From the NCBI GenBank assembly GCA_001767525.1, contig MELF01000036.1:62001-126000 (forward strand): 64,000 nucleotides of DNA, written 5' to 3'. A model generated the notes under the pieces. It did not search any database and was not told where the DNA came from. It saw only the letters and a program-made list of their open reading frames with translations. The translations under genes were made by a program, and so were the position numbers. This stretch comes from Acidobacteria bacterium RIFCSPLOWO2_12_FULL_68_19 (GTDB lineage: Bacteria > Acidobacteriota > Vicinamibacteria > Vicinamibacterales > UBA2999). Below, one piece after another: positions 1 through 64,000 of this stretch (within the stretch, counting starts at the first letter, position 1; the number at the start of each line of letters is the position of its first letter).

Positions 1-488
1 GTGAAGCCGTCCTCCGCGTAGCGCCGGACGTTCTTCCACACGTTCAGCACCGACCCGCACGTGGTGTCCACGAGCACGCAGCCGCGTTGCTCCAGCCGCT
101 GCAGCAGGTCGACGGTCACGCCGAACGCAGGCAGGATGACGACGTCCTCGGGCGAGAGGCGGTCGAGCGACTCGCCCGGGTCGCTGAGGAACCGGATCTC
201 CTGCGCGCGCAGTTCGGCGTTGACGTGCGGGTTGTGGATGATCTCGCCGGTCAGATGGACGACGCGGTTCGGAAACCGCCGTCGTGTCTGATAGGCGTAG
301 TCGACCGCGCGATCGACGCCGTAGCAGAAGCCGAACTCGCGGGCGAGATGTACCGTGAGCCGCCCCGACGCGTACTCGAAGTTCGCCGCTTTGACGGCTT
401 CAATCAGGTCGCTGTGATAGCTCGCCCGGAGCGCGCCGGCGACCTCGTGCTTGAGATCGAGACCCTTGCGGAAGATCTGGGGGGGCAC
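1..488 (-). CDS. ispH: 4-hydroxy-3-methylbut-2-enyl diphosphate reductase, N-terminal part (cut by window edge)
   Basis: Last enzyme of the non-mevalonate isoprenoid pathway, a cytosolic iron-sulfur reductase making IPP and DMAPP. About 162 codons are visible and the C-terminus lies outside the window. Two of the three cluster cysteines are present: Cys55 in EFGFCYGVDRAV and Cys144 in DTTCGSVLNVWK. GEIIHNPHVN near residue 81 is also diagnostic. It is the long form, with about 50 residues before the first cysteine. The GTG start at 488 overlaps the stop of the upstream anti-sigma gene by one base (TAGTG), which implies translational coupling in a sigma/anti-sigma/ispH operon. Confidence 0.93.
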   Translation of the reverse strand, partial: MPPQIFRKGLDLKHEVAGALRASYHSDLIEAVKAANFEYASGRLTVHLAREFGFCYGVDRAVDYAYQTRRRFPNRVVHLTGEIIHNPHVNAELRAQEIRFLSDPGESLDRLSPEDVVILPAFGVTVDLLQRLEQRGCVLVDTTCGSVLNVWKNVRRYAEDGF

Positions 489-1102
489 TACCGCGCCGCA
501 ACCTCCCACACGCGCGGCGTGAGGTCGTCGAGCGGCCGGAGCGCGGCGCTCGCGGCGCCCTCGGCGGCCAACTCGATGCGGCCGAGGAACTCCTCTTCCG
601 AGAGCGGCGCCGTGGCCAGCTGCAGCGCATCGGGCCGCACGTCGACCGTGTTGGCGACCGCCGCCGGCTGCACGCGGCGCCCGGGCATCCAGTGGGTGAC
701 ATGCTCGGCCGCGACTCCGATGAAGAGACCGGCCGCAGCGGCGGCGGCAACCCAGCGCATGCGCGGGCGCGACGTGAAGGTCGGGACATGCCCGAGCGCC
801 GCCGGGAACGCGAGCACGCGGCCGTGCCGCGCCTCGTGGTCGATGCGCTGGAGCACGCGCGCCCGCTGCCGGGCGAGGCGATCCGGGGTGAAGTGTGCGT
901 CGGCCTGCGCGGCGGCAACCTCGCGTACGTCGGCCAGCAGCCGGGCCAGCCGGGTCCAGCGCTCCTCGCACGGGGCGCAGCTCCGCAGGTGCCGCTCCTC
1001 GGATTCGGTGGGAGCGACGGCGGTATCGTGCCTGTCCGACGCCCTGTCGAGGCAGATGTCGATGAGCCGATCATCAGACAGGTGGTTCTGCCGCATCGTC
1101 AT
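488..1102 (-). CDS. Anti-sigma factor with zinc-finger-like motif and one membrane segment
   Basis: Protein of 204 residues. An H-x3-C-x2-C motif (His38, Cys42, Cys45) matches the ZAS-type anti-sigma domain that holds ECF sigma factors. One hydrophobic segment lies at about residues 116-133, so the N-terminal domain should be cytoplasmic and the C-terminal part periplasmic. The ATG at 1102 overlaps the stop of the sigma gene (ATGA), the usual arrangement for a sigma/anti-sigma pair. The role is inferred from the motif, the membrane segment and the neighbour; the signal sensed is not visible. Confidence 0.8.
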   Translation of the reverse strand: MTMRQNHLSDDRLIDICLDRASDRHDTAVAPTESEERHLRSCAPCEERWTRLARLLADVREVAAAQADAHFTPDRLARQRARVLQRIDHEARHGRVLAFPAALGHVPTFTSRPRMRWVAAAAAAGLFIGVAAEHVTHWMPGRRVQPAAVANTVDVRPDALQLATAPLSEEEFLGRIELAAEGAASAALRPLDDLTPRVWEVAAR

Positions 1103-1743
1103 GACTCGTGTTCGAGCAGGGTCCGCAGCTTTCGCACGGCGCGGAACAGATGGACGCGGACGGTCGCTTCCCGCAGGCCCAACGTCCGGCTCACTTCGCT
1201 CGTACTCTGCTCGGCGATCTGGCACAAGGTGAACACCGTCCGCTGCCGCTCGGGCAACTGGTCCACCGCCGCCGCAATCCGGCGGCCGCACTCGCTCGCC
1301 AGCAACCGTTCCTCCGGGCTCGGCTGCGGCGCCACCGGTTCGGGGGGCGCGCCGTCGGCCGGCGCCGGGAGCACCCAGCGCAGACGGCGCGCCCGCGCCT
1401 TGCGCAGGTCGAGACAGCCGTTCACGAGGATTCGCGTGAACCAGACGTCGAATGGCAGGTCCTCGCGATAGTTCGTGATGTGCGCAAACACCTTGACGAA
1501 CGCGTCCTGCACCGCCTCATCGACGTCGTGGACGTCGCGGAGGTACTGATACGCGATGCGCGTGGCGCGCCGCTGGTGCACCGCGACGATCTCCGCGAAC
1601 CGATCGCGCGCCGCCTCGCGCTTGCCTGCGAGGACGAGCGCCTTGATTTCGGCCGCCACCGCCGAATCGCGTCCGGCCGGCGGAGCCTGTGCTGGACGCG
1701 CAGCGGCGCGAGCGAGGGTGCGGCGCGATGTCGTTCTGGACAT
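1099..1743 (-). CDS. ECF-type RNA polymerase sigma factor (RpoE-like)
   Basis: Protein of 214 residues. Region 2 lies at about 45-115 (AYQYLRDVHDVDEAVQDAFVKVF) and region 4 at about 150-210 (LPERQRTVFTLCQIAEQS, then an HTH ending HLFRAVRKLRTLL). The start is set at ATG 1743 because residues upstream do not resemble the family and crowd the divergent pckA promoter. A TATAGT box at 1788-1783 (minus strand) could be its -10, but no good -35 is visible. It is followed with a 4-base overlap by its likely anti-sigma factor and then ispH, which suggests envelope or redox stress control of isoprenoid synthesis. Confidence 0.88.
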   Translation of the reverse strand: MSRTTSRRTLARAAARPAQAPPAGRDSAVAAEIKALVLAGKREAARDRFAEIVAVHQRRATRIAYQYLRDVHDVDEAVQDAFVKVFAHITNYREDLPFDVWFTRILVNGCLDLRKARARRLRWVLPAPADGAPPEPVAPQPSPEERLLASECGRRIAAAVDQLPERQRTVFTLCQIAEQSTSEVSRTLGLREATVRVHLFRAVRKLRTLLEHES

Positions 1744-1808
1744 GTATACGGCTGTTCGAGGCCGACGTTTACAGCTGTTCTTACTATACCCCACAGGCCT
1801 GCAGGCGG

Positions 1809-1838
1809 TTGACTTGCGCCGGACCCGGCCGGTACGAT
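1809..1838 (+). promoter_or_regulatory. Sigma70-type promoter of pckA
   Basis: TTGACT (1809-1814), an 18-base spacer and TACGAT (1833-1838). The pckA ATG is at 1851, so the leader would be only about six bases. No Shine-Dalgarno sequence lies before the ATG (the bases are CTCCTCCT), so initiation may be nearly leaderless. Confidence 0.6.
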
Positions 1839-1850
1839 CGAGCTCCTCCT

Positions 1851-3449
1851 ATGGCCATCAACCTTCAGCGTGCGCGCGGTCTCGAATCGGTCGGCGTCCT
1901 TCGCTCCGGCCCGGTCCACTGGAATCTCAGCACGGCGGCGCTCTACGAGGCCGCGATCCGCCGCGGGGAGGGGCTGCTCGCGGCCGAGGGCCCGCTCGTC
2001 TGCCGGACGGGCCAGCACACCGGCCGGTCACCGAACGACAAGTTCTTCGTCCGTGAGCCCGGGAGCGAGCAGCACATCCAGTGGGGCGAGGTCAACCGGG
2101 CCGTGGACGGCGCGAGGTTCGACGCGCTCCACCGCGACCTGCTCGGCTACGTCCAGGACAAGGAGCTGTTCGTCCTCGACGCGTGGGTGGGCACCGACCC
2201 CGAGTACCGGCTGCCGGTTCGCGTGGTCACCGAGTTCGCCTGGCACAACCTGTTCGTACGCAACATGTTCCTGCCGGAGAACGACCCGGCCAAGCGCGCC
2301 GAGCACGCGCCGGAGTTCACGGTCATCTGCGTGCCCAGCTTCAAGGCCGATCCGGCCCGGCACGGGTCCAGGTCCGACTGCTTCATCTTCGTGAGCTTCA
2401 CCAAACAGCTCGTGCTCATCGGCGGCACGAGCTACGCCGGGGAGATGAAGAAGTCGATCTTCACGATTCTCAACTACCTCCTGCCGCTCAAGGGCGTGCT
2501 CTCGATGCACTGCTCGGCCAACGTGGGCAAGGAAGGGGATACGGCGCTCTTCTTCGGCCTTTCGGGCACGGGCAAGACGACGCTCTCGAGCGACCCGGCG
2601 CGGCGGCTGCTCGGCGACGACGAGCACGGGTGGAGCGATCGCGGCGTATTCAACTTCGAAGGCGGCTGCTATGCGAAGACCATCAAGCTCTCGCAGGTTG
2701 CCGAGCCGCAGATCTACGCGACCACCCGCCGGTTCGGCACGCTGCTCGAGAACGTCGTGCTCGATCCGGAGACCCGCGTCCTGGACTTCGACGACGGGTC
2801 GCTGACCGAGAACACGCGGGCGTCCTATCCGCTCGACTACATCGACAACGCCATTCTCACGGGTCAGGCGGGCCATCCCCGCAACGTCGTCATGCTGACG
2901 GCCGACGCCTACGGGGTACTGCCGCCGATTGCGCGGCTGTCGCCGGATCGGGCGATGTACCATTTCCTTTCCGGATACACAGCGCGCGTCGCGGGGACCG
3001 AGAAGGGCGTCACGGAGCCGAAGGCGGTCTTCAGTACGTGCTTCGGCGCGCCGTTCCTGCCGCTCAACCCCAACGTCTACGCGAAGATGCTCGGCGAGAA
3101 GATCGACCGGCACAAGGCGCGGGTGTGGCTGGTCAACACGGGGTGGACCGGCGGGCCGTACGGCGTCGGCAGCCGTATGCGGATTGCGCACACGCGCACG
3201 ATGATCACGGCGACGCTCTCGGGTCAGCTCGATCGCGTGAACTACCGCGTGCATCCGGTCTTCAATGTCGAGATTCCCACGACCTGTCCCGGCGTGCCCG
3301 ACGCCGTGCTCGATCCGCGCGGCACCTGGCAGGATCCGCAGGCGTACGACGAGCAGGCGAAGAAGCTGGCCGGGATGTTCGTGGAGAATTTTGCGCAGTT
3401 CGAGCGCGACGTCGCTCCCGCGATCAAGGCGGCGGGGCCGCGAGTGTAG
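1851..3449 (+). CDS. pckA: Phosphoenolpyruvate carboxykinase (ATP)
   Basis: Makes PEP from oxaloacetate and ATP at the entry to gluconeogenesis, in the cytosol. The 532 residues match the ATP-dependent family. Visible motifs are the P-loop GLSGTGKTTL near residue 236, the metal and kinase-2 motif LLGDDEHGW near 252, NFEGGCYAKTIKLS, and RIAHTRTM near the C-terminus. The N-terminal substrate motif RTGQHTGRSPNDKF is intact. The ATG at 1851 is chosen because upstream in-frame codons overlap the divergent sigma gene. The gene has its own promoter and is followed after 4 bases by a long inverted repeat that reaches gatB. Confidence 0.97.
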   Translation: MAINLQRARGLESVGVLRSGPVHWNLSTAALYEAAIRRGEGLLAAEGPLVCRTGQHTGRSPNDKFFVREPGSEQHIQWGEVNRAVDGARFDALHRDLLGYVQDKELFVLDAWVGTDPEYRLPVRVVTEFAWHNLFVRNMFLPENDPAKRAEHAPEFTVICVPSFKADPARHGSRSDCFIFVSFTKQLVLIGGTSYAGEMKKSIFTILNYLLPLKGVLSMHCSANVGKEGDTALFFGLSGTGKTTLSSDPARRLLGDDEHGWSDRGVFNFEGGCYAKTIKLSQVAEPQIYATTRRFGTLLENVVLDPETRVLDFDDGSLTENTRASYPLDYIDNAILTGQAGHPRNVVMLTADAYGVLPPIARLSPDRAMYHFLSGYTARVAGTEKGVTEPKAVFSTCFGAPFLPLNPNVYAKMLGEKIDRHKARVWLVNTGWTGGPYGVGSRMRIAHTRTMITATLSGQLDRVNYRVHPVFNVEIPTTCPGVPDAVLDPRGTWQDPQAYDEQAKKLAGMFVENFAQFERDVAPAIKAAGPRV

Positions 3450-3453
3450 AAGC

Positions 3454-3638
3454 GTCGTTCACCCTTCTCGCTTCTCACTTCTCGGTTCGTGTTCACGTTC
3501 GGGGTTCGGAGATCGGGGGTCCGGAATTGCGGGAACATCGACCACGAACCGGAGATCGCGGAACCGCACCCGAACACGAACCCCGAACACGAACCCCGAA
3601 CACGAACCGAGAAGTGAGAAGCTAGAAGGGTGAACGAC
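3454..3638. repeat. Long imperfect inverted repeat filling the pckA-gatB gap
   Basis: Arms at 3454-3494 and 3598-3638 are 41 bases each and, by direct comparison, complementary except at one position. The 103-base centre is rich in direct copies of CGAACACGAACC-type words (3569-3605). The left arm begins 4 bases after the pckA stop. The right arm includes the gatB ribosome-binding region and its first three codons (GTG at 3630). In RNA it would form a very long stem covering the gatB start. A sibling element lies at 21082-21201. Confidence 0.9.
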
Positions 3639-5078
3639 AGGGCGCAGTACGAACCGGTCATCGGGCTGGAGATCCACGCTCAGCTTCGAACGCGGACGAA
3701 GGTCTTCTGCGGGTGCGGCACGGCGTTCGGCGCGCCGCCGAACACGCAGGTGTGCCCCGTCTGCCTGGGCCTGCCGGGCGCGCTGCCCGTCCTGAACCGC
3801 CAGGCCGTCGACTACGCGATCAAGGCGGCGATTGCGCTCGGCTGCGACGTCCAGCCGCAGTCGATCTTCGCCCGGAAGAACTACTTCTACCCGGACCTGC
3901 CGAAGGGGTACCAGATCTCGCAGTACGAGCGGCCGCTGGCGCTCGGCGGCGGTCTCGAGATCAGCGCCGGCGGGGGCAAGCGCGTCGGCCTGACGCGGAT
4001 CCACATGGAGGAAGACGCCGGGAAGTCGCTCCACGAAGGGTTCCCCGATTCCGACCGACGCACCTATCTCGACTACAACCGGAGCGGCGTGCCGCTCATC
4101 GAGATCGTGACCGAGCCGGACTTGCGATCGGCGGCCGAGGCGTCGGAGTTCTTCGCGCGCCTGCGCGACATCCTCGTGTGGCTCGGCGTGAACGACGGGA
4201 ACATGGAGGAGGGGAGCCTCAGGTGCGACGCCAACGTCTCGGTGCGCCCCGTCGGCCAGCGGGCCTTCGGCACCAAGACCGAGGTCAAGAACGTGAACTC
4301 GTTCCGCTACGTGCAGAAGGCGCTCGAGTACGAGATCGACCGGCAGATCGACCTGCTCGAGCGCGGCGGGCGCGTCGTGCAGGAGACGCGGCTGTGGGAC
4401 TCGGCGAGCGGCCGCACCTCCTCGATGCGCACGAAAGAAGAGGCCCACGACTACCGGTACTTTCCCGAGCCAGACCTGCCGCCCCTCATGGTGGACGCCG
4501 GGCGCCTCGACGCGGTGCGCGCCACGATGCCCGAGCTCCCCGAGGCGCGGCGGCGCCGCTTCGTCGCCGCCTACGGGCTGCCCGAGTACGACGCCGGTGT
4601 CCTCACGCAGTCGCCGGCGCTCGCAGACTATTTCGAGCGGGTCGCCGTCGCGGCGGGCAACCCGAAGGCCGCGAGCAACTGGGTGATGGGCGAGCTGCTG
4701 CGGGTGCTCAACGAACGTGGCGCGGGCATCGAGGGGGTGCCGCTTCCGCCCGCCGCGCTGGCCGGGCTCATCCGGCTCGTCGACGCGGGCACGGTCAGCA
4801 GTTCCATTGCGAAAGACGTCTTCGCGAGGATGTACGAGTCGGGGCGCTCCGCAGAGGCGATCGTCGCCGCCGAGGGACTCGCGCAGATCGACGACGAGAC
4901 GGCGCTGCTGGCGATCGTGCGCGACGTGGTGGCGAAGCACCAGGATGCCGTCGCCCAGTACCGCGCCGGCAAGCAGGCCACCTTCGGCTTCCTCGTCGGT
5001 CAGGTGATGAAGGGGAGCGGCGGCAAGGCGAATCCAAAGCTCGCCAACCAGCTCCTCCGGCGCGAGCTCGGCGCGTAG
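3630..5078 (+). CDS. gatB: Aspartyl/glutamyl-tRNA amidotransferase subunit B
   Basis: Part of GatCAB, which amidates misacylated Glu-tRNA(Gln) or Asp-tRNA(Asn). The 482 residues show the family N-terminus EPVIGLEIHAQL, a cysteine-rich knuckle (CGCGTAFG ... VCPVCLGLPG), KNYFYPDLPKGYQISQ, and the C-terminal tRNA-binding tail ending near LANQLLRRELGA. The GTG start at 3630 follows AGAAGG; both lie inside the right arm of the inverted repeat, so its structure could control translation. gatA and gatC are not in this window. Confidence 0.97.
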   Translation: MNDRAQYEPVIGLEIHAQLRTRTKVFCGCGTAFGAPPNTQVCPVCLGLPGALPVLNRQAVDYAIKAAIALGCDVQPQSIFARKNYFYPDLPKGYQISQYERPLALGGGLEISAGGGKRVGLTRIHMEEDAGKSLHEGFPDSDRRTYLDYNRSGVPLIEIVTEPDLRSAAEASEFFARLRDILVWLGVNDGNMEEGSLRCDANVSVRPVGQRAFGTKTEVKNVNSFRYVQKALEYEIDRQIDLLERGGRVVQETRLWDSASGRTSSMRTKEEAHDYRYFPEPDLPPLMVDAGRLDAVRATMPELPEARRRRFVAAYGLPEYDAGVLTQSPALADYFERVAVAAGNPKAASNWVMGELLRVLNERGAGIEGVPLPPAALAGLIRLVDAGTVSSSIAKDVFARMYESGRSAEAIVAAEGLAQIDDETALLAIVRDVVAKHQDAVAQYRAGKQATFGFLVGQVMKGSGGKANPKLANQLLRRELGA

Positions 5079-5107
5079 GGGGCGGCGCACGCGTCTGCTC
5101 TCAGTGC

Positions 5108-5143
5108 TATACTGACGCCACTCCACTTCCGAGAACGTTCTCG
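5108..5143 (+). promoter_or_regulatory. Putative ftsE -10 box followed by a 14-bp perfect palindrome
   Basis: TATACT (5108-5113) lies 50 bases before the ftsE GTG; no convincing -35 is visible. CGAGAACGTTCTCG at 5130-5143 is a perfect palindrome just downstream of the expected transcription start, a typical place for a repressor operator. The protein that would bind it is unknown. Confidence 0.45.
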
Positions 5144-5163
5144 TTCCCGGGTGCACAGGCAGC

Positions 5164-5823
5164 GTGATCGAGACGCACCAACTCTCGAAGTTCTACAGTC
5201 GCGGTTTGTACGCCCTGCGCGACCTGAACCTCACTGTCAGCAAAGGTGAGTTCGTCTTCCTGACCGGCCCGAGCGGCGCGGGCAAGTCGACGTTCCTGCG
5301 GCTGCTGCTCGTGCAGGAGCAGCCGAGCGAGGGCGAGATCGTCGTCAACGGACACAACCTGGCGAGGCTGTCGCGGAGAGACATTCAGGAATACCGCCGC
5401 GGAGTCGGGTTCATCTTCCAGGACTTCAAGCTCATCCCCACGCGAACCGTCTTCGAGAACATCTCGTTCGTGTCGCAGGTCCTCGGGGTCCCGTCGGCGC
5501 AGCAGAAGCGCAGGGCGTTCCAGGTGCTCAAGTGGGTGGGGCTGCAGCACCGGATGAACGCCTATCCCCACGACCTGTCTGGCGGCGAGCAGCAGCGCAT
5601 CGCGATCGCCCGGGCGCTCGCGAGCGACCCGGTGCTGCTGCTGGCCGACGAGCCGACGGGCAACCTCGACCCGGATCTGTCGCTCGAAATCATGAACCTG
5701 CTGCGCGAGATCAACTCGGGAGGCACGACCGTGCTCGTCGCCACCCACGATCGCGAATTGATTCGGCTCGTCGGGCGGCGGACGATCACGCTCGACGCCG
5801 GCCGGGTGGTGGAGGTCGGATGA
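5164..5823 (+). CDS. ftsE: Cell division ATP-binding protein FtsE
   Basis: ABC ATPase of the FtsEX complex, which couples the divisome to activation of septal peptidoglycan hydrolases. The 219 residues include Walker A GPSGAGKST (about 37-45), Q-loop FIFQDFKLIPTRTVFENI, signature LSGGEQQR (about 139-146) and Walker B LLLADEPTGNLDP. The N-terminus IETHQLSKFY is typical. The GTG at 5164 is the first start in frame. It overlaps ftsX by four bases (ATGA), the conserved ftsEX pair. Confidence 0.96.
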   Translation: MIETHQLSKFYSRGLYALRDLNLTVSKGEFVFLTGPSGAGKSTFLRLLLVQEQPSEGEIVVNGHNLARLSRRDIQEYRRGVGFIFQDFKLIPTRTVFENISFVSQVLGVPSAQQKRRAFQVLKWVGLQHRMNAYPHDLSGGEQQRIAIARALASDPVLLLADEPTGNLDPDLSLEIMNLLREINSGGTTVLVATHDRELIRLVGRRTITLDAGRVVEVG

Positions 5824-6707
5824 GGGCCCTCGACTATGCGCTCCGCGAGGCGTGGGCCAGCCTCTGGCGCAACCGGGGCCCGGCGGCGTTCGCGATGGTC
5901 GCGATTGCTCTCGCGATGATCGTCCTCGGCGCCCTGCTGCTCGTTACCTGGAACGTCGAACGGCTGCTCGCCGAGTGGTCCTCGGCCGCGGAGTTCTCCG
6001 TCTACCTGCGCGACGACGCCACGTCCGAGGAGCGGGGCGCCATCGAAGCGGCGATCGACGGCAGCGGCGCCATTCTCGCGCGTCAGTACGTGTCGAAGGC
6101 GGACGCGCTGACCCGGTTCCGCCGCGAGTTCGCCGAACTGGCGTCGCTCACGGAAGGGTTCGACGACAATCCGTTCCCGGCCTCCGTCGAAGTGCGCGTC
6201 GCGCCCGAGGCCGAGGCCGACGGCCGCGCCGAGGCGATCGTGCGGCGCGTGGCGGCGCTCCCCGGCGTGGCCGACGTGCGCTACGACCGCGAGTGGCTGA
6301 CCCGGGTCGCGTCTGGCCTGGCGGCGATCCGAGGCGTGGGTCTTGCCCTGGCGCTCGTCATGGCGCTGGCCGCCGCCGTCACCGTGGCCAGTGTCGTGAG
6401 GCTCGGACTGCACACTCGGCGCGACGAGCTCGAAATCATGCACCTGGTGGGGTCGCCCATGACGTTCATCCGCGGACCGTTCGTGGCCGAGGGGGTCCTG
6501 CAGGGGGGCGTTGGCGCTCTGTTGGCGCTCGGCCTGCTGTGGCTGGGCTTCGTCGCCGTGTCCTCGTTCTGGGACGGCGCGTTCGCCGTGCTGGTGGAGG
6601 GTGAATCGCTGTTGTTCCTGCCGCCGCGTCTGTCCGCCGCCCTGGTGGCCGGCGGGATGGCGGTGGGCGGCGCGGGCGGGTTTGCGGCCTCCCGTCACGC
6701 GGTTTGA
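5820..6707 (+). CDS. ftsX: Cell division protein FtsX
   Basis: Membrane partner of FtsE, 295 residues. Four hydrophobic segments are visible, at about 20-43, 170-195, 217-245 and 265-285, with a periplasmic domain between the first two (about 44-165) that should contact a hydrolase activator. The motif DELEIMHLVGSPMTFIRGPFVAEG before the third segment is typical of FtsX. Its TGA at 6705-6707 lies inside the -35 box of the promoter serving the next gene. Confidence 0.95.
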   Translation: MRALDYALREAWASLWRNRGPAAFAMVAIALAMIVLGALLLVTWNVERLLAEWSSAAEFSVYLRDDATSEERGAIEAAIDGSGAILARQYVSKADALTRFRREFAELASLTEGFDDNPFPASVEVRVAPEAEADGRAEAIVRRVAALPGVADVRYDREWLTRVASGLAAIRGVGLALALVMALAAAVTVASVVRLGLHTRRDELEIMHLVGSPMTFIRGPFVAEGVLQGGVGALLALGLLWLGFVAVSSFWDGAFAVLVEGESLLFLPPRLSAALVAGGMAVGGAGGFAASRHAV

Positions 6708-6733
6708 CAGCGGTTCGGGCGACTCGTTACACT
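6704..6733 (+). promoter_or_regulatory. Strong sigma70-type promoter overlapping the ftsX stop codon
   Basis: A perfect TTGACA (6704-6709) is followed by TACACT (6728-6733, spacer 18) or TTACAC (6727-6732, spacer 17). The downstream ATG is at 6750 with a GAGGGAA Shine-Dalgarno between. The -35 uses the TGA of ftsX. Confidence 0.75.
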
Positions 6734-6749
6734 GAGGGAAATCATACGT

Positions 6750-7058
6750 ATGGCGGCGTCCCGGAACCGGGTGTCACGTTACCTCACCGATTCGCGTCCG
6801 CACGAGCCCGTACTCCGTCCGTTGTCCAATTTCTATCGCGAGGAATTCGTCAAGTGCCAGCGGTGCCTCGATGCGCAGCGCGAGTTCTACTCGGCGCGCG
6901 CGTTCAGCGAGGTCGAGCAGGCGCTGACGAAGGTCATGGCGCAGCTCGATCGATTGTGCGCCAAGGCTGACGCCGACCAGGTCGTCAGCCGGCTGCTTCA
7001 GCAGTTCGACACGGTCGCCCGCCTTTCCGCCTGGTCGGATCCTCGACACACTCACTGA
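6750..7058 (+). CDS. Small protein of unknown function
   Basis: Protein of 102 residues that I do not recognise. It is charged and mostly helical in character, with no membrane segment. A CQRC pair near residue 36 (EFVKCQRCLDAQREFYSARAF) is followed by a helical region with LTKVMAQLDRLCAKADADQVVSRLLQQF. It has a strong promoter and a plausible ribosome-binding site. Its TGA overlaps the probable start of the glycerate kinase gene, so the two are likely translated together. Confidence 0.65.
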   Translation: MAASRNRVSRYLTDSRPHEPVLRPLSNFYREEFVKCQRCLDAQREFYSARAFSEVEQALTKVMAQLDRLCAKADADQVVSRLLQQFDTVARLSAWSDPRHTH

Positions 7059-8362
7059 TTCACTCCCTGGAAACGATTCGGCACCACCTGCAGGCGCTGA
7101 TCCGCGCCGCGCTGGCCGCCGCCGATCCGGCGCGCCTGGTCCGTGAGGCGCTGGCGGCGGCGGATGTCGAGCGCCGACTGCGCACCGCTGCCGCCGTCGA
7201 CGTCATCGCGGCGGGAAAGGCAGCGGCGACGATGCTGGGGGCGTTCCACGCGGCGGCGCCCGTGCCCGTGCGGCGCATGCTCGGCATCGGCGGGTCGCCG
7301 CCGGCGCAGTTGCCGGCCGATGCGCGGTGGCGAGAGTCGGCGCATCCGGTGCCCGACCAACGGAGTGGCGAGGCCGCACGGGAGGCGCTCGCCCTGGCAG
7401 CCGGCGCCGGCGATCGGGATCTCCTGGTGGTGCTCCTGTCCGGCGGCGCGTCGTCGATGATGGCGCTCCCGGCCGACGGGATCACGCTTGCCGAGAAACG
7501 ACAGACGTCGGCGGAGCTGCTGCAGCTCGGCGCTGAGATTCACGTTCTCAACACCGTCCGAAAGCACATCTCCGGGATCAAGGGCGGACAGCTCGCGGCG
7601 GCGAATCGGGGCGCGACGCTCACGCTGGCGCTGTCCGATGTCGTCGATGACGACCCGTCGGCGATAGGCTCCGGCCCGAGCGTGGCGGACGAGACGATGT
7701 TCGCCGACGCGCTGGCGGCGCTCGACCGGTACGGCGGGGGGACGCGCTACCCGGCGGCCGTGGTACAGCGGCTGGCGGCGGGGGCGGCCGGCGCGATTGC
7801 CGAGACGCCCAAGCCGGGCGACCCTCGGCTCGCGCGGGCGGAGGCGCGCATCGTTGGCGGCTGGCGCACGGCGGTGGCCGGCGCGCGCGCGGCCGCGGAG
7901 GGGATCGGCTATACCGTGCGCGTGATCGAAGAGCCCGTGACCGGCGAAGCACGCCTGGCGGCGGGCGAGATCATCTCGGCGGCGCGCAGCGCGAGCCTGG
8001 CGCCCCCCTTCTGCGTCATCGGAGGCGGCGAGACGACGGTGAGGACCGCCGGCTCCGGCAAGGGCGGGCGCAATCAGGAGTGCGCGCTCGCCATGGCCCG
8101 GGGTCTCGACACGCTCGGCACGATGGTGGCGGCCGCCAGCGTGGGGACCGACGGGATCGACGGTCCGACCGACGCCGCCGGCGCCGTCGTCGACAGCACC
8201 ACGCTCGCACGCGCCGAGGCGGCCGACATCGGCCCGCCGGAGCGCTTCCTCGAGGAGCACAACAGCTACGTGTTCTTCGACGGGCTGGGCGACTTGATCC
8301 GCACTGGCCCGACGGGGACCAACGTGGGCGACGTGCAGGTCATACTAGTCGGTAGCCGGTAG
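7058..8362 (+). CDS. Glycerate 2-kinase (DUF4147/MOFRL family) with a non-canonical start
   Basis: Phosphorylates glycerate to a phosphoglycerate. Family motifs are VDVIAAGKAAATM near residue 50, LLVVLLSGGASSMM, NTVRKHISGIKGGQLA, LSDVVDDDPSAIGSGP, and the C-terminal MOFRL part with GGGETTVRT ... GGRNQECALAMA and GTDGIDGPTDAAGAVVD. About 58 family-like residues precede the first in-frame ATG (7232). No ATG, GTG or TTG is available upstream in this frame, so the start is probably ATT 7058 (TGATT with the upstream stop) or CTG 7055 (CTGA). The last codons and stop lie in the GGTAGCC repeat at 8351-8399. Confidence 0.88.
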   Translation: MHSLETIRHHLQALIRAALAAADPARLVREALAAADVERRLRTAAAVDVIAAGKAAATMLGAFHAAAPVPVRRMLGIGGSPPAQLPADARWRESAHPVPDQRSGEAAREALALAAGAGDRDLLVVLLSGGASSMMALPADGITLAEKRQTSAELLQLGAEIHVLNTVRKHISGIKGGQLAAANRGATLTLALSDVVDDDPSAIGSGPSVADETMFADALAALDRYGGGTRYPAAVVQRLAAGAAGAIAETPKPGDPRLARAEARIVGGWRTAVAGARAAAEGIGYTVRVIEEPVTGEARLAAGEIISAARSASLAPPFCVIGGGETTVRTAGSGKGGRNQECALAMARGLDTLGTMVAAASVGTDGIDGPTDAAGAVVDSTTLARAEAADIGPPERFLEEHNSYVFFDGLGDLIRTGPTGTNVGDVQVILVGSR

Positions 8363-8399
8363 CCGGTAGCCGGTAGCTGGTAGCTGGTAGCTGGTAGCG
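8351..8399. repeat. Seven tandem heptamers (GGTAGCC/T/G) between glycerate kinase and rnr
   Basis: Three copies of GGTAGCC, three of GGTAGCT and one GGTAGCG run without interruption from 8351 to 8399. The glycerate kinase TAG stop (8360-8362) is part of the array and the rnr ATG follows five bases after it. The first half recurs at 30951-30978 before ftsY. Confidence 0.95.
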
Positions 8400-8404
8400 A
8401 CACG

Positions 8405-10681
8405 ATGTATTCGCGCGACGAAATCCTTCAACTCATCCGTGACAAGGTGCACCATCCCGCCTCGGCGCGCGAGCTTGCCCAAGTGCTGCGCGTGCCGCGC
8501 GAGGAGCGCGTGAGCTTCAAGCGGCAGCTCAAAGCGCTCGTCGGCGAGGGGGTGCTGCTGCAGATTCGCGGGAATCGGTTCGGGCTCGCCGAGAAGATGG
8601 ATCTGGTCGTCGGCCGGCTGCAGACGAACCCAGGCGGCTTCGGCTTCGTCGTGCCCGAGCACCTGGCGAGCCAGCGTACCGACCGCGGCGCCCGCGCGGA
8701 TATCTACATCGCGGCGGGCAATCTGATGGAAGCGATGCACGGAGACCGTGTCGTGGCCCGCATCGAGCGGCAGACGCCGCGCGGGCCTGAAGGGCGCATC
8801 ATCCGCATCTTGCAGCGCAGCAGCGAGACGGTGGTCGGGCGGTTCGAGCTCGATTCGGCCGGCCTCGGGTACGTGGTGCCATTCGATCGCCGCGTGCTGA
8901 CCGACATCCACGTGCCCTCGGGCCAGTGGTCCTCAGCCGAGCCGGGCGACATGGTCGTCGTCGAGATCACCCGCTGGCCCACGGCCACCCGTGGCCCGAT
9001 CGGGCACGTCGTCGAGGTGCTGGGCCGGATCGACGAGCCCGGCGTCGACACGCAGATCGTCATCCGCAAGCACCATATCCCAGACGCACACGGCGAGGAG
9101 GCGGTCGAGGAAGCGCGCCGTCTGGGCGGCGCGGTCCGCGAGCGCGACATCCGCGGCCGCACCGACTTCCGCCGCGTCACGACCGTCACGATCGACGGAG
9201 AGCACGCGCGCGACTTCGACGACGCGGTCACCATCGAGCGGCTGCCGAACGGCCGTTACTGGCTCGGGGTGCATATCGCCGATGTCTCGCAGTACGTCCG
9301 GGAAGGGAGCGCGCTCGACGAGGAGGCCTACGAGCGCGGCACGTCGGTCTACTTCCCCGAGCGGGCCGTCCACATGTTTCCGGCGGAGCTGGCCACGGGG
9401 CTGTGCAGCCTCAACCCGCACGTCGATCGGCTGGTGCAGTCGTGCCTGATGGAAGTGGACGGCCGCGGCACGGTGGTCCGGTACGAAATCCACGAGGGCG
9501 TTATCAACAGCGACGCGCGGATGACGTACACGGACGTCAACGCGATTCTGACCGGTCGGGATCCCGACACGATGGCGCGGCACGTCGAGCTGGTGCCGAT
9601 GTTCGAGCGGATGCGGGAGCTCTTCGAGATACTGCTCGCGCGGCGCCGGCGGCGGGGGTCGATTGACTTCGACCTGCCCGAAACGGAGGTCGTTCTGTCG
9701 GAGCTCGGTGAGATCGAGGCGATCATCCCGTCGGAGCGCAACGTTGCGCATCGATTGATCGAGGAGTTCATGCTCCTGGCCAACGAGACGGTGGCCGCAC
9801 ACCTGGTATCGCACGGCGTGCCGGCGCTCCACCGCGTGCACGAGCCGCCCGATCCGAAGAAAGTCGAAGACTTCGAGGCCTTCATCACCACGCTCGGCTA
9901 CACCCTGGCCGCGCACGGGCACGCCCTCCGCCCGACGCACTTCCAGAAGCTCATCGACCGCATGCGCGGAACGCCGGAGGAGCGGCCGATCGCGGCGCTC
10001 ATGCTCCGGACGATGCAGAAAGCCAAGTACGACGCGGCGCCGCACGGCCACTTCGGGCTCGCCGCCGAACACTACACGCACTTCACGTCGCCGATCCGCC
10101 GGTATCCCGATCTGGTGGTGCATCGGATGCTCCGCGAGTCGCGCTCCGGCGCGATCGCCGAGGCCAGGCGCGAAGAGCTCGAGGAGGACCTGCCGGAGGT
10201 TGCGCGGTACACCTCCGAGATGGAGCGGCGCGCCGACGAGGCCGAGCGCGAGCTGCTGCAGTGGAAGAAAGTGCGCTTCATGGCGGACAAGGTCGGCGAC
10301 GAATACCACGGCTACGTCACCGGCGTGGCGCCGTTCGGGCTCTTCGTGGAGCTCGTGGAGCACTTCGTCGAGGGACTCGTGCACATCTCCAGCATGGCGG
10401 ACGACTACTACCGGTACGTCGAGCAGCAACACATGCTGCGGGGCGAGAACACCAAGCGCGTCTACCGCCTGGGCGACCGGGTGCTCGTCCAGGTGGTGCG
10501 CGTCGACATGGAGCGGCGGCAGGTGGACCTTGGGCTCGTGGAGATCCTCGAGGCGGTGCGGCGTGAGGCACGGGCGCTCCCGACGAGGAGCAAAGTGGCG
10601 CCGAAGCGAGAGCGCCGCCGGGCGGAGCGGCCGGGACGCCGCGAGCGCGCCGCGCGCACGAAGGGCGGGCGCCGCGGATAG
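8405..10681 (+). CDS. rnr: Ribonuclease R (RNB family 3'-5' exoribonuclease)
   Basis: Degrades structured RNA from the 3' end; cytosolic. The 758 residues hold an N-terminal winged-helix region (about 1-70), cold-shock domains (about 75-230), the RNB catalytic domain (about 250-580, with DFDDAV near 269 carrying metal-binding aspartates) and an S1 domain (about 629-710, GYVTGVAPFGLFVEL). It ends in a basic tail rich in Arg and Lys, as in RNase R. The ATG at 8405 directly follows the heptamer array, and no good Shine-Dalgarno separates them. It converges on tatA. Confidence 0.96.
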   Translation: MYSRDEILQLIRDKVHHPASARELAQVLRVPREERVSFKRQLKALVGEGVLLQIRGNRFGLAEKMDLVVGRLQTNPGGFGFVVPEHLASQRTDRGARADIYIAAGNLMEAMHGDRVVARIERQTPRGPEGRIIRILQRSSETVVGRFELDSAGLGYVVPFDRRVLTDIHVPSGQWSSAEPGDMVVVEITRWPTATRGPIGHVVEVLGRIDEPGVDTQIVIRKHHIPDAHGEEAVEEARRLGGAVRERDIRGRTDFRRVTTVTIDGEHARDFDDAVTIERLPNGRYWLGVHIADVSQYVREGSALDEEAYERGTSVYFPERAVHMFPAELATGLCSLNPHVDRLVQSCLMEVDGRGTVVRYEIHEGVINSDARMTYTDVNAILTGRDPDTMARHVELVPMFERMRELFEILLARRRRRGSIDFDLPETEVVLSELGEIEAIIPSERNVAHRLIEEFMLLANETVAAHLVSHGVPALHRVHEPPDPKKVEDFEAFITTLGYTLAAHGHALRPTHFQKLIDRMRGTPEERPIAALMLRTMQKAKYDAAPHGHFGLAAEHYTHFTSPIRRYPDLVVHRMLRESRSGAIAEARREELEEDLPEVARYTSEMERRADEAERELLQWKKVRFMADKVGDEYHGYVTGVAPFGLFVELVEHFVEGLVHISSMADDYYRYVEQQHMLRGENTKRVYRLGDRVLVQVVRVDMERRQVDLGLVEILEAVRREARALPTRSKVAPKRERRRAERPGRRERAARTKGGRRG

Positions 10682-10691
10682 GGCGGCGGGC

Positions 10692-10844
10692 CTACGACTT
10701 CTCAGGCCCTTCTTTCAGCGAGTCCTTGAAGTTCCGGATACCCCTGCCAATCCCGCGTCCGATCTCGGGCAGGCGATTTGCCCCGAAGATCAGGATGATG
10801 ATCGCGAGAATGATGAGGAGCTCCGGAATGCCGAGACGACCCAT
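10692..10844 (-). CDS. tatA: Sec-independent translocase protein TatA (short form)
   Basis: Pore-forming subunit of twin-arginine protein export, in the inner membrane. The gene encodes 50 residues: MGRLGIPELLIILAIIIL as the membrane helix, then the hinge FGANRLPEIGRGIGRG and an amphipathic helix IRNFKDSLKEG. The FG...LPEIG motif is diagnostic. It is shorter than most TatA proteins and lacks the variable acidic tail. A TACAAT box at 10858-10853 (minus strand) ends 8 bases before the ATG, so the mRNA may have almost no leader. tatB and tatC are not here. Confidence 0.9.
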   Translation of the reverse strand: MGRLGIPELLIILAIIILIFGANRLPEIGRGIGRGIRNFKDSLKEGPEKS

Positions 10845-10852
10845 GACCTGAG

Positions 10853-10858
10853 ATTGTA
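10853..10858 (-). promoter_or_regulatory. Putative -10 box of tatA
   Basis: TACAAT on the minus strand, eight bases before the tatA ATG. No clear -35 is seen. The short distance implies a leaderless or nearly leaderless transcript. Confidence 0.4.
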
Positions 10859-10903
10859 CCATGGGAGGCGTGCGGAGGGCGTCCTGAAGGGACGGGCAGC
10901 CGT

Positions 10904-11770
10904 ATGAGGAAATCCCTCGCCCCGGCCGTGCTGGCGCTGGCCGCCGCCGCGGCCGGCTCGCCGCAGGAGAGCCCCGTCGCCCGCTTCTCGTCGCAGGTGC
11001 ATCTCGTGGAGGTGTACGCGACGGTCGCCGACGCTCGGGGCGGGCTGGTGATGGACCTGCAGCGCGAGGACTTCGAGGTCTACGAGAACACCGAGCGGCA
11101 GGAGGTGTCCACGTTCGCGGCCGGCGAGTTTCCGCTGACCGTGGCGCTCGGCGTCGATCGGAGCTGGAGCATGGCGGGCGACCGGCTGTCGCTCGCCAAA
11201 CGAGCGTCGCAGTCGTTCCTGCGGGCGCTGAAGCCGGCCGATCGCTCGATGGTCCTGGCCATCAGCAGCGAGGCGGACGTGATCGCGCCGCTCACGATGG
11301 ACCGGTTCAGCCAGGAGCGGGCGATTGCGGCGCTCGACCCGTGGAGCACGACGGCGCTGCACGACGCGGTCATCGTCGCCCTCGACCGGCTCGCGCCGGA
11401 GCCGGGTCGGCAGGCGCTCGTCCTGTTCTCCGACGGGGAGGATCGGTACAGCCGCGCGACGGTCCGGGAGGTGCTGGAGCGCGCGCGGCGCAGCAACGCG
11501 CTCGTCTACCCGATCGCGATCGGCAGGACGCGACCGCCGCTCCTGGCCGAGCTCGCGGTGCTGACGGGCGGCCGGTCCTTCCTGCTGCGCGACGTGCGCG
11601 ATCTGGAGAAGACGTTCGCCGACATCGCGCGGGAGCTGCGCTATCAGTACCTGCTCGGCTATCTGCCGTCGGCGGCGATCGATCCGAACACGCACGAGTG
11701 GCGCTCGATTCAGGTGGTCGTCAAGCGGTCCGGGGTGCGCGTGCGCGCCCGCGACGGGTACGTGACATGA
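10904..11770 (+). CDS. Secreted or periplasmic von Willebrand factor A domain protein
   Basis: Protein of 288 residues with an N-terminal signal-like stretch (MRKSLAPAVLALAAAAAG). The VWA domain at about 78-250 has a complete MIDAS start D85-x-S87-x-S89 (DRSWS), and later ALHDAVIVALDRL and VLFSDGEDRYS. The N-terminal part (residues 30-75, LVMDLQREDFEVYENTERQEV) is the beta-rich segment typical of the VWA proteins that are abundant in Acidobacteriota. The partner is unknown. It lies downstream of the divergent tatA gene and upstream of a stress-type protein. Confidence 0.8.
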   Translation: MRKSLAPAVLALAAAAAGSPQESPVARFSSQVHLVEVYATVADARGGLVMDLQREDFEVYENTERQEVSTFAAGEFPLTVALGVDRSWSMAGDRLSLAKRASQSFLRALKPADRSMVLAISSEADVIAPLTMDRFSQERAIAALDPWSTTALHDAVIVALDRLAPEPGRQALVLFSDGEDRYSRATVREVLERARRSNALVYPIAIGRTRPPLLAELAVLTGGRSFLLRDVRDLEKTFADIARELRYQYLLGYLPSAAIDPNTHEWRSIQVVVKRSGVRVRARDGYVT

Positions 11771-11797
11771 ACACGGCCCAAGCCGTGCAGGAGGCAT

Positions 11798-12301
11798 ATG
11801 CATCCCGTTGTTCTCGCCCTGTTCGATGACGCCACGGCGGCGTCGACGGCGGCGCGCGAGCTGCGCGCGCTCGGCGTTCCACCCGAACGCGTGTCGATTG
11901 TCGCGCGATCGCACGACGAAGAAGGCGTCATCGCGCGAGCGTCTGGCGCGTCGCCCGGCTCGGAACTCGAGGACTCGGGGCCGGCATCGCGGCTCGGCGA
12001 GCTGGGCGCGCATCTGCTCGCGGCGATCGCGCTGGTGATGCCGGGCATCGGTCCCATCGTGGCCGACGGTCCGCTGGCCGCCGGTCTGGGCGAGGCAGCG
12101 GGGCACCTGGCCGGCGGGTTGGCGCGCACGCTGGAACGTGCGGGTCTCGGGCACGGCGACGCGCGCGCGTGGGAGGATCGGATTCGCGCCGGGGCGTTGC
12201 TGGTGGGTGCGCACGTCGACGAGGCCCGCCTCGACCGCGCTCGCGAGGCGCTGGTGCGCGCCGGCGGCCGCCAGGTGACCCTCGGGACGTGGCAAGATTG
12301 A
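11798..12301 (+). CDS. Possible general-stress-type alpha/beta protein
   Basis: Protein of 167 residues. The N-terminus VVLALFDDATAASTAARELRALG followed by VSIVAR resembles the ferredoxin-like fold of small stress proteins of the GSP17M or DUF1269 kind. A glycine-rich hydrophobic stretch (about 67-110: AHLLAAIALVMPGIGPIVADG) may insert in the membrane, and the C-terminal VGAHVDEARLDRAREALVRAG looks like a second half of the fold. Shine-Dalgarno AGGAGG precedes the ATG. The assignment is by pattern only; the function is unknown. Confidence 0.55.
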   Translation: MHPVVLALFDDATAASTAARELRALGVPPERVSIVARSHDEEGVIARASGASPGSELEDSGPASRLGELGAHLLAAIALVMPGIGPIVADGPLAAGLGEAAGHLAGGLARTLERAGLGHGDARAWEDRIRAGALLVGAHVDEARLDRAREALVRAGGRQVTLGTWQD

Positions 12302-12415
12302 CCGAGACCGCCGGTTGAGGTCCCCGTGGTTGCAGTTGCGGGGCCCGGTCCGCTCGGGGACAATGAATCCGTAGCCCCCGGCGTCGGCCAGGCCGATCCT
12401 CGCGCGAAAAGGGCA

Positions 12416-13294
12416 ATGTCAACACAGGAGAACCGCACGACGCCTCAGCAGGTACCGGTGTCCGAGCACCTGTCACTGCGGCCGGAGGACAGCCGTCCCG
12501 TGGAAGTGCGTTTCATGTTCGAAACGCCCCAGACGCGGCTCGGCGGCGCCCTCGGCGTGTCGGTGGTCGCGCACGCCGCCTTCGTCGGTTTCTGGGTGCT
12601 GCTCCTGTGGATCCTGCCGGATCAGATTCGGGAGGCGGTGCTGCCGGATCAGTTGCCGCGCCAGATCGTGTGGCTCGCCGAGCCCGGCCCTGGTGGCGGC
12701 GGTGGCGGCGGCAACGAGCGGCCGGAGCCGCCGAAGCCGGCTGAGCTGCCGGGGCGGGAGAAGATTTCCGTGCCGACGCCGAAGCCGGAGCCGGCCGTGG
12801 AGCCGACGCCGGATGAGACGCCGCTCGAACAGCTCATCATTCCGGCGCAAACGATGGCGGCGGCGCAGGAGGCGTCGGTCGGCGTGCTCGATTCGGGCGA
12901 TGCCTCGTCGCTCTCGACCGGGTCGGGCAGCGGCACCGGCGCGGGATCCGGACAAGGTTCGGGGTTGGGACAAGGGAGCGGCGGCGGCACCGGCGGCGGC
13001 GTCTACCGTCCCGGCAGCGGTATCGTGAACCCGAGGCTCGTTCGCGAGGTGAAGCCGCAGTACACGGCCGACGCGATGCGCGCCAAGATTCAGGGGACCG
13101 TGCTGCTCGAGTGCGTCGTGCTCCCGGACGGCACCGTCGGCCGCGTGGACGTCGTCAAGTCGCTCGACCCCACGTTCGGGCTCGATGCCGAAGCCGTCAA
13201 GGCGGCCAAGCAGTGGCGATTCGTCCCGGGCACGCGCTTTGGCGAACCGGTCGCGGTGCTCGTCACGATCGAACTCACCTTCACCCTCCGCTGA
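12416..13294 (+). CDS. TonB-family energy transducer
   Basis: Inner-membrane anchored periplasmic protein, 292 residues, expected to pass proton-motive energy to outer-membrane transporters. One membrane segment lies at about 44-66 (SVVAHAAFVGFWVLLLWIL), then a Pro-rich linker (about 95-150) and a Gly/Ser stretch (about 170-205). The TonB C-terminal domain runs from about 215 to 292 (EVKPQYTADAMRAKIQGTV ... AVKAAKQWRFVPGT). The ATG at 12416 after AAAAGGG is preferred over an earlier in-frame ATG at 12326, whose extension looks random. No exbB or exbD is nearby. Confidence 0.85.
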   Translation: MSTQENRTTPQQVPVSEHLSLRPEDSRPVEVRFMFETPQTRLGGALGVSVVAHAAFVGFWVLLLWILPDQIREAVLPDQLPRQIVWLAEPGPGGGGGGGNERPEPPKPAELPGREKISVPTPKPEPAVEPTPDETPLEQLIIPAQTMAAAQEASVGVLDSGDASSLSTGSGSGTGAGSGQGSGLGQGSGGGTGGGVYRPGSGIVNPRLVREVKPQYTADAMRAKIQGTVLLECVVLPDGTVGRVDVVKSLDPTFGLDAEAVKAAKQWRFVPGTRFGEPVAVLVTIELTFTLR

Positions 13295-13385
13295 CAGGTC
13301 GCAGCCCTTCAGGCCGCAGGACCGTCGCGGGAATCAGGCGGTCGTCACAACACGGATCCGAGCGAATCCGGGCGCGCGGACGCGC

Positions 13386-13391
13386 TATGCT
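13386..13391 (+). promoter_or_regulatory. Putative -10 box of the yjbQ-family gene
   Basis: TATGCT ends six bases before the ATG at 13398, a spacing that would place transcription start at or next to the start codon. No convincing -35 and no Shine-Dalgarno are visible. Confidence 0.35.
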
Positions 13392-13397
13392 GCGCTC

Positions 13398-13814
13398 ATG
13401 GTCGAGACCCAGAGATTTGAGATCTCCATGAAAGGGCAGGGCGACGCCAGGGATATCACCGAGAAGGTCGCCGCCGCCGTGTCCGCGTCCCGGGCGCGCG
13501 CGGGCACGGTGACGGTGTTCGTGGTCGGCTCGACGGCGGCCGTCACGACGATCGAGTTCGAGCCGGGCGCGGTCGTGGATCTCAACCGGATGTTCGAGCG
13601 CCTGGCGCCGCGGCACGAGCAGTACCAGCACCACTTCCGCTGGGGCGACGACAACGGCTCGAGCCACGTGCGTGCGGCGCTGCTCGGGCCGTCGATCACG
13701 GTGCCGCTCGTCGACGGCGGGCTGACGCTCGGTACATGGCAGCAGCTGACGCTGGTCGAGTTCGATACGCGCCCCCGGCGGCGCGAGATTGTCGTGCAGA
13801 TCGTGGGCGAGTGA
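13398..13814 (+). CDS. YjbQ-family protein (UPF0047)
   Basis: Protein of 138 residues of the YjbQ/UPF0047 family; some members show weak thiamine-phosphate synthase activity, but the true role is unsettled. The family core is complete: an internal RHEQYQHHFRWGDDNGSSHV followed by LLGPSITVPLVDGGLTLGTWQQLTLVEFD. The ATG at 13398 is preferred over an ATG 213 bases upstream because family similarity begins there and a -10-like box ends six bases before it. Confidence 0.88.
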   Translation: MVETQRFEISMKGQGDARDITEKVAAAVSASRARAGTVTVFVVGSTAAVTTIEFEPGAVVDLNRMFERLAPRHEQYQHHFRWGDDNGSSHVRAALLGPSITVPLVDGGLTLGTWQQLTLVEFDTRPRRREIVVQIVGE

Positions 13815-13844
13815 TCGCCGGAGGGCAGCGGGGTCCGGACGAGC

Positions 13845-13884
13845 CGGAAGAAGAACGGGCGGGTCCGCTTTGCGGAACCCGCCC
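13845..13884 (-). terminator. Rho-independent terminator of groEL
   Basis: On the minus strand a 12-base-pair GC-rich stem with one bulged T (13884-13873 with 13868-13857, loop AAA) is followed by GTTCTTCTTCC. It lies 20 bases after the groEL stop and between two converging genes, so it may work in both directions. Confidence 0.8.
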
Positions 13885-13904
13885 TGCGACCCCTGGTCCG
13901 AAGC

Positions 13905-15545
<1,641 letters not shown>

Positions 15546-15845
15546 TTATTTGCTCTTCGAATCGAGGATCGCGAGCACCTCGTCCTCGCGCATGATGAGG
15601 TATTCCTCGCCGTCGATCTTGATCTCCTGGCCCGAGTATTTGCCGAAGAGGATGGTGTCGCCGTCCTTGACGTCGAGCGGCTGGCGTTTGCCGTCATCGC
15701 GCACCTTTCCCTGGCCGACGGCGATGACCTGGCCCTGCTGGGGCTTCTCCTTGGCGGTATCGGGAATGATGATCCCGCCGACTTTCTGCTCGCCCTCCTC
15801 CAGGCGCCGAACGATGATGCGGTCGTGTAGCGGTCTGACTTTCAT
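15546..15845 (-). CDS. groES: Co-chaperonin GroES (10 kDa)
   Basis: Forms the lid of GroEL, 99 residues: [16 protein letters not shown], mobile loop [22 protein letters not shown] and [27 protein letters not shown]. The ATG at 15845 is chosen because the family begins MKVRPL; an in-frame start 15 bases upstream would add MESTH. It is the first gene of the groES-groEL operon. Confidence 0.98.
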
Positions 15846-15907
15846 GTGTGTCGACTCCAAAATACTGGGTCTCGTGGATGTGGGGCGGGCGACGCCCGCT
15901 CTAGGTG

Positions 15908-15963
15908 CTGGCAGTCTCCCAAGCCAACTGCTAATTCTATGGGGCGCGGAAAATGCGTGTCAA
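15908..15963 (-). promoter_or_regulatory. groESL promoter overlapped by a CIRCE-like operator
   Basis: On the minus strand TTGACA (15963-15958), an 18-base spacer and TAGAAT (15939-15934) form a near-consensus promoter. Starting at the last T of the -10 is an inverted repeat TTAGCAGTT-N9-GACTGCCAG (15934-15908), the exact 9-N-9 layout of the HrcA operator CIRCE (TTAGCACTC-N9-GAGTGCTAA). Matches to consensus are 7/9 and 6/9, and one arm base is changed symmetrically. A further GC palindrome is at 15885-15899. HrcA control is likely, but hrcA is not in the window. Confidence 0.75.
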
Positions 15964-16013
15964 GAGGCCGGTGGGGCGGTCCCGGCAGGGCTGGAGCGAA
16001 GGGTCGTCAGCCG

Positions 16014-16244
16014 CTAGCGGAACGGCTTGGCGCCGTTCCTCAGACGGTACTCGTGGACCTTGCGGCTCAAGGTGTTGCGGTGCATGCCGAGGAGGCCGGC
16101 CGCTTTGCAGAGGTTCCCGTCGGCTTTGGCGAGCGCGTGCGCGATGAACCGCTTCTCGAACTCGCGCTGCGCATCCTCGTACCGAACGCCCCGCGCCACC
16201 AGATCGGCGATCAGGTGTTCGAGCTGCTCGCGAAACGGCGTCAC
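16014..16244 (-). CDS. Small Fis-type helix-turn-helix protein
   Basis: Protein of 76 residues. The C-terminal half has the Fis-family HTH: EFEKRFIAHALAKADGNLCK, then AAGLLGMHRNTLSRKVHEYRL. This is the DNA-binding part found at the end of NtrC-type regulators, here alone. The GTG start at 16244 overlaps the purC stop (GTGA), so it is co-translated with purC. It could bind enhancer-like sites; the targets are unknown. A longer reading from 16349 would overlap purC by 109 bases and is not favoured. Confidence 0.75.
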   Translation of the reverse strand: MTPFREQLEHLIADLVARGVRYEDAQREFEKRFIAHALAKADGNLCKAAGLLGMHRNTLSRKVHEYRLRNGAKPFR

Positions 16245-17137
16245 TCGAGTTCTCTCCCGGCGAGACGCCGGAACGCCTCCAGGTATTTCTCCCGCGTGCG
16301 CGCCACCACGTCCTCGGGCAGCGACGGCACCGGCGGTTGCTTGTCCCACCGGACCTGCTCGAGGTAGTCGCGCACGAACTGTTTGTCGAAGCTGACCTGC
16401 GGGCGCCCGGGGTTGTACAGATCCTTGGGCCAGTAGCGCGAGGAATCGGGTGTCATCACCTCATCGATGAGCAAGACGCCGCCGTCCCCGGTCAGCCCGA
16501 ACTCGAACTTCGTGTCGGCCAGCAGCATGCCGCAGCGCTCGGCGTGGGCGGCGCCGAACCCGTACAAGGCGATCGTCAGCGATCGGAGCCGGGTGAGCAG
16601 CGGCGCGCCGACCAGTCGCGCGGCCTCGTCTTCGCTGATGTTGAGGTCGTGGCCACTGGTCGCCTTGGTCGCGGGCGTGAAGATTGGCTCGGGCAGCCGA
16701 TCGGACTCGCGCAGGCCCGCCGGGAGCCGCACGCCGCATACCGACCCGGTCGCCACATAGTCCTTCCATCCCGACCCGGCGAGATACCCGCGCGCCACGC
16801 ACTCGATCGGCACGGGGTTCGTCTTGCGCACGATCATCGACCGTCCCGCGAGCACGGCCGCGTGCCGGCGCAACGGCTCGGGATAACGGCGGACGTCGGT
16901 CTCGACGACATGGTTCGGCACGATATGGCGCGTGGCCTCGAACCAGTACGCCGAGAGTTGCGACAGCACCTTCCCTTTGTCCGGAATGCCGGATCCGAGC
17001 ACGTAGTCGAATGCCGAGATCCGATCGGTGGCGACCATCAGGAGCGTGTCGCCCAGGTCGTAGATGTCGCGCACCTTGCCGCGGCAATGCGGCGCGAGCC
17101 CGTTCAAGCGTGTGTCGAGGAGGGGCGGTGGAGGCAT
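16241..17137 (-). CDS. purC: Phosphoribosylaminoimidazole-succinocarboxamide synthase
   Basis: Joins aspartate to CAIR in purine synthesis, forming SAICAR. The 298 residues carry KVRDIYDLGDTLLMVATDRISAFD near 21-45, IPDKGKVLSQLSAYWF, PVPIECVARGYLAGSGW, and LLADTKFEFGL with IDEVMTPDSSRYWP. The length suits the yeast-like or long bacterial form. It precedes the small Fis-type gene. No other pur gene is nearby. Confidence 0.97.
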   Translation of the reverse strand: MPPPPLLDTRLNGLAPHCRGKVRDIYDLGDTLLMVATDRISAFDYVLGSGIPDKGKVLSQLSAYWFEATRHIVPNHVVETDVRRYPEPLRRHAAVLAGRSMIVRKTNPVPIECVARGYLAGSGWKDYVATGSVCGVRLPAGLRESDRLPEPIFTPATKATSGHDLNISEDEAARLVGAPLLTRLRSLTIALYGFGAAHAERCGMLLADTKFEFGLTGDGGVLLIDEVMTPDSSRYWPKDLYNPGRPQVSFDKQFVRDYLEQVRWDKQPPVPSLPEDVVARTREKYLEAFRRLAGRELE

Positions 17138-17269
17138 CCGAATGCGCGCGTTCAGGACAACGAGGAAGCGGAAATGTTACAGGGTGAATGCGCGCCCCGC
17201 AACCGTACGCAACAGTACCGGCCGTGTCGTTCCGGGGGCCTGATATATTGTGTACGCGGAGGATTCGGA

Positions 17270-18352
17270 TTGCGCAGGCGGACGCTCGTCGTGGCGGTCC
17301 TGACCGTCGCCGTATTCGGATGGTTCCTGAGCCACGCGAATGTCGCGGCCGTGTGGACGGAGGTGCAGCGCGCGCGCCTGGGCCTGCTCGTCGGCAGCTT
17401 CCTCGCCGTGGCCCTGTCCTATGCCATTCGCGCCTGGCGATGGCAGTACCTGCTCGCTCCGATCGGGCCCACCCGGTTCCGCACCGCGTTCCGGACGACC
17501 GTCATCGGATTTGCGGCCCTCGGGCTGCTTCCTGCGCGCGCCGGGGACGTGCTGCGGCCGTACCTGCTCGCGCGGCAGGAAGGCCTCCAGGTGTCGGCAA
17601 CGATCGCCACGATCATCTTCGAGCGGGTGCTCGATCTGGTGGCAGTGCTCGTGCTCCTCGCCGTCCACGTCTGGTGGCTTGCGAACCCATCGACGATTCC
17701 GCCGGCGCTCCTGCGGCCGATCGAGATCTCGTCGGCCATGGCGGCCGTCGTCGCGGTTGGGCTGCTGGCCGCCATGTGGACGCTGGCGACCCACCCCGAA
17801 CGGATCGGCGGCCTCGTGCTCACCGCGGGACGCGTGCTCCCGCGCGCGCTGGCCGAGCGGCTCGCCGGACTGGCGCGCACCTTCAGCAGCGGTTTCGCCG
17901 TGGCGCGCAGGCCGCGCGAACTGGCCGCTGCCATCGCCTGGTCGTTCCCCCTGTGGATCGCCATTGCCGCCGAGGTCTGGCTCGTCACGGTCGCCTTCGA
18001 CATCACGATGCCCTTTACCGGCACGTTCTTGGTGCAGGCGCTGCTCGTCATCGGTGTCTCGGCGCCGACACCCGGCGGGGTGGGCACGTACCACGAGGCG
18101 TACCGTATCGGGGTGACGACGTTCTTCGGCGCGCCGGGGGACGCGGCGGTGGCCGCGGCGATCGTGACGCACGCGATTTCGTACTTCCCCGTGATCCTCA
18201 CGGGGCTCCTGTTCATGATTCAGGATGGGCTCACGCTCGGCCGGTTGCAGGCGCTGGCCGGGGGCGAGCGGCGCGGGCGCATCAGCGCGACGCCACCGGA
18301 GGAGGTGCCGGCCCCCCATGAAATGTCCGTTTTGCGGCCATCTGGGCGATAA
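17270..18352 (+). CDS. Flippase-like integral membrane protein (LPG synthase TM-region family)
   Basis: Protein of 360 residues with about seven or eight hydrophobic segments, starting [20 protein letters not shown]. Family features are the early WQYLLAPIG and the glycine/proline loop [19 protein letters not shown] near residue 265, seen in the YbhN/AglD/MprF-N family. The TTG at 17270 is chosen because GGAGGA (17258-17263) ends six bases before it and the membrane segment starts just after. A TATATT at 17234-17239 may be its -10. Its last 35 bases overlap nrdR in another frame. The substrate is unknown, perhaps a lipid or polyprenyl compound. Confidence 0.8.
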
Positions 18353-18776
18353 GGTCGTCGATTCGCGCGAGAGCAAGGAAGGCGAGGTCATCCGCCGGCG
18401 CCGCGAATGTCTCGACTGCGGACGGCGGTTCACCAGCTACGAGCGGATCGACGAGATCCCGTATATGGTCATCAAGAAGGACGGCAGCCGCGAGCGCTTC
18501 GAGCGCCAGAAGCTCGTCGCGGGCCTGCTCAAGGCGTGCGAGAAGCGGCCGGTGAGCGTGGCGGCGGTCGAGGCGGTGGCCGATCGCGTCGAGGCGACGG
18601 TTCAGGAGCGTCCCGAGAAGGAGATGAAGACGGAGGAAATTGGAACGCTCGTGATGGAGGAGCTCAAGCGCCTCGACAAGGTGGCCTACGTCCGGTTTGC
18701 GTCCGTGTATCGGCACTTCCGGGACATCGGGGAGTTCATGACCGAACTGAAGGATCTGCTGAACGCGAAGGAATAG
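18318..18776 (+). CDS. nrdR: Transcriptional repressor NrdR
   Basis: Zinc-ribbon/ATP-cone repressor of ribonucleotide reductase genes. The 152 residues have Cys3, Cys6, Cys31 and Cys34 (MKCPFCG and CLDCGRRF) for zinc, then an ATP-cone at about 49-139 ([21 protein letters not shown] ... [19 protein letters not shown]). It starts inside the 3' end of the flippase gene. The GTG of ntrY follows its stop directly. No nrd gene or NrdR box was seen in the window. Confidence 0.97.
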
Positions 18777-21074
18777 GTGGCCCTCACGCTTCGCGAACCC
18801 CCTGTCCGCCCCCGGCCGGCGCCGCCGCCGCTGCGGCGAAGCCCCCCCGCTGCCCGGCGCCGGCCGTTCCGCGACAACACCCGGTTGCTGCTGGCGGGCA
18901 TCGCCGTGCTCGTCGCTGCGCTCGCGAGCCTGCTGGCGCTGGCCAGCCGGTCGACGACGCTCGCGCCGGACTTCCTGACCGAGGTCGTCCTCTACGCGCT
19001 CTCGGCGACGAACCTCACGATCCTGGTAGCGCTCGGGTTCGTACTGGCCCGGAACATCATCAAGCTGCTCGTCGAGAAGCGGCGCGCCCTGCCGTTCGCC
19101 CATTTCCGCGCCAAGCTCGTCGCTGTGCTGCTCGGGATGACCCTGATTCCCGCGGTGCTGGTGCTGCTCGTCGGCAGCGAGCTCATCCGTAACAGCGTCG
19201 ACCGCTGGTTCAACGCGCCGATGGACGATGTGCTGTCGTCGGCCAACGCCATCGCGGGCGACTACTACCAGGAGCGCCAGCGGCTGGTCGGCGTCGAGGC
19301 CGAGCGGCTCGCGCGGGCGATTGGGGTGCTGGACCTGGCGTCCGCCCCGGCATCGGCGGTTCGAGCGATCGTCGAGGGGGACGTGACCGACGGGCGCGTC
19401 GGGCGCGTCGAGGTGTACCGCTTGGAATCGGCGGCGGGTCTCGATCGACCCGTCCTGATTCCGGTCGTCGACGTCGCCGCGCCGTCGCTGCCCGCCGGAC
19501 CGATGCGGGCGTTCTCCGTCCGCCTGGCCGAGCGCGTCTCCGGCGGCGCCGCCACGGCTCCGGTGGTCGAGCGGCTCCCCGATGGCGGCGACCTGATCCA
19601 GGCCGCGGTGGTGGTTCGTCCGTCGCCGGAGGCCCGCCCGCAGGGGATCGTCGTCGCCGGCGAGTACGTCGCGAGCGCGTTCGCGACCCGTGCCCGGCGC
19701 ATGACGCAGGCGTACGAGGACTACCAGCAGTTGCGCGTGCTCAAGCAGCCGCTGGCCGGCGTCTACCTGTCGTTCTTCCTGATGCTGACGCTGATGATCC
19801 TCGTCGCGGCGACGTGGATGGGCCTCTACCTCGCAAAACGGATCACCCGGCCGGTCCAGATGCTGGCGGCGGCGGCGAACGAGATCGGTGCGGGCCACCT
19901 CGATCACCGTGTCGAGCCGGAAACGCGCGACGAGTTCGGCTCGTTGATCGAGGCGTTCAACCGGATGGCGGCCGACCTGTCGGCGAGCCGCCGCCGGCTG
20001 GAGCGCTCGTCCATCGAGCTGGAGCACAAGCACCGTGACGTCGAGGCGCGCCGGCGGTACGTCGAGACGATTCTGGAGCGTATCGCCACCGGCGTCGTGT
20101 CGGTCGACACCTCCGGACGCATCCGCACGCTCAATTCCGCCGCGGCGCGGCTGCTCGGCCTCGAGGCGACCGTGTCCGGACTGCCGGTGTCGGCCGTGTT
20201 CGGGTCTGCGGCGCTGAAGCCGCTGGCGATCCTCATCGAAGAAGCCGCGCGGAGTCGCGAGGAGGCGCTGCCGCAGGAAGTGGCGATCACCCGTGAGGGC
20301 CGCGAGCTGCATCTCGCGGTGATGACCACCCCGCTCAGACGCGAGGACGGCGTCTCCGACGGCATCGTCCTCGTCTTCGACGACGTGACGCCGCTCATCC
20401 GGGCGCAGAAAGTGGCCGCCTGGCGCGAGGTGGCGCGGCGGCTCGCGCACGAGATCAAGAATCCGCTCACCCCGATTCAGCTCTGCGCCGAACGGCTGCG
20501 GCGCCATTTTGCCGCCGCGCCGGCGCCGACGCGCGCCCTCGTCGACGAGTGTACCGGCACCATCGTCGGCGAGGTGGAGTCGCTGAAGGGGCTGGTCGAC
20601 GAGTTCTCGCAGTTCGCCCGCATGCCGGCGCCGCGCGCCGTGCCGACCGACGTCCATGCGCTGCTGACCGACGTGCTGGCTCTCTACCGCGGCGTCCTGC
20701 CCGAGGTCGAGCTGCGGCCGCGCTTCGCCGAGCGGCTGCCGGCCGTGACCGTCGACCCCGAACAGATCCGGCGCGTCGTCATCAACCTGATCGACAACGC
20801 CGTCGAGGCGATGGAGCAGCGCGGGACGATCGACATCGAAACGCGTCACGTGCCCGCGGAGAACCTGGTGCGCGTTGTCGTGGCCGACAATGGCCCTGGC
20901 ATTCCGCCGAGCGAGCGGGAGAAGCTCTTCCTGCCGTACTACTCGACCAAGAAGCGGGGGAGCGGACTCGGGCTCGCCATCGTCCGGCGGATCGTCGCCG
21001 AGCACGGTGGCAGCATCGATGTCGCCGACAACGTACCGCGCGGCACCCGGTTCGCCATCGAGCTGCCATGCTGA
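18777..21074 (+). CDS. ntrY: Membrane sensor histidine kinase, NtrY-like
   Basis: Protein of 765 residues. Order: several N-terminal membrane segments (about 37-60, 70-95, 115-140), a periplasmic sensor region, another segment at about 325-350, HAMP (KRITRPVQMLAAAANEIGAG), PAS (about 420-530), HisKA with HEIKNPLTPIQL (His near 557) and HATPase (DNAVEAM, DNGPGIPPSE, GSGLGLAIV). HEIKNPLTPIQL is characteristic of NtrY. GTG at 18777 directly follows the nrdR stop. Its partner is ntrX, separated by the second long inverted repeat. The stimulus is not evident. Confidence 0.9.
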   Translation: MALTLREPPVRPRPAPPPLRRSPPAARRRPFRDNTRLLLAGIAVLVAALASLLALASRSTTLAPDFLTEVVLYALSATNLTILVALGFVLARNIIKLLVEKRRALPFAHFRAKLVAVLLGMTLIPAVLVLLVGSELIRNSVDRWFNAPMDDVLSSANAIAGDYYQERQRLVGVEAERLARAIGVLDLASAPASAVRAIVEGDVTDGRVGRVEVYRLESAAGLDRPVLIPVVDVAAPSLPAGPMRAFSVRLAERVSGGAATAPVVERLPDGGDLIQAAVVVRPSPEARPQGIVVAGEYVASAFATRARRMTQAYEDYQQLRVLKQPLAGVYLSFFLMLTLMILVAATWMGLYLAKRITRPVQMLAAAANEIGAGHLDHRVEPETRDEFGSLIEAFNRMAADLSASRRRLERSSIELEHKHRDVEARRRYVETILERIATGVVSVDTSGRIRTLNSAAARLLGLEATVSGLPVSAVFGSAALKPLAILIEEAARSREEALPQEVAITREGRELHLAVMTTPLRREDGVSDGIVLVFDDVTPLIRAQKVAAWREVARRLAHEIKNPLTPIQLCAERLRRHFAAAPAPTRALVDECTGTIVGEVESLKGLVDEFSQFARMPAPRAVPTDVHALLTDVLALYRGVLPEVELRPRFAERLPAVTVDPEQIRRVVINLIDNAVEAMEQRGTIDIETRHVPAENLVRVVVADNGPGIPPSEREKLFLPYYSTKKRGSGLGLAIVRRIVAEHGGSIDVADNVPRGTRFAIELPC

Positions 21075-21081
21075 TGAGCGT

Positions 21082-21201
21082 CGTTCACGCTTCTGGCTTC
21101 TCGCGTCTGGGTTCGTGTTCACGTTCGCGCTGTCGCGTTCGCCGGAACGGCGAACCGAATCCGAACACGAACCGAGACGCGAGAACGGAGAAGCGTGAAC
21201 G
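21082..21201. repeat. Long imperfect inverted repeat between ntrY and ntrX
   Basis: Arms 21082-21120 and 21163-21201 are 39 bases each and complementary except at four positions; the centre also contains CGTTCGCCGGAACGGCGAAC, itself partly palindromic. The left arm matches the left arm of the pckA-gatB element at 34 of 39 positions. It starts 7 bases after the ntrY stop and ends 21 bases before the ntrX start. Confidence 0.9.
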
Positions 21202-21222
21202 GCATGTGCGCCGTTCAGGTTC

Positions 21223-22644
21223 ATGCCATCCATCCTGATCGTCGACGACGAGCCGGGCGTGCGCAGCGCGCTGGGAGGCGTGCTGCGCGACGAGGGATAC
21301 GAGATCGACGCCGTCGAGACGGGGGAAGCCTGTCTCGAGCGGCTGTCGCGGCAGGCCTATGACGTGGTGGTGCTCGACATCTGGCTGCCCGGGATGGACG
21401 GACTCGGCACGCTGGCGCGGATGCGCGAGCGCCAGATCGATTCGCAGGTGGTGGTCATCTCCGGGCACGGCAACATCGAGTCGGCCGTGCGCGCCATCAA
21501 GATGGGCGCGTTCGACTTCGTGGAAAAGCCGCTCTCGCTCGAGAAGACCGTGCTCGTCGTGCGCAACGCCCTGCGGCAGCGCAGCCTCGAGGCGGAGAAC
21601 CGGGCGCTCCGGGCCCGTGTCGACGCCCAGCACACGATGGTCGGCGAGAGCTACTCGATGGTGAAGCTGCGCGAGCAGATCACCATGGCGGCCCCGACCA
21701 ACGGCCGGGTGCTCATCTTCGGCGAGAACGGCACGGGCAAGGAGCTGGTCGCGCGCAACATCCACCAGCTGAGCCGCCGGCGAACGGGGCCGTTCGTGGA
21801 GGTCAACTGCGCGGCGATTCCCGAGGACCTCATCGAGAGCGAGCTGTTCGGCCACGTGCGCGGGGCGTTCACCGGCGCGGTCGCCGACCGGCGCGGCAAG
21901 TTCGAACTGGCGCACGGCGGCACGATCTTCCTCGACGAAATCGCGGACATGAGCCTCAAGACGCAGGCCAAGGTGCTCCGCGTCCTGCAGGAGCAGGTGA
22001 TGGAGCCGGTGGGCGGCTCGACGCGCATTCGTGTGGACGCGCGGGTGCTGGCCGCCACCAACAAGGATCTGACCGCCGAGATTCGCGCCGGGCGCTTCCG
22101 CGAGGACCTGTACTTCCGTCTGAACGTGGTGCCGATCTTCGTCCCGCCGCTCCGCGAGCGGCAGGAAGACATCCCGCTGCTGGCCGATCACTTCATGGCG
22201 CTGCTGGCGCGGGAGTACGGCCGCCGCCCCAAGACGTTCGACGCCGACGCCATCGTCGCGCTGCGGCAGTACGGCTGGCCCGGCAACGTGCGGGAACTGC
22301 GGAACGTGGTGGAGCGGTTGATGATCATGGTGCCCGGCGACCGGATCTTGTCGCGCGATGTATCGTTTCTCGAACAAGGCGTCGTGGCGGCGGCGGGCCA
22401 CGCGCCTGCCGCGGCGGCGGATGCCTCGATCCCGCTGCACGAAGCGCGGGACAACTTCGAGCGCGACTACATCCTGCGAGCGCTCTCCGCGCAGCAGGGA
22501 AACATCTCGCGCACCGCGGAGGCGCTCGGCATCGAGCGCAGCAACCTCTATCGGAAGATGCGCGGCTTCGGCATCGCGCCGCCGCCCCATCGCGGCACCG
22601 CGCGCGACGGCGAGCGGCGGCCCGAGGATGAAGATCTTGCATGA
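21223..22644 (+). CDS. ntrX: Sigma54-dependent response regulator, NtrX-like
   Basis: Protein of 473 residues: receiver domain (1-120, phospho-acceptor Asp52 in VVLDIWLPGMDG, Lys near 107), AAA+ domain with Walker A GENGTGKELV near 167, GAFTGA near 220 for contact with sigma54, and a Fis-type HTH at the end (GNISRTAEALGIERSNLYRKM). It therefore activates sigma54 promoters when phosphorylated, presumably by the adjacent NtrY. The start at 21223 gives the standard receiver N-terminus PSILIVDDEPGVR. Confidence 0.93.
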   Translation: MPSILIVDDEPGVRSALGGVLRDEGYEIDAVETGEACLERLSRQAYDVVVLDIWLPGMDGLGTLARMRERQIDSQVVVISGHGNIESAVRAIKMGAFDFVEKPLSLEKTVLVVRNALRQRSLEAENRALRARVDAQHTMVGESYSMVKLREQITMAAPTNGRVLIFGENGTGKELVARNIHQLSRRRTGPFVEVNCAAIPEDLIESELFGHVRGAFTGAVADRRGKFELAHGGTIFLDEIADMSLKTQAKVLRVLQEQVMEPVGGSTRIRVDARVLAATNKDLTAEIRAGRFREDLYFRLNVVPIFVPPLRERQEDIPLLADHFMALLAREYGRRPKTFDADAIVALRQYGWPGNVRELRNVVERLMIMVPGDRILSRDVSFLEQGVVAAAGHAPAAAADASIPLHEARDNFERDYILRALSAQQGNISRTAEALGIERSNLYRKMRGFGIAPPPHRGTARDGERRPEDEDLA

Positions 22645-22673
22645 AGGCCACGACCGTCGCGTCTCGATCACGA

Positions 22674-22872
22674 ACCACCGAGACACCGAGGCACAGAGAC
22701 CCATTCTTGTCCTGGGCCTATGAATCTGGCAGACCCGCGCGGCTCGGGACGCACCGTCGCATCGTGGGACGCGCCTCGCAGCGTCGGACGCACCGTCGCA
22801 CCGTCGCACTGTCCGGTGCACCATCGCACCTCGCACCATCGGACGCACCGTCGCACCGTCGCACCGTTGCAC
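22674..22872. repeat. Word-repeat array between converging ntrX and permease genes
   Basis: 22674-22700 holds a motif of the ACCGAGACACCGAGGCAC type with internal repetition. From 22746 to 22872 the units GCACCGTC, GGACGCACCGTCGCA and close variants recur many times, some inverted as GGTGCACCATCGCACC. The longest word, GGACGCACCGTCGCA, appears at least three times. The 238-base gap lies between two converging genes; I see no gene in it. Confidence 0.85.
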
Positions 22873-22882
22873 CCGTGGCCAG

Positions 22883-24139
22883 TCACAGCCCTACTACTCG
22901 GAACATCAGCCAGCACAGCACGGCGCCGACCCCCGTCATCGAGAATCCCCAGGCGAGAAGCCTGTTGAAGGTCGGCCGCACGGCCTCGGGCGCGGTAATT
23001 CCCGCCAGGCACATGGCGCCGACGGTGGAGAGTGGCGACACGTCGACCAGGTGCGCACCGATGTTCATCGCCGAGGCAATCGCGACCGGATCGCCGCCGC
23101 CGAGCCGTTCCACCAGCCCGGGCACGGTGGGCAGGAACGCGGGCAGCACGACGCCGGAGGTGCTGCTGTAGATTGAAATCACTCCGGTCACGAAGGCGAC
23201 CGCGCCGGTGATGGTCTCGGGCGTGGCCATGCTCGCCAGCAGAGCGGTAAAGAGCTCGAGGCCTCCGGTCTGTTCGAGCACCGAAATCAGCACCGTGACG
23301 CCGCTCACCATCAGGATGACCGCCCACGGCATTCGGCGGACCGCCTCCTCGTGGTCCGCGACCCGGAAGGCCGCCAGCACGACGGCGCCGGCAAAGGCGG
23401 CCATGCCGATGTTGGCGTTGCCAAAGAGCACGCTGACGATGACGGTCAGCACCACGGCGAGGGTGACCCAGTTTCGGGGGCCGAAGTCCGCGTGGGCGCC
23501 GCTCGAGCCGCCGGCGGCCTCGACCGACGCGGCGCGAAACAGCCGCCAGCCGCCGAGCGCCAGGTAGCCGCCGAAGGCGACGATGGCATGCGCGACGACG
23601 TTGGTCCAATAGGTCCGCCACTCGTGCCCGCCGAGCCCGATCCGGTTCATCAGGCCGTTGACGATGATGCCCGTCGGCGCGAAGGGCGACAGGGCGCTGG
23701 CGCCGGCGCCGGTGCCCAGCATGATCGCCATCAGGAAGGGAGGGATCCGGGCGCGCCCGGCGACCGCCATCGCCATCGGCGCCAGCATGGCCGCCGTTGC
23801 GATGTTCCCGGGCCCGAGCGATCCGATCCCACACCCGAGCAGGAAGAACGTGATCGGAATCAGTCCGCTGTTGCCGCGGCACACGCCGACGGCGCGGCGG
23901 GCGACGCTGTCCATCGTGCCGTTCAGCTGCGCCTGGGTGAAGAGCAGGGTCACGCCCGTGAGCGTCAGGAACAGCTGGACGGGGAACCCGTCGACAACGT
24001 CGCCGAGCGACATCCCGCCGAAGTACACGCCAACGATCCACGCGAAGGCGACGGCGAGAATCCCGACGTTCAGGCGTGAGAAGCAACTGACGACAATCGC
24101 GGTGACGAGCGCCCCGAGAGACAGCCAGGCGAGCGGCAT
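22883..24139 (-). CDS. Organic-acid/ion permease (IT superfamily, MatC-like)
   Basis: Protein of 418 residues with about ten to twelve hydrophobic segments. MPLAWLSLGALVTAIVVS leads into SRLNVGILAVAFAWIVGVYFGG, which resembles the MatC N-terminal family of dicarboxylate carriers. Later LGPGNIATAAMLAPMAMAVAG and SALSPFAPTGIIVNGLM, and a second half with IYSSTSGVVLPAFLPTVPGL, fit the two-repeat transporter plan. The ATG at 24139 is preferred over 24148: TACGAT (24152-24147) ends seven bases before it, a leaderless-type arrangement. The substrate is not proven. Confidence 0.72.
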   Translation of the reverse strand: MPLAWLSLGALVTAIVVSCFSRLNVGILAVAFAWIVGVYFGGMSLGDVVDGFPVQLFLTLTGVTLLFTQAQLNGTMDSVARRAVGVCRGNSGLIPITFFLLGCGIGSLGPGNIATAAMLAPMAMAVAGRARIPPFLMAIMLGTGAGASALSPFAPTGIIVNGLMNRIGLGGHEWRTYWTNVVAHAIVAFGGYLALGGWRLFRAASVEAAGGSSGAHADFGPRNWVTLAVVLTVIVSVLFGNANIGMAAFAGAVVLAAFRVADHEEAVRRMPWAVILMVSGVTVLISVLEQTGGLELFTALLASMATPETITGAVAFVTGVISIYSSTSGVVLPAFLPTVPGLVERLGGGDPVAIASAMNIGAHLVDVSPLSTVGAMCLAGITAPEAVRPTFNRLLAWGFSMTGVGAVLCWLMFRVVGL

Positions 24140-24215
24140 GGGCCGCATCGTACAGGCGAATCGGAGGAATGAACAGTAGGAGCGCGCGGAAGGCGCAGGC
24201 AGCCCCGGAGATCGC

Positions 24216-25127
24216 TCACGAGCCAGCGCGGTCGCCGGTCCTGAGCTTGTGCTCGAGAATCTGTTCGCGCGTGAACGAGGCGAGCCGCAGGAAGTGCTCG
24301 GCGGTGCCGACGAGCGCCGCCGCGGGCACGAGACCCACGATCTCGCTCTCCAGCACGTCGACACCGTACCGTGCCGCCTCGTGCTTGACCGCCTCGAAGA
24401 CGCGGAACATCGGCGTTTTCTCGTGGTTCGTCAGGTTGATCGACACCTGGACGATGCCGCGGTCGGCGAGCCTGACGCCCATCGCCTTGACGTAGCGGAA
24501 GCCGCCGCTGCTGTACCTGATGGCCGCGGCGATCGTCTTGGCCACCTCGAGCCGATCGGTCGCCAGGTTGATGTTGTACGCGATGAGTGGCATGCGCGCT
24601 CCGATGACCGACGCGCCGGCGCTCGGGTGCGGCGTCGGGGGACCGAAGTCGGGCGTCCACTCGGGCGCCGACATCTTCGCCGCCAGCCCTTCGAACTCGC
24701 CGCGACGGATGTCCTCGAGGTTCTTTCGCGCCGGATTGTCCGCCGCGTCCTCGTAGAGGTACACCGGGATGTCGAACCGGCGGGCCACCTCCGCAGCGGT
24801 CTGCTTCGCCAGGGCGACGCACTCGGCCATCGTGACGCCTTCTATCGGTACGAACGGGACGACGTCGACGGCGCCGATGCGCGGATGCTCCCCGGAGTGG
24901 GCACGCAGGTCGACCAGCGGCAGCGCCGCCTCGAACAACGCGAGCACGGCGCGCTCGAGCGGCGCGGCGTCGCCGATGAGCGTCAGGACCGATCGGTTGT
25001 GCGAGGCGTCGGAGGAATAGTCGAGCAGCCGGACGCCCGGCGTGTCGCGGATGACCTGAACGAGCGTGTCGACGACCGCTGTGCGCCGTCCTTCGCTCAC
25101 ATTCGGGACGCACTCGATGAGCGCCAT
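24216..25127 (-). CDS. ftcD: Glutamate formimidoyltransferase
   Basis: Transfers the formimino group from formiminoglutamate (histidine breakdown) to tetrahydrofolate. The 303 residues are the transferase part only; the cyclodeaminase domain of the animal enzyme is absent. Motifs: ECVPNVSEGRR, DYSSDASHNRSVLTLIG, HSGEHPRIGAVDVVPF with the catalytic His, and VSINLTNHEKTPMFRVFE. The ATG at 25127 gives the family N-terminus ALIECVPNVSEG. No hut genes are adjacent. Confidence 0.93.
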   Translation of the reverse strand: MALIECVPNVSEGRRTAVVDTLVQVIRDTPGVRLLDYSSDASHNRSVLTLIGDAAPLERAVLALFEAALPLVDLRAHSGEHPRIGAVDVVPFVPIEGVTMAECVALAKQTAAEVARRFDIPVYLYEDAADNPARKNLEDIRRGEFEGLAAKMSAPEWTPDFGPPTPHPSAGASVIGARMPLIAYNINLATDRLEVAKTIAAAIRYSSGGFRYVKAMGVRLADRGIVQVSINLTNHEKTPMFRVFEAVKHEAARYGVDVLESEIVGLVPAAALVGTAEHFLRLASFTREQILEHKLRTGDRAGS

Positions 25128-25186
25128 GGGTCTCTGCTTGTACCACATCACGGGTCGCGAAGCGGCGGCGAGATGGCGCTAATTCG

Positions 25187-25215
25187 TTGACCTGAGAAGG
25201 CTTTTGCCGCATAAT
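25187..25215 (+). promoter_or_regulatory. Sigma70-type promoter before the TPR gene
   Basis: TTGACC (25187-25192), a 17-base spacer and CATAAT (25210-25215). The ATG at 25237 lies 21 bases downstream with no clear Shine-Dalgarno. Confidence 0.65.
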
Positions 25216-25236
25216 CGGCTCGAGCCGCGCCAGTGC

Positions 25237-26055
25237 ATGCCTGAGTCGTCGTCCACGAATCCGGTTCGTGACTCGGAACCGCGGGACGCCGCGGAGCGCG
25301 AGGCGCGAATCGAGGAGCTCCTCCTCTCCGGGCTCGATCATTATTTCGGGGGCCAGTACGAGCGCGCCATCAGCGTCTGGACGCGAATCGTCTTTCTCGA
25401 CCGACACCACGACCGCGCGCGCGCCTACATCGAGCGGGCGCGGAGCGCGCTCGCCGAACGCCTGCGCCAGTCCGACGAGCTGCTGCACACCGGCGTGGCC
25501 GCGTATCATGCCGGCGAGATCGACAAGGCACGCGACCTCCTGACGCGCGCCGTCGAGCAGGGCAGCGACACGGCGCACCTGTTCCTCGATCGCCTCAATC
25601 GCCTCGGTGCGGCGGCCGTCGCGGCGGATCTGCGGCTCGAGCCGCGGCCACAGCCGCCCCTGCGCCGCCGGCGCGTGCCGTTGACGCCGCGCCGCAGTGG
25701 ATGGGCGGCTGCCGTGCTGGCGGCGTTCGGTGTTGCCGCCATGATGTTACTGGGCGGGCTGCCGATCGGCACGTGGCTCTCCGAACTGCAGGGCAGCGCG
25801 CCGGTGCAGGCTCCCCAGCCCGTTCCGGCGGAACCGGTTCCGGTTGTCCGGGCCTCGGAAGCCGCGCTCGTGCGGGCGCGCAGCCTCTACTCCGATGGCC
25901 GCCTGCGCGACGCCCTCCGGGTGCTCGATCGCATCAGCCTGGGTGACGCCTCCCGCACCGAGGCCGATCGACTTCGGGCCGACATCCAGCGCGATCTCCT
26001 CGCCGCCGCGGGGCTCGCCGGGGTACCGTCCGAGGAGGCGGGGACCCGGCCGTGA
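25237..26055 (+). CDS. TPR-like membrane-anchored protein
   Basis: Protein of 272 residues. Residues 20-110 form helical repeats of TPR kind (LLLSGLDHYFGGQYERAISVWTR, then LLHTGVAAYHAGEIDKARDLL). One membrane segment is near 155-180 (WAAAVLAAFGVAAMMLLGG), then a Pro-rich stretch and a further helical pair (ALVRARSLYSDGRLRDALRVLDRIS). Its stop overlaps the next gene (GTGA), so it likely works with that zinc-ribbon/RDD membrane protein. The function is unknown; a scaffolding role is inference. Confidence 0.65.
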   Translation: MPESSSTNPVRDSEPRDAAEREARIEELLLSGLDHYFGGQYERAISVWTRIVFLDRHHDRARAYIERARSALAERLRQSDELLHTGVAAYHAGEIDKARDLLTRAVEQGSDTAHLFLDRLNRLGAAAVAADLRLEPRPQPPLRRRRVPLTPRRSGWAAAVLAAFGVAAMMLLGGLPIGTWLSELQGSAPVQAPQPVPAEPVPVVRASEAALVRARSLYSDGRLRDALRVLDRISLGDASRTEADRLRADIQRDLLAAAGLAGVPSEEAGTRP

Positions 26056-27032
26056 AATGCCCCAAGTGCCACTATCTGGGGTTCGAGACGGGCGATCGGT
26101 GCAAGAACTGCGGGTACGACTTCTCACTCATGGCGGAAGTCGGTCCCGACGAGCGGCTCGAGATCGATCTGGATCTGCGCGAGGCGGCCGGCGGTTCCGA
26201 ATCGGGCGACTGGCTGGCGCAGTTCGGCACGACGATGACCTCGCGTGAACCTCTACCACCGCTGCCGGTGTTACCCGTAGAGGAGCGCCCGGAGCCTCCA
26301 ACGATCCCCGTTGCCCCGGGAGCACCCGTGGACACCCGGCTGCCGCTCTTCACTCCAGCGTTCGACGACGGGGACGACGAGCCGCTCGTCAAGGTGCCGC
26401 CCACGCCACGGCCGCCGCTCGCGGTGAGACGGACCCCGGATACCCCGCGGCTGCGCGCGACCCCCCCGCCGGTTCGACGGCTCGAGCCGGAACGGGAGCC
26501 GACGCTGCAGTTCGAGGCGGACGACGGCGACCGTCCGACCGTCGCGAGGCCGCACGAGTCGCGCGTGTGGAACGAACCGGGAGTCGGACGCTCGCACATC
26601 GACGGGCAGTCCGCGGTCAGCCCCGCGGGCCCGCGCCTGAGCGCGGCGGCGATCGATCACCTCATGCTGTGCGGCATCGATCTGGCGGTCGTCTACTTCA
26701 CGCTCCGCATGGCGGGGCTCCCGATGGTGCAGTGGACGACGCTGCCGCTCGTGCCGCTCGGGGCGTTCCTGCTGTTGATCAAGCTGTCGTACTTCTGGGC
26801 CTTCACGGCGGTCGGCGGCCAGACGATCGGCAAGATGGCCGCGCACATCCGCGTGGTGGGCGCGGACGACCGGCCGCTCGACGCGGCGCTGGCGGTGAGA
26901 CGCACGCTGGCCGGCGCGCTCTCGGCGGCGCTCTTCGGTCTGGGGTTTCTCCCCGCGCTCGTCGGCGCCGATCGCCGCGCGCTGCACGACCGCGTGGCGC
27001 AGACGCGTGTAATCGCCCTCCGCTCCGCCTGA
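26052..27032 (+). CDS. Zinc-ribbon and RDD-family membrane protein
   Basis: Protein of 326 residues in three parts. The N-terminal zinc ribbon is CPKCHYLGFETGDRCKNCGYDF (two CxxC pairs). A long Pro-rich, probably disordered linker spans about 45-200. The C-terminal RDD domain (about 205-320) has membrane segments around 215-260 and the motif GGQTIGKMAAHIRVVG. GTG 26052 overlaps the upstream TPR stop. RDD proteins are multi-pass membrane proteins of mostly unknown role. This fusion and the TPR neighbour form a two-gene unit. Confidence 0.78.
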   Translation: MKCPKCHYLGFETGDRCKNCGYDFSLMAEVGPDERLEIDLDLREAAGGSESGDWLAQFGTTMTSREPLPPLPVLPVEERPEPPTIPVAPGAPVDTRLPLFTPAFDDGDDEPLVKVPPTPRPPLAVRRTPDTPRLRATPPPVRRLEPEREPTLQFEADDGDRPTVARPHESRVWNEPGVGRSHIDGQSAVSPAGPRLSAAAIDHLMLCGIDLAVVYFTLRMAGLPMVQWTTLPLVPLGAFLLLIKLSYFWAFTAVGGQTIGKMAAHIRVVGADDRPLDAALAVRRTLAGALSAALFGLGFLPALVGADRRALHDRVAQTRVIALRSA

Positions 27033-27060
27033 TCGCGCGTCGGGCGGGCCGCGTCAGTCC

Positions 27061-27525
27061 ATGCATCGCCTCGCGCTCGTGATCGCGACCTGCGGGCCCG
27101 TCGGGTACGTGCCGCTCGCGCCGGGGACGGCAGGGTCGGCGGTCGGACTGGCCCTGTTCTGGATGGTACGGGCCGCCGGGTCATCGACGCTCGAGATCGC
27201 CATAGTTGCGCTGGTCGCTCCGCTCGGGGTCTGGAGCGCCGGCGTCGCGGAGCGTCATTTCGGCCGCGTGGACCCCGGGACGGTGGTCGTTGACGAGGTG
27301 CTCGGCCAGCTCGTCACGCTGATGTTCCTTCCTGTCAATACCACCGGCGCGCTGGTGGGGTTCCTCGTGTTCCGCCTGCTCGACGTCGTCAAGCCGTGGC
27401 CCGCTCGGCGCCTGGAGGCGTGGCCGGGCGGTCTTGGCGTGATGGCCGACGATGGCATGGCGGCCCTCTACGGAAACGTCATCATGCGCGGCCTGGTGGC
27501 CCTCGCCCCGGCGTGGCTGACGTGA
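27061..27525 (+). CDS. pgpA: Phosphatidylglycerophosphatase A
   Basis: Membrane phosphatase making phosphatidylglycerol. The 154 residues contain GYVPLAPGTAGSAVGL near 15-30, VVVDEVLGQLVTLMFLP near 77, and RLLDVVKPWPARRLE followed by GGLGVMADDGMAALYGN, the PgpA pattern of acidic residues. About four hydrophobic segments are visible. It overlaps cinA by four bases (GTGA) and belongs to a run that later holds plsY and gpsA. Confidence 0.95.
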   Translation: MHRLALVIATCGPVGYVPLAPGTAGSAVGLALFWMVRAAGSSTLEIAIVALVAPLGVWSAGVAERHFGRVDPGTVVVDEVLGQLVTLMFLPVNTTGALVGFLVFRLLDVVKPWPARRLEAWPGGLGVMADDGMAALYGNVIMRGLVALAPAWLT

Positions 27526-28781
27526 GGCGCCTCGACCGTGCTGCGATCCTTGCCGTCGGCAGCGAACTGCTGACGCCGTCGCGTCTCGACACCAATTCAC
27601 TGCGTATCACCGAACAGCTCAACCTGATCGGGGTCGGTGTGGTGTTCAAGAGCGTCATCGGCGACGACCGTGAAGAACTGGGGCGGGCCGTTCGCGCCGC
27701 ACTCGACCGTGTCGACGTCATCGTGTGCAGCGGCGGTCTCGGCCCCACCGACGATGACGTGACTCGTGAGGTGGTGGCGGAGGTTCTGGGTCGTCCGCTC
27801 GCCGAGGACGAGCGAATCGCCGCGCGCATCCGGGCGCGGTTCGAAACGCGCGGCCTGCGGATGCCGGACATCAACCGGCGGCAGGCGATGGTGCCGGCCG
27901 GCGCGATCGTGCTCGAGAACACGAAGGGGACGGCGCCCGGGCTCTGGCTCGAGGAGGGGGACCGGGTGATCGTGCTGCTGCCGGGCCCGCCGCGGGAGCT
28001 CGAGGCGATGCTGGCCCCGCTCGTCGAGGGCGAGCTGAAGGCCCGCGCGTCCGGCTTCGCGATCGTGAGGCGCACGGTCCGGGTCGCCGGGCGAACCGAG
28101 TCGCACACCGAAGAAGCGGTGCGGCCGCTCTACGGCCGGTGGTCGCAGGCGACTGTGCCCGTGGCGGCGACGATCCTCGCGTCGCTCGGCCAGATCGAGC
28201 TGCACCTGTCGGCTCGGGCGGCGTCGCGCGAGCAGGCGGAGGCGGCGGTAGAGCTCGCGTCTCGAGAGGTGGAGGACGCCCTCGGCCTGGACGCCTTCAG
28301 TCGCGACGGGCGGACGCTCGAAGAAGTCGTCGGGTCGATGCTCCTCGAGCGGGGCCTGCGCATCGCCGTCGCGGAGTCGTGCACGGGCGGGCTGCTGACA
28401 TCGCGTCTCACGGACGTCCCCGGCAGCTCCCGGTACGTCCAGGCTGGCGTCGTGGCGTACGCCAACGAGGAGAAGACCGCGATCCTTGGCGTGCCTCCCA
28501 CACTCATCGAGGCGCACGGGGCCGTCAGCGAGCCGGTGGCGGTGGCGATGGCGGAAGGGATTCGCACCCGTACGGGGACCGACATCGGCATCGGCGTCAC
28601 CGGCATTGCCGGCCCGGGCGGCGGCACGCCGCAGAAACCGGTCGGGACGGTCGTGGTCGCGGCGGCGCTGCCGCGCCAGACCCGGTCCCGCCTGTTTCGG
28701 TTCGTCGGTGACCGCCAGATGGTGAAGTTCCAGGCGGCGCAGGCAGCGCTCGATCTGGTCCGGCGGATGCTGCTGTCGTGA
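27522..28781 (+). CDS. cinA: CinA-family protein (nicotinamide-nucleotide amidase type)
   Basis: Protein of 419 residues with the usual two domains. The N-terminal MoCF-like domain (1-170) has AAILAVGSELL and VDVIVCSGGLGPTDDDVTREV. The C-terminal amidase domain (about 265-415) has AVAESCTGGLLTSRLTDVPGSS with the catalytic Ser and GVTGIAGPGGGTPQKPVGTV. It probably recycles NMN to NaMN. The GTG at 27522 overlaps the pgpA stop and the gene ends overlapping thpR. Confidence 0.94.
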   Translation: MRRLDRAAILAVGSELLTPSRLDTNSLRITEQLNLIGVGVVFKSVIGDDREELGRAVRAALDRVDVIVCSGGLGPTDDDVTREVVAEVLGRPLAEDERIAARIRARFETRGLRMPDINRRQAMVPAGAIVLENTKGTAPGLWLEEGDRVIVLLPGPPRELEAMLAPLVEGELKARASGFAIVRRTVRVAGRTESHTEEAVRPLYGRWSQATVPVAATILASLGQIELHLSARAASREQAEAAVELASREVEDALGLDAFSRDGRTLEEVVGSMLLERGLRIAVAESCTGGLLTSRLTDVPGSSRYVQAGVVAYANEEKTAILGVPPTLIEAHGAVSEPVAVAMAEGIRTRTGTDIGIGVTGIAGPGGGTPQKPVGTVVVAAALPRQTRSRLFRFVGDRQMVKFQAAQAALDLVRRMLLS

Positions 28782-29347
28782 GACTGTTCGTCGCGGTCGA
28801 GATCGATCCGGCCGTGCTCGACCGCATCGCGGCGTGCAGTGCGGAGTTGCGGCGCCGCTCGGCGGTCGCAGCCCGAGCCCGCATCAGCTGGGCTCGCCCC
28901 GACCGCCTGCATGTGACGGTGCGGTTCATCGGCGAAGTGGACGGGGGGCGGGCGGAGGCGATTGTCGCGGCGCTCGAGCCCGCGTTGTCGGTGGCGGCGT
29001 TCGACCTGACGGTCGAGGACGTCGGAACGTTTCCCGCGCAGGGGCCGCCGCGGGTGCTGTGGGCCGGAATCGCCCGCGGGCTCGACGCGCTGCGCGCCGT
29101 CGAGGTGGAAGTGTCGGGCCGGCTGGACCGCTGCGGCATTGCCCGCGAGCCGCGCGCGTACCATCCGCACGTGACGCTGGCGCGGGTGCGCGAGGCCGGC
29201 GGATTGCGGACCGCGCAGTGGCTCGATGGACTCGCCGGACGGCAGTTCGGTACGTCCCGGGTGAACGCGATTACACTGTTTCAGAGCCGCCCCTCGCCGC
29301 AGGGTCATGAGTACGTCGCCCTGCAGCGCACCGCGCTCGCGACGTGA
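28778..29347 (+). CDS. thpR: RNA 2',3'-cyclic phosphodiesterase
   Basis: 2H phosphoesterase of the LigT/ThpR family, 189 residues. Both catalytic H-x-T-x motifs are present: HVTV near 47 (RLHVTVRFIGEV) and HVTL near 129 (YHPHVTLARVRE). The GTG start overlaps the cinA stop (GTGA) and its own stop touches plsY. The physiological RNA substrate is not known for most bacteria. Confidence 0.93.
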   Translation: MRLFVAVEIDPAVLDRIAACSAELRRRSAVAARARISWARPDRLHVTVRFIGEVDGGRAEAIVAALEPALSVAAFDLTVEDVGTFPAQGPPRVLWAGIARGLDALRAVEVEVSGRLDRCGIAREPRAYHPHVTLARVREAGGLRTAQWLDGLAGRQFGTSRVNAITLFQSRPSPQGHEYVALQRTALAT

Positions 29348-29934
29348 TGGAAGAAGTCGTTGCCGTTGCCCTCGGCTACCTGGCCGGTTCGGTGCCGTTT
29401 GCGTTCCTGCTCGCCCGGCGCCGCGGGGTCGATCTGCGCCGCGTCGGAAGCGGCAATGTCGGGGCGGCCAACGTGCTCCGCACGAGCGGCGTGCGGCGGG
29501 CGCTCGCGGCCGTCGGCCTCGATGCCGCCAAGGGGGCGCTGGCGGTGCTGGTCGCCGCGCGGCTCACGGGCGGTCCGGCCACGCCCGTCGCGGCCGGACT
29601 GGCGTCGATCATCGGTCACATCTACCCGTTATGGCTGCGGTTCCGCGGCGGCAAGGGCGTGGCGACCGCCGCCGGGGTCTTCATCGTGCTTGCTCCGGCT
29701 GCCGCGGCGACGGCCGGTATTGTCTTCGTGCTGGCAACCTGGGCGACGCGCTACATCTCGGTCGGGTCGATGGCGGCCGCAGTGGCCCTGGCCGTCGCCG
29801 CGCCGGCGGGCGACGGCCCGACGGCGGTGGCGGTCGGGGCCGTGATCGCGGCGCTCGTCATCGTGCATCGACATCGCGCCAACGTCGGGCGACTCGTCGA
29901 GGGAACCGAGCGGCGCATCGGACACCGGATCTAG
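29347..29934 (+). CDS. plsY: Acyl-phosphate:glycerol-3-phosphate acyltransferase
   Basis: Inner-membrane enzyme that starts phospholipid synthesis by acylating glycerol-3-phosphate. The 195 residues have GYLAGSVPFAFLLAR at the N-terminus, the motif GSGNVGAANVLRTSG near 35, and FRGGKGVATAAGVF near 98, all conserved in PlsY, with about five membrane segments. ATG 29347 overlaps the thpR stop (TGATG); a GTG three bases earlier is also possible. gpsA, the supplier of its substrate, follows directly. Confidence 0.96.
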   Translation: MEEVVAVALGYLAGSVPFAFLLARRRGVDLRRVGSGNVGAANVLRTSGVRRALAAVGLDAAKGALAVLVAARLTGGPATPVAAGLASIIGHIYPLWLRFRGGKGVATAAGVFIVLAPAAAATAGIVFVLATWATRYISVGSMAAAVALAVAAPAGDGPTAVAVGAVIAALVIVHRHRANVGRLVEGTERRIGHRI

Positions 29935-29942
29935 GAGGGGTT

Positions 29943-30941
29943 ATTCGTCACGTCGCAATTCTTGGCGCGGGCGGATGGGGAACCGCGCTCGCGGTGCACC
30001 TGGTCCGGGCCGGCCACGAGGCATGGCTGTGGGCGCGAGACTCGGCGCTCGCCTCCGACATGCGGGCGCGGCGCGCCAACGCCGTCTACCTGCCAGACGT
30101 GGTGTTTCCCGAACAGCTCCGGGTCACTTCGGACCTCGACGAGGCGCTCGACCGCGCCGACTTCGTCGTGTCCGCGGTGCCGTCCCACGGGACGCGGCAG
30201 ATCCTCCGGTCCGTGGCGCCGCGCATACGGCCGGGCCTGACCGTCGTCAGCGCCACCAAAGGCCTGGAGCAGGATACGCTGCTTCGCATGTCGCAGGTGA
30301 TCGAACAAGAGCTCGATTCCCGCGTGCGCTGTGCGGTGCTGTCGGGTCCGAGCTTCGCGGCCGAGGTCGCGCGCAAGCTGCCGACGGCGGTGTCGGCCGC
30401 GTCTCGCGAGGAAGCGGTCGTGGAGCAGGTGCAGGCGGATTTTCGTGCGCCGTACTTCCGCGTCTACGGCACGTGCGACGTCGTGGGCGTCGAGATTGGC
30501 GGCGCGCTGAAGAACGTCATCGCCATCGCCGCCGGCGTCGCCGAAGGGCTCGGGCTCGGACACAACGCGCTGGCGGGACTCATCACCCGCGGGCTGGCGG
30601 AAATCACACGACTCGCGTGCGCGGAGGGAGCGCAGCGCGAGACGCTGGCAGGGCTCACCGGCCTGGGTGACCTGGTGCTGACGTGCACGGGATCGTTCAG
30701 CCGCAACCGGCACGTCGGCATCGAACTGGCGCGCGGGCGCCCGCTGCAGGACGTGCTGTCCGGCATGAAGATGGTGGCCGAAGGGGTGCGTACGACCGAG
30801 GCGGCGCTGGCGCTGGGCGCCCGGCACGGCGTGGAGCTGCCGATCACCGCGCAGGTGGCCGAGCTGCTCGCGGGGCGCAGGGGCGCGCGAGCGGCGCTCG
30901 ATGAGCTGATGCTGCGCCCGCAGCGCGCCGAGACGGGATAA
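29943..30941 (+). CDS. gpsA: Glycerol-3-phosphate dehydrogenase (NAD(P)+), apparently starting at ATT
   Basis: Makes sn-glycerol-3-phosphate from DHAP. The 332 residues show the Rossmann motif HVAILGAGGWGTALAVHL at the very N-terminus, SATKGLEQD, GPSFAAEVARKLPTAV, and the catalytic Lys in ALKNVIAIAAGVAEGLGLG. No ATG, GTG or TTG is available at the expected N-terminus. ATT at 29943 gives the family start (M)RHVAILGAG and sits four bases after a strong AGGAGG (29933-29938). Nearest canonical starts upstream lie inside plsY in another frame. ATT initiation is inferred. Confidence 0.93.
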   Translation: MRHVAILGAGGWGTALAVHLVRAGHEAWLWARDSALASDMRARRANAVYLPDVVFPEQLRVTSDLDEALDRADFVVSAVPSHGTRQILRSVAPRIRPGLTVVSATKGLEQDTLLRMSQVIEQELDSRVRCAVLSGPSFAAEVARKLPTAVSAASREEAVVEQVQADFRAPYFRVYGTCDVVGVEIGGALKNVIAIAAGVAEGLGLGHNALAGLITRGLAEITRLACAEGAQRETLAGLTGLGDLVLTCTGSFSRNRHVGIELARGRPLQDVLSGMKMVAEGVRTTEAALALGARHGVELPITAQVAELLAGRRGARAALDELMLRPQRAETG

Positions 30942-30950
30942 TGGCTTGTC

Positions 30951-30978
30951 GGTAGCCGGTAGCCGGTAGCCGGTAGCC
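30951..30978. repeat. Four tandem GGTAGCC heptamers before ftsY
   Basis: Four exact copies of GGTAGCC, ten bases after the gpsA stop and 16 bases before the ftsY GTG. The same unit with the same preceding GTC is found at 8351-8399. No gene lies here. Confidence 0.95.
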
Positions 30979-30994
30979 CGGACCGCCGGTAGAG

Positions 30995-31923
<929 letters not shown>

Positions 31924-31930
<7 letters not shown>

Positions 31931-33033
31931 ACGATTGCCGGTGGATGCGGCGGGCACTGGCGCACGCGCGCCGCGGCCTCGGGCGCACCGCGCCGAACCC
32001 GGTCGTCGGGGCCTCGGTGGTCACCGCTGAGGGAGTCGTCGTCGGCGACGGCGCGCACGAACGCGCGGGCGGACCGCACGCCGAGATATTCGCGATCGAA
32101 GCCGCCGGCGCGCGGGCGCGCGGCGCCACGCTCTATTCGACGCTCGAGCCGTGCTCGCACGTCGGACGCACCGGCCCGTGCACCGACCGCATCATTGCCG
32201 CCGGGATCCGCCGCGTCGTCGCGGCGATGGAGGATCCGTTTCCGCTCGTCAGAGGGCGCGGCTTCGGCGTCCTCCGGGACCACGGGATCGAGGTGGAGGT
32301 CGGCGTGGGACGGGAGGAGGCGGTGCGGCTGAATCAGCCGTTCCTCACCGCGGTGCGCGAGCGACGCCCCTTCGTCATCCTCAAGGCCGCGACGAGCCTC
32401 GACGGCCGCATGGCGGCTGCGGCGGGAGAGCGAACCCAGCTGACGTCGGCTGCGGCGGACCGACACGCGCACTACATTCGCGCCCAGGTCGACGCGATTG
32501 CGATTGGGTCCGAGACGCTGCTCGTCGATGATCCGCTCCTGACCGCTCGACTCGTCTACAGGGAGCGGCCCCTGACCCGGGTCGTCTTCGACCGCCGCCT
32601 GCGCACGCCGCCGACCTCGCGCCTGTTCTCGACCCTCCCTGCGGGACCGGTGATAATAGTGACGTCCCGCCGGGCGCAGTCCGCGCAGCGTGAGCGGTCG
32701 GACGGGCTCGAACGCGCCGGCGCCACCATGCTGGCGCTCGACGAGCCGACGATGACCGAAGCGCTGCGGGCGCTCGCCGCGCTCGAGATCCAGAGCCTCG
32801 TGCTGGAGGGAGGGCCCGTGGTGCACAGGGCCGCATGGGACGCGGGCGTCGTCGACTACGTGCAGCTGTACATCGCGCCCGTCGCCGTGCGGCGCCACGC
32901 CGGATCCGCGGGCCCCGACGCGCCGGCGGTCGTCCTGGGCCCGGCATCGACGCTGGCGTCGCTCGTCGAACCGCAGGTGCGCACGCTCGGCCCGGATGCG
33001 CTCGTCGAAGGCTATGTTCACCGGCCTCATTGA
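31924..33033 (+). CDS. ribD: Bifunctional riboflavin deaminase/reductase RibD
   Basis: Performs steps 2 and 3 of riboflavin synthesis. The 369 residues hold the deaminase domain (1-145; zinc ligands HAE near 57 and the two Cys of PCSHVGRTGPC) and the reductase domain (about 150-365; ILKAATSLDGRMAAA, IGSETLLVDDPLLTAR, VLEGGP). GTG 31924 overlaps the ftsY stop; ATG 31945 is an alternative. ribE begins inside its 3' end. Confidence 0.95.
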
Positions 33034-33628
33034 GGCAGTGGGTCGTGCGGCGGATGTGCAGCGGACGGCTGCAGGCCTCCGGCTGCGCATCGCAACTGCA
33101 CTCGCCTCGGAGATGACCTGCGGCGACAGCCTGGGCGTGAACGGCGTCTGCCTCACGGTCGTGACGAGCGGCGGCGGTCATGTCGAGTGCGATGTCGGGC
33201 CGGAGACGATGCGGGTGACGACACTCGGGATGCTCCAGGGTGGAGAGGCGCTGAACCTGGAGCGGCCGATGCGGGCCGACGGGCGCGTCGGCGGCCATTT
33301 CGTGCTGGGCCACGTCGACGGCACCGGACGAGTCGTTCAGATTCGCGAGGATGGGGACGCGCGCCGGCTGACGGTGGCCTTCAGCGCCGATCTCGGGCCG
33401 TATCTGGTTTCGAAAGGGTCGGTCGCGGTGGACGGAATCAGCCTGACGATCGCCGCGCTCGGCGAGCGCACGTTCGAGGTCATGATCGTGCCCTATACGT
33501 GGGAACATACGAACCTGCAGGGGCGGGCGGCCGGCGACCCGGTCAACCTGGAATGCGACGTGATCGGCAAGTACGTGGTGCGTGCCGCCGGACTGGCGGC
33601 GGGGACCGACAGCGGCCGATACAGATAG
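33014..33628 (+). CDS. ribE: Riboflavin synthase alpha chain
   Basis: Converts two lumazines to riboflavin. The 204 residues show the two tandem beta-barrel repeats: [10 protein letters not shown] ... [11 protein letters not shown] and [13 protein letters not shown] ... [11 protein letters not shown]. The ATG at 33014 overlaps ribD by 20 bases and matches the family start MFTGLIE. One base separates its stop from the ATG of ribBA. Confidence 0.96.
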
Positions 33629-33629
33629 C

Positions 33630-34883
33630 ATGACGACCGAGCATCCGAAGATGCGCATTGCCAAGGGCGCCAAACGCGGCGGATCCTTTGCGTCCATCGA
33701 TGAGGCGATCGAGGCGATCCGCGACGGACGCATGGTGATCGTCGTCGATGACGAGGACCGCGAGAACGAGGGCGACCTCACGATTGCCGCGGAGAAGATC
33801 ACCCCCGAGGCGATCAATTTCATGGCCCGGTACGGTCGTGGCCTGATCTGCATGCCGATGACCGGCGAGCGGCTGGACCAGCTCGAGGTACCGCTCATGG
33901 TCAGCCAGAACACCACGACGTTCAACACGGCGTTCTGCGTGAGCATCGAGGCGAAGCAGCACGTCAGCACCGGCATCTCGGCAGCCGACCGCGCGGCGAC
34001 GGTGCGGGCGGCAATCGACCCGAAGACGAAGCCGGCCGACCTGGCCCGGCCCGGCCACATGTTCCCCCTGCGCGCGCGCGACGGCGGTGTGCTGGTGCGC
34101 GCGGGGCAGACCGAGGCGGCCGTCGACCTGGCGCGGATTGCCGGACTCCATCCAGCCGGGGTGATCTGCGAAATCATGAACGAGGACGGCACGATGGCGC
34201 GGGTGCCGGAGCTGACGAGGTTCGCCCGGAAGCATCGGCTGCCCATGGTCACGATTGCGGATCTCATCAAGTACCGGATGCGAACCGAGCGTCTCGTGAG
34301 GCGCATCGCCACCGCGGAGCTGCCGACCGAGCACGGCGCGTTTCGCATCTACGCCTACGAGAACCAGCTCGACAGCGAAACGCACGTGGCGCTCGTGCGC
34401 GGTGAGGTCGGCGACGGCACGGACATGCTCGTGCGGGTTCACTCGAAGTGCCTGACCGGCGACGTGTTCCACTCCGCGCGGTGCGACTGCGGGCCGCAGC
34501 TCGAAACGGCGCTGATGCGCATCGGGCAGGAGGGACGCGGCGTACTCCTCTATCTGAACCAGGAAGGCCGGGGCATCGGCCTCGCCAACAAGCTTCGCGC
34601 CTACGAGCTGCAGGATCAGGGGCTCGATACGGTCGAGGCGAACGAGCGGCTCGGATTCAAGGCGGACCAGCGCGACTACGGCATCGGCGCGCAGATCCTG
34701 AGCGACCTCGGCGTGCGGACCATTCGGCTGCTCACCAACAACCCGAGGAAGTTCGTCGGGCTCCAGGGCTACGGCCTGTCCATCACGGAAGCGGTGCCGC
34801 TCGAAATTCCGGCGTCGGATCTGACGCGGCGCTATCTGAAGGCCAAGAAGGACAAACTGGGCCACCGCTTGTCCACGGTATAG
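33630..34883 (+). CDS. ribBA: Bifunctional DHBP synthase / GTP cyclohydrolase II
   Basis: Makes both precursors of lumazine. The 417 residues have the RibB domain (about 20-220; [34 protein letters not shown]) and the RibA domain (about 222-415; zinc site C-x10-CDC in [15 protein letters not shown], then [11 protein letters not shown]). The start at ATG 33630 removes an N-terminal extension that would overlap ribE. ribH (lumazine synthase) does not follow; the next gene is ffh. Confidence 0.97.
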
Positions 34884-34987
34884 GCAGCCGGCCGTCAGGG
34901 CGGCCGGGCAGTGTAAGATAAGGGTTTGCGCCGCATAGGGTTAGCGTCCTCGTAGGGCGTCCCTGTACGGGGCGCCGGTCCGTCTCC
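34884..34987 (+). other. Leader region between ribBA and ffh
   Basis: 104 bases without a gene. 34888-34907 can pair CCGGCC with GGCCGG but has no T-run after it. 34953-34977 can form a second stem (GCGTCCC with GGGGCGC). TAAGAT near 34913 might be a -10 box. I saw no SRP RNA or known riboswitch. Confidence 0.4.
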
Positions 34988-36394
34988 ATGTTCGACTCAC
35001 TCAGCACCCGCGTCCAGGATGTCTTCAAGTCCCTTCGGGGCGAGGTGCGCCTCACGCCAGCGCAGGTGGAGGCGGCGCTTCGCGAGATCCGGCTGGCGCT
35101 GCTCGAAGCGGACGTCAACTTCCAGGTCGTCAAGGCGTTCATCGATCGCGTCCGCGACCGGGCGATGGACCAGGCGGTTCTGCGAAGCCTGACGCCGGGC
35201 CAGCAGGTCGCCCGGATCGTCCGCGACGAGCTGCTCGCGCTGTTCGGCAACGCGGAAGGCGGACTGACCACGCACGCGCCCACGCCGCGCGTCGTGCTGC
35301 TGCTCGGGCTCCAGGGCTCCGGCAAGACGACGACGGCAGCCAAGCTGGGCCGCTGGCTGGCGCGGCAGCAGCGCCATCCGCTGATGGTGTCGACCGACGT
35401 CCGCCGGCCGGCGGCGCTCGAGCAGCTCTCGGTGCTCGGCCAGAAGGCCGATATCCACGTCTTCGAGCCGGCGAGCATGGATCCGGTGGGGCGCGCCGGG
35501 GGCGCGCTCGTCGAAGCCAGGTCCAAGGGGTTCGATACGGTCATCGTCGACACGGCCGGCCGTCTGCACATCGACGACGAGCTGATGGACGAACTGCAGG
35601 CAATCAAGGAGGCGGTGCAGCCGTCGGACCTCCTCTACGTCGCCGATGCCATGACGGGGCAGGACGCCATCAAGAGCGCCGGCGAGTTCAACCGGAGAAT
35701 CGGCATCACCGGAGTCGTGTTGACGAAGCTGGATGGCGACGCGCGCGGCGGCGCGGCGCTGTCGGTCGTCTCGGTCGTCGGCGTGCCGATCGCCTTCGTC
35801 GGCAGCGGCGAACGCACCGAGGACCTCGAGCTCTTTCATCCCGATCGCATCGTCTCCCGAATGCTTGGGATGGGCGACGTGCTGTCGCTCATCGAGAAGG
35901 CGGAGCAGGCGATCGGCAGAGACGACGCGGAGCAGCTCGAGGCGAAGCTCCGGAAGAACGAGTTCACCCTCGAGGACTTCCGCAATCAGCTCCGGACCAT
36001 CCGCCGGATGGGACCTCTCGAGAGCGTTCTCGGTATGATTCCAGGGCTGGCCAACCTGAAGCAGCTGGCCGAGAACAAGCCGGACGAGGCGCAGATGGCG
36101 CGACTGGAAGCCATCATCTGTTCGATGACGCCCGCCGAGCGGCGCGACCAGGGGATCGTCAACGGCAGCCGGCGCCGGCGGATTGCCGCCGGCAGCGGCA
36201 CGTCGGTCGAGGAAGTGAATCGGCTGCTGAAGCAGTTCACCGAGATGCGCCGCGTGCTCCAGATGATCGGGCAGGGCGGGGGGACCGGACTGGGCCGCAG
36301 TATGAGACTGCCCAAGGCGGCCGCGAGGGCGGCTGCCGCGCCGGGCCGGAAGCGGAAGAAGGGTGGGCCCTGGGGGCTCATCAAGACACGATGA
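34988..36394 (+). CDS. ffh: Signal recognition particle protein Ffh
   Basis: SRP54 GTPase that binds signal peptides as they leave the ribosome. The 468 residues contain the N domain, the G domain (GLQGSGKTTTAAKLG near 105, DVRRPAALEQL, DTAGRLHIDDELM, TKLDGDARGG) and the M domain (about 300-440, with GPLESVLGMIPG and TPAERRD ... GSRRRRIAAGSG for SRP RNA binding). A basic tail follows (GRKRKKGGPWG). The ATG at 34988 gives the standard FDSLSTRVQDVFKSLRG. Confidence 0.97.
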   Translation: MFDSLSTRVQDVFKSLRGEVRLTPAQVEAALREIRLALLEADVNFQVVKAFIDRVRDRAMDQAVLRSLTPGQQVARIVRDELLALFGNAEGGLTTHAPTPRVVLLLGLQGSGKTTTAAKLGRWLARQQRHPLMVSTDVRRPAALEQLSVLGQKADIHVFEPASMDPVGRAGGALVEARSKGFDTVIVDTAGRLHIDDELMDELQAIKEAVQPSDLLYVADAMTGQDAIKSAGEFNRRIGITGVVLTKLDGDARGGAALSVVSVVGVPIAFVGSGERTEDLELFHPDRIVSRMLGMGDVLSLIEKAEQAIGRDDAEQLEAKLRKNEFTLEDFRNQLRTIRRMGPLESVLGMIPGLANLKQLAENKPDEAQMARLEAIICSMTPAERRDQGIVNGSRRRRIAAGSGTSVEEVNRLLKQFTEMRRVLQMIGQGGGTGLGRSMRLPKAAARAAAAPGRKRKKGGPWGLIKTR

Positions 36395-36452
36395 GGGCTG
36401 TGGGCTTTGGACTTCCGGCTGTGGCCTGGAGTCCGGGGCCTGAAGCCGAAGA
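36395..36452. repeat. GGGCTTTGG-type word repeat before rpsP
   Basis: The gap holds degenerate words (GGGCTGTGGGCTTTGGAC, GGCTGTGGCCTGGA, GGCCTGAAGCC). The stretch GTGGGCTTTGGA also occurs, on the other strand, in the rpsB-tsf gap at 60897-60966. The array begins directly after the ffh stop. Confidence 0.7.
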
Positions 36453-36464
36453 CCGGGAGGATTG

Positions 36465-36740
36465 ATGCTAGCGATTCGCTTGAGGCGCGCGGGATCGACC
36501 AAGAAGCCGTACTTCCGCGTGGTGGTGCTGGAAGCGCGGTCGGGCCGGGACGGCAGCTTCGTGGAGAACCTGGGGACGTACAACCCCCGGTCGAAACCGG
36601 CACAGGTGGCCATCGACAAAGCCCGCGTCGAGCACTGGCTGAAACGCGGCGCTCGGCCGTCCGATTCGGTGCGGACGCTGCTCGAGAAGCATCTGTCGCG
36701 CGATCTGTCGGCCGTCGTCGAGGCGCCGGCCGCCCAGTAA
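36465..36740 (+). CDS. rpsP: Ribosomal protein bS16
   Basis: Small-subunit protein, 91 residues. MLAIRLRRAGSTKKPYFRVVV and NLGTYNPRS are diagnostic. ATG 36465 follows GGGAGG by four bases; a TTG just upstream is too close to it. First gene of the conserved rpsP-khpA-rimM-trmD-rplS group. Confidence 0.98.
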   Translation: MLAIRLRRAGSTKKPYFRVVVLEARSGRDGSFVENLGTYNPRSKPAQVAIDKARVEHWLKRGARPSDSVRTLLEKHLSRDLSAVVEAPAAQ

Positions 36741-37009
36741 TGGCTGAGCTGCAATCAGAGGGCGAGGGAGGCCATCCGCTGCGCGCGGTCATCGAAGTGG
36801 TGGTGCGCGCGCTGGTGGACCATCCCGACGACGTCAGGGTCACCGAGAGCGAGCGGCGCGGAGTCCGCGTGTTCGAGTTGCGGACGGCGCCGGGCGACAT
36901 GGGGAAGATCATCGGCCGGCAGGGGCGCACGGCCGCCGCGCTGCGTACGCTGCTCGCCGTCGCCGCCGAGCACCAGGGCAGGCGGGCGCAGCTCGACATC
37001 AAGGATTGA
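36740..37009 (+). CDS. khpA: KH-domain RNA-binding protein KhpA
   Basis: Protein of 89 residues with one KH domain: LRAVIEVVVRALVDHPDDV at the start, and the GxxG loop in MGKIIGRQGRTAAALRTLL. Small KH proteins of this kind act with KhpB on RNA and cell-wall growth in other bacteria. The ATG overlaps the rpsP TAA by one base, and its position between rpsP and rimM is the conserved one. Confidence 0.93.
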   Translation: MAELQSEGEGGHPLRAVIEVVVRALVDHPDDVRVTESERRGVRVFELRTAPGDMGKIIGRQGRTAAALRTLLAVAAEHQGRRAQLDIKD

Positions 37010-37545
37010 GCTGGGACGAGATGGTGGTCGTAGGGCGGATTGCCCGGCCTCACGGGCTCCGCGGCCACGTGGTGGTGAACCCGGAAACCGATTTCCTCGA
37101 GGAGCGGTTCCGGCCAGGGGCGGACGTCTGGATCCGGTCGGCGGACGGCGCGCGCCGGCTGACGATCGCCGCCGCGCGAGTGCAGGGCGGCCGCCCGGTG
37201 GTGGCATTCGAGGGGTTGGCGCGCGTCGAGGACGTGGAGGGAATGAGCGGCCTCGAGCTCCGGGTTCCCGAGGACGCGCTGCAGCCGCTCGGGGCGAATC
37301 GCTATTACGAGCACCAGCTCATCGGCTGCCGGGTCGAGACACTGGAGGGGGCGGTGGTCGGTCGGGTCGTGCGGGTCGACGGCGGCACGGGAGGCAGCCG
37401 ACTCGCGGTCGAGGGGCCGCGCGGGGAGGTTCTCGTCCCGCTGGCGGCCGAGATCTGCGTCGAGATCGACGTCGAGGCACGGCGGATCCGGATCCATCCG
37501 CCGGAGGGGCTGCTGGATCTGAACGAGACGAAACGTACCAGGTAG
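37006..37545 (+). CDS. rimM: Ribosome maturation factor RimM
   Basis: Assists 30S assembly around bS16/uS19. The 179 residues start WDEMVVVGRIARPHGLRGHVVV and have the second barrel with YYEHQLIGCRVETLEG. TTG 37006 overlaps the khpA stop (TTGA) and keeps the WDEM residues; ATG 37021 is possible but would leave a shorter N-terminus. Followed by trmD. Confidence 0.95.
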   Translation: MSWDEMVVVGRIARPHGLRGHVVVNPETDFLEERFRPGADVWIRSADGARRLTIAAARVQGGRPVVAFEGLARVEDVEGMSGLELRVPEDALQPLGANRYYEHQLIGCRVETLEGAVVGRVVRVDGGTGGSRLAVEGPRGEVLVPLAAEICVEIDVEARRIRIHPPEGLLDLNETKRTR

Positions 37546-37569
37546 TGTCCGGCTCCGGCCGGACGACAC

Positions 37570-38316
37570 ATGAAGTTCGACATCGTGACGATCTTTCCGC
37601 GGATGGTCGAGGCGGGCCTCGCGGAGGGCGTTGTCGGCCGCGGCATCGAGCGGGGCTTGCTGGACGTGAAGGTCCACGACCTGCGGGCGTACACGACGGA
37701 CCGGCATCGTACCGTCGATGACGTGCCCTACGGCGGTGGGCCGGGAATGGTGATGAAGCCGGAGCCGCTGGCGCGGGCTGTGGACGACATCGCTTGCCGG
37801 CGAGGGACGCCCGGTGCGGTAGTGCTGTTGTCGCCCCAGGGGCGTCCCTTCACGCAGGGCGAAGCGGTGCGGCTGAGCCGTCTGTCGCACGTCGTGCTGC
37901 TCTGCGGCCGGTACGAAGGCGTGGACGATCGGGTGCGCACGACGGTTGCGACCGACGAGCTGTCGATCGGCGACTACGTGCTGAGCGGCGGCGAGCTGGC
38001 CGCGTTGGTCGTCGTCGACGCCGTGAGCCGGCTGGTGCCCGGCGTGGTCGGCGACGCGCAATCGGTGGAGGAGGACTCGTTTTCGCGCGGGCTGCTCGAC
38101 TGCCCGCACTATACGCGCCCGCCGGAATTCGCGGGTCAGAAGGTGCCAGGCGTGCTGCTCTCGGGGCATCATGAAGAGGTCCGGCGGTGGCGAAAGATGA
38201 CGGCGCTCCGGCGTACGCTGGAGCGCCGTCCGGAGCTGCTGACCTCGGCCGCGCTCGACGAGGAAGAACGGGCGATGCTGGAGAAGATTCGACAGGAACA
38301 GGAGAGGGAGCCATGA
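37570..38316 (+). CDS. trmD: tRNA (guanine-N1)-methyltransferase
   Basis: Methylates G37 of tRNAs with a G at position 36, using SAM. The 248 residues show [47 protein letters not shown] and [16 protein letters not shown], the trefoil-knot SAM site. Its stop overlaps the rplS ATG (ATGA). Confidence 0.98.
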
Positions 38317-38660
38317 GCGCGATTGAGCTGGTCGAGAAGTCGCAGCTGACGACCCGCCCGACCATGAAGGCGGGCGACACCGTCCGCGTGCACGTCAAGG
38401 TCCGCGAGGGCGACAAGGAGCGGATCCAGGTCTTCGAAGGAGTGGTCATCAGCCTGCGACGCGGCGGGGCGCGGGCGTCGTTCACGGTCCGGAAGGTGTC
38501 GTTCGGCCAGGGAGTCGAGCGCATATTTCCGCTCCACTCGCCGTCGATTGCCAAGGTCGACGTGGTGCGGTCCGCGAAGGTGCGCCGCGCGAAGCTGTAC
38601 TTCCTTCGCGGTCTCAAGGGCAAGGCGGCGAGAATGAAGGAGATCCGCACCGGACAGTAG
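38313..38660 (+). CDS. rplS: Ribosomal protein bL19
   Basis: Large-subunit protein at the 30S/50S interface, 115 residues. [46 protein letters not shown] and [14 protein letters not shown] match the family. ATG 38313 follows GGAGAGGGAG and overlaps the trmD stop. Confidence 0.98.
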
Positions 38661-38665
38661 GCAGC

Positions 38666-39289
38666 ATGGCTCGCACGCCCGCGACCTCTACGCTCGAAAA
38701 CGCGATGCGGCGCTGGGGATTCCGTCGCGTTGCGGGGTGCGACGAGGTGGGGCGCGGCTGCCTGGCGGGTCCCGTCGTGGTGGCGGCGGTCGTCCTCGAT
38801 CCGCGTCGGCGTGTGCCTGGACTCTGCGACTCCAAGATGATCACGGCGGCCCGGCGTGCGCGGCTCTACGACGTCATCACCCGTCGCGCACTCGCCTGGG
38901 CGGTGTCGTCGGCGCCGCCAGAGGAAATCGACGCGCTGAACGTGCACCAGGCGTCGCTCGAGGCGATGCGCCGGGCGGTGCTCGCGCTCGCACCGCTTCC
39001 GGATCTCGTCCTCGTCGACGCGTTCCGGATCCCGGGCCTGCTCATCGCGCAGCGCGCGGTGGTGCACGGTGATCGCCGGTGCAGCGCGATTGCCGCGGCG
39101 TCGATCGTCGCCAAGGTGACTCGGGACCGGGAGATGCTGGCGCACCACGCGGGCGATCCGCGGTACGGCTACGACCGGCACAAAGGCTACGCCACCTCCG
39201 ATCACCTCGCCGCTCTCGCGCGATATGGCTATTCGGTCCTCCACCGCCGCTCGTTCAGGCCCCCCTCCCTGTTTGATACGATCGAGTAA
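38666..39289 (+). CDS. rnhB: Ribonuclease HII
   Basis: Cuts RNA in RNA/DNA hybrids and removes misincorporated ribonucleotides. The 207 residues have GCDEVGRGCLAGPVVVAAV (catalytic Asp-Glu pair near 25), CDSKMITAARR, an Asp in VLVDAF, and AAASIVAKVTRDREM. Six bases separate it from rplS, so it is part of that operon. Confidence 0.97.
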   Translation: MARTPATSTLENAMRRWGFRRVAGCDEVGRGCLAGPVVVAAVVLDPRRRVPGLCDSKMITAARRARLYDVITRRALAWAVSSAPPEEIDALNVHQASLEAMRRAVLALAPLPDLVLVDAFRIPGLLIAQRAVVHGDRRCSAIAAASIVAKVTRDREMLAHHAGDPRYGYDRHKGYATSDHLAALARYGYSVLHRRSFRPPSLFDTIE

Positions 39290-39338
39290 CACGATGTCAG
39301 GGACGCGCTCCCCCGTGCCCCCGGGCCCCTAGTGCCTT

Positions 39339-40841
39339 GTGCCGACAGATCGCGAGGCCGCGCTCAAGAGGGCGGAGAAGCTCCTTCGCCAGGGAAAGCT
39401 CACCGGAGCCATTGAGGAATACGTTCGACTGATCGAAGACCAGCCGCGCGACTGGAACGCGATCAACGCGCTCGGCGATCTCTACGTGCGGGCCGGCGAC
39501 GCCGAGCGGGCGGTGGCGCAGTTCACCCGCGTCGCCGACCACCTGTTCGGCGAAGGATTCCTGCAGCGGGCGGCGGCCCTCTACAAGAAGGCGCTCAAGG
39601 TGCAAGGACAGCACGAGCACACGCTGTCTCAACTGGCCGACATCGCCAGGCGCCAGGGTGTGCTCGTCGACGCCAAGGCGTATCTACGGCACCTCGAAGA
39701 CGTCCGGCGGAGGCGGGGCGACGATGGCGGCGTGGAGGAATGCCAGGCGCGTCTGCGCGCACTCGAGGAGGTCCTGGAGGAGCCGGCGTCTCCCCCGGGG
39801 CCGTCGTCTGAATCCCCGGCGGCTGCGGCGGCGCCCTCTGACGACCCGGGAGCGTTGTTCCTGGCCGCGCAGGAGGAACTGGCCGGTGGCAGCGAGCCTC
39901 ACGCCCGGGCGATGCTCACGCGCGTCCTCACACTCGACCCGAGCCGGCACGATCAGGTGCTGGAGCTGGCGCTCGGCCTGGCTCGGGACGGCCGCACCGA
40001 CAGCGCCTTCGGCTGCATCGATCTCGTCACCGACGCCGCCCTCCTGGCGGGCGACTGGCAGCGCGCGATCGAGGCGCTGCAGGCGTTTGTCGGCGTGGTC
40101 CGCCACGTGCCGGCGCTGCTGAAGCTGGTGGAAGTCTGCGTCGATGCCGGTGTCGACGCGCCACTGCGGGCTGCGCAGGCCACGCTCGCCGACGCGTACC
40201 TGGCTGGCGGCAGCGGCGTCGAAGCGCGCGTCGTTGCCGAAGATCTGCTGGAAGCGGATCCGGACAATCAGGCGCACGCGGAGCGACTGCGCCGCGCGCT
40301 CGAGCTGCTGGGCGTCGCTCCGCCACCGGCGTCAACCAGCGGCGGTGCCGTGACGGAGCCGACGCCGGGTCCGCCGCCGGCGCGTCCAGAAACGATCGAA
40401 GTCGACCTGACCGAGGCGCTCGCGGGTGTCGGACCAGCACCCTCGCAGGCCGGTGGCGAAGGCGCCGACCTGTACGATCGTGCGGTCGAACTCCTGCAGG
40501 CGGGTCGCATGGCCGGCGCGATGGCGGCGCTCGAGGCTGCAACGCGCGTTCCGCGAACGCGCGTCAAGGCGGCGGCCGAGCTGGGCCGCCTCTACGTCGA
40601 GCGTGGCGAGCTGGAGCGCGGCATCGAGTGGCTGGAACAGGCCGCCGACGGCCCTGCGGCGTCGCCGGACGAGGGACTTGCGGTGCTCTACGATCTCGCC
40701 ACCGCGCTCGAACGGCTCGGCGAGCCGGCGAGGGCGCTGGCGATCCTCATCGACCTGGACGCCGATGCCGGCGGCTACCGCGACGTCCGCGAGCGCATCG
40801 AGCAGCTGGCGCGCGCTCAGGCCGGGAGCCACGGGCGATGA
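39339..40841 (+). CDS. Large tetratricopeptide-repeat protein
   Basis: Protein of 500 residues made of helical repeats. N-terminal TPR units are clear: AEKLLRQGKLTGAIEEYVRL, NALGDLYVRAGDAERAVAQFTR, and AALYKKALKVQGQHEHTL. A Pro/Ala-rich linker (about 145-170) and further units (about 170-330 and 375-495) follow. No signal peptide or membrane segment is seen, so it is probably cytosolic. GTG 39339 lies in a GTGCC-word stretch. Its stop overlaps the next small membrane gene (ATGA). The binding partner is unknown. Confidence 0.75.
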   Translation: MPTDREAALKRAEKLLRQGKLTGAIEEYVRLIEDQPRDWNAINALGDLYVRAGDAERAVAQFTRVADHLFGEGFLQRAAALYKKALKVQGQHEHTLSQLADIARRQGVLVDAKAYLRHLEDVRRRRGDDGGVEECQARLRALEEVLEEPASPPGPSSESPAAAAAPSDDPGALFLAAQEELAGGSEPHARAMLTRVLTLDPSRHDQVLELALGLARDGRTDSAFGCIDLVTDAALLAGDWQRAIEALQAFVGVVRHVPALLKLVEVCVDAGVDAPLRAAQATLADAYLAGGSGVEARVVAEDLLEADPDNQAHAERLRRALELLGVAPPPASTSGGAVTEPTPGPPPARPETIEVDLTEALAGVGPAPSQAGGEGADLYDRAVELLQAGRMAGAMAALEAATRVPRTRVKAAAELGRLYVERGELERGIEWLEQAADGPAASPDEGLAVLYDLATALERLGEPARALAILIDLDADAGGYRDVRERIEQLARAQAGSHGR

Positions 40842-41107
40842 TACGCCTCGTCTTCGTCCTGTTCTTCCTCGAGGTCGGCTTCGTGCTGATCGTCATTCCG
40901 TGGCTGGCGTTCTGGGATCGCAACTACTTTGCCCAGTTGCTGCCGCCGCTGCACACGATCATCACCAACAACTTCGTGCGCGGCGCCGTGTCAGGTCTTG
41001 GCGTCATCAACGTCGCCGTCGGCGTCCGGGAGCTGGTGGCGATTCTCACGGCGCGCACCCCGCGCCGGCCGGCTTCCATCACTCCATCGGAGCTGGCCAA
41101 GCATTGA
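40838..41107 (+). CDS. Small membrane protein of unknown function
   Basis: Protein of 89 residues with two predicted membrane segments: RLVFVLFFLEVGFVLIVIPW near 3-22 and VRGAVSGLGVINVAVGVREL near 48-68. The PxxxFWDRNYF motif after the first segment is aromatic-rich. It overlaps the TPR gene upstream (ATGA) and the ThiE-like gene downstream (TGATG). I do not recognise the family. Confidence 0.7.
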   Translation: MIRLVFVLFFLEVGFVLIVIPWLAFWDRNYFAQLLPPLHTIITNNFVRGAVSGLGVINVAVGVRELVAILTARTPRRPASITPSELAKH

Positions 41108-41754
41108 TGGGACCGGTGATCTGCGTGATTACGCCGCCCCGCCCGGCGGGCGCTGCCTCGATGCGCGAGCTCCTCGATCGCATTGGTGCGGCGGCGCGCG
41201 CCGGCGTGCACCTGGTCCAGATCCGACAACCCGACTGGAACGGGGGTGCACTGGCCGCGCTCACCGAGCACAGTGTCGTTGCCGTGCGCGGGACACGGGC
41301 CCGCGTGCTCGTCAACGATCGGCTCGACGCGGCGCTGGCCGCGGGCGCACACGGTGTACACCTGCGGGGCGACTCGATGCCCGCATCGCGTGTGCGCGCG
41401 GCGGCGCCGCCGGGATTCCTCATCGGGCGCTCGGTGCATGCGGCCGGGGAAGCCGTCGCGGCGGCACGAGACGGAGGAGTTGACTACCTGATTCTTGGTA
41501 CCGTGTTCGCCACGGCGTCGAAGCCGGACGCAGCGACCGCCGGCACGTCGGGTCTGACCGGTGTCTGTGCCGCGGTGCCGGTTCCCGTCCTGGCGGTGGG
41601 CGGCATCACGCTGGAGCGCCTCGGCGGAGTCGCGGCGGCGGGCGCCGCGGGGTTTGCGGCCGTGCGTCTCTTCGCGGAGGGCCGCGTCGACGAGCTGCAG
41701 ACGATCGTCGAGCGCGCAGTCCTCGCGTTTGACACCTCTGCGGGCGTTCCCTAA
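41107..41754 (+). CDS. Thiamine-phosphate synthase family protein (ThiE/TenI-like)
   Basis: TIM-barrel protein of 215 residues. ARAGVHLVQIRQPDW near 32, VLVNDRLDAALAAGAHGVHL with the phosphate-binding region, LIGRSVHAAGEA, DYLILGTVFATASKP and PVLAVGGITLERL follow ThiE. The first loop has IRQ where ThiE usually has LREK, so it may be a TenI-type relative rather than a true ThiE. No other thi gene is near. Confidence 0.78.
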   Translation: MGPVICVITPPRPAGAASMRELLDRIGAAARAGVHLVQIRQPDWNGGALAALTEHSVVAVRGTRARVLVNDRLDAALAAGAHGVHLRGDSMPASRVRAAAPPGFLIGRSVHAAGEAVAAARDGGVDYLILGTVFATASKPDAATAGTSGLTGVCAAVPVPVLAVGGITLERLGGVAAAGAAGFAAVRLFAEGRVDELQTIVERAVLAFDTSAGVP

Positions 41755-41755
41755 C

Positions 41756-42178
41756 ATGAGTCGCAGCGTGGCGACGGTCGAGGCGTCCAAGCCCGATTTC
41801 GGGAACAAGATGAAGCGCCTGCGCGAGGAGCGGGGCGTGACGCTCCGCCAGATCGCCGACGCGACCAAGATTTCGGTGGCCGCACTCGAGGCGCTCGAGC
41901 GCAACGACATCTCCCGCCTGCCCGGCGGCATCTTCTCGCGCGCCTTCGTACGCTCCTACGCACTCGAGGTCGGTCTCGATCCGGAGCAGACGGTGCGCGA
42001 CTTCCTGCTGCAGTTCCCCCACGACTCGGTCACGGTCGGCAGCCCGCACGTGTTCCCGGACAGCCACCCGCCCGGTTCCAGTTCGAAGAGCCGCACGGCG
42101 GTGACGGCTGTCGTGGCGCTCGTCGTGATCGCGGCACTGGTCGGCATCGTCCTGTTCTTCACGCTGTCCTCCCGCTGA
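41756..42178 (+). CDS. RodZ-like helix-turn-helix membrane protein
   Basis: Protein of 140 residues. An XRE/RodZ-type HTH lies at about 15-85 (GNKMKRLREERGVTLRQIADATKISVAALEALERND, then LPGGIFSRAFVRSYALEVGLD), followed by a linker and one C-terminal membrane segment (TAVVALVVIAALVGIVLFF). The layout matches the cytoplasmic and membrane part of RodZ but lacks the periplasmic domain. It could link MreB to the membrane or be a membrane-bound regulator. Confidence 0.75.
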   Translation: MSRSVATVEASKPDFGNKMKRLREERGVTLRQIADATKISVAALEALERNDISRLPGGIFSRAFVRSYALEVGLDPEQTVRDFLLQFPHDSVTVGSPHVFPDSHPPGSSSKSRTAVTAVVALVVIAALVGIVLFFTLSSR

Positions 42179-42200
42179 ATCCTGAAGTGCGCTGACTCCA

Positions 42201-42869
42201 ATGGACGCCGGCGGCAGCACCCCGCTCCTCGACTTCTTCAAACGGGGCGAGGTCGATCGCGACATCCGGCTGATGGTGGCGCAACAGGTGCTGGGCCTCC
42301 GGCCGCACGAACAGATCGGGCTGCTGGAGCTGCTCGTCGACGACCGCGACCCCGACGTCGCGGCGGCGGCGCGCGCCAGTCTGCAGGCCATGACGCCGGC
42401 CCCGCAGGGGAACGCCCCGGCAGCGCCCGATACGACGGCCGGTGCGGACGCGACCGGGGCGCCGCAGACCTCCGCGCTCGAGCGCATCGCGGCGATGTCG
42501 CCGGCCCAGCGGCTGTCGCTCGCGATGCGGGGGACGCGCGAGGAGCGGGCGATCCTGGTGCGCGATCCGAACAAGATCGTCGCGGTCGCCGTGCTCAGCA
42601 GTCCGAAGATCACCGGCTCCGAGGTGGAGGCCGTCGCGAAGATGGCCAACGTGTCCGAGGACGTGCTGCGCATCATCGGCCAGACGCGCGCGTGGATGAA
42701 GAGCTACGCGGTCGTCTCGGCGCTCACGAGGAATCCAAAGACGCCGGTAGCGGTATCGCTGAACCTGCTGCCCCGACTGCTCGAGAGGGACGTGAAGATC
42801 CTCGCCTCCGATCGCAACGTCCCGGACGTCATCCGGCTGGCGGCGCGGAAGCGGCTCACGCCGAAGTAG
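42201..42869 (+). CDS. Helical-repeat protein of unknown function
   Basis: Protein of 222 residues. The N-terminal 60 residues (LLDFFKRGEVDRDIRLMVAQQVLGL, then LLELLVDDRDPDVAAAARASL) and the C-terminal half (RDPNKIVAVAVLSSPKITGSEVE, TRNPKTPVAVSLNLLPRLLERDVK) look like HEAT-type helical pairs. An Ala/Pro/Thr linker separates them. I do not recognise the family. Its TAG stop is inside the GAAGTGG repeat at 42863. Confidence 0.65.
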   Translation: MDAGGSTPLLDFFKRGEVDRDIRLMVAQQVLGLRPHEQIGLLELLVDDRDPDVAAAARASLQAMTPAPQGNAPAAPDTTAGADATGAPQTSALERIAAMSPAQRLSLAMRGTREERAILVRDPNKIVAVAVLSSPKITGSEVEAVAKMANVSEDVLRIIGQTRAWMKSYAVVSALTRNPKTPVAVSLNLLPRLLERDVKILASDRNVPDVIRLAARKRLTPK

Positions 42870-43006
42870 AAGAAGTGGAAGAAGTGGAGGAAGTGGAAAA
42901 GTAAGTGTGAAGTGCGCTGGAGCGTCGGCGATTCATGGCGTTCTCAGCTCTCCCCACTTTTTCTACTTCTTCCACTTGTTCCACTTTGTCCACTTCTTCC
43001 ACTTCG
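42863..43006. repeat. Inverted GAAGTGG word array between converging genes
   Basis: 42863-42905 runs as repeats of GAAGTGGAA/GAAGTGGAG; 42953-43006 holds the same words on the opposite strand (CCACTTCTTCCACTTG and variants). The two arms could pair over most of 40 bases with a 47-base centre. The stop of the left gene (42867-42869) is in the left arm and the last 20 or so codons of the right gene are read from the right arm. Confidence 0.9.
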
Positions 43007-43249
43007 TGTCCGGCCCCAATCGCTGCGCATCTGCGCCAGGCCGTCCATGTAGACGCGCGCCTTCTCGCGGTCCTCTTCGGCCGCGAGCGTCGTGAGCAGC
43101 TCGATGGCGTGGGCGAAGTCGTGCTGGATCGTGCGCTCCGTCGTGCCGAAGTAGATCGTACGGATCTCTGCAAGCACCTCCTGCGGGTCGGCCGGCCGCT
43201 GTCGTCCGAGCGACTTCACGGGAACGAATCGACGCTGCGCGCCGCTCAT
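42944..43249 (-). CDS. Small unknown protein whose tail is encoded by a repeat
   Basis: Protein of 101 residues. Residues 1-80 look like a normal folded helical protein (DPQEVLAEIRTIYFGTTERT, then FAHAIELLTTLAAEEDREKARVYMDGLAQM). From about residue 81 the GAAGTGG array is translated as a Ser/Gly/Arg tail (RSGQSGTSGRSRKSGES), which suggests the original stop was lost when the repeat arrived. The ATG overlaps the stop of a short PolX-like fragment (ATGA). The function is unknown. Confidence 0.6.
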   Translation of the reverse strand: MSGAQRRFVPVKSLGRQRPADPQEVLAEIRTIYFGTTERTIQHDFAHAIELLTTLAAEEDREKARVYMDGLAQMRSDWGRTRSGRSGQSGTSGRSRKSGES

Positions 43250-43335
43250 GCCGCTCTCCGGCTCCGCCGTTCGCCCTTGATCTCGGGCGGATCCGCGATC
43301 TCTCCGAACAGCTGCGCGGTGTGCCGGTTATCCAC
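43246..43335 (-). pseudogene. Remnant of the N-terminus of a PolX-type DNA polymerase gene
   Basis: An open frame of 29 codons from GTG 43335: (M)DNRHTAQLFGEIADPPEIKGE resembles the start of PolX (family X polymerase/PHP) proteins, where a helix of the form R-x-x-A-x-x-x-x-E-I-A leads into E-x-K-G-E/D-NPF-x-R-A-Y. After EIKGE the sequence jumps to RRSRRAA and stops, so the rest of the gene is gone. It overlaps the GHMP kinase stop upstream and the next ATG downstream, so it is still translated in the operon. Alternatively it is a short leader peptide. Confidence 0.45.
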
Positions 43336-44317
43336 GGGTCAGTCCGTGCTGTTCGATGTGGAAATCCAGGATCCGGCCCCCGCCCTCCGCCAGCGTCTCC
43401 CGGATGGCGTCGCGCCGGTCGGGCGGGCCGAAGGAGACGAGGCAGCCGCCGCCCCCGGCGCCGCAGACCTTGGTGCCGAGGGCGCCGGCGCGTGTCGCCC
43501 GGGCGACCAGCTCGTCGATCGCCGGCGTGGAGACTCCCGGCGCGAGCCGTTTGCGGTTGTCCCACTCCTCCGCGAGGGCGCGTCCGACCCCGTTCCAGTC
43601 CGCCCGCGTCAGCGCATCGCGCATGGCGGCGGCGGTGTCGCGGATGCGCTCGAAGCACTCGAAGACGTGCCGATCTCCGTCCAAGTGCTTCTTCATGACC
43701 TCCCAGTTGTTGGTGCCCGAGTTGCGGGGCTCGCCCGTATAGCAGAGCACGAGCCGACGCTCGAGCTCGGCGGCGTCGACGTGGAGGGGGACACGACGGA
43801 TCTCGGCGGTGTCGAGCTCGACGGCGGCGACCCCGCCGTACAGGGCGGGGCGATAGTCCTGGACGCCCGTCGGCACCTCAATCGCCTGGGCTTCCACGTT
43901 CATCGCGATGTGCAGGAGGACGTCCGGCTCGTAATGGGTGCGGCTCCATTCGGCCAGCGCCGCGCAGACGGCGACGTTCAGCGCGGAAGAACCGGCGATC
44001 CCCGCCCCTGCCGGCGACTCACACGACGTGGTCAGCGTGAGGCCGTGCGCTTCGAAGAAGTAGCAGAGCAGCGACAGGAGCCGCAGTTCGCGCCGCTCGC
44101 GCAGGTCGCGACAGTGGCGGGCCTCGACGGTGGCGCCGGTATCGAGCGACCGGATGAGGACGGCGTCGTCTGGACGCGGCTCGACCACGGCGCGAGCGCG
44201 CAGGCTGATGGCGGCGTTCACGGTCTGGGCGCCGGGATGAAACAGGTACAGCGGCCAGATGTCGAGCGTGCCCCCCGCCAGATCGATGCGAGTGGGCGCC
44301 GAGGTGACGATCCGCAC
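43328..44317 (-). CDS. GHMP-family sugar kinase (heptose/galactose kinase-like)
   Basis: Protein of 329 residues. N-terminal SAPTRIDLAGGTLDIWPLYLF, the ATP loop SPAGAGIAGSSALNVAVCAAL near 98 and the C-terminal motif TKVCGAGGGGCLVSF mark a GHMP kinase close to D-glycero-D-manno-heptose 7-phosphate kinases. Which sugar is used cannot be told from sequence. The GTG at 44317 starts six bases after TATAAT (44329-44324), so the message is probably leaderless. Upstream in-frame codons would run into the divergent nagZ promoter. Confidence 0.8.
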   Translation of the reverse strand: MRIVTSAPTRIDLAGGTLDIWPLYLFHPGAQTVNAAISLRARAVVEPRPDDAVLIRSLDTGATVEARHCRDLRERRELRLLSLLCYFFEAHGLTLTTSCESPAGAGIAGSSALNVAVCAALAEWSRTHYEPDVLLHIAMNVEAQAIEVPTGVQDYRPALYGGVAAVELDTAEIRRVPLHVDAAELERRLVLCYTGEPRNSGTNNWEVMKKHLDGDRHVFECFERIRDTAAAMRDALTRADWNGVGRALAEEWDNRKRLAPGVSTPAIDELVARATRAGALGTKVCGAGGGGCLVSFGPPDRRDAIRETLAEGGGRILDFHIEQHGLTRG

Positions 44318-44323
44318 GCCCGG

Positions 44324-44329
44324 ATTATA
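44324..44329 (-). promoter_or_regulatory. TATAAT -10 box of the GHMP kinase gene, leaderless spacing
   Basis: A perfect TATAAT on the minus strand ends six bases before the GTG start codon at 44317. Transcription would begin at or within one base of the start codon. The -35 region has only weak similarity. Confidence 0.6.
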
Positions 44330-44370
44330 GAGGCCCTCGACACTGGCGTTCACGTTCCAGGTCTTCACGC

Positions 44371-44400
44371 TCGACGAGGTGTTCGGCCGGCGGTCATAAT
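44371..44400 (+). promoter_or_regulatory. Promoter of nagZ, leaderless spacing
   Basis: TCGACG (44371-44376), an 18-base spacer and CATAAT (44395-44400). The GTG of nagZ at 44407 begins six bases later. No Shine-Dalgarno is possible in that space. It is divergent from the GHMP kinase promoter. Confidence 0.55.
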
Positions 44401-44406
44401 GGCGTC

Positions 44407-45516
44407 GTGCCCTCCTCGCTTCGCCGCCAGATCGGTCAACTGCTCGTCGGCAGCTTTCGAGCGACGACGATTCCGGCGGAGCTGCGCGCACTGGCCCGCG
44501 AGTTCGGCCTCGGCGGCGTGATTCTCTTCGGGCGCAACATCGAGGCGCCGGAGCAGGTGGCCGAGCTGTCGCACGACGTGCAGGCCCTCGGCGGCGAGCT
44601 GCCGCTCTGGGTCAGCATCGATCAGGAAGGGGGGCGCGTGGCGCGGCTCGAGGCGCCCTTCACCGAGTGGCCGCCGATGGCCGTGCTCGGCAGGAGCGGT
44701 GACGCCGGGCTCGCCTCTCGGTTTGCGGCGGCGCTGGCGGCGGAGCTCAGAGCGGTTGGCATCACGCTCGACTACGCGCCGGTCCTCGACATCCACACGA
44801 ACCCGAGCAATCCGGTCATCGGCGACCGCGCGCTCGCCGCCGACGCCGCCACCGTGGCGCGGCTGGGCCGAGCGATCGTCGCCGGCCTCCAGGAGAACGG
44901 TGTCGCCGCGTGCGGCAAGCACTTCCCGGGGCACGGCGATACCTCCGTCGACTCGCACCGCGAGCTGCCGATCGTCGAACATCCTCCGGACCGTATTCGC
45001 CGGGTCGAGTGCGTGCCGTTTCGCGAAGCGATCGAGGCGGACGTGGCGTTCATCATGACGGCGCACGTGCTCGTCCCGTCCATCGACGACAAGGCGCCGG
45101 CCACCCTGTCGCGGGCCATCGTGCACGACCTGCTGCGCGAGGAGCTCGGATTCGGCGGCGTGATTCTCACCGATGATCTGGAGATGAAGGCGCTCTCGGC
45201 CTCTTGCACGGTCGCCGATGCCGCCGTGCAGGCGATTTCTGCCGGGTGCGACGGCGTGCTCATCTGCCGCGCTCTGTCCGCCGACCGCAGCCGGGACATC
45301 GACGTGCAGGCCGGGGCGCTCGAAGCGCTCGTCCATGCCGTCGAGGACGGCCGCATACCCTATACACGGCTGGACGATGCGCTCGCCCGGCAGCGGCGGG
45401 CGAAGGAGCGGTTCCTGACCGCGCCGATTGCCGCCGTCGGCCGCCCCCTCAGCCAGGTGGTCGGCTGCGACGCGCACGCGCGGATTGCCGAGGAGATGGC
45501 GCGGTACCTCTCGTGA
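44407..45516 (+). CDS. nagZ: Beta-N-acetylhexosaminidase (peptidoglycan recycling)
   Basis: GH3 enzyme that removes GlcNAc from cell-wall muropeptides. The 369 residues contain LGGVILFGRNIEAPEQV, SIDQEGGRVARL, the GH3 catalytic loop KHFPGHGDTSVDSH near 178 and LTDDLEMKAL. GTG 44407 has a -10 box six bases upstream. It overlaps ldcA (GTGA), and mpl, murB and murA follow. Confidence 0.95.
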   Translation: MPSSLRRQIGQLLVGSFRATTIPAELRALAREFGLGGVILFGRNIEAPEQVAELSHDVQALGGELPLWVSIDQEGGRVARLEAPFTEWPPMAVLGRSGDAGLASRFAAALAAELRAVGITLDYAPVLDIHTNPSNPVIGDRALAADAATVARLGRAIVAGLQENGVAACGKHFPGHGDTSVDSHRELPIVEHPPDRIRRVECVPFREAIEADVAFIMTAHVLVPSIDDKAPATLSRAIVHDLLREELGFGGVILTDDLEMKALSASCTVADAAVQAISAGCDGVLICRALSADRSRDIDVQAGALEALVHAVEDGRIPYTRLDDALARQRRAKERFLTAPIAAVGRPLSQVVGCDAHARIAEEMARYLS

Positions 45517-46436
45517 TCAAGCCCCGTGCCGTGCGCCCCGGCGACCGCGTGGCGATTGTGTCACCCGCCAGTCCGTTCGCACGGGACGAGCTGGACCGCG
45601 GGGTCGCCGAGCTCGGACGCCTCGGCTACGAGCCGGTGTACGACGAGTCGATCTTCGACACGGGTCTGTTCACCTCGGGGTCCGCCGATACCCGGGCCCG
45701 GGCGTTCATGCGGGCGTGGGCCGACCCGGCGATTGCCGGCCTGATCGCGGTGCGCGGCGGCTACGGGAGCGTGCAGCTGCTGCCGCTGTTCGACGCGTGG
45801 CGTCCGCAGCAGGCGCCGAAGCTGTTCATCGCCTACAGCGACAATACGTCGCTCCTGTCGTGGCTGACGTGTCAGTGCGGCGTCACGGCGCTCCACGGCC
45901 CGATGCTGGAGCGGCGGCTCGCGCGCGGCGAGGCGGGCTACGACCGGACGTCGCTGCTGAAGCTCATGCAGGGCGAGGGAGAGGGGCTGGAACTCGAGCC
46001 GGCCGGTCTGACCGTTCTGCGCACAGGTGAGGCGGCGGGGCCGCTGTTCGGCGGCACGATCACGCAGCTCGCGGGGTCGCTCGGCACCCCGTACGCGTTC
46101 GATCCGCCACGCGGGAGCATCCTGTTCCTCGAGGACGTGAACGAGCGGCCGTACCGGGTCGATCGAATGCTGACCCAGCTGCGGCAGAGCGGCATCCTGG
46201 GACGCGCCGCCGCGCTCGTCTTCGGTGAGATGCGCGGCTGCGAGAACGACAAGGGAGGGCCGTCGGTCCGGGACGTGATCGCCTCGCTCGCAGCCGGGTT
46301 CGCGTGTCCCGTCCTTGCCGGATTCCCGTCGGGCCATACGACCGGACCCTGCTGGACGCTGCCGCTCGGCGTCCGCGTGCGCGTGCGAACGGCGCCGCGC
46401 GCGGCGCTCATCGTCGAAGAATCCCCTGTCCGCTGA
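45513..46436 (+). CDS. ldcA: LD-carboxypeptidase (peptidase S66)
   Basis: Cytosolic serine peptidase that trims the terminal D-Ala of recycled tetrapeptides. The 307 residues have IKPRAVRPGDRVAIVSPASP, IAVRGGYGSVQLLP with the Ser nucleophile near 81, IAYSDNTSLLSWL, HGPMLERR, and the later Glu/His region (FLEDVNERPYRVDR, GFPSGHTTGPCWTLPLG). GTG 45513 overlaps the nagZ stop, so translation is coupled. Confidence 0.94.
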   Translation: MIKPRAVRPGDRVAIVSPASPFARDELDRGVAELGRLGYEPVYDESIFDTGLFTSGSADTRARAFMRAWADPAIAGLIAVRGGYGSVQLLPLFDAWRPQQAPKLFIAYSDNTSLLSWLTCQCGVTALHGPMLERRLARGEAGYDRTSLLKLMQGEGEGLELEPAGLTVLRTGEAAGPLFGGTITQLAGSLGTPYAFDPPRGSILFLEDVNERPYRVDRMLTQLRQSGILGRAAALVFGEMRGCENDKGGPSVRDVIASLAAGFACPVLAGFPSGHTTGPCWTLPLGVRVRVRTAPRAALIVEESPVR

Positions 46437-46453
46437 ACCCGGTCTCCCTTTCA

Positions 46454-47848
46454 ATGCGCGTCCACTTCATCGGCATCTGCGGTACGGCGATGGCCACCGT
46501 CGCCGCGCTGCTCAAGCAGCGGGGTCACGACGTCCGCGGGTCGGATCAGCACGTCTATCCGCCGATGAGCGAGTTCCTGGCCGCCGAGCGCATCACGATT
46601 CTGACGCCGTACTCCGCCGGTCACATCACACCCGATCTCGATCTGGTCGTCGTCGGCAACGCCATCTCGCGCGGCAACGTGGAGCTCGAGGCGGTGCTCG
46701 ACGGCCGGCTGCGCTACTGCTCGCTGCCCGAGGTCATCCGCGACCAGTTCCTCTGGGGGGCGCGCTCGATTGTCGTCGCCGGCACGCACGGCAAGACCAC
46801 GACGACCTCGCTGACGGGATGGCTGCTGACGCACGGCGGACGGGATCCCTCGGTGCTCGTCGGCGGCATCGCGCTCGACTTCGGCGCCGCCGGGTCGAGC
46901 TACCGGCTCGGGAGCGGACGCGAGGTGGTGATCGAAGGGGACGAGTACGACAGCGCATTCTTCGACAAGACCGCGAAGTTCCTGAAATACGTGCCCGAGA
47001 TCGCCGTCATCAACAACATCGAGTTCGACCATGTGGACATCTATGCCGACCTGGATGCGGTGCGGCTCGCGTTCCGCAGGCTGGTGAATCTGGTGCCGCG
47101 CAGCGGGCTCCTGCTGCTGGGGCAGGACAGTCCCGACGCCGCGGCCCTCCGCGACGTGGCGATCAGTCCGGTCGAGACGTTCGGGACGAGCGGCGAGGCG
47201 ACCTGGCAGGCGTGCGACATCGGGTACACCGGCGGCGTCACGACGTTCACCGTACGCCGCGAAGGGCGCATCGTCGGACGATGCGAGTCCCCGCTCCTGG
47301 GTATTCACAACGTCAGGAACGCCCTGGCGGCGATTGCGGTCGGGAGCCGCGTCGGCATCGACCTGCCGACACTGGCCGCCGGACTCAAGGTGTTCAGAGG
47401 CATCAAGCGGCGGCTGGAGACGGTCGGCATCGCGCGAGGCGTCACCGTCCTGGACGATTTCGCGCACCACCCGACGGCGGTGCACGAGACGCTCGCGGCG
47501 CTGCGGACGGGGTACGGGCCGCGCAGGATCTGGGCCGTCTTCGAGCCCCGTTCCGCGACCTCCTGCCGCCGGGTCTTCCAGGACGACTTCGCGGGCGCGT
47601 TCGAAGGTGCCGACGAAGTGGTGATCGCGGCCGTGTTTCGATCGTCGCTCCCGGAGGCCGAGCGCCTGTCGCCCGAGCGCCTGGTCGCCGACCTCCTGGC
47701 GCGTGGACAGCGCGCGCGGTACATCCCGGAGGTGGACTATATCGTGCAAACGATCGTGGCCGAGCACGCTCCTGGCGACCTCGTCGTGCTGATGTCGAAC
47801 GGCGGCTTCGGTGGAATCCATCGGAAGCTGCTCGAGGCGCTCGCGTAA
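46454..47848 (+). CDS. mpl: UDP-N-acetylmuramate:L-Ala-gamma-D-Glu-meso-DAP ligase
   Basis: Reattaches recycled tripeptide to UDP-MurNAc. The 464 residues follow the Mur ligase plan: Rossmann N-domain (VHFIGICGTAMATVAALLKQRG), ATP loop VVAGTHGKTTTTSL near 110, VIEGDEYDSAFFDKTAKF, NNIEFDHVDIYADL and DDFAHHPTAVHETLAALR. FFDKxxKF and the N-terminal GICGTAM are typical of Mpl rather than MurC. Its presence implies meso-DAP peptidoglycan. It follows nagZ and ldcA, which produce its substrate. Confidence 0.95.
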   Translation: MRVHFIGICGTAMATVAALLKQRGHDVRGSDQHVYPPMSEFLAAERITILTPYSAGHITPDLDLVVVGNAISRGNVELEAVLDGRLRYCSLPEVIRDQFLWGARSIVVAGTHGKTTTTSLTGWLLTHGGRDPSVLVGGIALDFGAAGSSYRLGSGREVVIEGDEYDSAFFDKTAKFLKYVPEIAVINNIEFDHVDIYADLDAVRLAFRRLVNLVPRSGLLLLGQDSPDAAALRDVAISPVETFGTSGEATWQACDIGYTGGVTTFTVRREGRIVGRCESPLLGIHNVRNALAAIAVGSRVGIDLPTLAAGLKVFRGIKRRLETVGIARGVTVLDDFAHHPTAVHETLAALRTGYGPRRIWAVFEPRSATSCRRVFQDDFAGAFEGADEVVIAAVFRSSLPEAERLSPERLVADLLARGQRARYIPEVDYIVQTIVAEHAPGDLVVLMSNGGFGGIHRKLLEALA

Positions 47849-47857
47849 GGGCCGGGA

Positions 47858-49543
47858 ATGCCGGAGGTGTGGATCCGCGAAGTGGGGGAGTCGGCGCTCG
47901 TCGTCGAGTTCGACGCGAAGATCGACCCGGCGACCAACGCGCGCGCTGTCGCGTTGGCCGACGCGCTCCGGGCACGGCGGATGACCGGCATCCGCGACGT
48001 GATCTCGACGTTTCGTTCCGTGGCGGTGTTCTTCGATCCATTTGTCGCGGATCCTGCTGTACTGGCATCAGAGGTCCGGACGATCGACGTTCGAGCGCCG
48101 GGTGGGTCGAGCGGCCGACTCGTCGAGGTGCCGGTCACCTACGGCGACGAGGCGGGGCCGGACCTGGCGGATATCGCCGCCTTTGCCGGATGCACGCCGG
48201 CGGAAGTCGTCGAGCGTCACGCCGGGCGTCTCTATCGCGTCTACATGCTCGGGTTCCTGCCCGGCTATCCCTACATGGCGATGGTGGATGAGCGGATCGC
48301 CGTGCCGCGCCGCGCCACGCCGCGCGTGCGCGTTCCCGCCGGCTCGGTGGCGATTGCCGGACGCCAGACGGGCATCTATCCGAGGGAGTCGCCGGGGGGG
48401 TGGCACATCATCGGGCGAACGAGCCTGACGCTGTTCGACCCGAAGTCCTCGCCGCCGTCGCTCTTCGCGCCGGGCGACGAGGTGCGGTTCGTGCCGGTCG
48501 CCGCCTCTGGCCTTGCGCCCGGCTTGCCGCCTGCAGCGTCCGGCTCCGGCCGGACCACGGTTCCTCTCGAGCTGGGCGCTCCTGACGAAAGGGCAACGCG
48601 CGTCATCACCGTGCTGCGGTCGGGTCTGCTGACGACGATTCAGGACGAAGGCCGCTGGGGCTGGCAGCACCAGGGCGTGCCCGTGGCCGGGCCGATGGAT
48701 CCACGTGCGCACCGCCTGGCAAATGCCCTGGTCGGCAACTCCCGCGAAGCGGCGACAGTCGAAGCGACGCTGGTTGGACCCGAGCTGCGGTTCGAGCAGG
48801 AGGCGTGGATCGCCATGACCGGCGGCAACCTTCAGCCGACACTCGACGGCGGCGACGCGCCGATGAACGCGCCGGTGCGCTGCCGTGCGGGGAGCGTCCT
48901 GCGATTTGGCGCCCGCCGATCGGGCGCGCGCACCTTCATCGCCGTCGACGGCGGGATTAGGGTGCCGCCCGTGCTCGGCAGCCGGGCGACGCATGTGCCG
49001 AGCGGCCTCGGCGGCATCGAGGGGCGCGCGCTCAGAGCAGGCGATCGGTTGCCGCTTGCTCGCCGAGGCGCGGACCCGTCTCGCGGGCGTGGCGTACGGG
49101 GCGTCGCTCGCCTCCCGTCTGTGGTCGGTCCGCCCCCGACCGGTGTCCGCCTGCGGATCCTGCCGGGCCCACAGGCCGACGGCTTCGATCCAGCAGCCTT
49201 CGATCTGCTCCAGCAGAGCCGGTACACGATTTCACCGCAGTCGGACCGCATGGGGTACCGTCTGAGCGGCGGGGCGCGGCTGCCCGCGCCGGCGGGTGAG
49301 ATGATTTCCGATGTGGTGTTCCCCGGAGCCCTGCAGATCCCCCCCTCGGGCGAGCCGATTCTGCTGATGGCCGATCGCCAGACGACCGGAGGCTACCCGC
49401 AGCTCGCCATTGTGATTGCCGCCGATCTGCCCCTGGCGGCACAGCTCGCGCCTGGCGACCGGGTGGAGTTCGAGGCGTGCAGCCGTTCGGAGGCAATGAC
49501 GGCGCTCGGCGCGCAGGAAGGTCAGCTTGGTGCGCTCGGTTGA
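47858..49543 (+). CDS. Fused 5-oxoprolinase subunits B and C (PxpB-PxpC, KipI-KipA type)
   Basis: Protein of 561 residues joining two families. The N-terminal KipI/PxpB half (about 1-235) has LGFLPGYPYMAMVDERIAVPRR, VPAGSVAIAGRQTGIYPRESPGGWHIIGRT. The C-terminal KipA/PxpC half (about 250-555) begins SGLLTTIQDEGRWGWQHQGVPVAGPMDPRA and includes QSDRMGYRLSG. With PxpA such proteins hydrolyse 5-oxoproline to glutamate; pxpA is not in the window. Separate genes are common, so this is a fusion. It sits inside a cell-wall cluster and overlaps murB by 14 bases. Confidence 0.88.
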   Translation: MPEVWIREVGESALVVEFDAKIDPATNARAVALADALRARRMTGIRDVISTFRSVAVFFDPFVADPAVLASEVRTIDVRAPGGSSGRLVEVPVTYGDEAGPDLADIAAFAGCTPAEVVERHAGRLYRVYMLGFLPGYPYMAMVDERIAVPRRATPRVRVPAGSVAIAGRQTGIYPRESPGGWHIIGRTSLTLFDPKSSPPSLFAPGDEVRFVPVAASGLAPGLPPAASGSGRTTVPLELGAPDERATRVITVLRSGLLTTIQDEGRWGWQHQGVPVAGPMDPRAHRLANALVGNSREAATVEATLVGPELRFEQEAWIAMTGGNLQPTLDGGDAPMNAPVRCRAGSVLRFGARRSGARTFIAVDGGIRVPPVLGSRATHVPSGLGGIEGRALRAGDRLPLARRGADPSRGRGVRGVARLPSVVGPPPTGVRLRILPGPQADGFDPAAFDLLQQSRYTISPQSDRMGYRLSGGARLPAPAGEMISDVVFPGALQIPPSGEPILLMADRQTTGGYPQLAIVIAADLPLAAQLAPGDRVEFEACSRSEAMTALGAQEGQLGALG

Positions 49544-50630
49544 ACCGTCCATCCGTCCGCAGCCGGGAGTGCCGCTCTCGCCGCTCACCACGCTCGGCAT
49601 CGGGGGGCCTGCCCGCTGGTTCGTCCGCGCGACGACGGTGGACGAGGTGGCCGCCGCCTGGCGCTGGACGCGCGAGCAGGGTCTGCCGCTGTTCGTCATG
49701 GGTGGCGGGAGCAATCTCGTCATCGCCGACGGCGGATTCGACGGTCTCGTGATGCAGGTGGCCATCCGCGGCACCGTTGTGGCGCCGCGCGGCGCCGAGA
49801 CGATGCTCAGAGCCGGCGCGGGGGAGACCTGGGACGACGTGGTCGCCGACGCCGTGTCACGGGGTCTGGCCGGGTTGGAATGCCTCTCGGGTATTCCCGG
49901 GTGCGTCGGGGGCACGCCGGTGCAGAACGTCGGCGCCTACGGCCAGGAGGTGGCCGACACGATCCGCGAGGTGACGGTGTTCGACCTGGGCGCGGCATGC
50001 GTGACGACGATGCCTGCCTCGGCGTGCGGGTTTGCGTACCGTACCAGCCGCTTCAAGCACGATGACGCCGGACGATTCGTGATCTGCGATGTGACCTTCG
50101 CGCTCGGCTCCGGGCCGCCCGGGATCTCGTATCCGGACCTCGCCGGCTGCTTCCAGGGCCGCCGGCGCGACTCGGTGACGCTGGCGGAAGTAAGGCAGGC
50201 GGTGCTGGCAATCCGGCGCCGCAAGGGAATGGTGATCGACGCGGCCGACCCGGACACCCGCAGCGTCGGATCGTTCTTCGTGAATCCTGTCGTCGCCGCA
50301 GGCGTCCATGCGAGACTCGTGGCTGCGTCCGGCGAGGCGGCGCCGGGGTTTCCACTGCCGGACGGGCAGGTGAAGATACCGGCCGCCTGGCTCATCGAAC
50401 GTGCAGGGTTCGCCCGGGGCGCACGGCGCGGGCGCGCGGGCCTCTCGTCCAAGCACCCGCTGGCGATTGTCAACGGCGGCGGTGCATCCGCCCGCGAGGT
50501 GGTGGACCTGGCGGCCGAGATCAAGCGGCAGGTGGCCGACCGGTTCGGCGTCGCGCTCAGGCCGGAGCCGGTGTTCGTCGGATTCGGCGGCGACCCCGCC
50601 GTGGCGTACCTGCAGAAGGACATCGGCTGA
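49530..50630 (+). CDS. murB: UDP-N-acetylenolpyruvoylglucosamine reductase
   Basis: FAD enzyme making UDP-MurNAc. The 366 residues have TTLGIGGPARWFVRATTVDE, GGGSNLVIADGG, SGIPGCVGGTPVQNVGAYGQEV, YRTSRFK, and SVGSFFVNPVV carrying the catalytic Ser; the type I layout. AGGAAGG (49515-49521) lies eight bases before GTG 49530; TTG 49527 is an equal candidate. It overlaps the upstream gene and abuts murA. Confidence 0.95.
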   Translation: MRSVEPSIRPQPGVPLSPLTTLGIGGPARWFVRATTVDEVAAAWRWTREQGLPLFVMGGGSNLVIADGGFDGLVMQVAIRGTVVAPRGAETMLRAGAGETWDDVVADAVSRGLAGLECLSGIPGCVGGTPVQNVGAYGQEVADTIREVTVFDLGAACVTTMPASACGFAYRTSRFKHDDAGRFVICDVTFALGSGPPGISYPDLAGCFQGRRRDSVTLAEVRQAVLAIRRRKGMVIDAADPDTRSVGSFFVNPVVAAGVHARLVAASGEAAPGFPLPDGQVKIPAAWLIERAGFARGARRGRAGLSSKHPLAIVNGGGASAREVVDLAAEIKRQVADRFGVALRPEPVFVGFGGDPAVAYLQKDIG

Positions 50631-51889
50631 TGTCGACACTCCTCATCGAGGGCGGCCAGCGACTCCAGGGCCGTGTGGCCGTCGAAGGGAACAAGAATGC
50701 GGCGCTGCCGCTCCTGGCGGCGTGCCTGCTGACGGACGACGAATGCGTGCTGACGAACGTGCCGCGCATCGGCGACGTGGAGGTGATGGCGCGGCTGCTG
50801 CTCGACATCGGCGCCGAAGTCGACGGCATCGGCAGCACAACGCTGCGCGTCCGGGCGCCGCGTCTTCGGACCGACGCGCCCGATCGCGCGCTGGTCGGCC
50901 GGCTGCGCGGCTCGGTGCTGCTGCTCGGTCCGCTGCTGGCGCGCCTGGGTCGAGCGCGCCTTGCGCCGCCCGGCGGAGATTTTCCCGCGCGCCGGTCGAT
51001 TTCGACGCATCTGGAGGCGCTCGCCGCGATGGGCGCGCGCCGGCAGGAGGGCGCCGAGTTCGTCCTGGAGGCGCCGGACGGCCTGACGGCGGCCTCGATG
51101 TACCTCTACGAAGCGTCGGTGACGGGCACCGAGACGGCGCTGCTGGCGGCCGCCTCGTCGCGCGGCATCACCGAGATTCGCCATGCGGCGACCGAGCCGC
51201 ATGTCGTGGAGCTGTGTGACTTCCTCCAGAAGATGGGCGCGGGCGTGTCGGGCATCGGCAGCTCGACGATCCGCGTGGAGGGCGTCGGGCGCCTCCGAGG
51301 CGCCGAGCACCGGCTCGGCGGCGATTACATCGAAGCGGGGAGCTGGGCGGTCGTCGGCGCGATCACCGGCGGCGAGATCGACATCGAGGGCGCGTGTGAG
51401 TCGGAAATCGAGGTCGTGGCGGCAGTCCTGCAGCGGATGAACATCCGCTGCGGCATGCGGGACGGCGTCTTCGAGGTGAAGCCGTCGACGCCGAAGGCCG
51501 TGCGCCGCATCACCACCGGCCTGTGGCCGGCGTTTCCGAGCGACCTGGTGAGCCTCGTGACCGTGCTGGCGACCCAGGCCGACGGCAGGACGCTCGTGCA
51601 CGACTGGATGTACGAGCTGCGGCTGTTCGCGCTGGAGCAGTTGAGCGGCATGGGCGCGGATCTGTTCCTGGCAGATGCTCACCGAATCATCGTCACCGGG
51701 CCGACACGGCTGCGCGGCGGGCGGGTGCTCGACAGCCGCGACCTGCGTTCCGGGATGTCGCTCATCGCCGCGGGGCTGGCCGCCGAGGGACAGACCCGGG
51801 TGCATCCGCTCGAAACGGTCGAACGCGGCTACAGCCGGCTCCTCGAGCGCTTGCAGGATCTCGGGGCGCGCGTGGCCCGGGTGGAGTAG
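50630..51889 (+). CDS. murA: UDP-N-acetylglucosamine 1-carboxyvinyltransferase with Asp in place of the catalytic Cys
   Basis: First committed step of peptidoglycan synthesis. The 419 residues have VEGNKNAALPLLAACLL, GRLRGSVLLLGPLLARLG, and GNKN Lys near 22. In the active-site loop, where E. coli has PGGC with Cys115, this protein has PPGGDFPARRS with Asp117, and the loop is one residue shorter before Arg. Asp at this place occurs in naturally fosfomycin-resistant MurA proteins such as those of mycobacteria and chlamydiae. ATG 50630 overlaps the murB stop. Confidence 0.93.
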   Translation: MSTLLIEGGQRLQGRVAVEGNKNAALPLLAACLLTDDECVLTNVPRIGDVEVMARLLLDIGAEVDGIGSTTLRVRAPRLRTDAPDRALVGRLRGSVLLLGPLLARLGRARLAPPGGDFPARRSISTHLEALAAMGARRQEGAEFVLEAPDGLTAASMYLYEASVTGTETALLAAASSRGITEIRHAATEPHVVELCDFLQKMGAGVSGIGSSTIRVEGVGRLRGAEHRLGGDYIEAGSWAVVGAITGGEIDIEGACESEIEVVAAVLQRMNIRCGMRDGVFEVKPSTPKAVRRITTGLWPAFPSDLVSLVTVLATQADGRTLVHDWMYELRLFALEQLSGMGADLFLADAHRIIVTGPTRLRGGRVLDSRDLRSGMSLIAAGLAAEGQTRVHPLETVERGYSRLLERLQDLGARVARVE

Positions 51890-51906
51890 CGGACTCGAGC
51901 GGCGGC

Positions 51907-53736
51907 CTACGGCTGGACTGCCTGGGGCGGGCCTGGCGCCGGCGCCGGTGTCGGCGGCTGAATCGGCGCGACCGGTGACGGCGCGGCCGGCGGAGCCGGC
52001 GGGGGCGCGGGAGCGGGCTGGCCCTGGGCGGGAGGCGCCACGGGCGTCTCGAGCGGCAAATCGATGAGGCCGCCCGTGCCGGTGCCGCGGCCGACGCGGA
52101 ATGGACGCAGATCCTCTTGCGACAGCTCGAGCACGCGGATGATCCGGGGCGTCAGCGTGAGGACGATGTCGGTTTCCTGCGTCTCGCGGCGGTTGTGAGC
52201 GAAGAGGCGCCCGACGATCGGCAGGTCGCTCAGCCCGGGAATCCCCGCCGAGACGTTCCGCTCGTCGTCGCGGATGAGGCCGGCCAGCAGGTTCGTCTCT
52301 CCGTCGCGCAGGCGGATGACGGTGCTGATCTCGCGGTTGCCGAAGGTCGGCAGCCCGCCGAACCCGGTGCCGGAAATGCTGCTCACGAGGATCTTCAGCG
52401 CCAGCGACACCTCGTCGTCGTGGTGCGTGCGCGGCGTGATGTCGATGTTGACGCCGATGTTCTCGTAGTTGAACGAGGTGATCGGCTGCTGGGCGACGCC
52501 GCCGGTGGCGATCGGCGCGAACGTCGTCACCGGCACCGGGACGCGCTCGCCGAACCGGGCCGCCGCCGTCATCCCTTCCGAGGTGCGCAGCTGCGGGTTG
52601 GCCAGCGTCCTCGTGGTGCTGTCGGACTTCAGCAGCCGGTAGAACAGCGCCGGGAGATTCGTCATGAAGACGTCCGATTGCGAGAGACTGCGCACGTCGC
52701 GGAGCGTCAGATCGTCGCGGTTGACGTCGGCGGCGCCGCTCAGCCCGGGCGCGCCGGAGGAGGCGAGCTGCAGCCCGTACTCGCGAAGCCGCGTGCGGTC
52801 GATCTCGAGCAGCTCGACGTCGATGATCACCTCCGGCCGCGCCTTGTCGATGGCGGTGATGAGCCGGCCGGCGGCGGCCACCCGCTCCGGCGTGTCCTTG
52901 ATCGACAGGGCATTGGTCGCGGTGATCGGCGCGAGCCGGCGGTTGTCGATCACGATCCGCAGCAGGTCGAGCGTTTCCTTGACGTCCGCGTTGCTCAGGT
53001 AGAACGTGCGGACGATCTCCTCCTCGTACTCGGTCCGCTTCGCCGGCGTGTCAGGAACGACGGTGATCGTGCGCTGGGCCGTGACGCGATAGAAGTTCCG
53101 CGTCGCCGCCGACAGCGACGAGAGCGCCTCCTCGAAGGTCGCGTTGCGCAGGTCGATCGTCACCGGCTGATCGCGAAACTGCGGATCGAAGACGATGTTG
53201 ACGTTGGCAAAGCGGGCCAGGGCGGCGTAGACGTCGCGGCTGCCCGCGTCGCGGAAGGACAGCGAACCGGGCAGGCGGACGTCGGACGGCAGATCGAGGC
53301 CGGGCGGCTGGAGCGTGCGCGAGCGCTCGATCAGCGTTTCGAGCTCGGTCTTCCCTTCGCGGGCGACCGCCACCTTGGTGCGGAGTTCTCCCCGCACCTT
53401 GTCGAGCAGCTCCCTGATGTTCGGCTCGCCCGGGTTGAGCTCGGTGGCGGTCTGCAGCTCGACGAGCGCCTCTTCGAGCCGCCCCGCGCCGTGGTGCCGG
53501 CGCCCGCGCGTGTAGTGGTCCTGGGCGGCGTGCAGCCGCGCCCGCTCGAGCCCCTGCCGGGCGTCCCGGTTGTCGGGATCGGCCTGGAGCGCGCGGGTGT
53601 ACTCGATGACGGCCCGGTCGAAGTCCTGGCCGAGCTCCGCCTGCTGGCCCGCGCGCACGGCGCCCGTCGTTGCGCAGCCGGCGAGCGCGACGGCCAGAAG
53701 GAGCAGCAGGACGAGACGGTTACTTGGGTGAGCCAT
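51907..53736 (-). CDS. Outer-membrane secretin lipoprotein with TPR repeats (GspD/PilQ-type)
   Basis: Protein of 609 residues. A signal peptide with lipobox LAGC (Cys near 21) is followed by TPR repeats (about 30-110), a secretin N-domain (about 155-260, VNIVFDPQFRDQPVTIDLRN), a second N-domain, and the secretin pore domain (about 370-555, ENIGVNIDITPRTHHDDEVSL, GETNLLAGLIRDDE, IPGLSDLPIVGRLF). A Pro-rich tail ends it. It forms the outer-membrane channel of a type II secretion or type IV pilus machine. Its start lies inside the 3' end of lolA. Confidence 0.87.
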   Translation of the reverse strand: MAHPSNRLVLLLLLAVALAGCATTGAVRAGQQAELGQDFDRAVIEYTRALQADPDNRDARQGLERARLHAAQDHYTRGRRHHGAGRLEEALVELQTATELNPGEPNIRELLDKVRGELRTKVAVAREGKTELETLIERSRTLQPPGLDLPSDVRLPGSLSFRDAGSRDVYAALARFANVNIVFDPQFRDQPVTIDLRNATFEEALSSLSAATRNFYRVTAQRTITVVPDTPAKRTEYEEEIVRTFYLSNADVKETLDLLRIVIDNRRLAPITATNALSIKDTPERVAAAGRLITAIDKARPEVIIDVELLEIDRTRLREYGLQLASSGAPGLSGAADVNRDDLTLRDVRSLSQSDVFMTNLPALFYRLLKSDSTTRTLANPQLRTSEGMTAAARFGERVPVPVTTFAPIATGGVAQQPITSFNYENIGVNIDITPRTHHDDEVSLALKILVSSISGTGFGGLPTFGNREISTVIRLRDGETNLLAGLIRDDERNVSAGIPGLSDLPIVGRLFAHNRRETQETDIVLTLTPRIIRVLELSQEDLRPFRVGRGTGTGGLIDLPLETPVAPPAQGQPAPAPPPAPPAAPSPVAPIQPPTPAPAPGPPQAVQP

Positions 53737-54379
53737 CCGTGATGACGTCGACGCCACGGGGGATTCGGAACGCAAACTCCTTATCGGATATTCCCCGGTT
53801 TTCCTTCAGGTTCGAGAAGCTCAGCGCGGAATCGCCTCCCTGGCGGTCGCGCGTGGTCAGACCGCGGATTTGCAGCGTCGCCGGATCGAGGGCGACGATG
53901 AGGTACTCGTATTCCGGCTCCTCGCGCCGCGGCGTCAGCTTGAGGGCCGTGGCGCCGGCAAGGGGGGTGTCCGCCGGGGAGGCGGTGAAATCCCGGACGA
54001 TGTCGCCCTTACCAGCCAGGAAGAGCGCCGGCGTGGACGCCTCGTCGCCGGCGGGCAGCGGCGTGACGATGACCTGCCGATCGCCCGGGATGTAGGAGTA
54101 GACCTGGCGCCCGTCGGAGACGAACTCCTTCCTCTCCGGAGCGGTGTAGACCCAACGCATCAGTCCCGGCTTCTTGACGAGCACCGCGCCGCGCTCGGTC
54201 GTCTGCGTGCGGAGCACGCCGCCGCGATAGGTGTGGACGAAGTCGGCCGAAAAGTCCCGAATTCCCTGATAGCGCTGCTGAAGGGCCCGGGCCAGGGTCT
54301 CGGGCGTCGTGCGGGCCTGCGCCCCCAAGGCCGCCGGCACGACTCCAAGGAGAAGGGCGAACATGGCTGTCCTCGCCAT
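53720..54379 (-). CDS. lolA: Outer-membrane lipoprotein carrier protein LolA
   Basis: Periplasmic chaperone ferrying lipoproteins to the outer membrane, 219 residues: signal peptide MARTAMFALLLGVVPAALGA, then LQQRYQGIRDFSADFVHTYRGGV, GLMRWVYTAPERKEFVSDG and QIRGLTTRDRQGGDSALSFSNLKEN. The ATG at 54379 supplies the positive charge a signal peptide needs, but AAAGGAG lies 15 bases before it, separated by the palindrome at 54380-54393. ATG 54364 is an alternative. It precedes the secretin lipoprotein, a possible client. Confidence 0.9.
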   Translation of the reverse strand: MARTAMFALLLGVVPAALGAQARTTPETLARALQQRYQGIRDFSADFVHTYRGGVLRTQTTERGAVLVKKPGLMRWVYTAPERKEFVSDGRQVYSYIPGDRQVIVTPLPAGDEASTPALFLAGKGDIVRDFTASPADTPLAGATALKLTPRREEPEYEYLIVALDPATLQIRGLTTRDRQGGDSALSFSNLKENRGISDKEFAFRIPRGVDVITDGSPK

Positions 54380-54401
54380 CGCTGGATCCAGCGCTCCTTT
54401 C
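54380..54401 (-). promoter_or_regulatory. Palindrome between ribosome-binding site and start of lolA
   Basis: CGCTGGATCCAGCG (54393-54380) is a perfect 14-base palindrome lying exactly between AAAGGAG (54400-54394) and ATG 54379. Folded as a short hairpin it would bring the two into normal distance. Confidence 0.5.
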
Positions 54402-54425
54402 AAGGTCCGGGCCAATCGTAACTCG

Positions 54426-56366
54426 TCAGAATCGGCGCTCCCGGTGTGCTGTTCCGCCGAGGTTGGCCAGTTGAAGTGTCGCCGCAGGGACACGGTACCG
54501 TGGCTGCTGCGCGAAGTCGCTTGCGGCGTAGAAGGGAGGCGACGGCCGTCCGTTGGGGCCAAGCCAGACCAGGCTGACGCCCCGCTCCACGATCAGGATG
54601 TGGTCGCGGCCGCGTACCACGTGACCGAACCCGGCTCGGAGGAACGTGTCGAATGGAAGCCATGCGTCGAGGCGGACGGTGAACGGCTCATCGAGCACGC
54701 GGAACCGCAGCGTAAACGGGCGGTCGGCGCTCCGGTAGATCTGCGGCCGCTCGCCGGCGATGCCGGCAACGACCTCGTAGGCCGCAGGCGCGCGCGCCGG
54801 GACGTTGCCGCCCGTCAGCGCGCCGAGCGCGGCATCGAGCGTCTCCCGATCCAGCGGATACTCCCGCGGCGGTGTAAGGATGCAGAGGACGTAGGGGAGG
54901 CCGCGGGGCACCTGGGCGGCCGCGTCCGGCAGGGAGGCGGCCGCCGGGGCGGGATCTTCGACGAGATCGAATGACGGTCCGTAGGCGGCCAGGATCTCGG
55001 CGGCCGCCTGCGGCGTGAGGACCACGTCTCGTCCGAGGCGATGGGAGTCCTCGACCAGGAACGGCCAGTGCGGCATGACGTCGCCGAGCCGCGCCCACGC
55101 GAGGTCGGGACGGGTATACCGCGCGGTGTACAGGAGGACGTTTTCCAGTTGCCAGTTCAACTGCGCCACGAGCAGCGCGTGCCGATCGTCGAGGCCGGCC
55201 GTGATCTCGGCGATGCGCTGCTCGCCGCGTCGATCCAGATGGCGGTCGGCGGCCGGCCAGGTCGTCCATCCGCGCCAGCCGGCGTAGGCGATCATGAGGA
55301 GCGCCGCGGTCATCCCGAGCGCCCGTCGCCTCTGCTGATTCGCCCGGACGAGCGCAGCGACGCCCGCCCCGGCACAGAACGCCGTCACCAGATGTCCCGG
55401 CAGGAAGAAGACGTGCGAGTCGCCGACGTTGTAGGTGAGCGCGAAGACCGTGTTCAGCGCGTAGATGGTGAGCGCCAGCACGGCCCAGGGGGGCGCGGTC
55501 CGCCAGAGGTATCCCGTCCCGATGAGCGCTGCCGCGACGCCGATGATGCCGAACTGCTGTCGCGCGTCGAACCACCACATCCCGAGGCGCTCGGGCATCC
55601 GGGCGGAGTCGACGCCGAAGATCATGGTCTCCCGCCAGTCCTGCTTCGTCGTGTCGAACCAGAACGCCGCGAGCCGCTCGCCCCACGCGGGGGGTGCGGA
55701 GAGCGACGCCCACACGGCCATGAAGTTCGGCGTGTACTGCAGCGCGCCGATGACGGCCATCGCGAGTGCCGCGAGCACCAGAGGTGGCCGCAGCAGGCCG
55801 CGCCATTCCGGCGTCGTCTGCAGCAGGAACAGCGCACAGGCCGGCACCAGCAGGATCATCGCGAGGTGGTTGCCGAATGCCGCGGCATAGATGCCGTAGA
55901 AGCACAGGAGCCGTCCCCGCGTGGGGCGGGCGGCGTAGGCGTGAAGGGCCAGCAGGGACGCGGACACGAGCGCCAGGTGCAGCGTGTACACCTCGGCAAT
56001 GACTGCCTGCGTCCAGAAGGTGTAGGAGAAGGCGAGCAGGAGTCCGGCCGCGGCGCCAGCGGCCAGCGACCGCGTCACCGAGGCGCAGAGGAACGCCAGC
56101 AGGCCGACGGCCACGCCTCCCCAGACGGCGGAAAGGAGGTTCAAGGCGCGCGCGGGATTGGCGGCGCCCACTGCGGCGACCAACGGTCGCGCCAGCCCGT
56201 AGTAGAGGGGATAGGCCTGGCGGGCGCTGACCTCCGGCCAGAGCACTGCGGCCTGAAAGCCGCCGGTGTCGCCGAGATCCACTCCAGGGACGAGTGTTCG
56301 CGTATACGCCCAGAAGGCGATTGTCGCCACGATCGCGGAGACCGCGATTCTATGCGCCACGCGCAC
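54426..56366 (-). CDS. DUF2723-family multi-pass membrane protein (possible glycosyltransferase)
   Basis: Protein of 646 residues with about ten to twelve membrane segments in the first 370. Typical DUF2723 features are YTRTLVPGVDLGDTGGFQAA with an Asp-rich first loop, FSYTFWTQAVIAEVYTLH, and FAALTYNVGDSHVFFLPGH-like text (FALTYNVGDSHVFFLPGH). The C-terminal 270 residues are soluble. DUF2723 proteins resemble lipid-linked sugar mannosyltransferases; the substrate is unknown. Its start overlaps the 3' end of the PHP gene by 17 bases. Confidence 0.82.
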   Translation of the reverse strand: MRVAHRIAVSAIVATIAFWAYTRTLVPGVDLGDTGGFQAAVLWPEVSARQAYPLYYGLARPLVAAVGAANPARALNLLSAVWGGVAVGLLAFLCASVTRSLAAGAAAGLLLAFSYTFWTQAVIAEVYTLHLALVSASLLALHAYAARPTRGRLLCFYGIYAAAFGNHLAMILLVPACALFLLQTTPEWRGLLRPPLVLAALAMAVIGALQYTPNFMAVWASLSAPPAWGERLAAFWFDTTKQDWRETMIFGVDSARMPERLGMWWFDARQQFGIIGVAAALIGTGYLWRTAPPWAVLALTIYALNTVFALTYNVGDSHVFFLPGHLVTAFCAGAGVAALVRANQQRRRALGMTAALLMIAYAGWRGWTTWPAADRHLDRRGEQRIAEITAGLDDRHALLVAQLNWQLENVLLYTARYTRPDLAWARLGDVMPHWPFLVEDSHRLGRDVVLTPQAAAEILAAYGPSFDLVEDPAPAAASLPDAAAQVPRGLPYVLCILTPPREYPLDRETLDAALGALTGGNVPARAPAAYEVVAGIAGERPQIYRSADRPFTLRFRVLDEPFTVRLDAWLPFDTFLRAGFGHVVRGRDHILIVERGVSLVWLGPNGRPSPPFYAASDFAQQPRYRVPAATLQLANLGGTAHRERRF

Positions 56367-57651
56367 GCTTTCGCGCGATGAAGGCGCGCACGTCGGCGGC
56401 GCTGCGCGTGTTCAGGACCTGCTGCGGCTCAATCCAGCCGCGGCGCGCGGTGCCGACGCCGAATTGCATCTGGCGGCCCAGCGTATCGACGCCGTGGCCG
56501 TCACTGCCTACTTCGATCGTGACGCCGGCCGCGGCGGCGCGCCGCGCGAGAATGCCGTCGAGGTCGAGATGGCCTGGCGCGCCGTCGATCTCCAGCGCGG
56601 TGCCGGTGTCCTCTGCCGCGGCACAGAGCGCCTCGAAGTCGAGCGCGTAGCCGTCGGACTGGCCGGGCACCCGGTTGGTCGGGTGGGTGATGACGTTGAC
56701 GAGGGGGTGATGGATCGCACGGAGATAGCGTTCGGTGAGGCGTCTGCCGTCGTGGCCGCCGTGGTCGTGCAGCGACGCCAGCACGATGTCGAACCGGCCG
56801 AGCACCTCGTCATCGAAATCGAGACTCCCGTCGTGCATGATGTCGACCTCGACGCCGTGCAACACCTCGATGGCCCGCGTCTTCGCGCGCACCGCGTCGA
56901 TCTCGTCACGCTGCCGATCGACGTCGGCGGCCCGCAGCGTGCGCGACGACCAGGCGCGCTCGGAATGGTCCGTGATGGCGATGTATTCGTAGCCGAGCTG
57001 GCGGGCGGCGCTCACCATGTCGGCGATGGTGTCCCGGCCGTCGCTCCAGGTGCTGTGCATGTGGAGGTCGCCCCGGATGTCGAGGTCCGAGAGCAGCCGC
57101 GGCAGGCGTCCTTCGCCTGCGGCTTCGATCTCGCCGTCGCCGTCCCGGAGTTCAGGGGCGACAAAGCGGAGATCCAGCAGGTCGTACAGGTCCTGTTCGG
57201 TCACGCACGAGAGGGGTGCGCCGCTCGCGTGCGCGATCCGTCCATCGGCGAATCGGACGCCGAGCCGTTCGGCTCGGGCCTGCAACTGCGCCACGTGGGC
57301 GCGGGAACCGGTGTGCCAGACGAGGGCGGCGCCCGCGTGATCCGGGTCCGCCAGGTGGAGCGTCACCGGGCCGCGCGGCGTCTCCACTCTGACGCGGGAC
57401 GGCTCCCTGGCGATGATCGAAATCACGATCGGCAGCCGGGCGAACGCGTCCACGAGCTGCGCGTGGCGCCCGGCGGGCGCGACACCGAGCAGCGCCACGT
57501 CGCAGGTGGCCGGCGCGAACCGGCGCAGCCGGCCCACGGCCGTGACGGTACCTGTGCCGAAGCCGGCGCGCCGTGCGTCACGGATGATCGAGGAGGCGAG
57601 CAGGGAGGCACGCCCCAACGGGATGCGCGGCCGCATCAGATCACGGAGCAC
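56350..57651 (-). CDS. PolX-like PHP phosphoesterase lacking the HhH domain and with a degraded polymerase site
   Basis: Protein of 433 residues aligned by eye to PolX from its polymerase domain onwards. It begins at RIPLGRASLLASSIIRDA, so the N-terminal helix-hairpin-helix part (about 180 residues) is absent. The DxD of the polymerase has become DVA (Asp51, Ala53) and the VDLR Asp is Thr97. The PHP domain is intact: DLHMHSTWSDG (His197, His199), AITDHSERA, GVEVDIMHDG, ITHPTNR, and GSDGHGVD. It should act as a metal-dependent phosphoesterase or 3'-5' nuclease and not as a polymerase. Confidence 0.85.
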   Translation of the reverse strand: MLRDLMRPRIPLGRASLLASSIIRDARRAGFGTGTVTAVGRLRRFAPATCDVALLGVAPAGRHAQLVDAFARLPIVISIIAREPSRVRVETPRGPVTLHLADPDHAGAALVWHTGSRAHVAQLQARAERLGVRFADGRIAHASGAPLSCVTEQDLYDLLDLRFVAPELRDGDGEIEAAGEGRLPRLLSDLDIRGDLHMHSTWSDGRDTIADMVSAARQLGYEYIAITDHSERAWSSRTLRAADVDRQRDEIDAVRAKTRAIEVLHGVEVDIMHDGSLDFDDEVLGRFDIVLASLHDHGGHDGRRLTERYLRAIHHPLVNVITHPTNRVPGQSDGYALDFEALCAAAEDTGTALEIDGAPGHLDLDGILARRAAAAGVTIEVGSDGHGVDTLGRQMQFGVGTARRGWIEPQQVLNTRSAADVRAFIARKRARGA

Positions 57652-57776
57652 CCGTCGTCGCGCCTCCGGCGCCGTGGCGAGGCAAGCCGCTCACCATGAG
57701 GAAATTGTACATGGGCGCCCGCCAGCCCGGGGCCGGGGCGCGTGCTACACTGAGACGGCTTCCAACGAGTTCGACC

Positions 57777-57852
57777 GGGCGGCTAGCTCAGCTGGGAGAG
57801 CGCTGCGTTCGCAATGCAGAGGTCAGGGGTTCGATCCCCCTGCCGTCCACCA
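57777..57852 (+). tRNA. tRNA-Ala(CGC)
   Basis: 76 bases including an encoded CCA. The acceptor stem GGGCGGC/GCCGTCC pairs with one G-U; the D arm is GCTC...GAGC; the anticodon stem CTGCG/TGCAG holds the loop TTCGCAA, giving anticodon CGC for codon GCG; the T arm is AGGGG-TTCGATC-CCCCT. A TACACT box at 57746-57751 may be the promoter. pfkA begins 12 bases after it, so the two are probably co-transcribed. Confidence 0.97.
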
Positions 57853-57864
57853 ATCCTCCTCCCT

Positions 57865-58947
57865 ATGCCAGCGGTCAGGAAAATCGGCGTGCTCACCGGC
57901 GGCGGCGACGCCCCGGGGCTGAACGCGGTCATCCGGGCCGTCGTCAAGGCGGCGCACAACGCCGGGGTCGAGGTCATCGGCCTCGAGGACAGCTTCGACG
58001 GCCTGGTCTATCCGGAGAAATCGCGGCGCCTGACGCCGCGCGACGTGACCGGCATACTCCGGCTCGGCGGGACGATTCTGGGCACCGTCAACCGCGGCAA
58101 TCCCTTCGGCGAGCCGATCACGACGCCCGAGGGGACGTTCGACTACGCGGAACGGGTGATCGAAATGTTCCACCGGACCGGCCTCGACGCGCTCGTCTGC
58201 ATCGGCGGCGACGGCACCCTGTCGATCTCCTACGAATTCTTCAAACGGGGCATCCCGCTGGTGGGGGTGCCCAAGACGATCGACAACGATATCGTCGCGA
58301 CCAACAGCTCGTTCGGCTTCGACACCGCCGTCAGCTTCGCCACCGACGCGATCGATCGCCTGCATACGACCGCGGAAGCGCACCGCCGCATCATGGTGGT
58401 CGAGGTGATGGGGCGCTACGCGGGCTGGATCGCGCTGCACGGCGGCGTGGCGGGTGGCGCCGACATCATCCTGATACCCGAGATTCCGTACGACGTCGAG
58501 CAGGTGGCGCAGTGCATCCGCGAGCGCGACTCCTGGGGCGCGCGCTTCAGCATCGTCGTCGTCGCGGAAGGCGCGCGGCCGAGAGGAGGGCAGATGTCGC
58601 TCGTGCAGGAAGCGCGCGGCGGCCAGCCCGAGCGTCTCGGCGGCGCCGGCATGCGGGTCGCGAGGGAACTCGAGGAGCGCACCGGCAAGGAGACGCGGTA
58701 CGTCGTGCTCGGGCACCTGCAGCGCGGCGGCGCGCCGACGGCGTTCGACCGGACGCTGGCGACCCGCTTCGGCGGAAAGGCCGTGGAGCTGCTCCTGACC
58801 GGACAGTTCGGCGTGATGGTCGCGAACCACCCGCCGGATATCGTGCCCGTACCGCTCGGTGAGGTCGTCGGCAAGGTCAGGACGGTCCCGCTCGACTACG
58901 ACCTGATCCACACCGCCCGTGCCCTGGGCGTCTCGTTCGGGGACTAG
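57865..58947 (+). CDS. pfkA: 6-phosphofructokinase (ATP-type group III likely)
   Basis: Phosphorylates fructose-6-phosphate in glycolysis, 360 residues. Motifs: GVLTGGGDAPGLNAVIRAVV, CIGGDGTLSISYEF, VPKTIDNDI, VVEVMGRYAGWIAL, and GHLQRGGAPTAFDR. At the donor site it has Gly in GGDG and Lys in PKTIDND. In this family Gly at the first position favours ATP and Lys at the second is shared with PPi enzymes, so an ATP enzyme of the mixed group is most likely. It converges on frr with a 4-base overlap of stops. Confidence 0.93.
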   Translation: MPAVRKIGVLTGGGDAPGLNAVIRAVVKAAHNAGVEVIGLEDSFDGLVYPEKSRRLTPRDVTGILRLGGTILGTVNRGNPFGEPITTPEGTFDYAERVIEMFHRTGLDALVCIGGDGTLSISYEFFKRGIPLVGVPKTIDNDIVATNSSFGFDTAVSFATDAIDRLHTTAEAHRRIMVVEVMGRYAGWIALHGGVAGGADIILIPEIPYDVEQVAQCIRERDSWGARFSIVVVAEGARPRGGQMSLVQEARGGQPERLGGAGMRVARELEERTGKETRYVVLGHLQRGGAPTAFDRTLATRFGGKAVELLLTGQFGVMVANHPPDIVPVPLGEVVGKVRTVPLDYDLIHTARALGVSFGD

Positions 58948-59513
58948 CGGCCGAGCAGGTCCTGGTCCTTCTTCTGCTGCAGCTCGTCGATGAGCGTGAC
59001 GTGCTCGTCGGTGATCTTCTGCACGTGGTCGAGGCCTTTTCGCTCGTCGTCTTCCGAAATCTTGTGTTCCTTGAGCAGCTTCTTGAGGCGGTCGTTGGCG
59101 TCGCGGCGGAGCTGCCGGACGCCGTTGCGCGCCTCCTCGGCCTGTTTGTGCACGTGGCGCGAGAGCTCCTTGCGGCGCTCGTCGGTGAGCGGAGGAATCG
59201 GAATCCGGACGATCTTTCCGTCGTTCGACGGATTGAGACCGAGATCCGAGGCGCGGATCGCCTTCTCGATGGCGCCCATGAGCGACGGATCGAACGGCTG
59301 CGCGACGATCATCGCCGGCTCTGGGACCGAGAGCGCCGCGACCTGATTGACCGGCATCTTCGAGCCGTAGGCGTCGACCTGGACACCGTCGAGCAGGCTC
59401 ACCGTGGCCCGCCCCGTGCGCACACCGGCCATCTCGCGCCGGACGCGGTCGATGGCGCCGTCCATGCGCTTCTTCACTTCGGCGAACATCCCTGCCAGAT
59501 CGCTGAATTCCAT
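58944..59513 (-). CDS. frr: Ribosome recycling factor
   Basis: Splits the post-termination ribosome with EF-G. The 189 residues have DRVRREMAGVRTGRATVSLLDGV, NQVAALSVPEPAMIVAQPFD, RIPIPPLTDERRKEL and RRDANDRLKKLLKEHKISED. Last gene of the rplM-rpsI-rpsB-tsf-pyrH-frr run. Its stop overlaps that of the converging pfkA. Confidence 0.98.
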   Translation of the reverse strand: MEFSDLAGMFAEVKKRMDGAIDRVRREMAGVRTGRATVSLLDGVQVDAYGSKMPVNQVAALSVPEPAMIVAQPFDPSLMGAIEKAIRASDLGLNPSNDGKIVRIPIPPLTDERRKELSRHVHKQAEEARNGVRQLRRDANDRLKKLLKEHKISEDDERKGLDHVQKITDEHVTLIDELQQKKDQDLLGR

Positions 59514-59521
59514 AGCGCCCC

Positions 59522-60250
59522 CTACGCGCCGACTATCGTGCCGACCGTCTCGCCCAGCACGACGCGGCGGATGTTGCCCGCCTCGCGCAGGTCGAAGACG
59601 ACGATCGGCATCTCGTTGTCCATGCAGAGCGAGATCGCGGTCGCGTCCATGACCTTGAGCTGCCTCTCGAGCACCTGCAGATAGGAAATGGCGGGGTACT
59701 TCGTGGCCGTGGGATCGAGCAGTGGATCGGCCGTATAGACCCCGTCGACCTTCGTCCCCTTGAGGATGACCTCGGCCTTGATCTCCATGGCCCGCAGCGC
59801 CGCAGCCGTGTCGGTGGTGAAATATGGGTTTCCCGTGCCGGCGGCGAAGATGACGACGCGCCCCTTCTCGAGGTGGCGAATCGCCCGCCGCCGGATGAAC
59901 GGCTCGGCCACGGCGCGCATCTCGATCGCGGTGACGACGCGCGTGACGACCCCCTGCTGCTCGAGCGCGTCCTGGAGCGCCAGGCCGTTGATGACCGTGG
60001 CCAGCATCCCCATGTAGTCGGCGGTCGCCCGGTCCATGCCGCGCGCGCTCGCCGCCAGGCCGCGAAAGATGTTGCCGCCGCCGATGACGATCGCCGTCTG
60101 CACGCCGAGCCCCTGAATCTCGCCGACGTCGCGGGCGATGCGGGTGGTGACCGCGGCATCGACCCCGAACTGCTGGTCGCCCATCAGCGCCTCGCCCGAG
60201 AGCTTGAGCAGGACGCGTCCGTAGATGGGGGAGGGCGCTCGATCGGCCAT
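59522..60250 (-). CDS. pyrH: Uridylate kinase
   Basis: Phosphorylates UMP to UDP. The 242 residues contain [27 protein letters not shown], the region [24 protein letters not shown], and [20 protein letters not shown], typical of bacterial UMP kinase of the amino acid kinase fold. The usual tsf-pyrH-frr order is kept. Confidence 0.98.
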
Positions 60251-60266
60251 GTCGGGGGAATTATAG

Positions 60267-60872
60267 TCAGTCGATCGATTCGCCGACGCGGTAGCGCGTG
60301 AAGCGCCCGACCGTGATGTTCTCTCCGGTCTTGGCCGACGTCTCGGCGACCATCTGACCGACCGTCACGTTCGGATCGCGGATCGAGGGCTGCTCCAGGA
60401 GCACGAACTGCGCGTAGAAGCTGTTGAGCTTCCCGTCGACAATCTTGTCGAGCACGTGCGCCGGCTTGCCGGACCCCTCCATCTGGGCGCGGTAGATCGC
60501 TATTTCCTTCTCGATCGCCTCGGCGGGCACCTCCTCGCGGCGCCCCCACTTCGGATCGGCCGCCGCGATATGCATCGCCACTTCCTTGACGAGGCCCTGG
60601 AAGGCCTCGGTGCGCGCCACGAAGTCCGACTCGCAGTTCACCTCCACGAGGACGCCGATCTTGCCGCCCATGTGGATGTAGCTGCCGATGAGGCCCTGGG
60701 CGGTGGCCCGGCCGGCGCGCTTGGCGGCCTGCGCCAGCCCCCGCTTGCGCAGCAGCGTCAGCGCCTCGTCCATGTTCCCGTTGGCCTCGGCGAGCGCCGC
60801 CTTGCACTCCATCATGCCCGCGCCCGTCTTGTCGCGGAGCTGCTTGACCTGATCTGCCGTAATCGTTGCCAT
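60267..60872 (-). CDS. tsf: Elongation factor Ts (short form)
   Basis: Nucleotide exchange factor for EF-Tu. The 201 residues begin [26 protein letters not shown] and have [17 protein letters not shown]. The length matches the short (Thermus-like) form with one core subdomain. ATG 60872 is chosen over an upstream start that would read the word-repeat array. Confidence 0.97.
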
Positions 60873-60896
60873 GGTCTCTCTCTCGTCCTGGGTTCG

Positions 60897-60966
60897 GGCT
60901 TCAGCCCAACGCCCAGGGTCCAAAGCCCAAAGCCCAAGGTCCAAAGCCCACGGCCCAAGGCCCGTA
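60897..60966. repeat. CCAAAGCCC/GGGCTTTGG word repeat between rpsB and tsf
   Basis: The words CCAAAGCCCAAAGCCCAAGG, GGTCCAAAGCCC and GGCCCAAGGCCC follow one another for about 70 bases in the leader of tsf. The GTGGGCTTTGGA stretch (minus strand) also occurs before rpsP at 36395-36452. Confidence 0.9.
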
Positions 60967-60970
60967 CATG

Positions 60971-60995
60971 AAAAGCGCCGGCCAGATGCCGGCGT
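60971..60995 (-). terminator. Hairpin terminator or attenuator between rpsB and tsf
   Basis: On the minus strand an eight-pair GC stem (60995-60988 with 60982-60975, loop ATCTG) is followed by TTTT. It lies 60 bases after rpsB and before the word repeat of the tsf leader, and could lower expression of the distal genes. Confidence 0.6.
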
Positions 60996-61055
60996 CTCGG
61001 AGCACGGCGGCGCAGCGACACCCCGACGCGCGCACGCCGCGCGCGGGCCCCGATT

Positions 61056-61865
61056 TCAGGCGCCCGCCGGGGTTGCCTCGCGCGGCCGCTGCGGCCGTGT
61101 CACGCGGGTGAGCCGTGCGGCGGCATCGGCGGCGGCGACTTCCTCCGCCTGGGCGGCCGCCTCTTCGGCCAGCTTGGCCTCGCGCATTCCGCGGCCGGCG
61201 GTCACCGCCTCGGCGACCTTCGAGGCGAACAGCCGGATCGCCCGCAGCGCATCGTCGTTGCCCGGGACGACGTAGTCGACCTCATCCGGGTCGCAGTTGG
61301 TATCGACGATGCCGATGACCGGGATCTTCAGCTTACGGGCCTCGTCGACGGCGATCTTTTCCTTGCGCGTGTCGACAACGAACACCGTGTCGGGCAGCCG
61401 CGACATCTGCCGGATGCCCTCGAGGTTCTTCAGGAGCTTCCGCTTCTCCTTCTCCGCCCGGGCGATCTCCTTCTTCGAAAGCGTGTCGTACCGGCCGTCG
61501 GTGACCATCGCCTCGAGATCGCGCAGGCGCCCCAGGCTGCGCTGAATGGTGGTGAAATTGGTGAGCAGGCCGCCGAGCCAGCGCTGGTTCACGAAGAACA
61601 TGCCGCAGCGCTGGGCTTCTTCGGCGATGACGTCCTGAGCCTGCCGCTTGGTGCCGACGAACAGGACCGTCTTCCCTTCGGCTGCCAGATTGGTGACGAA
61701 CTCCTCGGCGTCGCGGAACTTCTTGGCGGTCTTGTTGAGGTCGATGATGTAGATGCCGTTCCGCTCCCCGAAGATGTACTCCTTCATCTTCGGATTCCAC
61801 CGCTTCGTCTGATGGCCGAAGTGGACTCCCGCTTCGAGCAGGTCCTTGATCGCGATCCCGGGCAA
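61056..61865 (-). CDS. rpsB: Ribosomal protein uS2
   Basis: Small-subunit protein, 269 residues. [59 protein letters not shown] and [21 protein letters not shown] are diagnostic. The TTG start at 61865 follows GGGAGG. An Ala/Glu-rich C-terminal tail extends past the core. Confidence 0.98.
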
Positions 61866-61885
61866 GCTCCCTCCCTTCCTCCGTC

Positions 61886-62278
61886 TTATCGTTTGCTGAA
61901 CTGGAACCGCTTCCGGGCCCCAGCCATGCCGTACTTCTTGCGTTCCTTGACCCGCGCGTCGGAGGTCAGCAGGCCGTCCTTCTTCAACTGCCGCCGCAAC
62001 TCCGCGTTGAACTCCACGAGCGCCCGGGCGATCCCGAGCCGCAGCGCCCCGGCCTGGCCGTTCACCCCGCCGCCGGCGACCGTCGCCAGGATGTCGAACT
62101 TGTCGCCCATCTCGGTGAGCGCCAGCGGCCGACGGACCTGCGTCCGCAGTGCGTCGGTCGGGAAGAACTGGTCGAAGTGGCGATGATTGACGGTGATGCT
62201 CCCGTTGCCGGGACGAAGGAACACGCGGGCGGTGGATGTCTTGCGGCGTCCAGTGGCGTAGTATTCGATGCTGGCCAA
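61886..62278 (-). CDS. rpsI: Ribosomal protein uS9
   Basis: Small-subunit protein whose C-terminal tail contacts P-site tRNA. The 130 residues have [53 protein letters not shown] and the end RKRFQFSKR. One base separates it from rplM upstream. Confidence 0.98.
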
Positions 62279-62279
62279 A

Positions 62280-62711
62280 TTACGCGACCTCGATCTGCTT
62301 GGGTTGCTGGGCGGCGTGCGGATGATCCGGGCCGGCGTACACCTTCAGCTTCCGGTACATCGCGTCGCCGAGTTTCGTCTTGGGCAGCATGCCCCGTACC
62401 GCCTCCTCCACGAGGCGGATCGGCTGCCGCTCTCGGACGACCGACGCGCGTTCCTCCCGGAGGCCCCCTTCGTAGCCGCTGTGTCGGCGGTAGATCTTCT
62501 GCGTCTCCTTCCGACCGGTCAGCTTCACCTGTGCCGCGTTGACGACGACGACGTGGTCGCCGGTGTCGATGAACGGCGTGTACACGGCCTTGTGCTTGCC
62601 CTGGAGCAGTCTGGCGACGAGCGTCGCCACGCGGCCGAGCACCTGGCCCTGCGCGTCGATGACGTGCCACCGGCTGTCTGCGCTCTTGGCGCCTGCCACG
62701 AACGTACGCAT
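62280..62711 (-). CDS. rplM: Ribosomal protein uL13
   Basis: Early-assembling large-subunit protein, 143 residues: [57 protein letters not shown] and [26 protein letters not shown] 62711 matches the family start MRTF. It is the first gene after the promoter at 62822-62794. Confidence 0.98.
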
Positions 62712-62793
62712 GAATACGGGAATCCCTCGCGGGTGGGTCCGACCAGGTTCAACCCCGATCTGTACGAAGCAAGACCTGCAACCGCAAACCCCA

Positions 62794-62822
62794 ATGATAC
62801 GGGCGCTTGTGGGCACTGTCAA
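62794..62822 (-). promoter_or_regulatory. Strong promoter of the rplM operon
   Basis: On the minus strand a perfect TTGACA (62822-62817), a 17-base spacer and TATCAT (62799-62794). The leader to ATG 62711 is about 75 bases and could hold a ribosomal-protein control element, but I could not identify one. Confidence 0.8.
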
Positions 62823-62916
62823 GCCGCCGACCGGCCCGCGGCGGCCCTGTGTTGCCGCGACCACAACGTCCGATAAGAAGACACGAAGGGGTCAGAACCG
62901 CCAACACACTCCGACG

Positions 62917-63987
62917 ATGGCTCTGGCGTTTGGACGATCCAAGCATCTCGTGGGGCTCGACATCGGATCGAGTGCCGTCAAGGCGGTCGAACTGCGGCCG
63001 TCCGGGCGCGCCTACCGGATCGCCGCCTTCGGCATGCACCCGGTGCCGCCGGATTCCATTGTCGACGGGGCGATCATCGACGCCGTCGCCGTGGCCGACG
63101 CGATTCGCCAGGTCTTCGAGGAGAACCGGAGCTTCAAGGCGAAGGAGGTCTGCGCCTCGCTCTCCGGAAACGCGGTGATCGTGAAGAAGATCACCCTTCC
63201 GGTGATGACCGCCTCCGAGCTGCACGACTCGATCGCGTGGGAGGCCGAGCAGTACATTCCTTTCGACATCCAGGACGTCAATCTCGACTACCAGATCCTC
63301 GATTCGGGCACCGGCCCCGACTCGCGGGGCAGCATGGACGTGCTGCTCGTGGCGGCGAAGAAGGAGAAGATCGGCGACTACACGTCGGTCATCGCGCAGG
63401 CGGGCCGGACGCCGGTCGTCGTCGACGTCGATGCCTTCGCGCTGCAGAACGCGTACGAAGCCAACTACGGCCTCGACGCGCGCGAGGTCGTGGTGCTGAT
63501 GAACGCCGGCGCGAGCGCGATCAACATCAACATCCTGCAAGGCGACCAGTCGGTGTTCACGCGCGACATCTCGATGGGAGGCAACGCCTATACCGAGGCG
63601 GTCCAGAAGGAGCTCGACCTGCCGTTCGACGCCGCCGAGCAGATCAAGAAGGGCATTCCGGTCGATGGTGCGACCTTCGAGGAAGCCCGGCCGGTGCTCC
63701 ATGCGGTGACCGACAACGTGCTCCTGGAGATTCAGAAGACGTTCGACTTCTTCAAGGCCACCGCCTCCTCCGAGCAGATCGATCGGATCATGCTGAGCGG
63801 CGGCGCCTCCCGGGTAGACGGCTTCCTCGAGATGCTGCAGGACCGGTTCGAGGTGTCGGTCGAGAACTTCAACCCGTTCCGCACGGTTGCCTGGGACCCG
63901 AAGAAGCTGGGAGCCGACTCGACGGAGGCGGCGGCAACGGCGGCCGTGGCGGTCGGGCTCGCGCTCCGGCGCGTGGGCGATCGATGA
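62917..63987 (+). CDS. pilM: Type IV pilus assembly protein PilM
   Basis: Actin-like cytoplasmic ATPase-fold protein that links the pilus motor to PilN. The 356 residues have LVGLDIGSSAVKAVEL, SLSGNAVIVKKITLPVM, WEAEQYIPFDIQDVNLDYQIL, VVLMNAGASAININIL, IMLSGGASRVDGFLEML and FNPFRTV at the C-terminus. The stop overlaps pilN (ATGA). The pilus operon continues beyond the window. Confidence 0.96.
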   Translation: MALAFGRSKHLVGLDIGSSAVKAVELRPSGRAYRIAAFGMHPVPPDSIVDGAIIDAVAVADAIRQVFEENRSFKAKEVCASLSGNAVIVKKITLPVMTASELHDSIAWEAEQYIPFDIQDVNLDYQILDSGTGPDSRGSMDVLLVAAKKEKIGDYTSVIAQAGRTPVVVDVDAFALQNAYEANYGLDAREVVVLMNAGASAININILQGDQSVFTRDISMGGNAYTEAVQKELDLPFDAAEQIKKGIPVDGATFEEARPVLHAVTDNVLLEIQKTFDFFKATASSEQIDRIMLSGGASRVDGFLEMLQDRFEVSVENFNPFRTVAWDPKKLGADSTEAAATAAVAVGLALRRVGDR

Positions 63988-64000
63988 TTCGCATCAACCT
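63984..64000 (+). CDS. pilN: Start of type IV pilus assembly protein PilN (cut by window edge)
   Basis: Only the first codons are visible: MIRIN and part of a sixth, the usual PilN start (MIRINLLP). The ATG overlaps the pilM stop. The call relies on position and this N-terminus. Confidence 0.7.

Follow-up and report, generated by a model that had tools for sequence, protein, structure and literature searches.

The window, by which we mean the whole stretch of DNA analyzed, comprises 64,000 nucleotides (nt) from Acidobacteria bacterium RIFCSPLOWO2_12_FULL_68_19 (assembly GCA_001767525.1, contig MELF01000036.1, positions 62,001 to 126,000). Its plus strand carries gpsA, the gene for NAD(P)H-dependent glycerol-3-phosphate dehydrogenase, at positions 29943 to 30941 (332 amino acids plus a stop codon), and translation from 29943 yields IRHVAILGAGGWGTA.... 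The product matched the NCBIfam model NF000942 (GpsA) with 425.7 bits (cut-off, 257) over residues 3 to 330 and PF01210 with 177.5 bits, above the cut-off and the top match of the whole genome. GpsA is thus a full-length member of its family, as was also supported by comparison with homologues.

The reading frame begins with ATT (29943 to 29945, plus strand), which is expected to be decoded as fMet. It is preceded on the same strand by a strong Shine-Dalgarno (SD) sequence, AGGAGG (29933 to 29938), with a proper spacer of 4 nt, and the region from 29930 to 29960 reads TCTAGGAGGGGTTATTCGTCACGTCGCAATT. No in-frame ATG, GTG, or TTG is found between 30 codons upstream of the ATT and residue 6. The preceding open reading frame in the ORF list (29344 to 29934, plus strand) we take to be plsY, encoding acyl-phosphate:glycerol-3-phosphate acyltransferase; a homologous gene lies 5' of gpsA in relatives. 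Its stop codon TAG (29932 to 29934) overlaps the gpsA SD and is located 8 nt ahead of the ATT. On the other side of gpsA, a short tandem repeat of GGTAGCC-type units occupies positions 30945 to 30980, before the downstream gene.

gpsA start codons in related genomes

We compared the gpsA start regions of 46 distinct sequences, the window among them, with identities of 58% or more, plus that of one additional genome, G017, giving 47 loci. A strict set was defined by the lack of any canonical start from the nearest upstream in-frame stop codon (or over 20 codons) to residue 6, and an SD was not demanded. Six loci qualified, namely the window and five others from as many other genera (G018, G015, G029, G031, and G017). 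All six have ATT (five loci) or ATC (one locus) exactly at the column of residue 1, with GGAGG 4 to 5 nt 5' of that codon. Three more genera provide probable cases, each with a strong SD: G034 (ATC), G024 (ATT), and G032 (ATC). Altogether, GGAGG or AAGGAG is present 4 to 6 nt upstream at 9/9 gpsA loci with an isoleucine start.

The codon preceding the ATT or ATC is variable (GTT, CAT, CCC, GGT, or AAT), which leaves the isoleucine codon as the fixed point of the gpsA start. Internal codons of the window genome specify isoleucine in ∼4.3% of cases and are ATT in only 0.7%, ATC exceeding ATT by ∼5:1, whereas the strict set, G017 included, shows the opposite preference, with ATT exceeding ATC by 5:1. 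This preference, together with the recurrence of isoleucine, indicates that the gpsA codon is unlike an ordinary internal isoleucine codon. The strict-set loci are phylogenetically related, such that multiplying their probabilities would overstate the case.

In-frame stop codons upstream of gpsA bear on the possibility that translation begins elsewhere. In the window, the frame is open over 226 codons upstream of the ATT and contains an ATG at 29307, in a stretch that overlaps plsY out of frame; moreover, the probable cases G034, G024, and G032 have an ATG, GTG, or TTG lacking an SD at 6, 2, and 5 codons upstream, respectively. However, the frame is closed 21 (G018), 11 (G015), 8 (G029), 3 (G031), and 3 (G017) codons upstream in the five homologues, with no ATG, GTG, or TTG in between, which led us to reject initiation farther upstream within the long open frame. 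Furthermore, no upstream codon is conserved among homologues, and initiation at a GTG ∼17 codons downstream would remove the conserved GxGxxG motif. We therefore regard as very unlikely a start at a canonical codon in the plsY region, at an upstream near-cognate codon, or at the downstream GTG. The first-pass annotation had placed the start at ATT 29943, with AGGAGG 4 nt before it and no ATG, GTG, or TTG nearby; the sequence and the relatives confirm this description, and the predicted start position is well supported. Automatic annotation likely misplaces the gpsA start in these genomes.

The alignment of orthologues from close relatives, suggested in the same annotation as a check on the ATT, gave a divided answer. 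ATT or ATC occupies this position in the five other genera, whereas a same-genus relative reads TCTAGGGGGATGGGA, in which an ATG lies one codon upstream and the SD (AGGGGG) is weaker, and G019 and G026 have ATG or GTG at the very same codon. About half of the close relatives start gpsA with ATG, GTG, or TTG, and thus the isoleucine start is not indispensable. The ATG of the same-genus relative, along with the fragmented state of the window's assembly, could be taken to mean that a sequencing or assembly error has altered a true ATG. Such an error is extremely improbable, given that an isoleucine start with an SD recurs in nine separate assemblies from nine genera. Since five genera other than that of the window carry ATT or ATC where no canonical start is available, the isoleucine start is a feature of the lineage rather than an error.

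To delimit this lineage, we scanned 193 genomes of the class with a DNA pattern composed of an SD, ATH, and the GpsA N terminus. Nine genomes matched, and the nine genera that they represent all belong to the family of the window, while a reversed control pattern had no match in the same 193 genomes. The pattern with ATG, GTG, or TTG, for which an SD was not demanded, matched 63 genomes of many families. A spread beyond the family was also considered and rejected: the four outside matches, among 396 genomes of the phylum, have an ATG or GTG right after an in-frame ATT or ATC and are hence canonical. Judging from these scans, the isoleucine start of gpsA is family-specific among the genomes searched.

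In a GpsA tree, eight of the isoleucine-start cases fell inside one well-supported clade of 15 sequences, with G032 outside. The start type changed at least six times on this tree, which may reflect one gain followed by several reversions or else several gains. Isoleucine starts were associated with SD strength (Fisher P = 6e-7; 6/6 independent pairs in most draws), an association that is partly circular because isoleucine starts were admitted only with an SD of at least 5 nt, a circularity from which the strict set is free.

The patchy distribution, the repeated changes, and the presence of ATG or GTG in place of the isoleucine codon in G019 and G026 would all fit a nonadaptive drift between ATG/GTG and ATT/ATC, tolerated given the strong SD and the coupling to plsY and without any link to initiation factor IF3. 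It would also fit that genes with weak starts in general tend toward stronger SDs (PMC5622118). Yet the strict set contains only ATT and ATC, never CTG, ACG, or other near-cognates, and a switch from AUG to AUU was recorded for 1 in 61,358 ancestral AUG starts (PMC5622118), while isoleucine starts in gpsA are recurrent within one family. We consider such drift somewhat unlikely as the explanation.

Isoleucine starts in the window genome and in other bacteria

We next consider the remainder of the genome, as far as it was covered by a simple codon-usage gene finder that places coding onsets only roughly. In the 59% of the genome scanned (1,915 predicted genes), SD-preceded ATG and GTG codons were in large excess near coding onsets (110 observed versus 7.8 expected and 42 versus 11.9, respectively), whereas isoleucine codons preceded by an SD showed no excess (ATT, 3 observed versus 4.2 expected; ATC, 14 versus 13.6; ATA, 0 versus 0.7). 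We therefore rejected the idea that isoleucine starts are a general habit of this genome. In the same portion, only gpsA and infC combine AGGAGG and an isoleucine codon with the lack of a canonical start from −20 to +15 codons, a restriction that also speaks against neutral exchange of start codons. The infC start reads GAGGAGGAGTC ATC GCT TAC, and the infC genes read in relatives of the family (L117 to L146 and L214 to L219) nearly always start with ATC, or with ATA in G016 and G018, behind a GGAGG-type SD. As a separate observation, a sensor-kinase-like ORF (L201:1545; G000:C8:41545, plus strand) has an apparent CTG start that follows an AGGAGG by 5 nt; its frame contains a stop codon 5 codons upstream and no ATG, GTG, or TTG within 15 codons downstream.

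The window's assembly (G000), although rated 100% complete, yielded neither 16S rRNA nor the standard initiator tRNA, and a strict search pattern did not clearly recover the standard initiator tRNA in relatives either. The missing tRNA might suggest that AUU and AUC are read in this family by an unusual initiator tRNA whose anticodon is of the isoleucine type. We find this highly improbable: isoleucine starts are not enriched in the scanned 59% of the genome, and assembly gaps are a simpler explanation, since the 16S rRNA is missing too and the search pattern demands particular flanking bases.

To our knowledge, isoleucine codons serve as starts outside infC in only a handful of genes, and in the literature searched we found no description of gpsA starting with AUU. 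infC is known for IF3 autoregulation. In E. coli and many other bacteria, it starts with AUU, AUC, or AUA and, like gpsA, has its isoleucine codon behind a strong SD at 4 to 5 nt; both genes have such starts in the same genomes. In contrast to infC, gpsA encodes an enzyme of lipid precursor synthesis and no translation factor, so that GpsA is not expected to feed back on its own synthesis.

Other precedents are closer in some respects. As cited in PMC9410913 and PMC13009471, Binns and Masters 2002 described an AUU start for pcnB of E. coli, like gpsA a chromosomal gene other than infC; pcnB differs from gpsA in gene, function, and phylum, and it is nonessential, whereas gpsA is an essential housekeeping gene. 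The AUA start of ccpN in Staphylococcus aureus and Bacillus subtilis and the AUU start of staphylococcal cvfC1 were demonstrated by ribosome profiling and reporters (PMC13009471). These genes share with gpsA a conserved isoleucine start and a strong, extended SD. The role of ccpN likewise lies in central metabolism, and how it is initiated depends on the medium (PMC13009471). gpsA differs from both in being an enzyme gene beside plsY, with a start predicted by comparison. On this comparative basis, gpsA is a putative new case among the few genes with isoleucine-codon starts, next to infC, pcnB, ccpN, and cvfC1.

Possible consequences for GpsA synthesis

The isoleucine start and the strong SD of gpsA suggest that its expression is either kept low or made dependent on how stringent translation initiation is. 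We consider it fairly probable, with some reserve, that initiation at AUU or AUC on a strong SD results in a low, IF3-sensitive output of GpsA. Initiation would occur at AUU, or at AUC in some relatives, and would most likely use the ordinary initiator fMet-tRNA, while the strong SD would retain the 30S subunit at a start codon that is poor by itself. Ribosomes terminating on plsY may feed the gpsA start via the overlapping stop codon. As IF3 disfavors AUU or AUC paired with the anticodon CAU, high levels of free IF3 would decrease GpsA synthesis, as for infC.

Several published observations agree with parts of this proposal. A higher IF3 level disfavors the reading of AUU by the CAU initiator anticodon (PMC10158994), and E. 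coli infC and pcnB are both limited in this manner (PMC9410913). In S. aureus, AUU and AUA starts with extended SDs gave ∼10% of the output of AUG, and ccpN reached up to 30% in rich medium (PMC13009471). By analogy, GpsA should be synthesized at a low, IF3-sensitive rate, and in the window its translation may be coupled to that of plsY.

PlsY consumes the product of GpsA, and low GpsA synthesis combined with the overlap of the plsY stop may set the GpsA:PlsY ratio. The gap between the plsY stop and the ATT or ATC is 8 to 11 nt in four cases but measures 35 nt in a fifth and 101 nt in a sixth, showing that tight plsY-gpsA coupling is not general. The recurrence of an isoleucine start on a core enzyme of phospholipid precursor synthesis makes it possible to test whether start-codon stringency serves metabolic control. 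In half of the close relatives, the start is ATG, GTG, or TTG and the SD is weak or missing, which makes the family a natural experiment.

The first-pass annotation had also raised a link between gpsA and IF3. That inference is strengthened by the start type that infC shares and by the restriction of such starts to these two genes in the scanned 59% of the genome, and from the sequences we likewise infer a link. Going further, gpsA and infC might form a two-gene IF3 regulon, in which start-codon stringency, set by free IF3 per ribosome, would tune the supply of glycerol-3-phosphate and phospholipid, a reading suggested by their being the sole strong-SD isoleucine starts found. We hold this extension to be doubtful; if true, it would link membrane synthesis to translation capacity.
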